A stretch of 41,638 nucleotides of DNA from an uncultured Pelagibacteraceae bacterium (lineage in GTDB: Bacteria; Pseudomonadota; Alphaproteobacteria; Pelagibacterales; Pelagibacteraceae). Of this stretch, positions 1 to 41,638 are shown piece after piece (the first letter of the stretch is position 1; every line of letters begins with the position of its first letter). The stretch covers positions 1 to 41,638 of the forward strand of contig CACLAY010000008.1 of assembly GCA_902604975.1 (NCBI GenBank), written 5' to 3'. The notes beneath the pieces were generated by a model. The model was not told where the DNA came from and ran no database searches. It saw nothing but the letters and a program-made list of their open reading frames with translations. The translations under genes were made by a program, and so were the position numbers.

Positions 1-128
1 ATTTTATAAGCAGAATGTGTGATCCAGTTATTGTAATGTCAGAAGGATCTGTTCTTTTTGAGGGAACTTCAGATGAAGTTAAGAAAAACGAAAAAGTTAT
101 AGATAGTTATTTAGGTAGAAAGAAGTAA
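1..128 (+). CDS. livG: Liv-type ABC transporter ATP-binding protein, C-terminal fragment (LivG-like)
   Basis: Only the last 41 codons are inside the window; the frame opens at base 3 and stops with TAA at 126-128. The visible peptide starts FISRMCDPVIVMSEGSVLFE and ends in SYLGRKK. It matches the end of an ABC ATPase: the stretch after the H-loop in which 'ISDRV..M..G..I.eG.pdeV..n..V..aYLG' is typical of LivG. The next gene, a LivF-type ATPase, begins on the base after the stop codon, and two Liv permeases follow, which supports LivG as the first ATPase of this importer. The catalytic motifs lie upstream of the window, so the assignment rests on the tail and on context. Confidence 0.8.
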   Translation, partial: FISRMCDPVIVMSEGSVLFEGTSDEVKKNEKVIDSYLGRKK

Positions 129-836
129 ATGGCATTTTTTGAGGGAAATAAAATGACAGGAGGATACGGCGATGGTCCTGATATTATTAGCTCATGCACT
201 ATCAATGTTAATAGAGGAGAGATAGTTGCTATTCTTGGACCAAATGGAGCTGGAAAATCTACAGCAATGAAAGCAATGCTAGGATTGTTAAATCTAAAAT
301 CAGGTAATATTTCAATTGATGGAGAAGATATTTCTAAACTATCTCCTCAAGAAAGAGTAAAAAAGGGAATATCATTTGTACCACAAACTAGAAATGTTTT
401 TGCAGAACTTACTGTAAAAGAAAATTTAGAAGTTGGTGCTTTTTTAAGAACAGATAATGTAAATAATGTTATCGAAGAAATATATGATCTATTTCCAATT
501 TTAAGAGAAAAAAAAGATCAAGTTGTAGGACAATTATCAGGAGGGCAAAGACAACAAGTAGCTTTGGGACGTGCTCTAATGATAAAACCATCTGTTCTTA
601 TGTTAGATGAGCCTACAGCAGGTGTTTCCCCAATAGTTATGGATGAATTATTTGAACACATTATTAGAGTTAAAAATACAAAAGTAGCAATCATCATGGT
701 CGAGCAAAATGCAAAACAGGCTTTAAGCATTTCTGATCGAGGATATGTGCTTGTTACTGGTGAAAATAAGTTTGAGGGGTCTGGTAAGGAATTATTAAAT
801 GATCCTGAAGTTAGGAGATCTTTCTTAGGAGCTTAG
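129..836 (+). CDS. livF: Branched-chain amino-acid-type ABC transporter ATP-binding protein LivF
   Basis: This 235-residue cytoplasmic ATPase would power import through the LivH/LivM channel encoded next. It carries a complete nucleotide-binding domain: Walker A GPNGAGKST (about 37-45), signature LSGGQRQQ (about 137-144), Walker B VLMLDEPTAG, and the LivF-style 'MVEQN' segment where other ABC proteins have the H-loop histidine. Length is normal for LivF (about 235). The start ATG directly follows the livG stop, implying translational coupling; a second in-frame ATG nine codons on is possible but would shorten the first strand. The substrate of HAAT/Liv transporters cannot be read from the ATPase and could be amino acids, urea or short amides. 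Confidence 0.93.
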   Translation: MAFFEGNKMTGGYGDGPDIISSCTINVNRGEIVAILGPNGAGKSTAMKAMLGLLNLKSGNISIDGEDISKLSPQERVKKGISFVPQTRNVFAELTVKENLEVGAFLRTDNVNNVIEEIYDLFPILREKKDQVVGQLSGGQRQQVALGRALMIKPSVLMLDEPTAGVSPIVMDELFEHIIRVKNTKVAIIMVEQNAKQALSISDRGYVLVTGENKFEGSGKELLNDPEVRRSFLGA

Positions 837-837
837 T

Positions 838-1848
838 ATGGATTTAATTAATGCAGTAATAGTTTTATTGAATTATACAATCATTCCAGCCTTAACTTAT
901 GGCTCTCAGTTAGCTCTTGGAGCAATTTTTGTAACTTTAATATACGGTATTTTAAGATTTGCTAACTTTGCAACTGGAGACATGATGTCATTTGGTACAA
1001 TGTTTGCTGTACTTTTGACTTATTACTTTCAATCAATCGGAATTAGCTTTGGTTTTCTTCCCACTGCTTTGCTCACTATTCCTTTTGCAATTTTTATGAT
1101 GATTTTATACATGCTTTTAATTGATCAAACAGTTTTTAAATATTACAGAATTAAAAAAAGTCCACCAGTACAGCTTGCTATGGTTAGTGTTGGGGTAATG
1201 TTTGTGACCCAAGCAGTCATAAGGATTATAATTGGACCAACTGATCGAAGGTTTTTAGATGGTGAAAAATTCATTTTAAAAGCAACTGAATTTAAAGAAA
1301 TGACAGGTCTTGCAGAAGGTTTGACAATTAAATCTACGCAAATGATAACAATTGTAGTTACTATTATTGTTGTTGCTATTATGTTTTGGTTTTTAAATAA
1401 AACTAAGACTGGAACTAGTATGAGGGCCTACTCAGATAATGAAGATTTAGCACTTCTTTCTGGAATAGATCCAAAAAAAGTAGTTCTAATTACTTGGATC
1501 ATTGCTGGAATATTAGCAACAATTGGTGGGATTCTTTATGGTTTAGACAAAAGTTATAGACCGTTTGTGTATTTTAATAATATGCTACCAATTTTTGCTG
1601 CTGCGATAGTTGGTGGAATTGGAAATCCATATGGAGCGTTCTTTGGAGGTTATGTTATAGCATTTGCTGAAATATTTTTGACTTATGCATATAAAAGATT
1701 TTTAGTTTATATTTTGCCAGAGTCACTAGAACCAAATTCATTGATGCAATTATTATCAACCGATTACAAATTTGCTATTTCATTTTCGATATTAGTAATT
1801 GTTTTAATATTTAGGCCGTCAGGCATATTTGAAGGAAAACGTATATGA
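838..1848 (+). CDS. livH: Liv-type ABC transporter inner-membrane permease LivH
   Basis: A 336-residue polytopic membrane protein with about eight to nine hydrophobic segments. Family landmarks are the N-terminal 'GSQLALGAIFVTLIYGILRF' stretch, the loop 'MRAYSDNEDLALLSGID' that forms the cytoplasmic coupling region in LivH, and 'AAIVGGIGNPYGAFFGG' near the C-terminus. It starts one base after the livF stop and overlaps livM by 4 bp (ATGA), so the operon is translationally coupled. It would pair with LivM to form the channel for a substrate delivered by a periplasmic binding protein, plausibly the one at 3876-5066. Substrate specificity is not deducible here. Confidence 0.93.
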   Translation: MDLINAVIVLLNYTIIPALTYGSQLALGAIFVTLIYGILRFANFATGDMMSFGTMFAVLLTYYFQSIGISFGFLPTALLTIPFAIFMMILYMLLIDQTVFKYYRIKKSPPVQLAMVSVGVMFVTQAVIRIIIGPTDRRFLDGEKFILKATEFKEMTGLAEGLTIKSTQMITIVVTIIVVAIMFWFLNKTKTGTSMRAYSDNEDLALLSGIDPKKVVLITWIIAGILATIGGILYGLDKSYRPFVYFNNMLPIFAAAIVGGIGNPYGAFFGGYVIAFAEIFLTYAYKRFLVYILPESLEPNSLMQLLSTDYKFAISFSILVIVLIFRPSGIFEGKRI

Positions 1849-3215
1849 GAAATTATTTAAATATAATTGTAGCATATTCGATAATGATGCTTTTAATAAT
1901 TTTAGTTGGAATCTTTCAATCCTGGTCTATTGCACTAACAATTTTTAATTATTGTATGATTTCTGCAGTAATGACCTTGGGAGCAAATATTCAATGGGGT
2001 TATGCTGGTTTAATAAATTTTGGAGTCATGGGTTATACGGCATTAGGAGGTTTAGCAGTAGTATTAGTATCTGTAGCACCTGTTCCAGAAGCCTGGAGTG
2101 TGGGCGGAGTAAATATGATGACTTGCCTAGGAATAATTATAATAATGATTTTTTCTACAAGGTATATTTTAAAAAATATTCAAAAATCTAAAAAAAGAAA
2201 TTATTTAATAGCTGGAATAATTATAGTTGGATTAATCCTAATAAAAATAATTGCTGGACCTGCAATTGAACAAATAGAAGCTGTTGATCCCGCAAAGACA
2301 GGGTTTCTTGGAGGACTTGGGTTACCAGTTTTATTCTCATGGATAGTTGGAGGTCTTTTTGCTGCTGGGTTAGCATTTATTGTAGGGAAAGTTGCTTTAG
2401 GATTAAGAGCAGATTATTTAGCAATTGCTACATTATTAATAGCTGAAATTGTTGTTTCCATTATTAAACATGAAGATTGGTTGGCAAGAGGTGTAAAAAA
2501 CGTTATTGGATTAAAAAGACCAGCCCCTTATGAAATTGACCTACAAACTTCTCCTTGGTTTATAAATTTAGTAGAAAAATTTCACTCAGCAAAATTAGAT
2601 CTAGCAAATTCATTGTCGGAAAGACAAGATATTTTAAATCAGTTAGTGATTGATGCATCATCTGTTTATGTAAAACTATGTTTTGCAGGCATGTTTTTAG
2701 TTGTAGTTATAATTTTATTAATAATTACACAAAAAGCTCTTTACTCGCCTTGGGGTAGAATGATGAGAGCAATAAGAGATAATGAAGAAGCTGCAAGTGC
2801 AATGGGTAAGAATGTAGTTAAACAACATTTATTTATATTTATTCTAGGATCAGCAATAGTTGGTATTGCTGGAGCTATGATGGTAACTAATGATGGGCTG
2901 TTTACCCCAGGAAGCTACAGACCAATGAGATATACTTTTGTAATTTGGGTCATGGTTATTGTTGGTGGTACAGGAAATAACTTTGGAGCTATTCTAGGAG
3001 GATTTGTTGTATGGTTTTTATGGGTAGAAGCAGCACCAATTGCTTTGTTCTTTATAAATTTATTTACAGCTCATTTACCTGAAACAAATGAAATCAAAGT
3101 TCATTTAATAAATAGTGCTCCATATTTTAGATTTTTGCTTGTTGGTATTGGGCTTCTTTTGATAATGAGATTTAGACCTCAAGGAATAATTCCAGAAAAA
3201 ATTATAAAACAATAA
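1845..3215 (+). CDS. livM: Liv-type ABC transporter inner-membrane permease LivM
   Basis: A 456-residue polytopic permease. It has the 'LGANIQWGYAGLINFGVMGY' segment typical of LivM, the coupling loop 'GRMMRAIRDNEEAASAMG', and a 'VGGTGNNFGAILGG' motif equivalent to that of LivH. It is longer than many LivM proteins, with a basic loop (residues about 105-125) and an extended soluble loop (about 210-265) between membrane segments. The start overlaps the last 4 bases of livH. It completes the plus-strand transporter cassette LivG-F-H-M; the binding protein is not in the operon but lies just downstream on the opposite strand. Confidence 0.92.
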   Translation: MRNYLNIIVAYSIMMLLIILVGIFQSWSIALTIFNYCMISAVMTLGANIQWGYAGLINFGVMGYTALGGLAVVLVSVAPVPEAWSVGGVNMMTCLGIIIIMIFSTRYILKNIQKSKKRNYLIAGIIIVGLILIKIIAGPAIEQIEAVDPAKTGFLGGLGLPVLFSWIVGGLFAAGLAFIVGKVALGLRADYLAIATLLIAEIVVSIIKHEDWLARGVKNVIGLKRPAPYEIDLQTSPWFINLVEKFHSAKLDLANSLSERQDILNQLVIDASSVYVKLCFAGMFLVVVIILLIITQKALYSPWGRMMRAIRDNEEAASAMGKNVVKQHLFIFILGSAIVGIAGAMMVTNDGLFTPGSYRPMRYTFVIWVMVIVGGTGNNFGAILGGFVVWFLWVEAAPIALFFINLFTAHLPETNEIKVHLINSAPYFRFLLVGIGLLLIMRFRPQGIIPEKIIKQ

Positions 3216-3221
3216 TTTATA

Positions 3222-3830
3222 ATGAGTTTTTTTATTTTAGGGTTCTTTACAGGACTGAGTTTAATATTAGCTATTGGTGCTCAAAATATATTTGTAATTG
3301 AGCAAGGTTTAAAAAAACAATTCGTTTTTATTGTGTGTGCAATTTGTGCATTTTCAGATTTCCTTCTTATTTTTTTAGGAATATTCCTATTTCACTATTT
3401 TGAAAGCTTTTTTTCACCTTTTGCTGAGCTAATTTTAAATATTCTTTTGCTTTTATTTTTAATACATTTTATATGGAAAAAAATAAAAAGTATAAATACT
3501 AATTTTGAAATAAATCAAAAAAACCAAACAGCAAGTCTAGGATCAATAATAATTAAAACTCTTGGTTTTACTTATTTAAACGCCCATGTTTATTCTGACA
3601 CTGTATTTTTTTTAGGAAACTTTTCGAAAAGTTTTTTAATTAATCAAAAATTATCATTTGGATTTGGTGCAACTTTTTCCTCAATAATATTTTTTTTTAC
3701 ATTAGGTTTCTTATCTAAGTTTTTATCTAATTACTTGAAAAGCAATAAAGTTTGGAGAATTATAAATATCTTAATAATTTTATTTATGTCTGCTCTTAGT
3801 ATTTTCGTATTAATCAATATTTTAGGATAA
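3222..3830 (+). CDS. LysE/ArgO-family amino acid exporter
   Basis: A 202-residue hydrophobic protein with about six membrane segments. The N-terminus 'GLSLILAIGAQNIFVIEQGL' is the LysE/ArgO hallmark (G-x-x-L-I-L-A-I-G-A-Q-N-x-F-V). Members export basic or other amino acids, relieving excess caused by uptake or peptide breakdown. It begins 6 bp after livM and is probably read on the same mRNA, so an importer and an efflux valve would be co-expressed. The reading frame is rich in Phe and Ile with many T and A runs, in line with the rest of the window. Substrate (Lys, Arg or other) cannot be fixed from sequence. Confidence 0.88.
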   Translation: MSFFILGFFTGLSLILAIGAQNIFVIEQGLKKQFVFIVCAICAFSDFLLIFLGIFLFHYFESFFSPFAELILNILLLLFLIHFIWKKIKSINTNFEINQKNQTASLGSIIIKTLGFTYLNAHVYSDTVFFLGNFSKSFLINQKLSFGFGATFSSIIFFFTLGFLSKFLSNYLKSNKVWRIINILIILFMSALSIFVLINILG

Positions 3831-3862
3831 AAAAAACTCCAGCGATTTTCACCGCTGGAGTT
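3829..3862 (-). terminator. Rho-independent terminator of the livJ-like gene
   Basis: A perfect 10-bp inverted repeat (3835-3844 with 3853-3862, arm AACTCCAGCG) has an 8-nt loop. On the minus strand the hairpin is followed by eight U residues (A-run at 3829-3836), the classical intrinsic form, 13 bp past the stop of the binding-protein gene. On the plus strand the hairpin is followed only by 'AAATAATT', so it would be a weaker stop for the livGFHM-lysE message. It lies exactly between two converging transcription units and overlaps the last bases of the LysE gene. Confidence 0.88.
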
Positions 3863-3875
3863 AAATAATTAAATA

Positions 3876-5066
3876 TTATCTTTGTTTTTTGTCTTTAAAC
3901 TTACCGCCTTTAATTTCTTTTTCTATAAAGGCACCTGCTGCTTCTCCAACATCAGTAAATTCAACACTAGATGCTCCTTCGTAGTTAACTGCTTTTCCAC
4001 TAGCAAGTAAATCTAATGCTTTTTTCAATTCTCCTGGATAAATTTTTTCTCCTGGAGCATTTGCAACAGACATTACATTTGCTTGAACAGTAGCTCTATC
4101 AGCTTTTCCACCAGCTTGCATTGCAAGTACAATCAAAGCTGCAGCATCATAAGACTCTGAAGTATAAGGTCCAGATGAATCGATTCCTGCTCCACCAGCT
4201 ACACCTTTAAATATTGTAGCACCTTTACCCATTGATCCTGGCAAAGATCCAAATGATTTGTTTAAATCATTTCCGAATCTGTCAGTTAAAGAGTCACCGA
4301 TCATTCCATCAGATAAAACGAACACGTCAAACGCACCTGAGTCTAATGAACCATCAATGATACTTCCACCAGCTTGGTCTAAGTAACCTAACACAGCTAA
4401 AGCATCGCCACCTGCTGCTGCCAATGTTGCAACTTCAGCACCGTAGTCTCCTTTACCTTCTTCATGAGCTGTAACAACTGTTACATTTATTCCATGAGCT
4501 TTAACAGCTGCAACATATACATCTGCTAAACCTTTACCGTAGTCGTTGTTAGTGTGTGTAACTGCAATACTTTTAACTTTTCTATCTTTAGTAATATCTG
4601 CTAATACTTGACCACCTCTTGCGTCAGATGGAGCAGTTCTAAAGAAATATCCATTATCATTAAGATCAGTTAATCCTGGAGAAGTAGCTGATGGCGAAAT
4701 CATAACTACACCATTTGGAACAGCAACGTTAGTTGCAATAGCTCCAGTTACACCAGAACAATCAGCACCCATAATTGCTACTACACCGCCAGATATTAAA
4801 CCTTCTGCAGCAGCTGTTGCAGCAGCTGAGTCAACACAAGTTGAATCTGCTCTCTCAACAGAAATCTTCTTTCCTCCAAGTAATGAACCTGAATCTGAAG
4901 CTTCTTTAAATGCAAGCTCTGCTGATGCAGCCATTGCTGGAGTTAGGGATTCAATAGGACCTGTAAATCCTAAAATAATTCCCATTTTAATGCCATGTCC
5001 ATCTGAATATGCTTTAGTTGCAAAGCAAGAAACAAATACAAACATCGCTAATACTAGTTTTTTCAT
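3876..5066 (-). CDS. Periplasmic amino-acid/amide-binding protein of a Liv-type ABC transporter (LivJ-like)
   Basis: This 396-residue exported protein would capture the substrate for LivGFHM. A signal peptide is visible (Lys-Lys, hydrophobic core LVLAMFVFVSCFA, likely cut near AYS/D at about residue 22). The mature part has the Peripla_BP_6 fold: 'KMGIILGFTGPIESL' as strand 1, the typical Cys pair around C58 and the 'GADCSG' segment, 'SPSATSPGLTD', and the hinge 'YTSESYDAAALIVLAM'. A good Shine-Dalgarno (AGAGGGA, 5071-5077) precedes the ATG and a strong terminator follows, as expected for an abundant binding protein transcribed alone. The gene converges on the permease operon. Ligand unknown: amino acids, urea or amides are all possible. 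Confidence 0.9.
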   Translation of the reverse strand: MKKLVLAMFVFVSCFATKAYSDGHGIKMGIILGFTGPIESLTPAMAASAELAFKEASDSGSLLGGKKISVERADSTCVDSAAATAAAEGLISGGVVAIMGADCSGVTGAIATNVAVPNGVVMISPSATSPGLTDLNDNGYFFRTAPSDARGGQVLADITKDRKVKSIAVTHTNNDYGKGLADVYVAAVKAHGINVTVVTAHEEGKGDYGAEVATLAAAGGDALAVLGYLDQAGGSIIDGSLDSGAFDVFVLSDGMIGDSLTDRFGNDLNKSFGSLPGSMGKGATIFKGVAGGAGIDSSGPYTSESYDAAALIVLAMQAGGKADRATVQANVMSVANAPGEKIYPGELKKALDLLASGKAVNYEGASSVEFTDVGEAAGAFIEKEIKGGKFKDKKQR

Positions 5067-5077
5067 ATATTCCCTCT

Positions 5078-5091
5078 AATTGTTAACAATT
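5078..5091. promoter_or_regulatory. 14-bp perfect palindrome in the leader of the livJ-like gene
   Basis: AATTGTTAACAATT is its own reverse complement. It abuts the Shine-Dalgarno (5071-5077) and sits just downstream of an AT-rich TATATAAA-like stretch (about 5091-5098 read on the minus strand), where a -10 element could lie. Its position would suit a dimeric repressor operator, or a small hairpin next to the ribosome site. AT-rich DNA produces such palindromes by chance, so function is inferred only. Confidence 0.35.
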
Positions 5092-5139
5092 TATATAAAC
5101 AAAATTAAATCCTATTGATTTTAATTTTCAATGAGAAAA

Positions 5140-5997
5140 TTATCTCATTTTTTGAGCAAAAAACACTGAAGTAATGACAATTATTCCTCCAATTACTGTT
5201 ACTAGAGATGGAATCTCACCAAAAATAAAAAAAGTAAGGATTAAACCAAACACAGGGAATAAAGCGTAGAATGGTAATACCATATCAAGAGGATAAAATT
5301 TATAAAGATAGAACATCATTAAATGTCCAAGCAAAGAAATAATTGCTCCAGCGTATAAAACTGTGAACCAACTTCCTAAACTTATATTTTTTATTGCTTG
5401 AAATGTATTTCCTTCAAATATTGCAGACAATATTATTAAAATTATAAATCCTGTGAAGCTCATTATAGTATTTGTAAATTTAACATCTAATTCTTTTAAA
5501 TATCTCGAAAATACTTGGGATAGTCCGTAGAAAAAAGCCATACCACAAATAAGAAGTGATCCTATTACTTCGTCTACTACTTTTGGATCGAATGCGAGTA
5601 TGACAATACCAAAAAAAGATATCATAATTAATATCCATTTTTTATAACTTATTTTTTCATCTAAAAATATTGAGCTTAATATAATTCCAAAAGGAATTGA
5701 AAGTTGAGCCCCTATTGTAATTGGCGCAAGTATACTTGATGCATTTATAGATAAATATAAAAACATATTTACCGCAACACCAAAACATAATGAAAACCCA
5801 ATTAAGGGAATAATATATTTTTTGTCTATTATTTGAATTTTAAAAAATGGGATTAAACAAATAAAAACAACAGCCATTCTTAATGAGCCAAAAAGAATTG
5901 GTGGAATAGTGTCGTTTAATCCAAGCTTGCCAGTTGGATATGCACTTCCTAATAAAAATACAACAAATAAAATAAGTAAAGTATGTTTTGCAGACAA
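5140..5997 (-). CDS. EamA/DMT-superfamily membrane transporter
   Basis: A 285-residue protein with about ten hydrophobic helices arranged as two five-helix EamA repeats. It opens with 'LLILFVVFLLGSAYPTGKLG', where a G/S-x-x-P near the first helix is common in EamA proteins, and ends 'VIGGIIVITSVFFAQK', the usual last helix. It is the last gene of the minus-strand operon running from 11701 and starts 3 bp after the aldehyde dehydrogenase stop. By position it may move a substrate or product of that pathway; the family covers metabolite exporters and some importers, so direction and cargo are unknown. Confidence 0.85.
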   Translation of the reverse strand: MSAKHTLLILFVVFLLGSAYPTGKLGLNDTIPPILFGSLRMAVVFICLIPFFKIQIIDKKYIIPLIGFSLCFGVAVNMFLYLSINASSILAPITIGAQLSIPFGIILSSIFLDEKISYKKWILIMISFFGIVILAFDPKVVDEVIGSLLICGMAFFYGLSQVFSRYLKELDVKFTNTIMSFTGFIILIILSAIFEGNTFQAIKNISLGSWFTVLYAGAIISLLGHLMMFYLYKFYPLDMVLPFYALFPVFGLILTFFIFGEIPSLVTVIGGIIVITSVFFAQKMR

Positions 5998-6000
5998 AAA

Positions 6001-7482
6001 TTATCTTATAGAGAAAGGATCTAATGTTGGTTCATCAGATGTGTAATACCAAGTTGTCTTAACTCTAGTATAATCTTTAATTGAGTCCATTCCCGCTTCC
6101 TTTCCATATCCACTATCTTTAATACCACCAAAAGGTGCTGATGGAGAAATCAATCGATAAGTATTTACAAATGTTATACCTGCTCTTATTGCATTAGAAA
6201 CTCTTAGACCTCTGGAGAAGTCACTTGTATAGACCCCAGAAGATAATCCATATTGATTATCGTTCATTTTCTCTATTACCTCTTTTTCCGTATCAAATTT
6301 CATAACTGATAAAACTGGTCCAAAAAGCTCGTTTTCTGCAGTTGGAAGATTATGATTATCACATTCAATTATTGTAGGAGGAAAATAGTATCCCTCATTT
6401 GAAAATGGATGCCTTTCACCACCACACTTTATTTTTCCACCTTGTTCTGTGGTTTTTTTTATGTTTTTTTCAATAATTTCTAATTGTTTATAATTACTTA
6501 AGGGTCCCATTTCTGTGTCTGGATCCATGGGAGCGCCAATTTTTATTTTTTCAGCTCTTTTTGAGAGTTTGTCAAGGAACTCATCGTAAATTCCTTTTTG
6601 TAGATATAACCTTGAACCAGCAATACAACTCTGTCCGCTAGCTCCAAATATTCCTGCAGTAATTCCATTAATAGCATTTTCTTGATGAGCATCATCAAAT
6701 ACTGCAACAGGACTTTTTCCTCCAAGTTCTAAGCTTACTTCTGATAAATTTTCTGCTGAATTTCTAATTATATGTCTTGCAGTTTCGGGTCCTCCTGTAA
6801 AAGCAACTTTTTCAACTAAATTATGTGTAGTTAAAGCCTTTCCACATGGGTCTCCAAATCCTGTAATAACATTAACAACTCCTTTAGGAATACCAGTTTC
6901 TTCAATAAGTTTTGCAAATTCAAACATTACTGCTGGAGCAAGTTCTGATGATTTAATAACCACTGTGTTTCCCATAGCTAAAGCAGGCGCAAGTTTTGTA
7001 GCTGTTAAAAACATTTGAGAATTCCATGGAACAATCGCAGCGATAACACCAATAGGTATTCTTGAAGTTATGGCTTGAATATTTGGTTTATCTATTGGCA
7101 GAACTGTGCCTTCGACCTTGTCTGCCATACCTGCGTAATAATCATAATACTCAGCAATATAATTTGCTTGTTTATTTGTTTCTCTATAAAGTTTTCCAGT
7201 ATCTATAGTTTCAATTTTTCCAAGTAATTCTGCGTTATCTCTAAGCTTATTTCCAATAGCTCTTAGAAACTTTGCTCTTTCACGCGGTAATATTTTAGGC
7301 CAATCTCCTTCAAAGGCTTTTTGAGCTGCTTGAACTGCTTTATCTACGTCAGAAGCACTTGCCTCAGGAACAACTGCCCAGGGTTTATTATCTTCCGGAT
7401 TTAAAGTTTCAAAAGTTTTTTTAGTATCAGATTCAACCCATTGTCCCCCTATAAACATTTTATATTTTTTTAATTCAGGCAT
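6001..7482 (-). CDS. NAD(P)-dependent aldehyde dehydrogenase
   Basis: A 493-residue cytoplasmic ALDH of usual length with all key residues: N154 in PWN, K177 of the 'VVIKSSE' cofactor motif, the general base E252 in LELGGKSP, and nucleophile C286 in GASGQSCIAGSR. It overlaps the upstream alpha/beta hydrolase by 8 bp, which ties it to the six-gene operon with an LLM oxidoreductase and a ThDP enzyme. It probably oxidises an aldehyde generated by those enzymes to the acid. Best general resemblance is to betaine-aldehyde and hydroxymuconic-semialdehyde-type ALDHs, but the substrate cannot be assigned. Confidence 0.88.
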   Translation of the reverse strand: MPELKKYKMFIGGQWVESDTKKTFETLNPEDNKPWAVVPEASASDVDKAVQAAQKAFEGDWPKILPRERAKFLRAIGNKLRDNAELLGKIETIDTGKLYRETNKQANYIAEYYDYYAGMADKVEGTVLPIDKPNIQAITSRIPIGVIAAIVPWNSQMFLTATKLAPALAMGNTVVIKSSELAPAVMFEFAKLIEETGIPKGVVNVITGFGDPCGKALTTHNLVEKVAFTGGPETARHIIRNSAENLSEVSLELGGKSPVAVFDDAHQENAINGITAGIFGASGQSCIAGSRLYLQKGIYDEFLDKLSKRAEKIKIGAPMDPDTEMGPLSNYKQLEIIEKNIKKTTEQGGKIKCGGERHPFSNEGYYFPPTIIECDNHNLPTAENELFGPVLSVMKFDTEKEVIEKMNDNQYGLSSGVYTSDFSRGLRVSNAIRAGITFVNTYRLISPSAPFGGIKDSGYGKEAGMDSIKDYTRVKTTWYYTSDEPTLDPFSIR

Positions 7483-8248
7483 TTTGTATATGATCTTTAA
7501 TTGCTTTATTTACATCATATGAGCATTCAATACTACATAGATGTTTGCCTACAGGTATTATTTTTACTTCAGAGTTTTTAATTTTTTTACTCAGATTATC
7601 AGACATTTCTGGAGTTGAGCCTACATCACCTTCTCCAGTCATCACAAGTGTTTTGACATTAATATTTTCAAATTTTTCGTTATCTTTATGATTTACAAAC
7701 AACGAGTAAACTTTAATAAAGTTGTCCATATTATTATTGTCAAGTATTGAGAAAATTTTATCTGAAATTAGAGGATTTTTCTCAATAAAATCCTTATTAA
7801 ACCATCTATTGAGTGCGTCTTTTGTCAGTTTTTTATCTTTCTTTGTCTGTTCAAACCTTTCATTTACTATCTTCTGTTCGTTATCAGATCTATTAAATAT
7901 TGAGCACAACAATGTTAGGGATTTCAATCTATCACTAAATCTCATTGCAAAGTTTCTTGCAATCAATGAGCCTATTGAAAATCCAATAAGGTGAATTTTA
8001 CTAAATTTTAATTCATCAATAAGATCAATAATTTGATCTGAAAAATCATCAAAACTTATTTTTTCTTTATTTAAAGGTGTTCTACCGTGTCCAAGGATAT
8101 CATAAATTAAAACTGTATTATCAAATTCATTAATTTGTGGATCCCATATATTATGATCAAGACCCACACCATGAATAAATACTATTGGAATTCCTTTTTT
8201 TTGATTTAGTTTATAGAATGTACCTTTAGAATCTGTTGCATTGATCAT
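7475..8248 (-). CDS. Alpha/beta-fold hydrolase (enol-lactonase/RutD-like)
   Basis: A 257-residue cytoplasmic hydrolase. Oxyanion-hole motif HGVGLDHNIW (about 26-35), nucleophile S91 in GFSIGS, the acidic residue in 'VMTGEGDVGSTP' and the C-terminal histidine in 'PVGKHLCSIE' complete the triad. Overall layout resembles 3-oxoadipate enol-lactonase (PcaD) and RutD. It shares an unusual cap motif RWF..(D/N)FIEKNP (residues 148-159) with the hydrolase at 21151-21921, so the two are paralogues. It lies 2 bp after the AA_synth gene and overlaps the ALDH by 8 bp. It may open a lactone or hydrolyse an ester or amide produced by the LLM enzyme; this is inference. Confidence 0.82.
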   Translation of the reverse strand: MINATDSKGTFYKLNQKKGIPIVFIHGVGLDHNIWDPQINEFDNTVLIYDILGHGRTPLNKEKISFDDFSDQIIDLIDELKFSKIHLIGFSIGSLIARNFAMRFSDRLKSLTLLCSIFNRSDNEQKIVNERFEQTKKDKKLTKDALNRWFNKDFIEKNPLISDKIFSILDNNNMDNFIKVYSLFVNHKDNEKFENINVKTLVMTGEGDVGSTPEMSDNLSKKIKNSEVKIIPVGKHLCSIECSYDVNKAIKDHIQNA

Positions 8249-8250
8249 TA

Positions 8251-8838
8251 TTATTTTGGATCAATGCCCATCTCCTTCATATCTTGGTATCTATCGCCTG
8301 TTCTTGCATGAGCTCTACCTGTCGAGGCGCCACCAATTGCAATAACAATTTCATCATCAAATGGAGCATCATGAATTGTAAACTCATGTGTAAGATAATA
8401 TGGTCTTAAACCAGAGTCGGTTTTGTGCATCATTGGAATAGATATTTTGGATCCAGCCGGACCTCTTGTATTCGTAAAACTTAAATAAGAAGTTCCTCCA
8501 ACAGCATCTCTGAACTTATTTCCAAATCTTAATGTATGAATAAATGCTGATGCATGTTCTATTTCTCCATTCAGTCCAACCACACCTGCTTTCCCATATG
8601 CTAATATTTTATCAGGAGAGCCTATTTCTTTTATAAGTTCAGGAACTAATAAATCTCCAAGTTTAGGAGCTAGATCTAAAATAATTGGTTTTAAGTCCTC
8701 CACAAAACCTTTTCCATCCCAAGGATTTTTAAAAACTGCAGCAACAGAAACCATCAAAACTGGTTCTTTAGCTTCTTTTCCACCTTCAATAATAGTCTTA
8801 TCTACAAATTTAGTAAACTTACGTAATTCTAATTTCAT
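8251..8838 (-). CDS. AA_synth (DUF1185) family protein
   Basis: A 195-residue soluble protein that I recognise as the family named 'amino acid synthesis' (PF06684, DUF1185). Characteristic runs are 'EPVLMVSVAAVFKNPW', 'AYGKAGVVGLNGEIEHASA', 'GNKFRDAVGGTSYLSFTNTR' and the end 'AIGGASTGRAHARTGDRY'. The biochemical role of this family is not established to my knowledge, despite its name. It overlaps the ThDP-enzyme gene by 4 bp and sits 2 bp before the hydrolase, firmly inside the catabolic operon. The conserved Gly-rich and Arg/His-rich C-terminus suggests an active site. No signal peptide or membrane segment. Confidence 0.75.
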   Translation of the reverse strand: MKLELRKFTKFVDKTIIEGGKEAKEPVLMVSVAAVFKNPWDGKGFVEDLKPIILDLAPKLGDLLVPELIKEIGSPDKILAYGKAGVVGLNGEIEHASAFIHTLRFGNKFRDAVGGTSYLSFTNTRGPAGSKISIPMMHKTDSGLRPYYLTHEFTIHDAPFDDEIVIAIGGASTGRAHARTGDRYQDMKEMGIDPK

Positions 8839-10535
8839 TTTTTAATTCTATGTGTAAAGCTATCTCTTCTAAAACTGTATAACGCTTTTGGATCTACATC
8901 AACATCTATAACAACTGGTTTATTTACTTTTAATGCACTTTTTACGGCCTCATTAACTTCTGATAATTTTTTAACTTTAATTCCTTTAGCACCATATAGT
9001 TTCGCAACTTCATCAAAAGGAGGACTTTGAATATCAGCTCCTAAATATCTTTCACCATAGAAATCTTTTTGATAAGCTTTTTCTGCGCCCCAACTTTTAT
9101 TATTCATTACAATTGTAATTGTGTTAATGCCATGCTCTACAGCTGTACTTAATTCAGAAATAGTCATTCCAAATCCACCATCACCCATTAAACTAACAAC
9201 TGTTTTATTAGGTTTTGCAACCTTTATTCCCAAACCACATGCAAATGAGAAGCCTACTAAACCAAAATCAAGGGGTGTGAAAAGGGAAGGAGGATTGTAA
9301 TATTCTAAAGCATCTGTTGCTTGAAGACAAAGTGTTCCAGCATCAAGTGTTATTGCAGTATTTTTTGGTAGTACTTTTCTTAATTCTCTGAATAGACCGT
9401 TCGGTTGGATTGGAAAATTTTTTGACTTTATATTATCTCTATCTTTAAGAAATTTTGATCTCTCTAATAAAAAGCTATTTGTCCATTCTTTGTAATTGAA
9501 AATTTTCTTTTGTTTTCTTAATTCAGCTAAAATTTGATCTGTCACAAGTGCAGCATCGCCATGAATACCTACATTAATTGGAAAGTATCTTCCTATCATT
9601 GTTTTTTCTAACTCAATTTGTACAATTTTTGCGTTTTTATTTATATTGTCATACGAATAGAAAGTGGAATTGAAACCAAGTCTTGTACCAATTGCAATAA
9701 TTAGCTCTGCCTCTTTGACTAATCTTGATGCAACAATATTTCCTCTAGGTCCCATTTGTCCGGCATTTAACTTATGACTAAAGGGAATTGCATCTCCATG
9801 TCCCGCTGCAGTTACAATTGGAATATTTAAATATTCAGCAAGATTTGTTACAGATTTAAATTTCGAATTATATTTTATTCCTCCTCCAGCAACAATTACT
9901 GTTTTTTTTGAGTTGAGAATAAGTTTTATAGTTCTATCAATTAAATTTTTTTTACTTTTTAGGTCACTTTCAGCTTTAAAAGATTTTTTATTTTCATTAA
10001 TCTTAAACTTTGAAGTATCAGAAAGAACATTTCTTGGAAGGTTTATACAAACTGGTCCTCTGCGTGGTGACATTGCAAGGTTAAAAGCATCTTTGAAGGC
10101 TGTTGGTATATGACTTGTCTTTTTTACTGTCCATGTTTTTTTTGTTATAGGATCAAAAAGTGATTGTTGATCAAGTCCTTGAAAGGCATCCTCCATCTTA
10201 TCTTTAGTAGAATATAAACCTGCAATAGATACCACAGGAGAAAATGCTGCTTTTGCTTGTGCTATGCCTGTAACGAGATTAGTTGCTCCTGGACCGTTTT
10301 GGCCGGCAATTATTACACCTGGTTGATTAGAAGCTCTTGCATATCCATCTGCCATATGCGTTCCAGTTCTTTCGTCTCTTACACCTATAAACTTGATTTT
10401 CTTTTCATGATATAATGCATCAAACATCTCCATTGTAGCTGAACCAATTAAACCAAATACGTGTTTAACTTTTTCTTTTTTTAAGGATTTCACTGCCGCT
10501 TGACCACCGGTCAAGGTATTCTTGGTCTTGATCAC
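8835..10535 (-). CDS. Thiamine-diphosphate-dependent enzyme of the acetolactate synthase superfamily
   Basis: A 566-residue three-domain ThDP enzyme: PYR domain (about 8-175) with the cofactor-activating glutamate E55 in 'VRDERTGTHMADGYARA', a central domain (about 195-335), and a PP domain with the Mg-ThDP motif GDG...NN (451-453 and 478-479). Length is like acetolactate synthase, glyoxylate carboligase, oxalyl-CoA decarboxylase or sulfoacetaldehyde acetyltransferase. The 'AGQNGPGATNLVTGI' segment is common to several of these. Since it is embedded between an LLM oxidoreductase and an AA_synth protein, with 4-bp overlaps on both sides, a catabolic role on a 2-oxo acid or aldehyde is more likely than branched-chain amino acid synthesis. 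Exact reaction unknown. Confidence 0.85.
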   Translation of the reverse strand: MIKTKNTLTGGQAAVKSLKKEKVKHVFGLIGSATMEMFDALYHEKKIKFIGVRDERTGTHMADGYARASNQPGVIIAGQNGPGATNLVTGIAQAKAAFSPVVSIAGLYSTKDKMEDAFQGLDQQSLFDPITKKTWTVKKTSHIPTAFKDAFNLAMSPRRGPVCINLPRNVLSDTSKFKINENKKSFKAESDLKSKKNLIDRTIKLILNSKKTVIVAGGGIKYNSKFKSVTNLAEYLNIPIVTAAGHGDAIPFSHKLNAGQMGPRGNIVASRLVKEAELIIAIGTRLGFNSTFYSYDNINKNAKIVQIELEKTMIGRYFPINVGIHGDAALVTDQILAELRKQKKIFNYKEWTNSFLLERSKFLKDRDNIKSKNFPIQPNGLFRELRKVLPKNTAITLDAGTLCLQATDALEYYNPPSLFTPLDFGLVGFSFACGLGIKVAKPNKTVVSLMGDGGFGMTISELSTAVEHGINTITIVMNNKSWGAEKAYQKDFYGERYLGADIQSPPFDEVAKLYGAKGIKVKKLSEVNEAVKSALKVNKPVVIDVDVDPKALYSFRRDSFTHRIKK

Positions 10536-11701
10536 GATACTTTTTTAACTTCAGTATCTAGATCATCTTTAAAGTTAGGCATTACTTTTTCAGTAAATAG
10601 CTTAATACTTTTCATACAATCTTCATGTTTAACACCAGGAAAGTTAGACCAAACTTGAAGATTTTGAAGATTAAGCTCTGATTGAAGTTCTTTAATCTTA
10701 TCTGTTACATATTCAGGAGTACCAAATAACATATTTCGCTTATGTAAAAACTCGTAATTAAGAAGATCTAATTTGCCCTTTGTTTCTGGAAGCTCTTCAC
10801 CAGGATCCATGTGATTACCAAGACCTCTCCAATGACAAACCCATTTCATATAATTTACCATATGTTGCCCAGCTTTCTCTTTAGCCTCTTCCATAGTATC
10901 AGCGACAAACATATCTCTAACGAGAGTAACGCCTTCACCTAAAGGAACATTTTTTTTAGTAACTTCCGATCTTTTATTTTTGTATGCTTCAAATCTTATT
11001 TTCAATGCTTTAACTGTAGGTATCCACATAATTACATTTATATTATTTTCTGCAGCCCACTCTATAGATCTTATACCATCAACAACTTGATGTATTGGAG
11101 GGTGTGGATTTTGATAAGGCTTTGGAAGAACACTAATTTTTTTCATAGTGCTATTTTCCATATTCATAAATTCTTCACTTGGCGGGCTCATGTCATGCTG
11201 CCAAACATAGTTTGGTGATGGGTAAGTATAAAATTCTCCATCATGATTAAAAAATTTCTCTGACCATGCTTTTTTCAAAATTTCCAATGTTTCAGCAAAT
11301 AATCTAAAATTTTTTGCTTGATCTTTTAGATCTGCTTCTTTATTTAAATTAATTGCTTCTCTTCCATAAACACCTCTTGCAACACCAACTTCTACTCTTC
11401 CTTTTGAAAGTTGATCAAGTGTAGCAATATCTTCTGCTAATCTTATAGGATTATGAAAAGTTATTACATTTGCTGCTTGTCCTATTCTTATATTTTTTGT
11501 TCTTGCTGCAGCATCTGCTCCTAGCATTAGGGGATTGGTACACGACTCCATTCCTTCATGGTTAAAATGGTGTTCAGTAAACCAAATTGAATTCCAACTG
11601 TTTTGATCACAATATTCAGTGATCTGTTTAGTTTCATCTAATAATTTATGATACGGTTTGTGTGTCCAATTTGTAGTATTACAAAAATAACCAAACTTCA
11701 T
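10532..11701 (-). CDS. LLM-class (luciferase-like) flavin-dependent oxidoreductase
   Basis: A 389-residue TIM-barrel flavoprotein, taken from the ATG at 11699-11701. The frame is open 14 codons further upstream (to 11743), but a near-perfect Shine-Dalgarno (AAAGGAGG, 11706-11713) sits 4 nt before this ATG and 'MKFGYFCNTTNW' is the normal first strand of the family, so the shorter start is preferred. Family signs: 'WFTEHHF', 'GQAANVITFHNPIRLAEDIATLDQLSKGRVEVGVARG' (described in parts), and 'VVDGIRSIEWAAENNI'. It uses reduced FMN, or F420 in some relatives, usually as a monooxygenase. First gene of the six-gene operon; the likely promoter lies in the 100-bp gap 11702-11801. Confidence 0.87.
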   Translation of the reverse strand: MKFGYFCNTTNWTHKPYHKLLDETKQITEYCDQNSWNSIWFTEHHFNHEGMESCTNPLMLGADAAARTKNIRIGQAANVITFHNPIRLAEDIATLDQLSKGRVEVGVARGVYGREAINLNKEADLKDQAKNFRLFAETLEILKKAWSEKFFNHDGEFYTYPSPNYVWQHDMSPPSEEFMNMENSTMKKISVLPKPYQNPHPPIHQVVDGIRSIEWAAENNINVIMWIPTVKALKIRFEAYKNKRSEVTKKNVPLGEGVTLVRDMFVADTMEEAKEKAGQHMVNYMKWVCHWRGLGNHMDPGEELPETKGKLDLLNYEFLHKRNMLFGTPEYVTDKIKELQSELNLQNLQVWSNFPGVKHEDCMKSIKLFTEKVMPNFKDDLDTEVKKVS

Positions 11702-11801
11702 TAAGCCTCCTTTAAAAATTAATTTAAAGACGACCGATCCCACTTTCGTATATGATTTTACGACGAGTTATGTATCGCTTTATGAAATAATATTATTATT
11801 C
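11702..11801 (-). promoter_or_regulatory. 100-bp intergenic region upstream of the LLM operon, including a strong ribosome binding site
   Basis: This is the only sizeable gap in an otherwise continuous 13-kb minus-strand gene run, so it is the likely boundary between two transcription units. It contains the Shine-Dalgarno AAAGGAGG (11706-11713), one of the few strong ones in the window. It is locally richer in G and C (around 11729-11780) than other gaps. I do not see a convincing -35/-10 pair or a hairpin terminator for the upstream 2OG oxygenase gene. Confidence 0.45.
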
Positions 11802-12773
11802 TTACCTTTGATATTCAACGAATTTTTTAAGGGATTTATTAAGAAATTTATCATATCTGATACCACTTTTTGCTAATTTCTTATTATTAAGAAATGAAAG
11901 ATTCATTTTAAAGTCATATGAGGGTTCAAAAAAGAAAGGAACTGAAAGCCTTTTTTGCTTGTTCCATAATACTCTATGATTAGTTGCTTTAAACTTGCCT
12001 TTGCTTAAATATTCAAGCGCTCTACCAGTATTTACTACTAAAGCATTTTTATCAAAGGGAACATTGTGCCATTCTTTTGTTTTACGGTTTTGTACTTGTA
12101 AACCACCCTTTTTGTTTTGGTAAAGTACTGTGAAAATACCACTATCTACATGTGTTTCACATCCAAGAGCAACTCCATCTTGCTTAGAAATTTCAACAGG
12201 CTTTGATTGATTAGGGTAATAATTAAAACGTAATGTGCTTAAAGTTTTTAATCTTGAAAATGCTTTTTTTGATATATCAGTATCCTTATTATAGATTTTA
12301 ATAATACTTTTAAAAAGAATTTCACTTAAGTTAAATATATCTTCATAATAATCAGATAATTTAGAAATATTATTTGCGGTAAATGACTGCTTAATATTTA
12401 AATATTCTATGTACTGATTTTTTATTCTTTTTGAATATTTCTTAGTTACTTTTAAATCTCCCAAATCAAGTCCTTCTTTACCATTTACGTCATTAGGAAA
12501 GTAACCTCTATAAACATTTTTATTTTTTTTATTCCATTTTTTTGGAGCTAATTTAAGTTTATTTTTTATATTTAATTTGAAAAAATTTTCCCCGACCTTA
12601 CAAATTTTATTTATATTTTTTAATTTTATACCATGACCTGTAATTTGAAAAAAACCAACATCTAAACAAGCTTTCTCAATTTCTTTAACTATTTTAAGGG
12701 TAGGTTTTGTATCAAAACTTTTTTCAAGAAGAGAAGAAATATTTATTGTTGGAATATAGTTTTTTTTTATCAT
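11802..12773 (-). CDS. 2-oxoglutarate/Fe(II)-dependent oxygenase, isopenicillin-N-synthase-like
   Basis: A 323-residue non-haem iron oxygenase. The N-terminal DIOX_N part includes 'GFFQITGHGI' (about 40-49). The catalytic jelly roll has iron ligands H208 and D210 (THVDSGIFT) and H266 (TNHRVLW), and 2OG-binding R275 with S277 (RLSVPF), all at family spacing. Such enzymes hydroxylate, desaturate or ring-close small molecules; the substrate is unknown. It is the last gene of a seven-gene operon from 18212 and overlaps the preceding permease gene by 4 bp. Lysine-rich with long A-runs, like the rest of the window. Confidence 0.87.
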   Translation of the reverse strand: MIKKNYIPTINISSLLEKSFDTKPTLKIVKEIEKACLDVGFFQITGHGIKLKNINKICKVGENFFKLNIKNKLKLAPKKWNKKNKNVYRGYFPNDVNGKEGLDLGDLKVTKKYSKRIKNQYIEYLNIKQSFTANNISKLSDYYEDIFNLSEILFKSIIKIYNKDTDISKKAFSRLKTLSTLRFNYYPNQSKPVEISKQDGVALGCETHVDSGIFTVLYQNKKGGLQVQNRKTKEWHNVPFDKNALVVNTGRALEYLSKGKFKATNHRVLWNKQKRLSVPFFFEPSYDFKMNLSFLNNKKLAKSGIRYDKFLNKSLKKFVEYQR

Positions 12774-13717
12774 CTATTAGGTGTATCAGATGCAATCATT
12801 TGGCCTCGAACTTTTTCTCTAAAATAAATATATACACCCGCACCAATAATTATCGCGGCTCCAAGAAAAGTTCTAGGTACGGGTATAGTTTCAAATAATA
12901 TGTAACCAGCTATCATTGCAAAAACTATATACGAATATTCAAACAGAGACACTACAGACGGGGAAGCAATACTATATGCTGTAAAAACACAAAAAAAAGA
13001 TATTGATGCAACAATACCCATTACAAAAACGTAAGGCCAAGAAACAGCTGGATTTACAAACCATTCTCTAAAAATAAACTGCATTGTAGGATCAGAAAAA
13101 TTATTAAACTTTCCATCACCACTTATTAAAAATATTATAACACTCGCAATTACTGCAAAAATGTAAAGTAAAGTTAACTGAGTATAAATATTATCTTTTT
13201 CTGATGTATATTTTGTAATTGTCATAGAGCATGCATAACAAAGTGAGCATGCAACTGGTGCCAATTTAAAAAAATTAAAGTCCTCTAAAGTTGGATTTAG
13301 CACAATTAAAACACCAATAAAACCCACGGTTATTGCACTCCATCTTCTAATACCAATTTGTTCTTTTAAAAATACTTTAGCAAATATTGACATGAAAAAA
13401 GGACATGAAAAGAATAATGCACTGACCATAGCTAAAGACATAAATGTTAGTGAAATATAAAAGAAACTAAAACCAAAGAAAAAACAAATTACTCTTAATA
13501 AAGTTAAAAAAGGATAATGTGTTTTTAATGTAAATTTTTTCTTTGTTATTAAGAATATAGATATAAGAACTGTCGCTTGAACAATAGTTCTACCAAGATA
13601 CAATTCAAACAAAGCAATTTCTTCAAATATATATTTTATAAGCGAGTCTTGGATTGAAAAAAAAGCCATCCCTATCATAATAAATAGGATGCCTTTAGTA
13701 TTATTATTTGCTTCCAT
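12770..13717 (-). CDS. EamA/DMT-superfamily membrane transporter
   Basis: A 315-residue protein with about ten membrane helices in two EamA halves. It starts 'GILFIMIGMAFFSIQDSLIK', a typical first helix of this subgroup (G-M-x-x-F-x-x-x-D-x-x-x-K), has 'GFIGVLIVLNP' at the end of the first half, and ends with a charged cytoplasmic tail. It is flanked within 3 bp by the GMC oxidoreductase gene and overlaps the 2OG oxygenase by 4 bp, so it is cotranscribed with them and may transport the operon's substrate or product. Cargo unknown. Confidence 0.85.
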   Translation of the reverse strand: MEANNNTKGILFIMIGMAFFSIQDSLIKYIFEEIALFELYLGRTIVQATVLISIFLITKKKFTLKTHYPFLTLLRVICFFFGFSFFYISLTFMSLAMVSALFFSCPFFMSIFAKVFLKEQIGIRRWSAITVGFIGVLIVLNPTLEDFNFFKLAPVACSLCYACSMTITKYTSEKDNIYTQLTLLYIFAVIASVIIFLISGDGKFNNFSDPTMQFIFREWFVNPAVSWPYVFVMGIVASISFFCVFTAYSIASPSVVSLFEYSYIVFAMIAGYILFETIPVPRTFLGAAIIIGAGVYIYFREKVRGQMIASDTPNR

Positions 13718-13720
13718 GTG

Positions 13721-15301
13721 TTAATTCAAAATAAAGTCAGCAGCTCTCTCACCTATCATTAATGTTGGTGCATTTAGATTTCCACTTGTAATTTCTGGCA
13801 TCACAGATGCATCGGCTACCCTTATATTCTGAAGACCACGAATTTTTAATTTTTCATCTACCACTGCCATATCATCAATACCCATCTTTAAAGTGCATGA
13901 TGGATGATATGCAGTTTCTGCTTTTGATCTTATATATTCTTCAATTTCCTCATCTGAATTAGCATTATCACCTGGTCCAATTTCTTTACCAGCAAAAGGT
14001 TTCATAGAATTCTGATTTAAAATTCTTCTTGCTACTCGAACACATTTTATTGTCTCTTTAAGGTCATAATCATCCTGCAAATAATTAAATTGGATTTTTG
14101 GATAATCATAAGGATTTGAACTTTTCAAAGTAATCTCGCCTCTACTTTTAGGTTGGTTTAAACTCGCATGTAATTGGTATCCGTGTCTATCAGGATCTAC
14201 TAAACCATGATCTATTACAAATGCTGGGAAAAAATGAAATTGTATATTTGGATATTCTTTATCTGAAGATGATTTACAGAATCCACCAGCTTCTAAAAAC
14301 GAGGTAGAGCAGGGCCCACTTTTGTTTAAGAACCATTGAATACCTACCTTTACCATCTTAAATTTATTTACATAAGAATATAATGTATCTGGAGTTTTAC
14401 ATTCTTGTTGAATATAGGTTTCTAAATGATCTTGTAAATTTTTTCCAACTCCTTTTGAATCATGAATAACGTCAATTCCTTTTTCTTTAAGATGATTGCT
14501 TGGACCAACACCTGATAACATTAATAATTGTGGAGAATTAATTGATCCACCACTTAAAATAATTTCTTTATTTGCATAAATAGTCTTCGTTTCATTTTTT
14601 ATTTTAACTTGAATTCCAATAGCTTTTTTGCCATCAAAAATAATCTTTTCTACAAATGTCTCAGTAAATACTTTTAAATTTTCCCTGCTTTTAGCTGGTT
14701 TTAAATAGTATTTTGAAGCGCTTGCTCTTTCTCCTTTATGAATAGTTACATCGTACATTCCAAAGCCTTCTTGGTCTTCTCCATTCATATCAGTATTTAT
14801 TTTATGTCCTGCCTCTTTTGCCGAGTCCAAAAAAGCTTTAAAAAGGGGATTTTTGTTATTTGATTGATTTACAGGCAATATACCTTTTCCACCTCTATAA
14901 TTATTTTCTCCACCTGACCATGTCTCAATTTTTTTAAAAAAAGGTAGAACATTTTCGTAAGACCAATTTTTTAACCCAAATGAAGCCCATCTCTCATAAT
15001 CATTTTTATTTCCTCTGACATAAACCATTCCATTATGCGCGGAACAACCACCAATCATCTTTCCCCTAGGACAAAATAATTTTCTATTGTTTAAGTGTGG
15101 CTCAGGTTCAGAATAATATTTATAATTATATTTTGGGTCATGCATTGCATAAAGTATTGCAAGGGGCATGTTTACTTTCCATATATCACTATCTTTACCA
15201 GCTTCAAAAATTGCAACCTTATTTTTACTTTGTTCAGTTAGTCTATTAGCGAGAACGCATCCCGCTGTACCTGCTCCAATTATTAAATAATCAAATTTCA
15301 A
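13721..15301 (-). CDS. GMC-family FAD oxidoreductase, choline-dehydrogenase-like
   Basis: A 526-residue flavoenzyme. FAD-binding GAGTAG (9-14), 'FEAG' for the ribose contact, GMC signature 1 'PRGKMIGGCSAHNGMVYVRG', signature 2 'GGSINSPQLLMLSG', and the catalytic pair H466 (AYHPSCTLKMG) and N510 (SGNLNAPT). The 'AYHPSC' form around the catalytic His is like choline dehydrogenase BetA. Choline oxidation to betaine aldehyde would fit the neighbouring carnitine and betaine genes, but GMC enzymes oxidise many alcohols, so the substrate is tentative. It sits 5 bp after the TauD-like gene and 3 bp before an EamA permease. Confidence 0.85.
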   Translation of the reverse strand: MKFDYLIIGAGTAGCVLANRLTEQSKNKVAIFEAGKDSDIWKVNMPLAILYAMHDPKYNYKYYSEPEPHLNNRKLFCPRGKMIGGCSAHNGMVYVRGNKNDYERWASFGLKNWSYENVLPFFKKIETWSGGENNYRGGKGILPVNQSNNKNPLFKAFLDSAKEAGHKINTDMNGEDQEGFGMYDVTIHKGERASASKYYLKPAKSRENLKVFTETFVEKIIFDGKKAIGIQVKIKNETKTIYANKEIILSGGSINSPQLLMLSGVGPSNHLKEKGIDVIHDSKGVGKNLQDHLETYIQQECKTPDTLYSYVNKFKMVKVGIQWFLNKSGPCSTSFLEAGGFCKSSSDKEYPNIQFHFFPAFVIDHGLVDPDRHGYQLHASLNQPKSRGEITLKSSNPYDYPKIQFNYLQDDYDLKETIKCVRVARRILNQNSMKPFAGKEIGPGDNANSDEEIEEYIRSKAETAYHPSCTLKMGIDDMAVVDEKLKIRGLQNIRVADASVMPEITSGNLNAPTLMIGERAADFILN

Positions 15302-15306
15302 AGTAT

Positions 15307-16140
15307 TTATTGTGGGTGGTCACCTTCAATAGCAATTCTATCCATTACTCTTTCATATCCTAATCCTCTACCTGGATAAAAATCTGCAATTGCAAAGTGA
15401 ATAACACTTCTATTATCCCATATACAGACTGTATTTTCAGTCCAGCTAAATCTACAGGTTAATTCAAGTCGTGCTTGGTGTTCAAATATTTTTTTTAAAA
15501 TTTCATCACTTTCTTCTTGTTCAAGTCCAATTATTTTTTTTGTGTATGTCCAATTGACAAAGAGAATTTTTTTTCCAGTCTCAGGATGTGTTCTTACTAT
15601 TGGATGTTCATTAGAATATTCATCAAAATTTCTTTTTTCATTTCCCTCCATTTTTTTATATTTTTCAATAAAAAATTCTGCGCCAAGAGAACTATGGATT
15701 GCTTTTTTATCTTTTATCTTTTCTTTTATATCTTCATCTAATGTTTCCCATGCAAGCTCCATGTTTGCAAAGCATGTATCACCACCAACAGGAGGAATTT
15801 TAATTGATTTTAATATTACTGCTTTGGTTGGTTTTTCATTATAACTAACATCACTATGCCAATTCTCACCCCATTGGTTTTTTTCATCTTCTGCTTTAAT
15901 TATTCTTACTATTTCGGGATGTTTACTTAATCCTTTTACATATGCATGTGTTTCTAATGGTCCAAATTTTTCAGCTAAGGCTATATGTTGTTCAGTATTA
16001 ATTTTTTGGTCTCTAAAGAAAATAACTTTGTGTTCTAATAATAAATTATTAATTTTCTTGATGTTTTGATCGGATGTATCTTTAAGATCTATCCCTGTTA
16101 TTTCTGCACCTAGTGCTCCTGACAAAAGTTTAATTTGCAT
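15307..16140 (-). CDS. TauD/TfdA-family 2-oxoglutarate-dependent dioxygenase
   Basis: A 277-residue Fe(II)/2OG enzyme of TauD length. Iron ligands H95 and D97 (NWHSDVSY) and H248 (SVIHFA), with 2OG-anchoring R264 (GYERVMDR). The 'CIWDNRSVIHFAIADF' segment is very close to the TauD pattern. TauD-type enzymes hydroxylate next to a sulfonate, phosphonate, carboxylate or quaternary amine. Here the operon also holds a hot-dog thioesterase and a choline-dehydrogenase-like enzyme, so a trimethylammonium or carboxylate substrate is as likely as taurine. 3 bp from the thioesterase gene and 5 bp from the GMC gene. Confidence 0.87.
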   Translation of the reverse strand: MQIKLLSGALGAEITGIDLKDTSDQNIKKINNLLLEHKVIFFRDQKINTEQHIALAEKFGPLETHAYVKGLSKHPEIVRIIKAEDEKNQWGENWHSDVSYNEKPTKAVILKSIKIPPVGGDTCFANMELAWETLDEDIKEKIKDKKAIHSSLGAEFFIEKYKKMEGNEKRNFDEYSNEHPIVRTHPETGKKILFVNWTYTKKIIGLEQEESDEILKKIFEHQARLELTCRFSWTENTVCIWDNRSVIHFAIADFYPGRGLGYERVMDRIAIEGDHPQ

Positions 16141-16143
16141 AAC

Positions 16144-16611
16144 TTATTTTTTTAGCTTACCAGAAAACACTAAATTTTCTGAGTTAAAAGAAACCTTATT
16201 TTTATTTATAAACTCATCCATTATTTGGATTTTATCTTGTTCAAATTCTGTGACCTTTCTTTTATCCAGATCAATATAAAGCGAAAGGCTTTCAATAGTT
16301 GCAGCAAGTTTTTTTGAATTCTTTTCATACATTTCGCATTTTAAATGTAATCTTTTTTTATCATGATCAAAGAAGGTGCAATAAACATCTACTTCATCAT
16401 TTTCTTTCACTTCATTGTCATAGGTAGTTCTCGTATCTACAACCATAGTACTTCTTTTATTAATTTGTGCATTTGAACCACCCATATGAAACTTATTAAG
16501 CATTGTTTCCCATGCTTGATCAAAAATTAAAACATAGTATGCCATATTCATATGTTCATTGTAGTCTGTCCATTCCTTAATAATTTTTCTAGTGGCAAGA
16601 TGAAATGACAT
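16144..16611 (-). CDS. cdhB: Hot-dog-fold acyl-CoA thioesterase, predicted betainyl-CoA thioesterase
   Basis: A 155-residue single hot-dog domain protein. The active-site helix region 'WTDYNEHMNMAYYVLIFDQAWE' (D-Y-N-x-H-M-N-x-A-x-Y) is the 4HBT-type catalytic segment, followed by 'VVDTRTTYDNEVKENDEVDVYC'. In carnitine catabolism of Pseudomonas and Sinorhizobium a thioesterase of this kind hydrolyses betainyl-CoA to glycine betaine; in Sinorhizobium it is fused to carnitine dehydrogenase. Here the BKACE and carnitine dehydrogenase genes lie about 1.6 kb away on the opposite strand, diverging from the same operon head, so this role is likely. The specific substrate is inferred from context only. 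Confidence 0.72.
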   Translation of the reverse strand: MSFHLATRKIIKEWTDYNEHMNMAYYVLIFDQAWETMLNKFHMGGSNAQINKRSTMVVDTRTTYDNEVKENDEVDVYCTFFDHDKKRLHLKCEMYEKNSKKLAATIESLSLYIDLDKRKVTEFEQDKIQIMDEFINKNKVSFNSENLVFSGKLKK

Positions 16612-16619
16612 AATTTAAT

Positions 16620-17480
16620 TTAAACTTTATTTATTTTATCTGCTATCAATATTTTCCTTTTCATTTCTCGAAGGACAGGTTTTTCTATAAGTTTACCGTC
16701 TATGACCACTAGACCTGTATTTGAATTATTAAATTCTTCTAAAATTTTTTTAGCCTTGATAATTTCATCTTGAGGTGGTGTAAATACTTCATTTAAAATT
16801 TTAATTTGTTTTGGATGAATTGAACCTTTTCCTGTAAAACCTAAGTTTCTTACTTGTTCAGCCTCTTTCCTCATTCCTTCCATATTCTCTAAGTCTAAAT
16901 AAGGTACATCAATTACATCTACACCAACACTTGCACCTGCATGAACTAATTTAGATCTCGCATGGACAAGATTTTCCCATTTATTTTCAACTCTAAGCTC
17001 AGCTGCCATATCAACTCCACCAAAATATAAAGCAACTATTCTTTTACTGGCATGAGCAATATTATAAATATTTTCTAAAGCCTCATTTGTTTCCATTATT
17101 ACATGAAGATCCGTATCTAAATTACAGTCTGTTAAAAGATCATCTATAAACGTTATTTCATCTGGAGTTTTAACCTTTGGTAACATGATAGCCTTTAGAT
17201 TTATTTTGCTAGATATGAAAGCTTCTAAATCTAAAAGACCAAACTTTGTTCTTTGATTATTTAATCTGACAACTAACTCTACATCATTATTTACTTCGAG
17301 AGTTTTTAGAGCCTCTATAGTATTTTTTCTAGCTTCTGCTTTATCATTGATTGCTATCCCATCCTCTAATTCAATACAAACCATGTCTGCACCTGATGCA
17401 ATTGCTTTAGGAAACATTTCTGGATGAAGTCCAGGTGTAAAAATAAAACTTCGTCTTACTTTTAATTTGTTCAAGTCCAT
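16620..17480 (-). CDS. HpcH/HpaI aldolase / CitE-like CoA-ester lyase
   Basis: A 286-residue TIM-barrel lyase of the citrate-lyase-beta/malyl-CoA-lyase group. Motifs: 'RRSFIFTPG' at the N-terminus, metal-binding 'CIELEDGI' (a variant of the usual DLEDAV), 'LPKVKTPDEI', 'VIMETNEALENI' with the metal-ligand glutamate, 'GGVDMAAEL', and 'GFTGKGSIHPKQI', the family's C-terminal signature. Members cleave (methyl)malyl-CoA, citramalyl-CoA or related 3-hydroxy acyl-CoAs. Its gene starts on the base next to the class II aldolase stop, so the two are coupled. Could supply or consume acetyl-CoA for the carnitine branch; substrate not assignable. Confidence 0.82.
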   Translation of the reverse strand: MDLNKLKVRRSFIFTPGLHPEMFPKAIASGADMVCIELEDGIAINDKAEARKNTIEALKTLEVNNDVELVVRLNNQRTKFGLLDLEAFISSKINLKAIMLPKVKTPDEITFIDDLLTDCNLDTDLHVIMETNEALENIYNIAHASKRIVALYFGGVDMAAELRVENKWENLVHARSKLVHAGASVGVDVIDVPYLDLENMEGMRKEAEQVRNLGFTGKGSIHPKQIKILNEVFTPPQDEIIKAKKILEEFNNSNTGLVVIDGKLIEKPVLREMKRKILIADKINKV

Positions 17481-18212
17481 TTAATTTTTGTAATCAGGTT
17501 CTTCTTTATCTAAAATTAATCTTATTTGAGATAGGAATAGATTTGCAAAATCAGTTGGAAAGTTTGCATGTTCTTCTGCAGTTTTTTCTGCAACTTCATG
17601 GCTGACCACATTAAGTTCTTGGTTTGTTGAAAGAGCTGTAAGATATGTTTGTGCCGCTCTTTCAAAATAATAAAGGGAATTAAAACCTTCAGCCACAGTT
17701 TCTCCTGTTGTTAAAATTCCATGATTTGCGAGTAACATGTGCTGTTTATTCCCAAGAGAATTCGCCATTTTAATGGATTCGTCCTCAAGTCCTAAACCTC
17801 CAAATTCATTGTATGTAGATACTCTATTATAAAACATCATCGTATTTTGATCGATTGGTTTCAAGACTGGGTCTTTTAGCGTAGAAAGAGCAGTTGCATA
17901 TTTTGAATGGACATGAAAAATACACCTTGCGTGTGGAGCTTTTTCATGAATTGCACCGTGGATATATAAAGCTGTCGGATCAATAACGTCTGGTTTATTC
18001 TTCAACTCATCTTTATTTTCTTCAGTTACTAAGATCAAATCACTAGCCTTCATTCTACTAAAATGAATACCTGCTTTATTGCAGTAAAAATCAGATGTAC
18101 CAGGGATGCATGCACTAAAATGGTTTGCAACTCCCTCATGCATATTAAGTCTAGCCGTCCATCTAAAAGTTGCAGCTAAATCCTTCTGTAATTCTGATAT
18201 TTCCATTTGCAT
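17481..18212 (-). CDS. Class II aldolase/adducin-family protein
   Basis: A 243-residue cytoplasmic protein of the L-fuculose-phosphate-aldolase fold. Zinc ligands H100 and H102 (CIFHVHSKYATAL) and H164 (LLANHGILTTG) are present. The upstream segment 'DPTALYIHGAIHEKAPHARC' aligns with the family but lacks the usual Ser-Glu catalytic acid, so aldolase activity is uncertain; many relatives are decarboxylases or have unknown roles. First gene of the seven-gene minus operon. Two in-frame ATGs (18212 and 18206) are possible. The gene diverges from the BKACE gene across only 29 bp. Confidence 0.82.
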   Translation of the reverse strand: MQMEISELQKDLAATFRWTARLNMHEGVANHFSACIPGTSDFYCNKAGIHFSRMKASDLILVTEENKDELKNKPDVIDPTALYIHGAIHEKAPHARCIFHVHSKYATALSTLKDPVLKPIDQNTMMFYNRVSTYNEFGGLGLEDESIKMANSLGNKQHMLLANHGILTTGETVAEGFNSLYYFERAAQTYLTALSTNQELNVVSHEVAEKTAEEHANFPTDFANLFLSQIRLILDKEEPDYKN

Positions 18213-18241
18213 GATTTTAAAATATAGTTGAAAAATAAATT
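18213..18241. promoter_or_regulatory. 29-bp divergent promoter region between the aldolase operon and the carnitine operon
   Basis: The two start codons face each other with 29 bp between them. A central AATATAGT (18221-18228) reads as TATAGT on the plus strand (18223-18228) and TATATT on the minus strand (18226-18221), each one mismatch from TATAAT. With start points about 7-8 nt downstream, the plus message would have a 5-8 nt leader and the minus message almost none. No Shine-Dalgarno is visible on either side. The -35 elements would have to lie inside the opposite coding sequences. Predicted by eye only. Confidence 0.4.
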
Positions 18242-19129
18242 ATGAACAACAACGTTTTTGTATCATGTGCTGTAACAGGGTCAGGCGATACTGCTAGCAA
18301 ACACCCTGACTTACCAAAAACTCCAGAACAAATAGCTAAATCAGCAATAGAGGCAGCAAAAGCTGGAGCAGCAATTGCACATATTCATGTTAGAGAAGAA
18401 GATGGAACACCAAGTAGAAGGTTGGAATTATATAAAGAAGTAGTTGATAGAATTAGATCAAGTGAAACCGATGTAATTTTAAACTTAACTACTGGAATGG
18501 GTGGAGATTTGGACATAGGACAAGGAAAAAACCCACTAGATTTTGGCCCTATGACAGACATGGCAAATGTTATGGAAAGAATAGCTAATGCAGAACAATT
18601 TTTACCAGAAATTTGCACATTAGATGCTGGAACTTTAAACTTTGGTGATGGTTCAGTCATTACAGTTAATACTCCTAATGATTTAAGAAAAGCTGCAAAA
18701 AAATTACAGGAAATTAAAGTTAAACCAGAGATAGAGGCATTTGATTTAGGCAATATGTGGTTTGGCTCTCAATTATACAAAGAAGGTTTGTTAGATGATC
18801 CTCCAATGTTTCAAATGTGTTTAGGTATTCCTTGGGGAGCTCCAGCTACTCCGTTAGCAATGCAAGCAATGAAAGATATAATGCCAGAACAAGGAGTGTG
18901 GTCAGGCTTTGCAATATCAAAAAATGAAATGCCTTTTGTAGCACAAACAGTTGTTATGGGTGGAAACCCAAGAGTTGGTTTAGAAGATAATTTGTATATA
19001 TCAAAAGGTAAACTTGCAACCAATGCTCAGTTAGTTGAAAAAGCGATCAGAATTGTAACAGATCTTGGTGCATCAATAATGACTGCAGAAGAAACAAGGA
19101 AAAAATTAAAGCTTGTTAAACACAAGTAA
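18242..19129 (+). CDS. cdhC: BKACE-family enzyme (DUF849), predicted 3-dehydrocarnitine:acetyl-CoA cleavage enzyme
   Basis: A 295-residue TIM-barrel zinc enzyme. The zinc histidines H47 and H49 (AHIHVREEDG) and the C-terminal catalytic set R244, E248, D249 (NPRVGLEDN) match the spacing of the beta-keto acid cleavage enzyme Kce (R, +4 E, +5 D). The family condenses a beta-keto acid with acetyl-CoA to give acetoacetate and a new CoA ester. Because the next gene, overlapping by 1 bp, is a carnitine 3-dehydrogenase, the keto acid is most probably 3-dehydrocarnitine, giving betainyl-CoA. First gene of the plus-strand operon; no ribosome site is visible in its very short leader. Confidence 0.88.
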   Translation: MNNNVFVSCAVTGSGDTASKHPDLPKTPEQIAKSAIEAAKAGAAIAHIHVREEDGTPSRRLELYKEVVDRIRSSETDVILNLTTGMGGDLDIGQGKNPLDFGPMTDMANVMERIANAEQFLPEICTLDAGTLNFGDGSVITVNTPNDLRKAAKKLQEIKVKPEIEAFDLGNMWFGSQLYKEGLLDDPPMFQMCLGIPWGAPATPLAMQAMKDIMPEQGVWSGFAISKNEMPFVAQTVVMGGNPRVGLEDNLYISKGKLATNAQLVEKAIRIVTDLGASIMTAEETRKKLKLVKHK

Positions 19130-20073
19130 TGTCCAAAATTAAAAAAGTTGCAGTAATTGGCACTGGAGTAATTGGAGTAGGGTGGACAATAAGACTCTTA
19201 GCTCACAACATAAAAGTTTTGGCATACGATAAAAATTTAATTCAAAAGAATAGCTTAATCCAAGAAATAAAAAGAGCCTTACCTTTTGTTAAAAAACTAT
19301 TTAATAAAAAAAAGATAAATTTAAATAATTTAAAGTTTTTTTCTTCTTTAGAGAGTACCGTTAAAGATGCAGATCTAATCCAAGAATGTGCTCCTGAAAA
19401 CTATAAACTTAAAACTCAATTAATAAGTCAAATTTCAAATTATTGTAAACCTGAGGTTTTGATATCATCAAGCTCATCTGGATTACTTCCCTCAAGAATT
19501 TTTTCAAAATGTAAAAATAATAAAAGAGGTATCATTGCCCATCCATTCAATCCTGTTTATTTACTACCTTTAGTTGAAATAGTTCCAGGAAAAAAAACAA
19601 GCTCTAAATCATTAAATGCAGCAAATAAATTTTATAAATCGATCTCAATGAACCCAATTACCCTTAAAAAGGAGCTGCCAGGATATCTATCTGATAGACT
19701 GCAAGAAGCTTTATGGAGAGAAGCGCTTCATATTATAAATGAAGGGTATGCCTCTACAGAGGATTTAGATAGAGCTATTGAGGACGGCCCAGGCTTAAGA
19801 TACTCATTAATGGGAACATTTTTAACTTTTCATTTAGCAGGAGGAAAAGCCGGAATGAAACATATGCTTGAACAATTTGGGCCTGCATTAAAACTCCCAT
19901 GGACTAAGCTTAAAGCCCCAAAATTATCAAAAAAACTCTCAGAAAGATTGATTTCTGGTACAAAAAAGCAAGCAAAAGGAAAGTCAATCAATCAATTATC
20001 AAATATAAGAGATGAGTACTTAGTCAACTTACAAAACCTTAGAAAAAAATATGAAAATAAAATTAGAAAATAG
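19129..20073 (+). CDS. cdhA: L-carnitine 3-dehydrogenase (3-hydroxyacyl-CoA dehydrogenase fold)
   Basis: A 314-residue NAD-dependent dehydrogenase. Rossmann motif VIGTGVIGVGW (9-19), 'QECAPENYKLK' at the cofactor edge, 'SSSSSGLLPS', and the catalytic segment 'AHPFNPVYLLPLVEIV', which with 'GLLPS' is diagnostic of carnitine dehydrogenases rather than fatty-acid FadB/PaaH types. It oxidises L-carnitine to 3-dehydrocarnitine, the substrate of the preceding BKACE enzyme; the stop and start codons share one base. The C-terminal tail is very Lys-rich. In rhizobia this enzyme is fused to a thioesterase domain; here it is free-standing and the thioesterase is encoded at 16144-16611. Confidence 0.88.
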   Translation: MSKIKKVAVIGTGVIGVGWTIRLLAHNIKVLAYDKNLIQKNSLIQEIKRALPFVKKLFNKKKINLNNLKFFSSLESTVKDADLIQECAPENYKLKTQLISQISNYCKPEVLISSSSSGLLPSRIFSKCKNNKRGIIAHPFNPVYLLPLVEIVPGKKTSSKSLNAANKFYKSISMNPITLKKELPGYLSDRLQEALWREALHIINEGYASTEDLDRAIEDGPGLRYSLMGTFLTFHLAGGKAGMKHMLEQFGPALKLPWTKLKAPKLSKKLSERLISGTKKQAKGKSINQLSNIRDEYLVNLQNLRKKYENKIRK

Positions 20074-20109
20074 ATATCTAAAAAAAACTTAAAATGGTAA
20101 TTTAGTCGT

Positions 20110-21144
20110 ATGGATTTTAATCATTTTTTAACAAGTTACATGCCAGATACAAGTATTGGTTCAAGGCAGCATTTTAAAAATATGCTTGAAGAATGTGTAA
20201 CTGCTGAAAAACTTGGTTATGCAACAGTATCAATACCAGAGCATCATTTAATTAACTTACTAATGATGCCATCACCATTACAGATGGCTGTAAAGATCGC
20301 ATCAGTTACAAAAAATATTAAAATAACAACAGGGATAGTTGTTTTGCCTCTACACGATATGAGAACATATGCTGGTGAAGTAGCTACTGCTGATATACTA
20401 ACTGATGGAAGATTAATATTAGGTGTAGGAAGAGGAGCATTTCCATGGGAAATGAAGAGACTAGGCACACCAATAGAACAATCAAAAGAAAAATTTGTAG
20501 AGTCTTTAGAGGTTCTACAATTGTTGTTAAAAAATAATGAAGTTTCGTATAAAGGCAAATACTATGACTTCGAACCATTAACTATAATGCCTCGACCCAT
20601 AAGTAATCCAATACCAATGATGGTTGCCGCAATGAATTTAGAAAGTATAAAAGATGCAGCTTCAAGAGGATTTCATGTTCAATCAACAGTATTATCTGGA
20701 ACAAAAGATCTTTTGTTAAGTAGAGTTAATGCATTCAAAGAAGGTTGCATTCAACTAGGTGAAAAAGGTAAATTACTCAAACTTTCAATGCAAAGAATGG
20801 CTTATCTAGCAAAAGATGAAAATGAAGCTAGAGAGAAAACAAAACTTGCTTACGAATATTACAAAAGATTTGATAATATGTTTACAGGACCAGGGAAAGT
20901 AAAAGATGGGAATATAGAAGCTTTGCCAAGAAAACAAACTTTAGAAGAATTAAAAGAAAATCTTTTAATTTGCCCTTTAAATGAAATGATCGATAAACTT
21001 AGCGTTTATGCTGAAGCAGGAGTTGATGAGGTAATTCTTAGTTCAAGTTTTGGACAATCTCAAGAAGACCTAATAGAGTCAATGTATAGAATTGGTGAAA
21101 ACGTAATCCCATATTTCAAAAAATCTAATATACAAGTAGCTTAA
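20110..21144 (+). CDS. LLM-class (luciferase-like) flavin-dependent oxidoreductase
   Basis: A 344-residue TIM-barrel flavoprotein. Family features: 'VSIPEHHLI' near residue 40, 'KITTGIVVLPLHDMRTYAGEVATADILTDGRLILGVGRG' (in parts), 'YDFEPLTIMPRPISNPIPMMVAA', and 'GVDEVILSS' at the last strand. It probably acts as an FMNH2-dependent monooxygenase. It begins 36 bp after the carnitine dehydrogenase and 6 bp before an alpha/beta hydrolase, reproducing the LLM plus hydrolase pairing of the 5140-11701 operon, although the two LLM proteins look only distantly related. Possible role: oxidation of a quaternary-amine-derived carboxylate or amide. Needs a flavin reductase, not seen in this window. Confidence 0.85.
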   Translation: MDFNHFLTSYMPDTSIGSRQHFKNMLEECVTAEKLGYATVSIPEHHLINLLMMPSPLQMAVKIASVTKNIKITTGIVVLPLHDMRTYAGEVATADILTDGRLILGVGRGAFPWEMKRLGTPIEQSKEKFVESLEVLQLLLKNNEVSYKGKYYDFEPLTIMPRPISNPIPMMVAAMNLESIKDAASRGFHVQSTVLSGTKDLLLSRVNAFKEGCIQLGEKGKLLKLSMQRMAYLAKDENEAREKTKLAYEYYKRFDNMFTGPGKVKDGNIEALPRKQTLEELKENLLICPLNEMIDKLSVYAEAGVDEVILSSSFGQSQEDLIESMYRIGENVIPYFKKSNIQVA

Positions 21145-21150
21145 ATATCT

Positions 21151-21921
21151 ATGAGCATCATAGATTGCAATTACTCAGTCACAGGATCAGGGCCTGCAAT
21201 ATTTTTAACTCATGGAGTAGGAGGAGCAGAAGATGCATGGAGGTTCATAGTTCCAAAACTTAAAGATAAATTCACAGTTGTAACATATGATTTAAGAGGC
21301 CATGGAAAATCACCAGTAGATAATAAAGATTTTAATTTAGATGATCTTGTTTTAGATCTTGAAAGAGTAAGAGAAAAGGCAAACATCGAAAAAGCCCATT
21401 TTATGGGGCATTCTTTAGGAGGAATGATTGCGCCTGCTTATGCTAAAAAGTTTCCTGAAAGAGTTTTGTCAGTTGGCTTATTATCAACAGTTGCAGGAAG
21501 ATCCGATGAAGATAAGCAAAAAGTTTGGAATGTAATTTCAGATCTAAGAGATAAGGGTGTTGAACAAACATTAAAAAATCTCACTAACAGATGGTTTACA
21601 GACAATTTTATTGAAAAAAATCCAGACCTGGTATCTAGGAGATTAAAACAGGTAATAGATACTGATAAAGATGTATTCATAAATGTTTTTAAAATTTATG
21701 CGGAAACCGAGATGATCTCTTGGTTAAAAGATATAAAAAAACCCTGCCTATTTATGACAGGTGAAAATGATGGTGGATGCACTCCTTCTCATAATAAAAA
21801 AATGTCAAACGAGGTTAAAGATTCTAAATTAGTTATTATACAAGAGGTAAAACACTCTTTTTTGATAGAGGCTCCTGAGCAAATAGCAAATAACTTAATA
21901 GAATTTATTGAAAATATTTAA
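21151..21921 (+). CDS. Alpha/beta-fold hydrolase, paralogue of the one at 7475-8248
   Basis: A 256-residue hydrolase with oxyanion motif HGVGGAEDAW (about 21-30), nucleophile S88 in GHSLGG, acidic residue in 'FMTGENDGGCTP', and base in 'EVKHSFLIEAP'. It shares with the other hydrolase the cap motif NRWF..NFIEKNP (146-158) and the 'MTGE.D.G.TP' strand, so both likely descend from one duplication and may hydrolyse related compounds. It starts 6 bp after the LLM gene and its stop is 4 bp from the convergent SDR stop. Resembles 3-oxoadipate enol-lactonase and RutD-type enzymes. Confidence 0.83.
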   Translation: MSIIDCNYSVTGSGPAIFLTHGVGGAEDAWRFIVPKLKDKFTVVTYDLRGHGKSPVDNKDFNLDDLVLDLERVREKANIEKAHFMGHSLGGMIAPAYAKKFPERVLSVGLLSTVAGRSDEDKQKVWNVISDLRDKGVEQTLKNLTNRWFTDNFIEKNPDLVSRRLKQVIDTDKDVFINVFKIYAETEMISWLKDIKKPCLFMTGENDGGCTPSHNKKMSNEVKDSKLVIIQEVKHSFLIEAPEQIANNLIEFIENI

Positions 21922-21925
21922 AGTT

Positions 21926-22711
21926 CTAATGCATTCTTAAGGTGTTACCATCAACGCCAACTACTTGACCAGAAATTCTAGAAGACTCATCGGATATTAA
22001 ATAACAACACATTTTACCAATATCTTTCTCGTAAACCCAAGTATTAAGAGAAGTCATAGAGACAAATTCACTTTCCACAGCTTTTTTTGAGATCTTCAAA
22101 AATTTAGCTTTGTCTCTAATAACTCTTCCCATTCTATCTCCTTTTACAGTTCCTGGACAAATTGCGTTTACTCTGATTTTAAACTTTCCTAATTCCATTG
22201 CTAAAGTTTTTGTCATTCCAACTACCGCCCATTTACTTGCTGAGTATGGAGACCTTAGTGGAAATCCAAATATACCTGCTGTAGAGGATAGATTAACTAT
22301 TGAGCCGCCTTTGTTTTTTTTTAACATTGGGATTGCTAATTTTGAAAAAATAAAATGACTAATTACATTTATCTTTAAAGTTTGTTCCCAATCTTTTGTT
22401 TTAAGTTTGTCCATAGTTCCTGTTGGGCCTGCAACCCCAACATTATTAATTAGTGCATCAATCTTTTGTGTTTTTTTTTTAATTTCTTTAAAGAAATTTA
22501 TTACATCGTTTTCATTTGAGGCATCACAATGAAAAGAAAATAATCTTTTATTATTTAAACGATTTTTCTTTAATTTATTTATAGATTTTTTATCAACATC
22601 ACAAACGAATACCTTTGCACCTTTTTCAAGACATTCTTTTGCTGTTGCCCAACCAATTCCTGATGCCCCAGCAGAGATAATTATTTTTTTATTTTTGAAA
22701 TTGTATGACAT
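21926..22711 (-). CDS. Short-chain dehydrogenase/reductase (SDR)
   Basis: A 261-residue classical SDR: cofactor loop 'SAGASGIG' (13-20; Ser-Ala replaces the usual Thr-Gly), 'DALINNVGVAG', the catalytic Ser in 'NLSSTAGIFG', and YSASKWA with the Tyr-x-x-x-Lys pair, then 'RVNAICPGTVKG'. Asp in 'FVCDVDKKS' after strand 2 favours NAD(H). It overlaps the PhyH-like oxygenase stop by 1 bp and is third in the operon ProV - PhyH-like - SDR, so it may oxidise the alcohol made by that oxygenase. A role in acetoacetate/3-hydroxybutyrate conversion is an alternative. Confidence 0.85.
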   Translation of the reverse strand: MSYNFKNKKIIISAGASGIGWATAKECLEKGAKVFVCDVDKKSINKLKKNRLNNKRLFSFHCDASNENDVINFFKEIKKKTQKIDALINNVGVAGPTGTMDKLKTKDWEQTLKINVISHFIFSKLAIPMLKKNKGGSIVNLSSTAGIFGFPLRSPYSASKWAVVGMTKTLAMELGKFKIRVNAICPGTVKGDRMGRVIRDKAKFLKISKKAVESEFVSMTSLNTWVYEKDIGKMCCYLISDESSRISGQVVGVDGNTLRMH

Positions 22712-23562
22712 TAATCTGTTAATCCATCGGATCTAACTTTATTTCTTTCTAAATGTATGGGCAATACTTTTCCGTAAATTGCTTTTGAATGTTCAGGTGT
22801 ATTTACTCTCCAGGGATCCAATACATATGCAGGTATACACATAAAACGTGATGTTTTTCCCATAACTTTAGTTACTCTATGCATAGTAAATCTACCTTTA
22901 AATATTTGTAAATCACCAGGTTCAAGCTTAAGTCGTTTTACTCTTGTTCGATCTCCATCTAGTACTTTCTTCACCTCATCAAATTTTTCGTTACCTGGTT
23001 CTCTTATGTTAGGACAATATTCAAATATTCCTCCCTCTTCTGGTTTTTGGATCATTAAACTTAACGTAAATTCACAACTATCAAAATGCCATGGTAATAT
23101 TCCATCAGGTTCCATAACGTTATATGCATGACAGGCTAAAGGATCAGCCCATCTATATATAGGTGCAATCCCTAAGCAAGCAGATACAAATTTTAATAAT
23201 TCTTCAGTTTCATATAAAAATTTCATCTCAGAATTTTTTGCAAAACAATTTGAATTTAAATATCCATTAAATCTATCCATAAATATTCTTTTTGGGTGAT
23301 CTTTAGGAAGAGTAGGATCATCTTTTGCATAAAGATATGCGTTGATACTTTCTTTAGACATATAAACTTCATTAAGCTGTTGCTCTAATTCTTTTTTCAT
23401 TACATTTAAAGAATTTGGTAAAATAAAATTAGGAATCACCGAACAACTATCGCTATCTAATTCAGTTTTACATTTTTCAATTACTTTCTTGATCTTTGGT
23501 GATTGTAAATCATGAATTGGGTATTTAACTAAATCAACAATGTTACTTAAATTTTTTTTCAT
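22711..23562 (-). CDS. Phytanoyl-CoA-dioxygenase-like Fe(II)/2OG oxygenase
   Basis: A 283-residue non-haem iron oxygenase. Iron ligands H159 and D161 (LPWHFDSCEFTL) and H228 (FTMHRVTKV), with R239 positioned to bind 2OG (KTSRFMCIP). The 'LEPGDLQIFKGR' strand before the distal His is typical of the PhyH/2OG double-stranded beta helix. It is not an ectoine hydroxylase, lacking that signature. It lies 15 bp after the betaine-type ATPase gene and overlaps the SDR, so it probably hydroxylates an imported quaternary amine or amino acid. Substrate unknown. Confidence 0.8.
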   Translation of the reverse strand: MKKNLSNIVDLVKYPIHDLQSPKIKKVIEKCKTELDSDSCSVIPNFILPNSLNVMKKELEQQLNEVYMSKESINAYLYAKDDPTLPKDHPKRIFMDRFNGYLNSNCFAKNSEMKFLYETEELLKFVSACLGIAPIYRWADPLACHAYNVMEPDGILPWHFDSCEFTLSLMIQKPEEGGIFEYCPNIREPGNEKFDEVKKVLDGDRTRVKRLKLEPGDLQIFKGRFTMHRVTKVMGKTSRFMCIPAYVLDPWRVNTPEHSKAIYGKVLPIHLERNKVRSDGLTD

Positions 23563-23577
23563 AACTATTTAATCTAA

Positions 23578-24603
23578 TTATGAGTTTGAAAGTGATTCTT
23601 GCAATTCTTTGTTAGATATATAGCCTTTAGCATTTCCTTGTTTATCAACTACCTCACAATTAGAGTTACTACAAACAACTTGAGGTAGAAATTCCTCTAT
23701 AAATTGATCTTCCTCTACTTTTATCAAGTTTGATTTGTCAATATTATCTGATTGATTTACAGGTTTCATTATAATTTTTGCTTTTATAACTTTCGTTCTA
23801 TTTACGTCTTTAACAAATGCCTCAACGTATTCATCAGCAGGGTTCATTATAATTTCTACAGGTGTTCCTACTTGAACAAGTTTTCCTGCATTCAAAATTC
23901 CAATATGATCTCCTAACCTTAATGACTCATCAAGATCATGAGTAATAAATACTATCGTCTTTTTTAATTCTGATTGTAGGTCTATAAGTTGTTTCTGCAT
24001 ATCACTTCTAATTAAAGGATCTAATGCAGAAAAAGCTTCGTCCATTAACATAATGTCCGTGTCAGTAGCTAAGGCTCTTGCAAGACCTACTCGCTGTTGC
24101 ATACCTCCAGAAAGTTGTGCAGGATATTGATTTTCAAATCCAGTCAAACCGACAGACTCGATTTTTTCCATAGCAACAGAATTTCTTTTTTCAATCTCCA
24201 TACCTTGCATTTCGAGTCCGTAACCAACATTTTGTAAAACTGTTTTGTGTGGGAACAGCCCAAATCGTTGAAATACCATACTCATTTTCTGTCTTCTAAA
24301 TTCAATTAATTGTTCTTTATTTAGAGTGGTAACATCTTTACCTTCTACTAGAATTTCTCCAGAGGTTGGGTCTATTAATCTATTTAAGTGTCTAATTAGT
24401 GTTGATTTTCCTGATCCAGACAAACCCATACAAACAAATGTTTCTCCCTCTTCAATTTTTAAGGATACATTATCTAAACCAACCGTATGTCCAGTTTTTT
24501 CTAGAACATCTTCTTTTGTAGCTCCTTCTTGAACCATTTTAAGAACGCTATCAGGTTTTGGACCAAAAATTTTGTATACGTTATTGATTTCGATTTTAGA
24601 CAT
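23578..24603 (-). CDS. proV: Glycine-betaine-type ABC transporter ATP-binding protein (ProV-like)
   Basis: A 341-residue ATPase. It has the ProV-specific N-terminal extension ending in 'LEKTGHTVGLDNVSL', Walker A GLSGSGKST, Q-loop 'MVFQRFGLFPHKTV', signature LSGGMQQRVGLARAL, Walker B with the classical ProV form LMDEAFSALDP, and H-loop 'FITHDLDE'. The C-terminus is a shortened CBS-like regulatory segment. Its partners ProX and the tandem ProW lie 2-5 kb away, also on the minus strand, with the gamma-butyrobetaine dioxygenase and a GDPD gene in between. A second ProV is at 29840. No Shine-Dalgarno is evident. Confidence 0.9.
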   Translation of the reverse strand: MSKIEINNVYKIFGPKPDSVLKMVQEGATKEDVLEKTGHTVGLDNVSLKIEEGETFVCMGLSGSGKSTLIRHLNRLIDPTSGEILVEGKDVTTLNKEQLIEFRRQKMSMVFQRFGLFPHKTVLQNVGYGLEMQGMEIEKRNSVAMEKIESVGLTGFENQYPAQLSGGMQQRVGLARALATDTDIMLMDEAFSALDPLIRSDMQKQLIDLQSELKKTIVFITHDLDESLRLGDHIGILNAGKLVQVGTPVEIIMNPADEYVEAFVKDVNRTKVIKAKIIMKPVNQSDNIDKSNLIKVEEDQFIEEFLPQVVCSNSNCEVVDKQGNAKGYISNKELQESLSNS

Positions 24604-24717
24604 TTATTGAAAGTTTAGTTCTTTTATTACATCAAAGCAAATCAACAATAAAATAACTTTATTAAATTCAACTATTAATTGAATTGAAATTTTTTTGATT
24701 TTAGATAATTATTTATT
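24604..24717. promoter_or_regulatory. Divergent intergenic region between proV and the gamma-butyrobetaine dioxygenase gene
   Basis: At 114 bp this is the largest gene-free gap in the window and must hold promoters for both directions. A 7-bp inverted repeat with 7-nt spacer (AATTCAA at 24665-24671, TTGAATT at 24679-24685) is operator-like. Plus-strand promoter candidates are TTGAAT (24679-24684) or TTGAAA (24684-24689) with GATAAT (24704-24709), at non-ideal spacings of 19 or 14 bp. An ATG only 8 bp past GATAAT would imply a near-leaderless message. All assignments are by eye. Confidence 0.35.
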
Positions 24718-25851
24718 ATGAATTCTATTTCTAAAATCGCAAAAAACAGCACTTATTTACAAATTACTTGGAATGATGGTGAAGAAAGTAAATTTAATTA
24801 CATGTGGTTAAGAGATAATTGTCCTACTGCACATGATAAAGACTCAAGACATAGAATGTTTAATATCTTAGAGGTATCAAAAGAAATAAATCCCAAAAAA
24901 TATTCTTTAAATGGTGATGGCAAATTAGAAATAGAGTGGAGTGAGGGTGACCACACAAGTTATTATGATCCTAAGTGGTTGAGAGAAAATTGTTATACAA
25001 TTAAAAATAAACAAGAATATGTCTCACCTTATCATCTTTGGAATAATAATTTGGAAAAAGAATTTTCGTCGATATGTATTGAACATGATGAAGTAATTAA
25101 TTCTGATGAAGGATTAATAAAGTGGTTAGAACTATTACATCATAAAGGTATAGCAATAGTAAAAAATTCACCAACAGAAAAAAAATCAGGTTTTGATATT
25201 CTTCATAGAATAAGTCACGTAAGAGAAACCTTTTTTAAAACCCCCTTTGAAGTAATCAATATTCCAAAACCAAATAATTCTGCTTACACAGCTCATGCTC
25301 TAAGAAATCATATGGATTTACCTTGGTTTGAATTACCACCTGGTTATCAGTTTTTACACTGTTTAGTAAATGATGCGAAGGGTGGAGACTCTTCTGCAAT
25401 TGATGGCTTTGCAGTTGCTGATTATTTGAGAAAAAATGAAAAAGATATTTTTGAAACATTAGTCTCTGTACCCCTAAAGTTTAGAGATAAAGATTATACT
25501 CAAGAATCTCACCGAAGCTTCCATGCCCCAGCAATTAGTTTAACAAAAGATAAAGATTTTCATGATATTAGATTTAGTGTTGCAACTATGGATGCATTAG
25601 ACTGCCATCCAGACCAAATGGACAAAGTTTATAAAGCTCACCACAGATTTGGCAATCTTTTACATGATGACAAATTTCAAATTAAATTTCGACTAGGACC
25701 AGGAGATATATTTTCTTTTAATAATAGGCGTGTTTTACACGGTAGAACAGCTTTTGATCCAAATTCAGGTCATCGTCATCTTCAAGGATATTACCTAGAT
25801 AGAGATGAGATAATTGGCAGATTAGAATATCTTAAACAATATAAATCATAA
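24718..25851 (+). CDS. Gamma-butyrobetaine dioxygenase (2OG/Fe(II)-dependent, carnitine-forming)
   Basis: A 377-residue two-domain oxygenase. Residues about 1-100 form the BBOX N-terminal (DUF971-like) domain with 'YMWLRDNCPTAHD' and 'WLRENC'; residues about 125-370 form the TauD-type catalytic domain with iron ligands H198, D200 (NHMDLPWFE) and H341 (RRVLHGRTAF), and a 2OG arginine in 'SGHRHLQGYYLDRDE'. Ligand positions and length are almost those of gamma-butyrobetaine and trimethyllysine hydroxylases. The product carnitine would feed the operon at 18242. Only one of the clustered zinc cysteines of the human N-terminal domain is kept. Its last 6 bp overlap the convergent GDPD gene. Confidence 0.8.
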   Translation: MNSISKIAKNSTYLQITWNDGEESKFNYMWLRDNCPTAHDKDSRHRMFNILEVSKEINPKKYSLNGDGKLEIEWSEGDHTSYYDPKWLRENCYTIKNKQEYVSPYHLWNNNLEKEFSSICIEHDEVINSDEGLIKWLELLHHKGIAIVKNSPTEKKSGFDILHRISHVRETFFKTPFEVINIPKPNNSAYTAHALRNHMDLPWFELPPGYQFLHCLVNDAKGGDSSAIDGFAVADYLRKNEKDIFETLVSVPLKFRDKDYTQESHRSFHAPAISLTKDKDFHDIRFSVATMDALDCHPDQMDKVYKAHHRFGNLLHDDKFQIKFRLGPGDIFSFNNRRVLHGRTAFDPNSGHRHLQGYYLDRDEIIGRLEYLKQYKS

Positions 25852-26484
25852 ATTTTCAAATATAAGATTATTATTTTTATTATATTTTAAAAATTCTTTT
25901 CGAGTTTTTATTGTGTAGTAATATTTTTCCTTATTAATCATTTGCACTTTCTTGTTTTCTAAAAACTTTTTATCCAAAATTAGATATTTAATTTTTTTAT
26001 TTAAACCATATTTTAAAATCGACTTAACACTATCTCTATTGGAAAAAGAAATTCCAACTTTAACTTTCGAATTAATTTTTAAAAGATCGTAGATATTTTT
26101 GTGCTTAAATGAGATAAAAATACATTTTTTAAATTTCCTGGTCTCATTTATTAACTTATATAAGAGTTTTTTTCTTAGTAATGGTTTTATCTCTATAAAT
26201 ATAGGAAATTTATTTTTAGATAGCTCTAATACATCATTTAAAAGAGGTATTTTAAATTTTCTGTTATTAATTTTTTTTAAATCTCCATGATTAATATTTT
26301 TTATGCTTTTATTGATTTTGAAAATTCTTTTTAAAGTAAAATCATGAAAGCATACAAATTTATTATCTTTAGTTAAGTGAATATCTGTTTCAATTCCATA
26401 TTTTCTTTTAAAGGATGCTCTAAAAGACTCTAAACAGTTTTCACTGTAATTTTTATTCACAATTCCTCTATGAATTATATGCAT
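25846..26484 (-). CDS. Glycerophosphodiester phosphodiesterase (GDPD) family protein
   Basis: A 212-residue TIM-barrel phosphodiesterase, shorter than the usual 240-250. Catalytic and metal residues are visible at the start: H5-R6-G7, E15 (SENCLESF), E32 and D34 (GIETDIHLTKD), H47 (CFHDFTL). The second half keeps 'PIFIEIKP' but is otherwise divergent and very Lys/Asn/Ile-rich. It would release glycerol phosphate and an alcohol such as choline from glycerophosphodiesters, which suits the betaine locus. No signal peptide, so cytoplasmic. The start ATG lies 2 bp past the U-tract of the proX terminator and has no ribosome site. Confidence 0.78.
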   Translation of the reverse strand: MHIIHRGIVNKNYSENCLESFRASFKRKYGIETDIHLTKDNKFVCFHDFTLKRIFKINKSIKNINHGDLKKINNRKFKIPLLNDVLELSKNKFPIFIEIKPLLRKKLLYKLINETRKFKKCIFISFKHKNIYDLLKINSKVKVGISFSNRDSVKSILKYGLNKKIKYLILDKKFLENKKVQMINKEKYYYTIKTRKEFLKYNKNNNLIFENL

Positions 26485-26486
26485 GT

Positions 26487-26520
26487 AAAAAAAAAGGGCT
26501 CTGTTTTCACAAAGCCCTTT
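26487..26520 (-). terminator. Rho-independent terminator of proX
   Basis: An 8-bp perfect inverted repeat (arms 26493-26500 AAAGGGCT and 26513-26520 AGCCCTTT) encloses a 12-nt loop; on the minus strand it runs into nine U residues (A-run 26487-26495). It starts about 22 bp beyond the proX stop codon and ends just before the GDPD start. On the plus strand it is followed by 'ATTATTTTTT', so it may also stop plus-strand transcription. Confidence 0.88.
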
Positions 26521-26542
26521 ATTATTTTTTAAAGTTTAATTT

Positions 26543-27553
26543 TTAGTTAGGTAACCAACTTTTCCACTTATCTGGATTGTTGTCTAACCACTCATTCACT
26601 ACTTCTTTTACGTCTCTTTTTTTGATGTCAACTTCAACAAGCATCTTAGCTTGGTCTAAGTTGTCTAATTTCATTCTTTCAAAAAAAGCTTTTGCTTTAG
26701 CATGTTCTGGTTTTGCAAATGTATCAGGATTTCCATAATTCATAGTGTAATCTTTATCCCAACCAGTTGCTGGCCATCCATCTGTACCACAAGTTTTCCA
26801 GTTGTTTGCTTCAGTAAATGTATCTCCTTCACAGGTTTTGTAATCAGGAAGACCTACTCCTACCATATCAAACTCACCAAAGAACCAGTGTGGTGACCAT
26901 AGGTATAATAAGAATGGCTCTTTTCTCATGTAAGCAGCTTTAGCTTCTGCAACTGCAGCAGCTTCTGTTCCAAGTTCATCTGCTTGAAAGTCAATTCCTA
27001 AAAGATCTAATCTTTTTTGGTCGTGACAGTTCCAACCAGCTACAGGACATCCAATTAATCTTCCTTTACCGCCAGTTTCAATTGTTGCAAACTCTTTTTT
27101 GTATTTGTTTAAATCTCTCCAAGATTTAATTCCAAATTTCTCAGCTGCATATCTTGGGATCCAGTAATCAGACATACCGATAATTCCAGTTGTTCCTAAA
27201 AGATCAACTGTTCCATCTCCCTTATATGATTTTACAACTTTACCATCATAAATTAAATCTTCGTTAAACATAACATCATCTGCTTCTGCATAACTCGGCC
27301 AGCTTTCACAAGCAAAATCAAGTTCACCAGCAGCAATTGCTTCCCATAATCCAGTTCCTGAAGGGAATACTGTTTGTTTAATTTTATAGCCCATTTCTCT
27401 TTCAAGAATTCCTACTGCAACTTCACAAGTAATAATTCCACCTGTCCAGTCAGCAATAGCAGCATGTAATCTTTTTGCATTTGCCTGAGTAAGACTAGCA
27501 AATAAAATTACGAAAGATAAAAATAGAGCTGATATTGTTTTTGATAACCTCAT
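26543..27553 (-). CDS. proX: Glycine betaine/carnitine-type ABC transporter substrate-binding protein (ProX/OpuAC)
   Basis: A 336-residue exported binding protein. Signal peptide with hydrophobic core 'ISALFLSFVILFASL' and cleavage near ANA/K (about residue 27). The mature part is an OpuAC domain: 'IADWTGGIITCEVAVGILE', 'ACESWPSYAEAD', 'SDYWIPRYAAEKFGI', 'LYLWSPHWFFGEF' and a C-terminus ending in Trp-rich 'WLDNNPDKWKSWLPN'. Several Trp residues could make the aromatic box for a trimethylammonium group. Four Cys in two close pairs (AGWNC, TCEGD, KTCGT) suggest disulphides. Good Shine-Dalgarno AGAGAGG (27560-27566), own promoter candidate and terminator point to high expression. Confidence 0.9.
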   Translation of the reverse strand: MRLSKTISALFLSFVILFASLTQANAKRLHAAIADWTGGIITCEVAVGILEREMGYKIKQTVFPSGTGLWEAIAAGELDFACESWPSYAEADDVMFNEDLIYDGKVVKSYKGDGTVDLLGTTGIIGMSDYWIPRYAAEKFGIKSWRDLNKYKKEFATIETGGKGRLIGCPVAGWNCHDQKRLDLLGIDFQADELGTEAAAVAEAKAAYMRKEPFLLYLWSPHWFFGEFDMVGVGLPDYKTCEGDTFTEANNWKTCGTDGWPATGWDKDYTMNYGNPDTFAKPEHAKAKAFFERMKLDNLDQAKMLVEVDIKKRDVKEVVNEWLDNNPDKWKSWLPN

Positions 27554-27585
27554 TTATTTCCTCTCTTTTAATTAATTAAAGTCAT

Positions 27586-27615
27586 ATTTTAAAACAAAAA
27601 ACACTAGTTTGTAAA
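27586..27615 (-). promoter_or_regulatory. Candidate sigma-70 promoter of proX
   Basis: Read on the minus strand: TTTACA (27615-27610, 5/6 match to TTGACA), 18-bp spacer, TAAAAT (27591-27586, 5/6 match to TATAAT). A start near 27579 would give a leader of about 25 nt containing the AGAGAGG ribosome site. The -35 hexamer lies inside a small inverted repeat AGTTT-AC-AAACT. This gives proX a separate, stronger transcript from the upstream permease gene. Confidence 0.45.
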
Positions 27616-27636
27616 CTGTGAATAATGTTGCCCTTG

Positions 27637-29760
27637 CTAGCTTTTTAAACCTAAGGCTTCTCTTTGTTTTTTGGTCCAAGCAAGTGAAATTCTGTCAATA
27701 ATTATTGCTAATAGCACAATCCCTATACCCGCAGCTAAACCTCTTCCCGTGTCAGACCTTGCTAACCCATTGAATACTTCCAAACCTAAACCTTTTCCGC
27801 CTATCAATGGTGTAACGATTTGCATTGCGAAAGCCATAATTACTGTTTGATTAAATCCAATAACTAAACTTGGAATTGCTAATGGAAATTTTATTTTGTT
27901 TAAAGTTTGTAGAAGAGTTCCCCCAAATGAACGTGATACCTCTGAATAAGTACCAGATACCTGTGTTAAGCCTAAAGAAGTTAATCGAATGATTGGTGGT
28001 ATTGAGTATATTACTGTTGCTAATACAGCGGAAACAATACCTCCGCCAAAAAACATCAATACAGGAATTAGATAACAGAAGTATGGCAATGTCTGCATTG
28101 CATCTAAAACTACATTTTGAACATTTCTAAATCTTTCATTGTATGACGCAATTATTCCAAGCGGAACTCCAATTATAAAACATAAAGCTACTGAGACCAA
28201 AACAGATGATAATGTAATCATTGATTGAGGCCATATCCCACAAGCACCAATAAAAAGTAATAATATTGCTGTAATAATTGCAAATCTGATACCAACAGTA
28301 AAATATCCAATTGCTGCAAATACCCCTAGTGTATACCACCACGGCACATGAGTTAGGAACATATCAAGTGGTCTTAAAAGTTTAAGATATACAAATCCTC
28401 TAAGAGCTTTTGTAAATGCAATAAAACTAGGATTAACAGTTAAAGACTCTACACTATTAGAAATTGGTTGTCTTATTGATAATCTCCACTCTTCAGGAAA
28501 TGATCCTATACTTATCATATAAGAGTCAACGAATGATATAGTCAGAACAAGTAAAAAAGATGGAATGATATAATATCTTCTAGAAATTATTTCACCAATA
28601 TCTCTTGCTGTTTGTCTATTTGCTAACGAAATACAAAATTCAAATACATATGCAATAAATTTTGTCAAATTTGTACAAACAAAATTAATTAAACCACCTA
28701 AAAATTCTAAAGGCTTTTCTATAATTCTTGCGATAGTAAATTTTTCCCAAGATTGAGGAAGTAAATAAAATTTTTGAACGTTGGATGGAAGTATTTGTTT
28801 CGTTTTACTAAATGACATACTAAATCTATCAAACATTATTGCCATGAAGAGAATACAGAGTCCTCCTTCCATTGCCCATCCAACATCAAGTCTTCTAATT
28901 GCTTGCCAGACTTGACCACCAATTCCTTCAGCTCCAATAAAACATGCCAAAACCACAAGCGCTAAAGCCATCATTATCACCTGATTAATTCCCATCATTA
29001 TACTTGGTAGTGAGAGTGGAATTTTAATTTTAAAAAGTAGTTGTAACTTACTTGATCCAAATGAGGTTGCAGATTCAATTGTTTCTGCTGAAACTTGTCT
29101 TATACCAGTATTTGTTAATCTTATTATTGGAGGCATCGAGTAAATCATAGTGGCTAATATTGCTGGCGCTCCTCCAATTCCAAAAAAGAAAAGAGCTGGA
29201 AAAAGATAAACAAACGCAGGCATTACTTGCATTGTATCTAAAATAGGCTTCATAAAATTTTCAAATCTGTCACTTTGTGAACAAAGCACACCTAGAGTCA
29301 CTCCAACTACGACACATAGTAAAACTGATAAACCCATCAATGCTACCGTTTGCAGAGATGGTTCCCACATTCCTGTTGCACCCCAAAAATAAATGACAAA
29401 TAAAGAGTACAATCCTAACCTTAAACCACCTGCAATTAAACAGGGTAAAAATATTAATGCTGCAATTAATAACCAGGGCGAGTCGATCAAAAAATCTTCA
29501 ACGAAGTAATATACATTTTTAATATAGCTAGCTATTATTTTGGTAATCCATCTATAATTTTTCTTTAAATAATCTTCACCTTCGTTTACCCATGCTGTAA
29601 ATGTAAATTGGTCCGTGACAACCTTTGGCATTTTTGAGGGACCTTCGCTTTGAAAAGATAACCACAGTGCAACTAAAAATGTTATTAAGATTACAGAATA
29701 TGTAATAATATTTTTTGATGAATTTGGCTTTCCTTGGATACTTGCTACTTCAGATGACAT
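27637..29760 (-). CDS. proW: Glycine-betaine-type ABC permease, tandem fusion of two ProW domains
   Basis: A 707-residue inner-membrane protein containing two complete binding-protein-dependent permease domains. Domain 1 spans about 135-320, with 'DTMQVMPAFVYLFPALFFFG' and the EAA loop 'ESATSFGSSKLQLLFKIKIP' (about 229-248); domain 2 spans about 510-700, with 'DAMQTLPYFCYLIPVLMFFG' and 'EVSRSFGGTLLQTLNKIKFP'. Usual ProW has one such domain (about 350 residues) and works as a homodimer; here one chain supplies both halves, each with its own N-terminal membrane extension. It is 83 bp upstream of proX. The two EAA loops have diverged, so they may bind different ATPases. Confidence 0.9.
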   Translation of the reverse strand: MSSEVASIQGKPNSSKNIITYSVILITFLVALWLSFQSEGPSKMPKVVTDQFTFTAWVNEGEDYLKKNYRWITKIIASYIKNVYYFVEDFLIDSPWLLIAALIFLPCLIAGGLRLGLYSLFVIYFWGATGMWEPSLQTVALMGLSVLLCVVVGVTLGVLCSQSDRFENFMKPILDTMQVMPAFVYLFPALFFFGIGGAPAILATMIYSMPPIIRLTNTGIRQVSAETIESATSFGSSKLQLLFKIKIPLSLPSIMMGINQVIMMALALVVLACFIGAEGIGGQVWQAIRRLDVGWAMEGGLCILFMAIMFDRFSMSFSKTKQILPSNVQKFYLLPQSWEKFTIARIIEKPLEFLGGLINFVCTNLTKFIAYVFEFCISLANRQTARDIGEIISRRYYIIPSFLLVLTISFVDSYMISIGSFPEEWRLSIRQPISNSVESLTVNPSFIAFTKALRGFVYLKLLRPLDMFLTHVPWWYTLGVFAAIGYFTVGIRFAIITAILLLFIGACGIWPQSMITLSSVLVSVALCFIIGVPLGIIASYNERFRNVQNVVLDAMQTLPYFCYLIPVLMFFGGGIVSAVLATVIYSIPPIIRLTSLGLTQVSGTYSEVSRSFGGTLLQTLNKIKFPLAIPSLVIGFNQTVIMAFAMQIVTPLIGGKGLGLEVFNGLARSDTGRGLAAGIGIVLLAIIIDRISLAWTKKQREALGLKS

Positions 29761-29839
29761 ATAATCTAAAATTTAAAATAAATAATTTTACTTTTAAAGA
29801 AAAATATTGTCTATTTTTGTGTTATTAAAATAACAAAAT
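29761..29839. promoter_or_regulatory. Divergent region between the tandem permease and the second proV
   Basis: A 79-bp, nearly pure A/T gap that must hold two promoters. A 7-bp inverted repeat with 2-nt centre (TGTTATT at 29820-29826, AATAACA at 29829-29835) stands immediately before the ATG of the second proV at 29840, where a ribosome site would be expected; none is visible. The repeat could be an operator or a start-occluding hairpin. Promoter hexamers cannot be chosen with confidence. Confidence 0.35.
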
Positions 29840-30886
29840 ATGAATAATCAACCAAAAATAACGTGTTCAAATGTTTGGAAATTATTTGGTTCTGACGAAC
29901 AAAGAATAATTAAAGATTTAGATAAAAGCTTATCAATAAAAGAAGTTCAAGAAAAGACTGGACATGTAGTTGCAGTAAAAGATGTTAGCTTTTCAATTGA
30001 GAAAGGTGAGACATTTGTTGTAATGGGTTTATCAGGAAGCGGAAAGTCAACTTTAGTTAGATGTATTTCAAGATTAATCGAACCAACTTCTGGAACAGTT
30101 AAAATGGATGATGTTGATGTAACGAAAATGAGTGGCAGAGAATTATTAGATTTAAGAAGAAATAAAATGAGCATGGTTTTTCAACACTTTGGTTTATTTC
30201 CACATAGAACAGTTGTGGAGAATATTGGATATGGTTTAGAGATTAGAGGAAATAAAAAAAATGATAGAGTAGAAAAATCAATGGAAGTTTTAAAAATGGT
30301 TGGTTTAGAAGGTTGGCACAACAATTACCCAAGAGAGTTATCAGGAGGAATGCAACAAAGGGTGGGTTTAGCTCGTGCATTAGCTGTAGATCCAGAAATT
30401 TTAATTTTTGATGAACCTTTTTCAGCATTAGATCCATTAATTAGAAGAGAAATGCAGGACGAATTATTAAAAATTCAAGAAAAATTACAAAAGACAATGG
30501 TATTTATTACTCATGATTTTTTAGAAGCAATAAAAATGGGAGATCATATCGCCATTATGAAAGATGGAGAAGTTTCTCAAGTCGGAACACCAGAGGAAAT
30601 TGTTGCAAATCCCAAAGACCAATATGTAAAAGATTTTTGCGAAGATGTTCCAAAATATAAAGTATTAAGTGCAAGTAAAGTAATGAGGGAGGAATGTTGC
30701 GATGACACAAAAAAATTATTTGAAAATGGATCTAATAATATTCCACACGACTCAAAGATTGAGACATTGATTGATAAATTAGTAGATACAGATCAAAAAT
30801 TTCCAGTTGTAGATACAAAAACTGGAAAATTGATTGGTGAAATAGACAGGGCGATAGTAATGAAATCTATGAAGTCTGCTAGCTAA
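29840..30886 (+). CDS. proV: Second glycine-betaine-type ABC transporter ATP-binding protein (ProV-like)
   Basis: A 348-residue ATPase with the ProV N-terminal extension ('SIKEVQEKTGHVVAVKDV'), Walker A GLSGSGKST, 'MVFQHFGLFPHRTV', signature LSGGMQQRVGLARAL, Walker B in the form IFDEPFSALDP, and H-loop 'FITHDFLEAI'. The C-terminal part ends 'KFPVVDTKTGKLIGEIDRAIVM', a recognisable CBS-type half motif. It diverges from the tandem permease, with which it could work. It differs from the 23578 copy in Walker B (DEPFSALD versus DEAFSALD) and in the tail. Its end overlaps the convergent EamA gene by 8 bp. Confidence 0.9.
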   Translation: MNNQPKITCSNVWKLFGSDEQRIIKDLDKSLSIKEVQEKTGHVVAVKDVSFSIEKGETFVVMGLSGSGKSTLVRCISRLIEPTSGTVKMDDVDVTKMSGRELLDLRRNKMSMVFQHFGLFPHRTVVENIGYGLEIRGNKKNDRVEKSMEVLKMVGLEGWHNNYPRELSGGMQQRVGLARALAVDPEILIFDEPFSALDPLIRREMQDELLKIQEKLQKTMVFITHDFLEAIKMGDHIAIMKDGEVSQVGTPEEIVANPKDQYVKDFCEDVPKYKVLSASKVMREECCDDTKKLFENGSNNIPHDSKIETLIDKLVDTDQKFPVVDTKTGKLIGEIDRAIVMKSMKSAS

Positions 30887-31811
30887 TCTCTCTACTAACT
30901 TTTGTACTTTTTGTTTTTATTTTATCTCTCCAAATTATAATCATTCCAGCAAATACTATTACAAATACACCTGGAAATAATTGTTCCCAAGGCGCTTCGT
31001 TAAAAAATAACCACCCTAAAATAAAAGAGGATGGAATACCAAAGTATTCAAAAGATGCCATCTTGCTTGCAGAAATTAATCTATAAGCATAAATAAAAAG
31101 TATTGCAGCGGTTCCTCCAAGTATTCCAGTCAATGTCATTAAAAAAAAATCCTGGGTACCTTTTATTTCTGTATGCCCAGTAGTAATAAAAAATAATATT
31201 ACTCCACCAATTACATTAAAGATTAAAGTATAAAGTTGTATTTTTGCCGTTGAGTGTCCATCAGGTATAAATTTTAAAATTATTACTGTAAAAGCCCAAG
31301 CAATCGCAGTTAATATTGGAAAAATTGAATAAAAACTAAATATATCGCTACCTGGTTGAACAATTAAAACAACTCCAAAAAATCCAATAAAAATTGCTGA
31401 CCATCTATAAATACCTACTTTATCTTTTAAAAAAATTATAGATAAAATTACTATGAAAAACGGTGATGAAAAAGTAAGAACCATTGCAGTTGCAAATTCA
31501 AGGTTAATTACTGAAATAAATATAAAGATATTCATCGACAAGAATGCCAGACCTCTTAAAAAGCTTAAAAATATAAATTTTTTGTTTAAATTTTTGAAAA
31601 TTGAAAAATACTCTTTTGTAAATAGAATTAAAACAAAAAGCGGAATAATACCTGCAATATTTCTAAAAACAGCAAGCTGAATTACCGAATACTCATCTCC
31701 CAAAAACTTAATTACAACCATATACATATCTACGCATAGAATTGCTAAGAGCATTGTAACTATTGCTAAATAAGTATTTTTTAAATCTGTTTTTTCAGAC
31801 GAAATATTCAT
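30879..31811 (-). CDS. EamA/DMT-superfamily membrane transporter
   Basis: A 310-residue protein with about ten membrane helices in two EamA repeats: first half ending 'FIGFFGVVLIVQPGSD', second half with 'GGTAAILFIYAYRLISASKMASFEYFGIPSSFILGWLFFNE'-like features (the Y-A-y-r-x-x-x-A-s-x-x-x-x-x-x-Y motif common in RhaT/EamA proteins; quoted loosely), and a basic C-terminal tail. It is transcribed alone, diverging from the iron alcohol dehydrogenase across 36 bp and converging on the second proV with an 8-bp overlap. Substrate unknown. Confidence 0.85.
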   Translation of the reverse strand: MNISSEKTDLKNTYLAIVTMLLAILCVDMYMVVIKFLGDEYSVIQLAVFRNIAGIIPLFVLILFTKEYFSIFKNLNKKFIFLSFLRGLAFLSMNIFIFISVINLEFATAMVLTFSSPFFIVILSIIFLKDKVGIYRWSAIFIGFFGVVLIVQPGSDIFSFYSIFPILTAIAWAFTVIILKFIPDGHSTAKIQLYTLIFNVIGGVILFFITTGHTEIKGTQDFFLMTLTGILGGTAAILFIYAYRLISASKMASFEYFGIPSSFILGWLFFNEAPWEQLFPGVFVIVFAGMIIIWRDKIKTKSTKVSREIS

Positions 31812-31847
31812 TTATAATTTTTTAAAATTGTATACTTTATCTACGAT
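31812..31847. promoter_or_regulatory. 36-bp divergent promoter region with a symmetric -10-like element
   Basis: Between the start codons of the EamA gene (minus) and the iron alcohol dehydrogenase (plus). GTATAC at 31830-31835 is self-complementary, giving TATACT on the plus strand (31831-31836; 5/6 match to TATAAT) and TATACA on the minus strand. One melted region could serve both directions, with leaders of about 5 nt (plus) and about 12 nt (minus). No Shine-Dalgarno is seen for either gene. By-eye prediction. Confidence 0.38.
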
Positions 31848-33038
31848 ATGCAAAGTTTTAAACTTAATGAAACAGATATTCTATCCAATCAAGACTGGAC
31901 ATTTCCTACTAACATTGCTTATGGTCCTGGTAGATTAAAAGAAATAGGAAGAATCTGTAATAATTTAGATATTAAAAATCCGTTAATAGTAACAGATAAA
32001 GGAAGTCCAAAATTACCATTTATCATTAATTTACAAAACTATTTAGCCAGCTCAAATATTAAATCAGATTTATTTTTTGATATATCTCCAAATCCTCGAG
32101 AGGATGAAATTTCAAATGGAGTAATAAAATTTAAAGATGGCAATCACGACTCAATAATTGCAATCGGTGGAGGTAGTGCAATGGATGGTGGTAAATTAAT
32201 ATGTCTTACAGCAAACAATGACGTACCACTTAGAGATTTTGAGTTTGAATTAACTCCTCCTATAATTAGTAAAGATAATCCTTTTCCAAAAATCATAACC
32301 ATTCCTACTACCGCAGGCACTGGTGCTGAAACAGAAATTTCAGCTATGGTTACTTATTTAAAAGAGGGCATGAAATTTTGTATGTGGCATCCAGATGTTA
32401 GACCTTCTTTAGCATTGTTAGATCCAGAACTAACTATTGGATTGCCAGCAAATTTAACGGCATGGACTGGTGCAGATGCTTTAATCCATGGCATAGAAGG
32501 TTATTGTGTTCCTGGTTTTAATCCAATGTGTGATGGTGCAGCTTTAGAAGGTTTATCTTTAATATCAAAATCTTTAGTCACAGCTGTAGAAGATCCCAGC
32601 AATATAGTTGCAAGAGGTGGAATGCATGTCGGATCTTGTTTAGCAGGAATTTCTTTTTTAAAAGGTTTAGGATTAGTACATGCTATAGCTCACATGGTTG
32701 GAGCTGAATATAATACTCATCACGGGCTAACCAATGCAATAATATTGCCTGTAGTTTTAAAATATAATCTTCCAGGCATGGAAGAAAAAGTTAAAAGAAT
32801 GTCAGAGGCTATGCAATTTAAAGATCATTCTGTAGATGCATTTATATCAAACATTGAAAACATTCTTGATAGAATTAAAATTCCAAAAAGTTTGAGCGAA
32901 ATTGGAGTCCCCGAGGATTGTGTTGATAGAATTGCTGAAAAATCAATGAAAGATCAAGCCTATGGACAAAATCCTAGAAAAGCAACTTTAGAAGAAATAA
33001 AGGAAATTACTCTAGCATCCATTAAAAAAGCTAGGTAA
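31848..33038 (+). CDS. Iron-containing (group III) alcohol dehydrogenase
   Basis: A 396-residue NAD(P)-dependent dehydrogenase. Nucleotide motif GGGSAMDGGK (107-116), 'TIPTTAGTGAETE', and metal ligands D210, H214 (GADALIHGIEGY), H278 (GLVHAIAH) and H292 (THHGLTNA); ligand spacing equals that of FucO-type enzymes (4, 64, 14). These act on primary alcohols, hydroxy acids or aldehydes; closest types by feel are 4-hydroxybutyrate and lactaldehyde dehydrogenases. It heads an operon with an amidase (12 bp on), an EamA permease and a homocysteine-methyltransferase-like protein. Substrate not assignable. Confidence 0.88.
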   Translation: MQSFKLNETDILSNQDWTFPTNIAYGPGRLKEIGRICNNLDIKNPLIVTDKGSPKLPFIINLQNYLASSNIKSDLFFDISPNPREDEISNGVIKFKDGNHDSIIAIGGGSAMDGGKLICLTANNDVPLRDFEFELTPPIISKDNPFPKIITIPTTAGTGAETEISAMVTYLKEGMKFCMWHPDVRPSLALLDPELTIGLPANLTAWTGADALIHGIEGYCVPGFNPMCDGAALEGLSLISKSLVTAVEDPSNIVARGGMHVGSCLAGISFLKGLGLVHAIAHMVGAEYNTHHGLTNAIILPVVLKYNLPGMEEKVKRMSEAMQFKDHSVDAFISNIENILDRIKIPKSLSEIGVPEDCVDRIAEKSMKDQAYGQNPRKATLEEIKEITLASIKKAR

Positions 33039-33050
33039 TAGTAAATTCTC

Positions 33051-34481
33051 ATGCTTGAAAATAAATCGGTTAAAGAAATTATTTCTTTAATCAAAACAAA
33101 AGAAGCCTCCATAAAAGAAGTTGTCATTTTTTATTTAGAAAGAATAAAAAAATATAACCCATCTTTAAATGCTATAGTCTCAATTAAAGAAGAGGAGCAA
33201 ATTATAAATGAAGCTAAGCACAAAGATGAAAAATTTGATGAAAGTAACCCGTTGTTTGGTCTACCTTTGGCATCAAAAGATTTATTAGATGTAGTTGGTT
33301 TTCCAACTACTTGTGGCTTTCCTGGATATAAAGATTACTTCCCAAAAAAAAATTCTATAATTGTTGATCGTCAAATAGATGCTGGTGGAATAATGATAGG
33401 AAAAACAAATACTGCAGAACTAGGTGTAGGTGCACATACAGCAAACAGACTATTTGGAATAACACCTAATGTATATGGTAATACTCAATCATCAGGAGGA
33501 TCAAGTGGTGGAGCCGGTGTGGCTGTTGCGGCTGAGTTACTACCCTTTGCAGATGGAACAGATATGATGGGTTCTTGCAGAACACCTGCAGCCTATGCAA
33601 ATGTTTATGGTTTTAGACCAACACCAGGACTTCTGCCTGACTATCGGACAAATGATAAGAAAAAGAATCTCCCAATTATCTCAACGCCCGGATGTCTTGC
33701 AAGAACACCAGATGATATGGCAATTCTTTTAGATGTAATAGCTGGAGAACATAAAGAAGATCCAATTTCTTTTAGTTTAACAAATTCATTTAAAGATACT
33801 AATATAAGTGATCAAGAATTTTCTAAAATAAAGATAGGGTGGTTATCTGACATGAATGGTAATTATCAATATGATCCTGATTTAGTTGAAATGTGTAATA
33901 AACAATTAAACAGTCTTGAAAAAAATAAAGTTGTAATTGAACACTTAAAACCAAATGTAGATGCTCATAAGTTATGGAATTGCTGGGGAACATTAAGAGC
34001 TAAAAGTATTTATGAGGATATTAATGAGGAAATTATTGCAATGAATATTAAAGATGTTAATCAAATGACCCCACAGGCTTTATGGGAATACAATAAGGGC
34101 ATTAAGCTAACAGAAGACGATGTAAAATTAGCTCTAAATTCAAGAATTGAACTATCAAATGATGTAAATAGTTTATTCGGTAGCTTTGATTTTTTAGCTC
34201 TACCATCTCAACAATCATTCCCTTTTGATAAAAATTTAAGACACCCTGAAAAAATTAATGATCAAATAATGGATACTTACCATAGATGGATCGAAATCCA
34301 TATATTTGCTAGTCTTTTTTACTTACCATCGATTTCATTACCTATTGGGTTTAACAAAGATGGATTTCCAATTGGCATACAAATTATTGCAAAAACAAAA
34401 GAAGATTTAAAAGTGATGTCTTTTGCAAAAAAATATGAGGAAATTTTTAATTTTTCAAATCATAAACCAAATCTAAATTAA
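33051..34481 (+). CDS. Amidase-signature family amidohydrolase
   Basis: A 476-residue amidase with the complete Ser-cisSer-Lys triad: K76 (LASKDLLDV), S151 (SGGSSGGAG) and S175 (DMMGSCRTPA). The spacings of 75 and 24 residues equal those of well-studied amidases such as FAAH. 'GVAVAAELLPFADGTDMMGS' is the signature block, with Met-Met where most have Gly/Ile-Gly. It hydrolyses an amide to acid and ammonia or amine. No GatB or GatC nearby, so not the tRNA amidotransferase GatA. Cotranscribed with the alcohol dehydrogenase and, sharing one base, the next permease, which suggests a small nitrogen-compound catabolic unit. Confidence 0.88.
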   Translation: MLENKSVKEIISLIKTKEASIKEVVIFYLERIKKYNPSLNAIVSIKEEEQIINEAKHKDEKFDESNPLFGLPLASKDLLDVVGFPTTCGFPGYKDYFPKKNSIIVDRQIDAGGIMIGKTNTAELGVGAHTANRLFGITPNVYGNTQSSGGSSGGAGVAVAAELLPFADGTDMMGSCRTPAAYANVYGFRPTPGLLPDYRTNDKKKNLPIISTPGCLARTPDDMAILLDVIAGEHKEDPISFSLTNSFKDTNISDQEFSKIKIGWLSDMNGNYQYDPDLVEMCNKQLNSLEKNKVVIEHLKPNVDAHKLWNCWGTLRAKSIYEDINEEIIAMNIKDVNQMTPQALWEYNKGIKLTEDDVKLALNSRIELSNDVNSLFGSFDFLALPSQQSFPFDKNLRHPEKINDQIMDTYHRWIEIHIFASLFYLPSISLPIGFNKDGFPIGIQIIAKTKEDLKVMSFAKKYEEIFNFSNHKPNLN

Positions 34482-35374
34482 TGGTCAGACATAAACATCA
34501 CTTTAAAATAGCTTTTGCATTAGCCATAGCTGCTGGATCATGGGGGGTTTATTGGCTCCCTCAAAGAATTTTAGAGGATGGTGGTCTTACTGGAGGTTGG
34601 GGAACTATTTCTCAAATGATGATTGGTATTATATTGCTTACACCTTTCTCTATATGGAGAAAATTTAAAGGCCGAACATCAGGATTAGAAATTCCCTTTG
34701 TTGGTTTTTTAACTGGTAGTGGTTTTATATGTTACGCTTTAAGTTTTTTATTAACAGATGTTGTTCGAGCATTGATCATGTTTTATATGATACCTATCTG
34801 GACAACAATATTTGAAATATATTTTTTAAAGAAAAGGCCTGGTTTAGAAAGAGTTTTAACGCTAAGTTTAGCGCTTGGAGGTTTGTGGGTTGTTTTCAGT
34901 CAATCTAATATTATACCATTACCACAAAATGCAGGAGATTTGTTGGCGTTGGTCGGAGGTGTACTTTTTGGAGCTGGCCTAGTACGTTTAGAAATTACAA
35001 AAACAGATGGTGTTTTTCCAGTAATATTTTCATTTTTTGTTTATGGAACAATATTTAATATATTTGCTGGCTTTATTTTAAAAGATTATCTAGGACCCAT
35101 GCCACCTATTGAAGCTTTTACATCAATGTTTACTTTTTTAGTTCTTATTTCAGTATTTTATTTTATTCCAACAGGGGTAGTTATCATGTGGTCACCCTCA
35201 GTTTTAGGAGCAGGTCTTTGTGCTATATTATATTTAAGCGAAGTAGTTGTTGGAGTTATTTCTGCTGGTATTTTAACAGATGAAACATTTGGTTGGCGAG
35301 AAGTTGTTGGAAGTACAATGATTGTATTAGGAGGAGTATTAGCCGTAGTGCTTGCACCAAAAGATGAAAAATAA
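34481..35374 (+). CDS. EamA/DMT-superfamily membrane transporter
   Basis: A 297-residue protein with about ten helices. It begins with a short His/Lys-rich cytoplasmic tail, then 'FALAIAAGSWGVYWLPQRIL' as helix 1, 'ALIMFYMIPIWTTIFEIYFL' (EamA helix 4 pattern), and ends 'MIVLGGVLAVVLAP'. The start codon shares its A with the amidase stop, and the next gene starts on the base after its own stop, so it is deeply embedded in the operon and likely moves the amidase or dehydrogenase substrate or product. The sequence is more diverged from the three other EamA proteins in the window than they are from typical DMT proteins. Confidence 0.83.
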   Translation: MVRHKHHFKIAFALAIAAGSWGVYWLPQRILEDGGLTGGWGTISQMMIGIILLTPFSIWRKFKGRTSGLEIPFVGFLTGSGFICYALSFLLTDVVRALIMFYMIPIWTTIFEIYFLKKRPGLERVLTLSLALGGLWVVFSQSNIIPLPQNAGDLLALVGGVLFGAGLVRLEITKTDGVFPVIFSFFVYGTIFNIFAGFILKDYLGPMPPIEAFTSMFTFLVLISVFYFIPTGVVIMWSPSVLGAGLCAILYLSEVVVGVISAGILTDETFGWREVVGSTMIVLGGVLAVVLAPKDEK

Positions 35375-36364
35375 ATGCTTTTTAAAGAAAAGTTAAAATC
35401 AAATTCAAAAATATTCTTAGATGGTGGAAACGGTTCTGAAATTGCAAAATTGGGAGGTGAAATGTCTCCTGCTTTTTCTGCCTTAGCCTCAATATTATCT
35501 CCAGAAATAGTAATTAAGGTTCATGAAAAGTTTATTGATGCTGGTTGTGATCTAATTACTGCAAATACTTTTAGTTCTACCAGACATAATCTTGAAAGTA
35601 TAAATCGTGGAGATGAAGTTAAAGAATTTATCATTCAATCATTAAAATTATCCAGACAAGCAATTCAAAATAAAGGTAAAGAAAGTAAAATTGGAATTGC
35701 TGGAAGTTTATCAAATTTTTTTTCACTGAAGGAAAATGAATTTGTACCAAATCCTAAGTTCATACCCTCTTTTAAACAGGAGGAACAAAATTATAAAGAA
35801 GCTGCAAAAATTCTGAAAGAGGAAGGGGTAGATATTTTAATTTTAGAAATGTTACTTGATATTGATCATTCAAAAATTCTATTGAATGCTGCCTTAGAAA
35901 CTGACTTGCCAGTTTGGGTTGGATTAAGTTCTTGTATAAGTAAATTTGATAATAGTGTAATTGGCAGAAATTTTAGCGCGGAAAAAGAAACTTCATTAAT
36001 TTATGATAAAACCAAATATAAAGAGCAACCAAAATTTATTCCTGATGATAAAATTGTACTATTAAATGACATTGTAAAATCCCTTACAAATATGGGAGGA
36101 GATGTTTATGGCATCATGCATACCTGGTTTGTAGATGCTTTTGAAGGATTGAATATAATTAAAAATAATTGGAATGGTCCGATGATGTTTTACCCTGAGA
36201 TACATAAATTTGATACAAAGTCCCATAAAGCTATTGTAACTTCTACAGAGGAAGAATTTGCTAATGAATGTGAAAAGTTAATTGACAACCAGATCCAAAT
36301 TATTGGCGGATGCTGTGGAGTTACAGACAAACATCTAAAAAAACTAATTGAGACCTATTCTTAA
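35375..36364 (+). CDS. Homocysteine S-methyltransferase family protein with an altered zinc site
   Basis: A 329-residue TIM-barrel protein: 'IFLDGGNGSEIAKLGGEM' at the N-terminus, 'VHEKFIDAGCDLITANTFS', 'GIAGSLSNF', 'ILEML' and the C-terminal zinc pair C313-C314 in IIGGCCG. In characterised members (MetH, BHMT, MmuM) the first zinc Cys lies in a G-x-N-C motif some 63-82 residues earlier. Here that place is 'YGIMHTW', with H249 sixty-four residues before C313 and no Cys. The enzyme may use a Cys-Cys-His zinc site or act on another thiol. It is last in the alcohol dehydrogenase - amidase operon. Methyl donors could be betaine or S-methylmethionine; undetermined. Confidence 0.82.
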   Translation: MLFKEKLKSNSKIFLDGGNGSEIAKLGGEMSPAFSALASILSPEIVIKVHEKFIDAGCDLITANTFSSTRHNLESINRGDEVKEFIIQSLKLSRQAIQNKGKESKIGIAGSLSNFFSLKENEFVPNPKFIPSFKQEEQNYKEAAKILKEEGVDILILEMLLDIDHSKILLNAALETDLPVWVGLSSCISKFDNSVIGRNFSAEKETSLIYDKTKYKEQPKFIPDDKIVLLNDIVKSLTNMGGDVYGIMHTWFVDAFEGLNIIKNNWNGPMMFYPEIHKFDTKSHKAIVTSTEEEFANECEKLIDNQIQIIGGCCGVTDKHLKKLIETYS

Positions 36365-36365
36365 T

Positions 36366-37529
36366 TTAATATTTTTTATTAACTAAATCTATCAGCATGT
36401 TTATCATATCAGTTTTATAGCTTTTTTTTGTTGCTGATTTCGTTTCTAGAACAGAAAAAAAAGCGGCTACATTCCCAGTTTTAAAATTAGTTGCAAGAAA
36501 CTGACCACCATACCCTGAGTGCCCAATCATATTGCCTGAAACCATTGTAGAATTTGAATAATATAAATATTTGTCTTTTGATAAATTCATATATTTGGGA
36601 CCTACATTAACAATTGTTTTGTTTAAAAATGATGAAGATCCAACTTTTCTATTATCAACACCCATTCCTTTTCTTGCGAAAAGTAAACCCATTCGTAAAA
36701 AGTCTCTTGTAATTAAGCAACCACCTCCAGACATCCAAGGCATACCATACCTATCTGATGCAATATATAACCCATCTTCAAATCCTGCAGCCTCAACTGC
36801 AGATAAAACCCAATCTCTTAAAGTTCTACCACTAACTTTTTCAATTATAAGTCCTACTACATCAGTATTTGCAGATTTATAAAAAGCATTTTCAGAATTA
36901 TTAATTAAACTTTTATTTTTAGATTTTTTAATTGTATTTAAATATTCTTCCTGGCTAAGATGATTTTTAAGATTTTTGGGCAGCCTCCATCCCCCAACAG
37001 GTTCATGCATAAAGGAAGATGAGTATGCCTTAGTATAATCTTCAGTATAAGAATTTATAACATTCATGTTTAAGACATCTTGGATCTTTGCATTTGCATA
37101 TCCGCTTCCAATTTTTGGCAAATAGTGAGAAACTTTTTTATTAAGATCTATTAAATTTTTCGTGACCAATTCTCCAATAAATAAATTAACGAACATTTTT
37201 GTAATGGACATAATTGTTTGAGGCTGATTTTTTTTAAAATCTTTGGCATATTTTTCAAATAATATATTTTGACGGTTACCAACAATTAATGAACAAAAAG
37301 ATTTATTTTTAGTCATCTTCTTTACTAAAGGAAACTTAGCGATAGTTTTATTTGGTTTAGAGTTTAATTTTAATATTAAATCAGATCTTAAAAAAATACT
37401 GTATCTATTGATTTTATGTAAATTTCTATAACCAAACCTTCTTGTTTTAGGAAGGTTCCATGAAGCTTTATTATCTTTAAGGGTGGTTAATTCTGGATTT
37501 CTAACAGAGACTAATTTTTTTTTCTTCAA
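36366..37529 (-). CDS. Serine hydrolase of the class C beta-lactamase/esterase family
   Basis: A 387-residue protein with the penicillin-recognising-fold motifs S108-I-T-K111, Y217 in 'FYKSANTD' and H337-S-G in 'MIGHSGYGG' (replacing KTG). The pattern is close to 6-aminohexanoate-dimer hydrolase (NylB) and esterase EstB-like proteins rather than true AmpC enzymes. There is no signal peptide, and a basic N-terminal stretch of about 75 residues precedes the domain, so it is probably cytoplasmic and acts on small amides or esters. It overlaps the MsrA-like gene by 4 bp and is last in a minus-strand operon. Confidence 0.82.
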   Translation of the reverse strand: MKKKKLVSVRNPELTTLKDNKASWNLPKTRRFGYRNLHKINRYSIFLRSDLILKLNSKPNKTIAKFPLVKKMTKNKSFCSLIVGNRQNILFEKYAKDFKKNQPQTIMSITKMFVNLFIGELVTKNLIDLNKKVSHYLPKIGSGYANAKIQDVLNMNVINSYTEDYTKAYSSSFMHEPVGGWRLPKNLKNHLSQEEYLNTIKKSKNKSLINNSENAFYKSANTDVVGLIIEKVSGRTLRDWVLSAVEAAGFEDGLYIASDRYGMPWMSGGGCLITRDFLRMGLLFARKGMGVDNRKVGSSSFLNKTIVNVGPKYMNLSKDKYLYYSNSTMVSGNMIGHSGYGGQFLATNFKTGNVAAFFSVLETKSATKKSYKTDMINMLIDLVNKKY

Positions 37530-37978
37530 TATTTTAATGATTTTTTTTGTTCGTATTTTTGGTGATAAGCTTCTGCTTTACAGTAATTTTTTTCTTTTGA
37601 TACCTTAGTTGAAACTTTTCCATCTAATTTACTGTTAACTTCGTTTAAAACTTTTTCTGCAATCTGTTTTTCTTCATCTGTGTTATAAAATATTTCTGAA
37701 CGGTATTGAATTCCCACATATGTACCCTGTCGGTTTACTTGAGTTGAGTCGTGTAATTCAAAAAATAAATTGACCATGTCCTCGTATGACTTTTCTTTTT
37801 CATCATACTCAACTTTGACAACTTCTATATGTCCTGTATCTCCACCACAAACTGCCTTGTATGTAACATTTGGCTCATCTCCACCACAGTAACCGCATTC
37901 TGTAGATATTATACCTTTGATGCCCTCATACTTTTTTTCGTCCCAAAAACAGCCAATACCGCCAATAAATGTTTTCAT
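37526..37978 (-). CDS. msrA: Peptide-methionine (S)-S-oxide reductase MsrA-like
   Basis: A 150-residue protein from the ATG at 37976-37978. The frame is open 24 codons further up, but that part would run into the preceding gene and reads as a basic non-family peptide; 'MKTFIGGIGCFW' is the normal MsrA start. Family features: nucleophile C10 in GCFW, 'GYCGGDEPNVTYKAVCGGDTGHIEVVKVEYD', 'FFELHDSTQVNRQGTYVGIQYRS'. Odd points: GCFW is followed by D-E-K, whereas family members usually have the catalytic Glu three residues after Trp, so the acid appears shifted by one or two places; and two extra Cys (28, 31 region) are present. Repairs oxidised methionine if active. Confidence 0.83.
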   Translation of the reverse strand: MKTFIGGIGCFWDEKKYEGIKGIISTECGYCGGDEPNVTYKAVCGGDTGHIEVVKVEYDEKEKSYEDMVNLFFELHDSTQVNRQGTYVGIQYRSEIFYNTDEEKQIAEKVLNEVNSKLDGKVSTKVSKEKNYCKAEAYHQKYEQKKSLKY

Positions 37979-37995
37979 TATTTTTAAAATATACT

Positions 37996-38910
37996 TTAGT
38001 TTTTTAAAATTGAAATTGCTTTTATTTCGTCTACACCGATCCCACAACACCCACCAATAATCTGAGCTCCATTTTTAATCCATGACTTAACTTCATTTAA
38101 ATATCCAGCTGGCGTCATGTCATCTACAAATCTCCAGTGTGGTTTTTCATAATAACCTTTATTTGGATATGCTCCTAATATTCCATCATAATTTTTCTTT
38201 GCAGTTTCAATTGCTTTTCCTGTAATATTTATATCTGAATGAGCAACCAATATTGGCCCATTGTGTAATTTTTTAAAATTATTTATGGATGTCTCAAAGT
38301 TTTCATAGACATGTGTATCAGAGTCAATTGTATCATTATATCCAAGCATTATATTTTTTTGATCATCCATTACGCATGATACAGATAACCAAACAGGTAT
38401 ATTTACTTTTGTGGAACAATTTAGCATTGTTTCAACTATGTCAGCTTGTGAAGACATAGCTTCTAAAATAATTAAGTCTACTCCAGCGTCAGATAAAATT
38501 TTTAGTTGTTCATCAAAACCAGGTATCATTGCTTTGATACCAAGTTTATAAAAGTTTCCAAAAGTTGATACACTTCCAGCTAATGTAGTATCTTTATTTG
38601 TATTTTCTATTGCTTCTCTTGCAACCTTAACACTTTTTTGATTGAATTTTTCTATAGAGTCTTCATAACCATATTGTCTCATTGATATTGGAGTAGTACT
38701 ATATGTATTAGTTGTAATTACATCGGCTCCAGCATTTATATAATCCTCATGCACTTTTCTAACTAATTCAGGATGATCAACAGAACACTTCCCACACCAC
38801 ATATGTTTATCCATCTCAGCACCATTTTTTTCTAGTTCTGCGCCCATACCACCATCTAAAATAATGATTTTATTGTTTTCTAATTTTGTCTTGATTGCGT
38901 CGTATGACAT
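37996..38910 (-). CDS. Homocysteine S-methyltransferase family protein with an altered zinc site (second copy)
   Basis: A 304-residue TIM-barrel protein with 'IIILDGGMGAELEKNGAEM', 'VHEDYINAGADVITTNTYS', 'LAGSVSTFG', 'ILEAMSS' and the zinc pair C288-C289 (IIGGCCGIG). As in the paralogue at 35375, the usual G-x-N-C cysteine is missing; the aligned place is 'ILVAHSDI', with H224 exactly 64 residues before C288. Two Cys at 39 and 42 (MWCGKCS) could make another metal site. It lies 5 bp after a VOC-family gene and is followed by msrA, so a link to sulfur or one-carbon metabolism is plausible. Methyl donor and acceptor are unknown. Confidence 0.82.
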   Translation of the reverse strand: MSYDAIKTKLENNKIIILDGGMGAELEKNGAEMDKHMWCGKCSVDHPELVRKVHEDYINAGADVITTNTYSTTPISMRQYGYEDSIEKFNQKSVKVAREAIENTNKDTTLAGSVSTFGNFYKLGIKAMIPGFDEQLKILSDAGVDLIILEAMSSQADIVETMLNCSTKVNIPVWLSVSCVMDDQKNIMLGYNDTIDSDTHVYENFETSINNFKKLHNGPILVAHSDINITGKAIETAKKNYDGILGAYPNKGYYEKPHWRFVDDMTPAGYLNEVKSWIKNGAQIIGGCCGIGVDEIKAISILKN

Positions 38911-38915
38911 AAATT

Positions 38916-39302
38916 TTATTCTTTACTATTTGTAAATGCGCAAATTTTATTTCCATCTAAATCACGAAGATAAGAATAATAAACTCCTGAGCCTTCTGGT
39001 CTTTCACCACCAGATCCCTCACTAGTTCCACCGGCTTTTAAACCTACCTCATGAAATTTATCCACGTGAGATCTTGATGAAGTTAAAAATGTGATTTGTG
39101 TTCCATTTCCAAAGGTAGCATCTTTTTTATTGAAAGGTTTAGTGACGTAAAACTCAATATCTTTGGTACCTTTTGCTCCATATGCAGCATAATCATCTTC
39201 TATTGTCTCGTTTCTATCTAAACCAATTACTTCTAAAACTTTGTCATAAAATGTAATAGCATCATTTAAATTATTAGTACCTACCATCACATAACCAATC
39301 AT
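38916..39302 (-). CDS. VOC (glyoxalase/dioxygenase-fold) family protein
   Basis: A 128-residue single-chain VOC protein with two beta-alpha-beta-beta-beta modules: 'YVMVGTNNLNDAITFYDKVL' opening the first and 'YYSYLRDLDGNKICAF' closing the second. The usual metal His of module 1 is replaced (YVMVG), while a Glu (IEFYV) remains, so metal binding and lyase activity are uncertain. Family members include glyoxalases, fosfomycin-resistance proteins and many of unknown role. It starts an operon with the homocysteine-methyltransferase-like gene, MsrA and the serine hydrolase, after a 44-bp gap from the ALDH stop. Confidence 0.82.
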   Translation of the reverse strand: MIGYVMVGTNNLNDAITFYDKVLEVIGLDRNETIEDDYAAYGAKGTKDIEFYVTKPFNKKDATFGNGTQITFLTSSRSHVDKFHEVGLKAGGTSEGSGGERPEGSGVYYSYLRDLDGNKICAFTNSKE

Positions 39303-39346
39303 ATAAACCCCTATTAACTAATTCTGATTATAATTTATTTAAGCTA

Positions 39347-40777
39347 TTAATTCCAACCGGTAATTGCTTTAACTTCTAAAAATTCAGTGAAACCCCAGAC
39401 ACCACCTTCACGACCATTACCAGATTGTTTATAACCACCAAAAGGCATGCCAGTATCAGTGGCTTGACCATTTATATAAACTGTTCCAGCTCTAACTTTT
39501 CTAGCAACTCTTTTAGCTTTTTCTTTATCTTCAGTTTGTAAGTAATTACCAAGTCCATAAGATGTATCATTTGTAATTGCTATTGCTTCTTCCTCAGTTT
39601 CAAATGGTATAATTGAAAGTACAGGTCCAAAAATTTCAGTTCTTGCAATTTTCATATCATTATTTACATCTGAAAAAATTGTTGGTTTAATAAAATAACC
39701 TTTATTAAGTCCATTTGGCAAATCTGGTCCACCCGCAGCTAACGTTGCGCCTTCTTTAATCCCTTCATTAATAAGATTAACAACTTTATCGTATTGTACT
39801 TTTGAAACTACAGGTCCAATATGATCTCCTTTTTTAGATGCAAGATCTACTTTAATTTTGTTTGCCTCATCAACAGCTTCTTTAACAGCTCTTTCATAAA
39901 TTGGTTTTTCAACCAACATTCTTGTTGGAGCATCACATGATTGTCCAGAGTTACTCATTATATTTCTTACACCATCTCTAACAGCATTAGGATATGAATC
40001 TGCAAAAACTATATTTCCACCTTTACCACCCAATTCAAGAGTTACTTTTTTTATAGTATCAGCTGCATTTTTCTGAATTAGTTTTCCAGCTCTTGTTGAT
40101 CCTGTGAAAGAAACCATATCAATGTCAGCATGACCAGAAATATGATTTCCAACAACTTCTCCATTTCCATTTACTAAATTAAAAACACCAGCAGGAAAGC
40201 CAGCTTCGTCAATCATTTCTGCAAACAATACTGCTGATACTGGAGCAATTTCAGATGGTTTTAAAATCATTGTACATCCAGCAGCTAAAGCAGGAATAAC
40301 CTTTAATACGATTTGGTTCATAGGAAAATTCCAAGGCGTTATTAATCCACAAACCCCAATTGGTTCATATCTAATATGATTATTAGATTTAGGATCAAAT
40401 TGATGTTCAAAATTAAAATTTTTTAAAATTTCAATGTTATTTCTACAAATATCTGCACCCATTTTAGTGTGAGTTTCGGAAGCAAAATCTAGTGGAGCAC
40501 CCATTTCTTTAGATTGAGCCTCAACCATTTCATCCCATCTTCTATTATAAATTTCATCAAACTTTTCAAGTAAAGCTAACCTTTCTTCCTTTGTAGTTTC
40601 TCTCCAAGTGTCAAATGCGATCTTGGCGGCATTTATTGCTTTATCTGCATCTTCAGCAGAGCCCAAAGATATTATTGCAAAAGCTTCCTCAGTTGAGGGA
40701 TTAATTACTTCAAAGTCATTTGGCTTAGCTGGAGAAACCCACTTTCCATTTATATAAAAATTTTTCTTTTCAATCAT
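39347..40777 (-). CDS. NAD(P)-dependent aldehyde dehydrogenase
   Basis: A 476-residue ALDH with N150 (TPWNF), the 'MILKPSEIAP' cofactor strand, general base E248 (TLELGGKGG) and nucleophile C281 (NSGQSCDAPTR). It is distinct from the ALDH at 6001 (different Cys context and length). Candidate roles include betaine-aldehyde or 4-trimethylaminobutyraldehyde dehydrogenase, which would supply glycine betaine or gamma-butyrobetaine to the locus, but no residue seen here decides this. It lies 21 bp after a 3-hydroxyisobutyrate-dehydrogenase-like gene, itself often paired with ALDHs (for example in valine breakdown). Confidence 0.88.
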   Translation of the reverse strand: MIEKKNFYINGKWVSPAKPNDFEVINPSTEEAFAIISLGSAEDADKAINAAKIAFDTWRETTKEERLALLEKFDEIYNRRWDEMVEAQSKEMGAPLDFASETHTKMGADICRNNIEILKNFNFEHQFDPKSNNHIRYEPIGVCGLITPWNFPMNQIVLKVIPALAAGCTMILKPSEIAPVSAVLFAEMIDEAGFPAGVFNLVNGNGEVVGNHISGHADIDMVSFTGSTRAGKLIQKNAADTIKKVTLELGGKGGNIVFADSYPNAVRDGVRNIMSNSGQSCDAPTRMLVEKPIYERAVKEAVDEANKIKVDLASKKGDHIGPVVSKVQYDKVVNLINEGIKEGATLAAGGPDLPNGLNKGYFIKPTIFSDVNNDMKIARTEIFGPVLSIIPFETEEEAIAITNDTSYGLGNYLQTEDKEKAKRVARKVRAGTVYINGQATDTGMPFGGYKQSGNGREGGVWGFTEFLEVKAITGWN

Positions 40778-40798
40778 GATTTTATTGTAGCATAAAAT

Positions 40799-41638
40799 TT
40801 AAATTTCATAACCTTTTTCTTCAGGCTCATTGTCAATTAACTCCTCAGGAAAACCTTCAGCCCTAAAATTAATTTTATTTAAGTCTTCCATTCTTTTTAC
40901 TATCATCGAGGACCAAGCTCTTGATCCATATTTTTTTTGACCATCCTTAAATATGTCAACAATTTTTGGAGAAATTTCTAAAGGTACATTCAATTTTTTT
41001 GCTAGTTCATCAAACAGACCTGTATCCTTTAAAACAAGATCCATAGTAAAGTTAATATTGTAAGAACCATTTAATATAACTTGGCTTTCTGTTTCATGTA
41101 CGAATGAATTACCTGAGGATACGGCGATTCCCTTGTAAGTTTTTGCAAGATCTAGGTTTGATTTTTTTGCAATTGTCCATGCTTCACCAAGTGCAACTAA
41201 GTGTGCAGACGCTAAATAATTTGTAATTACTTTAAGCACAGAAGCAGTACCTAATACTCCTGTATGTAATATTTTTCGTCCCATTACCGATAAAGCAGGT
41301 AATATTTTCTCAAATGTCTCCCTTTCTCCACCAACAAATATTGCTATATTTCCAGATGCTGCTCTATGACAGCCACCGCTTACTGGACCATCTAGTGGTA
41401 TAGCTTTTTTTTCAATAACTTTCTGTCCAATTCTTTTAACTTCTGCCTCATCTGTAGTGCTCATTTCTAACCAAATTTTATTTTCAGAAAGACCTTCCAA
41501 TATTCCATCTTCTCCTTCCATAACTTCTGCACAAATTTCAGGAGAAGGAAGACAAGTTATTATTAAATCAACTTCCTCAGCCAGTTCTTTAGCAGAGTTC
41601 GCAATTTTAGCCCCAGAGTCTTTAAATTGTTTTGTTAA
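40799..41638 (-). CDS. 3-hydroxyisobutyrate-dehydrogenase-like NAD(P)-binding protein, 5' end outside the window
   Basis: The frame stays open to the window edge: 39 more codons precede the first ATG at 41521, reading '...AKELAEEVDLIITCLPSPE', which is the C-terminal half of the Rossmann domain of the beta-hydroxyacid dehydrogenase family. About 280 residues are visible and the GxGxMG start is missing. Later motifs are present: 'PLDGPVSGGCHRAASGNIAIFVGG' (substrate-binding) and the catalytic Lys in 'TASVLKVITNYLASA'. Family members oxidise 3-hydroxyisobutyrate, tartronate semialdehyde and similar beta-hydroxyacids. The gene precedes the ALDH by 21 bp on the same strand. Confidence 0.85.
   Translation of the reverse strand, partial: LTKQFKDSGAKIANSAKELAEEVDLIITCLPSPEICAEVMEGEDGILEGLSENKIWLEMSTTDEAEVKRIGQKVIEKKAIPLDGPVSGGCHRAASGNIAIFVGGERETFEKILPALSVMGRKILHTGVLGTASVLKVITNYLASAHLVALGEAWTIAKKSNLDLAKTYKGIAVSSGNSFVHETESQVILNGSYNINFTMDLVLKDTGLFDELAKKLNVPLEISPKIVDIFKDGQKKYGSRAWSSMIVKRMEDLNKINFRAEGFPEELIDNEPEEKGYEI

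Follow-up and report, generated by a model that had tools for sequence, protein, structure and literature searches.

A SAR11 gene cluster as a putative branch of the tgn-type ring-opening module

What compound would be degraded by the products of a compact run of six genes in a SAR11 genome? In the window, the 41,638-nucleotide stretch of an uncultured Pelagibacteraceae genome analysed here, positions 5140–11701 of the minus strand carry six uninterrupted open reading frames in one run (Table 1), transcribed in the order LLM, ThDP, PF06684, ABH, ALDH and EamA. Neighbouring genes overlap by 4 bp (ThDP/LLM and PF06684/ThDP) or 8 bp (ALDH/ABH), or are separated by 2 bp (ABH/PF06684) or 3 bp (EamA/ALDH); the gaps of 2–3 bp given in a first-pass annotation of this DNA are those measured here, and the overlaps, given there as 2–8 bp, are 4–8 bp. 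The window is assigned to SAR11 by comparison with related loci, for which the best 80 of 501 were used, largely near copies. Each of the six family assignments in the first-pass annotation is matched by Pfam search, and its view that the genes form one unit agrees with the tight spacing and with the LLM and PF06684 genes, which adjoin in other SAR11 genomes and co-occur. Among 297 SAR11-family genomes, 64 have the PF06684 gene and 61 the LLM gene, all 61 within those 64, and in the near-complete genomes the two are found in an identical 42 of 127. The six-gene run is thus confirmed as real and as more than a chance arrangement, with LLM and PF06684 kept together and jointly present or absent across SAR11.

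Table 1. Genes of the six-gene run and the adjacent binding protein gene
Gene	Description	Coordinates	Strand	Evidence and remarks
LLM	Luciferase-like flavin monooxygenase; core	10532..11701	(-)	PF00296 Bac_luciferase 7.5e-44; proposed ring-opening oxygenase
ThDP	Acetolactate-synthase / sulfoacetaldehyde-acetyltransferase-like ThDP enzyme; accessory	8835..10535	(-)	TPP_enzyme N/M/C (Pfam)
PF06684	AA_synth (DUF1185) protein, 195 aa, TgnF-like clade; core	8251..8838	(-)	AA_synth 2.8e-64
ABH	Alpha/beta hydrolase with Ser91, Asp208 and His236; core	7475..8248	(-)	PF00561 Abhydrolase_1 6.8e-23
ALDH	Aldehyde dehydrogenase, TgnC-like; core	6001..7482	(-)	PF00171 Aldedh 3.3e-160
EamA	EamA permease, TTG start; accessory	5140..5997	(-)	PF00892 EamA 1.1e-24
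Binding protein	LIV-type periplasmic binding protein, just downstream of EamA	3876..5066	(-)	PF13458

Not all six genes are equally constant. We compared 40 SAR11 loci, each chosen by hand among the 64 genomes (20 within the window's own genus and 20 outside it), in which proportions do not represent population frequencies. The ThDP gene is absent at 28 of the 38 further SAR11 loci where LLM and PF06684 lie side by side, so the ThDP step, which the first-pass annotation had made central, is not central to the pathway. EamA, proposed there as the point of entry, is likewise accessory, scoring above 150 bits at five of 35 further loci with enough downstream sequence and going undetected at 30, where absence means nothing above that score. 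The steady core is LLM-PF06684-ABH-ALDH, to which ThDP and EamA are added in some lineages. The LIV-type binding protein is a frequent neighbour (26 of 35 further loci) and unspecific to the pathway; we rejected it as a clue to the substrate because 11 of 12 operon-lacking genomes carry one too, nine of them at 79% identity or above. The wider carnitine-type genes of the window are unsupported as partners, the stretches fetched for 38 further SAR11 loci containing the 2OG oxygenase at 11, GMC at nine and BKACE at two.

Contrary to the first-pass statement that the genes match no pathway, the core has the gene content of trigonelline (tgn)-type operons. On a plasmid of Acinetobacter sp. PK01 a single run reads PF06684-ABH-tgnA (reductase)-tgnB (LLM oxygenase)-tgnC (ALDH), is annotated as trigonelline degradation, and has a succinate-semialdehyde dehydrogenase downstream. 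The same gene set is seen in Chimaeribacter, Leisingera, Thioclava, R. etli, S. meliloti pSymA and Ruegeria SCSIO 43209. Conservation is therefore not confined to this genome, as the first-pass annotation had allowed it might be; LLM, ABH, ALDH and PF06684 recur jointly across several proteobacterial orders. The SAR11 ALDH and PF06684 proteins are 52% and 56% identical to those of PK01, but the gene order is unlike, ThDP and EamA occur in some SAR11 lineages, and PK01 has a cytosine permease where a LIV-type binding protein lies near the SAR11 operon. Related clusters have other partners, including a CoA transferase and a carnitinyl-CoA dehydratase in Parasedimentitalea, a carboxymuconolactone decarboxylase family gene in Agrobacterium pAt, and a Rieske oxygenase in genome G211.

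Phylogenetic analysis places all nine SAR11 PF06684 proteins used in a TgnF-like clade of 45 rows (support 100/100; one row in the tree, L294, duplicates L139), where they group with that of G211 (99/90) and lie outside a 13-row clade containing the annotated trigonelline row. The neighbourhood survey suggested by the first-pass annotation revealed a sharp division. Within 7 kb of 23 TgnF-like genes, LLM is found at 13, ABH at 20 and ALDH at 14 (10 thus being without LLM and nine without ALDH), whereas the neighbourhoods of 93 other PF06684 genes contain one LLM, no ABH above 150 bits and no ALDH. The survey covers 116 of 128 PF06684 places outside the window's own genome, all alphaproteobacterial and some in regions that stop at contig ends; its profiles derive in part from the clusters themselves, and the tree supports the split in scores without the two being independent. 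The role of PF06684 is narrowed to a testable form, in that one clade travels with ABH, ALDH and LLM and the rest do not. The solved proteins 2qtp and 3byq are also members of PF06684 (phmmer 6.8e-26 and 9.8e-20), a family in which those 93 of the 116 examined genes fall outside the TgnF-like clade and are without ABH and ALDH partners. We take these two solved proteins (BB2672 and SPO0826), neither of which was in the tree, to lie outside this clade because branched-chain amino acid transport genes are described near SPO0826 in PMC2954203. For the isomerase or hydrolase role suggested earlier for the PF06684 protein we found no evidence; the sole functional claim found comes from PMC7913881, where TgnF, a homologue, is said to stimulate the TgnE-dependent oxidation of succinic semialdehyde, and that source also reports that every attempt to see such stimulation with the homologue HcdD failed.

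The SAR11 ALDH shares 49–53% identity with three tgn-type ALDHs (52% with TgnC) as against 34% and 39% with two unrelated full-length ALDHs, and is predicted to be TgnC-like on this pairwise, rather than tree-based, placement. It has the GQSC and LELGG motifs, and is only 42% identical to the ALDH of the Agrobacterium pAt module. The ABH is 24–30% identical to three tgn hydrolases and the LLM 28% identical to the annotated TgnB of PK01, and tgn orthology is therefore not established for either step. Residues S91, D208 and H236 of the ABH are nevertheless invariant in 29 of 29 SAR11 rows, and the intact Ser-Asp-His triad expected of a tgn-type hydrolase next to PF06684 is present in 12 of 12 rows of another set. 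An AF2 model of the ABH (pLDDT 87.1) has as its best fold match the enol-lactonase 2xua (Z 31.0, rmsd 2.1, 249 aligned); the next match is tied with it (Z 30.2), which leaves the fold uninformative about the substrate.

The LLM differs most from its tgn counterpart. Three tgn-type oxygenases are 69–74% identical to one another, and at its much lower identity the SAR11 protein does not qualify as a TgnB orthologue and belongs to another subfamily. Its closer relative, at about 52–53%, is the G211 LLM, whose gene adjoins a flavin reductase and PF06684. Nine further relatives (33–46%) lie in regions with no PF06684, ABH or ALDH partner, bar one weak ABH-like match, and this LLM subfamily is therefore not tied to the module. 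The predicted LLM structure is poor (pLDDT 45.4). A Pfam search gave no flavin reductase among the operon genes, and the PF01613 reductase carried by tgn clusters is in none of 12 operon-bearing SAR11 genomes, the window's own (77% complete) included. Three reductase families were tested, and FMN_red (PF03358) alone is found in all 20 genomes examined; nitroreductase, present in one of the 20, was rejected as the flavin source. On the LLM identity and the lack of PF01613, we class the SAR11 core as a distinct subtype of the tgn-type module, and because the LLM is of another subfamily than TgnB, trigonelline itself is probably not the substrate, a related compound such as homarine being the likelier one.

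We therefore favour, as fairly likely, the interpretation that the LLM-PF06684-ABH-ALDH core is the SAR11 branch of a tgn-type ring-opening module acting on an N-methylpyridinium-type compound, perhaps homarine. Its observed basis is gene content, order and conservation, the PF06684 clade, ALDH–TgnC similarity, and intact ABH and ALDH catalytic residues; the chemistry proposed takes as its template that reportedly used by the tgn pathway. The LLM, with O2 and reduced flavin supplied by a reductase encoded outside the operon, would open the ring to an N-formyl-N-methyl enamine that ends in an aldehyde or lactol, a group which ALDH would oxidise to the carboxylate. The ABH would then hydrolyse the enamide to formate, either methylamine or an N-methylamino acid, and a C4–C5 acid entering central metabolism, and the PF06684 protein would aid aldehyde oxidation with no separate step. 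The first-pass annotation had put oxidation last; it probably precedes the final hydrolysis, because the TgnC annotation in PK01 has the ALDH acting on ring-opened hydroxybutyrolactone, and this is also said to be the tgn order. SAR11 bacteria are among the most abundant plankton, and such a pathway in about a third of near-complete genomes (the 42 counted above) could be a sizeable sink for phytoplankton N-methylpyridines. A more specific proposal, which we regard as unlikely, is that this third opens a marine N-heterocycle that is neither trigonelline nor homarine and still unreported, using its own LLM subfamily and no dedicated flavin reductase, and that in some lineages an optional ThDP enzyme finally converts the product into an acyl phosphate.

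A special case of the favoured interpretation, plausible at a little under even chance, is that the operon is a form of the homarine (N-methylpicolinate) operon and hence already known. That operon is reportedly named homABCDER, its pathway is said to have been published in 2026, and the abstract is said to name SAR11 as carrying it. The likeness lies in a marine N-methylpyridine substrate, and a related cluster (L175) has a LysR gene beside ALDH-LLM-PF06684-ABH-ThDP, that is, five genes and a regulator; in the window, however, the operon is flanked by the binding protein on one side and a 2OG oxygenase on the other, with LysR on neither. A different LLM also fits the argument, made in PMC8269262, that TgnA and TgnB are unlikely to act on homarine. 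Degradation of trigonelline itself is distinctly improbable: the core gene set and the ALDH match to TgnC agree with it, but the divergent oxygenase, the position of PF06684 outside the annotated trigonelline clade, and the missing PF01613 reductase all speak against it. The varied partner genes in Parasedimentitalea, Agrobacterium pAt and G211 imply that the module may serve several substrates, so that in SAR11 it might open a heterocycle other than an N-methylpyridine; we consider this rather unlikely, as the sole relative seen with an annotated substrate is the trigonelline one.

The ThDP enzyme raises a further alternative, that of the first-pass annotation, in which it makes the aldehyde for ALDH in an undescribed pathway. 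We judge this very improbable given how many SAR11 loci retain LLM and PF06684 without it, although relatives of 57–63% identity, present in six non-SAR11 genomes (385 genomes searched), do sit with ALDH and ABH in G213, G310, G176 and G303, and in the first three of these with LLM as well. Sulfoacetaldehyde acetyltransferase (Xsc) provides its best NCBIfam model, but the protein falls below the cut-offs of both PRK07525 (398.9 bits versus 620) and TIGR03457 (385.2 versus 676.4) and is not a member. Phosphotransacetylase, which is required if acetyl phosphate is formed, is encoded in 22 of 22 genomes, in keeping with a ThDP role of this kind.

The six genes of the minus-strand operon lie head to tail with overlaps of 4–8 bp or gaps of 2–3 bp, and the families assigned to them in the first-pass annotation are all confirmed: a luciferase-like flavin monooxygenase (LLM), an acetolactate-synthase-like ThDP enzyme, a PF06684 (AA_synth) protein, an alpha/beta hydrolase, an aldehyde dehydrogenase (ALDH) and an EamA permease. 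The window is contig C8 of a genome that is 76.77% complete, and the closest named relatives of the PF06684 protein among the best 80 of 501 matches are from Pelagibacteraceae (SAR11), with 99% identity.

Conservation was assessed in 80 close SAR11 loci (those best 80 matches, mostly near copies) and in 40 further loci, picked by us from 64 PF06684-bearing SAR11-family genomes and thus not population frequencies. LLM and PF06684 genes were both seen in 73 of the close and 38 of the further loci. Where both are seen, the ThDP gene is present in 69 close loci and absent from 4, and present in 10 further loci and absent from 28; in these 28 the LLM and PF06684 genes are 2–44 bp apart, with one exception (468 bp). 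At loci with at least 4.5 kb of downstream sequence (61 close, 35 further), hydrolase and ALDH genes come next in 61/61 and 34/35, and EamA is found in 50 versus 5. Because the ThDP and EamA genes are often not detected in the further loci while hydrolase and ALDH persist, LLM-PF06684-hydrolase-ALDH is the steady core, and this core is conserved beyond the source genome. PF06684 is strikingly conserved across SAR11 loci (median identity 97%, lowest 84%), whereas hydrolase identity drops to 42%. Among 297 SAR11-family genomes PF06684 occurs in 64 and LLM in 61, all within the 64, and the two occupy the identical 42 of 127 genomes that are ≥90% complete and ≤5% contaminated. No LLM match was found in three PF06684-bearing genomes (G393, G442 and G506); in G393 and G506 the contig breaks off beside the PF06684 gene. 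At locus L230 (genome G414) an in-frame TGA interrupts the LLM gene, which is read as two pieces that overlap, reflecting either sequencing error or decay; the genome keeps PF06684, hydrolase and ALDH.

PF06684 was found in 82 of 385 alphaproteobacterial genomes, and the neighbourhoods of 116 such genes were surveyed across 100 regions. Within 7 kb of the 23 genes resembling TgnF, the PF06684 protein of trigonelline (tgn) degradation, are genes for LLM (13), hydrolase (20), ALDH (14), flavin reductase (10) and ThDP (2); near the other 93 there are one LLM and one flavin reductase, and no hydrolase, ALDH or ThDP gene was found. LLM, hydrolase and ALDH thus accompany the TgnF-like genes, though not all of them, and almost none of the rest. 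Many alphaproteobacteria (loci L177–L192 among others) have two tandem PF06684 genes that are not TgnF-like; ABC transporter ATPase genes lie close to several of these.

In a 138-row PF06684 tree, 45 TgnF-like rows split off at 100/100. The SAR11 rows group with genome G211 (99/90) and are excluded from a 13-row clade containing the annotated trigonelline row. The G211 cluster comprises LysR, Rieske oxygenase, PF01613 reductase, LLM (52–53% identical to SAR11 LLM), PF06684, hydrolase and ALDH. Only the LLM relatives in G211 and G226 were seen to adjoin PF06684; a further nine regions, whose LLM relatives are 33–46% identical, gave no sign of a PF06684 relative, which speaks against a tight LLM-PF06684 link.

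The proposal that the set matches no pathway is contradicted by tgn-type runs (PF06684-hydrolase-flavin reductase-LLM-ALDH) on plasmids of Chimaeribacter, Leisingera, Thioclava, Rhizobium etli, Sinorhizobium meliloti (pSymA) and Ruegeria SCSIO 43209, and by the equivalent run in Acinetobacter sp. PK01, where the annotation reads tgnA, tgnB and tgnC and a succinate-semialdehyde dehydrogenase gene lies downstream. PF06684 is found in 329 plasmid records and TgnB-like LLM in 326, with nearly equal genus tallies (Rhizobium 154/153, Sinorhizobium 70/72, Leisingera 17/17, Acinetobacter 6/6). The operon is probably a SAR11 variant of this ring-opening module, interesting but not unprecedented. One PF06684 match, on a plasmid of Pantoea sp. 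PSNIH1 (CP010326.1), falls on a feature labelled 'peptide synthetase', likely a misannotation. Clusters of PF06684, LLM, ALDH and hydrolase in Parasedimentitalea, Thalassospira, Agrobacterium (pAt) and Mesorhizobium ciceri (L298–L301) have other partners, either CoA transferase plus carnitinyl-CoA dehydratase or a gene of the carboxymuconolactone decarboxylase family; several substrates may be processed by re-use of this module.

The window LLM is only 28% identical to TgnB, whereas three tgn-type oxygenases share 69–74% among themselves; the hydrolase is 24–30% identical to its tgn-type counterparts. Because the oxygenase differs while the downstream enzymes are similar, the sequences suggest a substrate related to, but different from, trigonelline. 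Homarine is our leading guess as putative substrate, since the oxygenase differs from TgnB and a passage of PMC8269262 argues that TgnA/TgnB are unlikely to act on homarine. The operon is possibly already covered by homarine work. PMC13390433 cites the homarine pathway paper. PMC7913881 credits TgnF with stimulating the TgnE-dependent oxidation of succinic semialdehyde in Acinetobacter baylyi, and states that its authors' attempts at such an effect with HcdD failed.

ThDP relatives of 57–63% identity occur in six non-SAR11 genomes. Their neighbours are LysR, ALDH, LLM and hydrolase in G213; the same plus PF06684 in G310; LysR, PF01613 reductase, ALDH, PF06684 and hydrolase, with no LLM found nearby, in G303; and ALDH, LLM, hydrolase and a DMGDH-like gene in G176. 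None of these partners was detected in the sequence available around the relatives in G279 and G357. The SAR11 protein is Xsc-like yet below Xsc cut-offs, and phosphotransacetylase is present in 22/22 genomes. We read the ThDP enzyme as an optional disposal step, probably for a small aldehyde or a 2-oxo acid. A 40% relative on the Ruegeria pomeroyi megaplasmid lies with a trimethylamine-methyltransferase-family gene, a class III aminotransferase and two FAD oxidoreductases; in G261, G034 and G338 its close relatives have MttB-like genes nearby.

PF01613 reductase was not found in 12 operon-bearing and 8 operon-lacking genomes of the same genus; two genomes from a different genus, neither of which has PF06684, carry one. 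FMN_red (PF03358) is found in 20/20 genomes, and a general enzyme may therefore supply the reduced flavin.

Elsewhere in the window, four genes form a set that we read, from Pfam matches, as putatively carnitine-type. A second LLM-hydrolase pair, whose proteins share only 28% and 32% identity with those of the operon, adjoins its BKACE and dehydrogenase genes, and two homocysteine S-methyltransferase family genes are also present.

Features of the window discussed in the text
Feature	Coordinates	Strand	Basis
Six-gene operon	5140-11701	-	
4HBT thioesterase	16144-16611		Pfam
BKACE	18242-19129		Pfam
3-hydroxyacyl-CoA dehydrogenase-like	19129-20073		Pfam
Second LLM-alpha/beta hydrolase pair	20110-21921		
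Gamma-butyrobetaine-hydroxylase-like	24718-25851		Pfam
Homocysteine S-methyltransferase family	35375-36364		PF02574
Homocysteine S-methyltransferase family	37996-38910		PF02574
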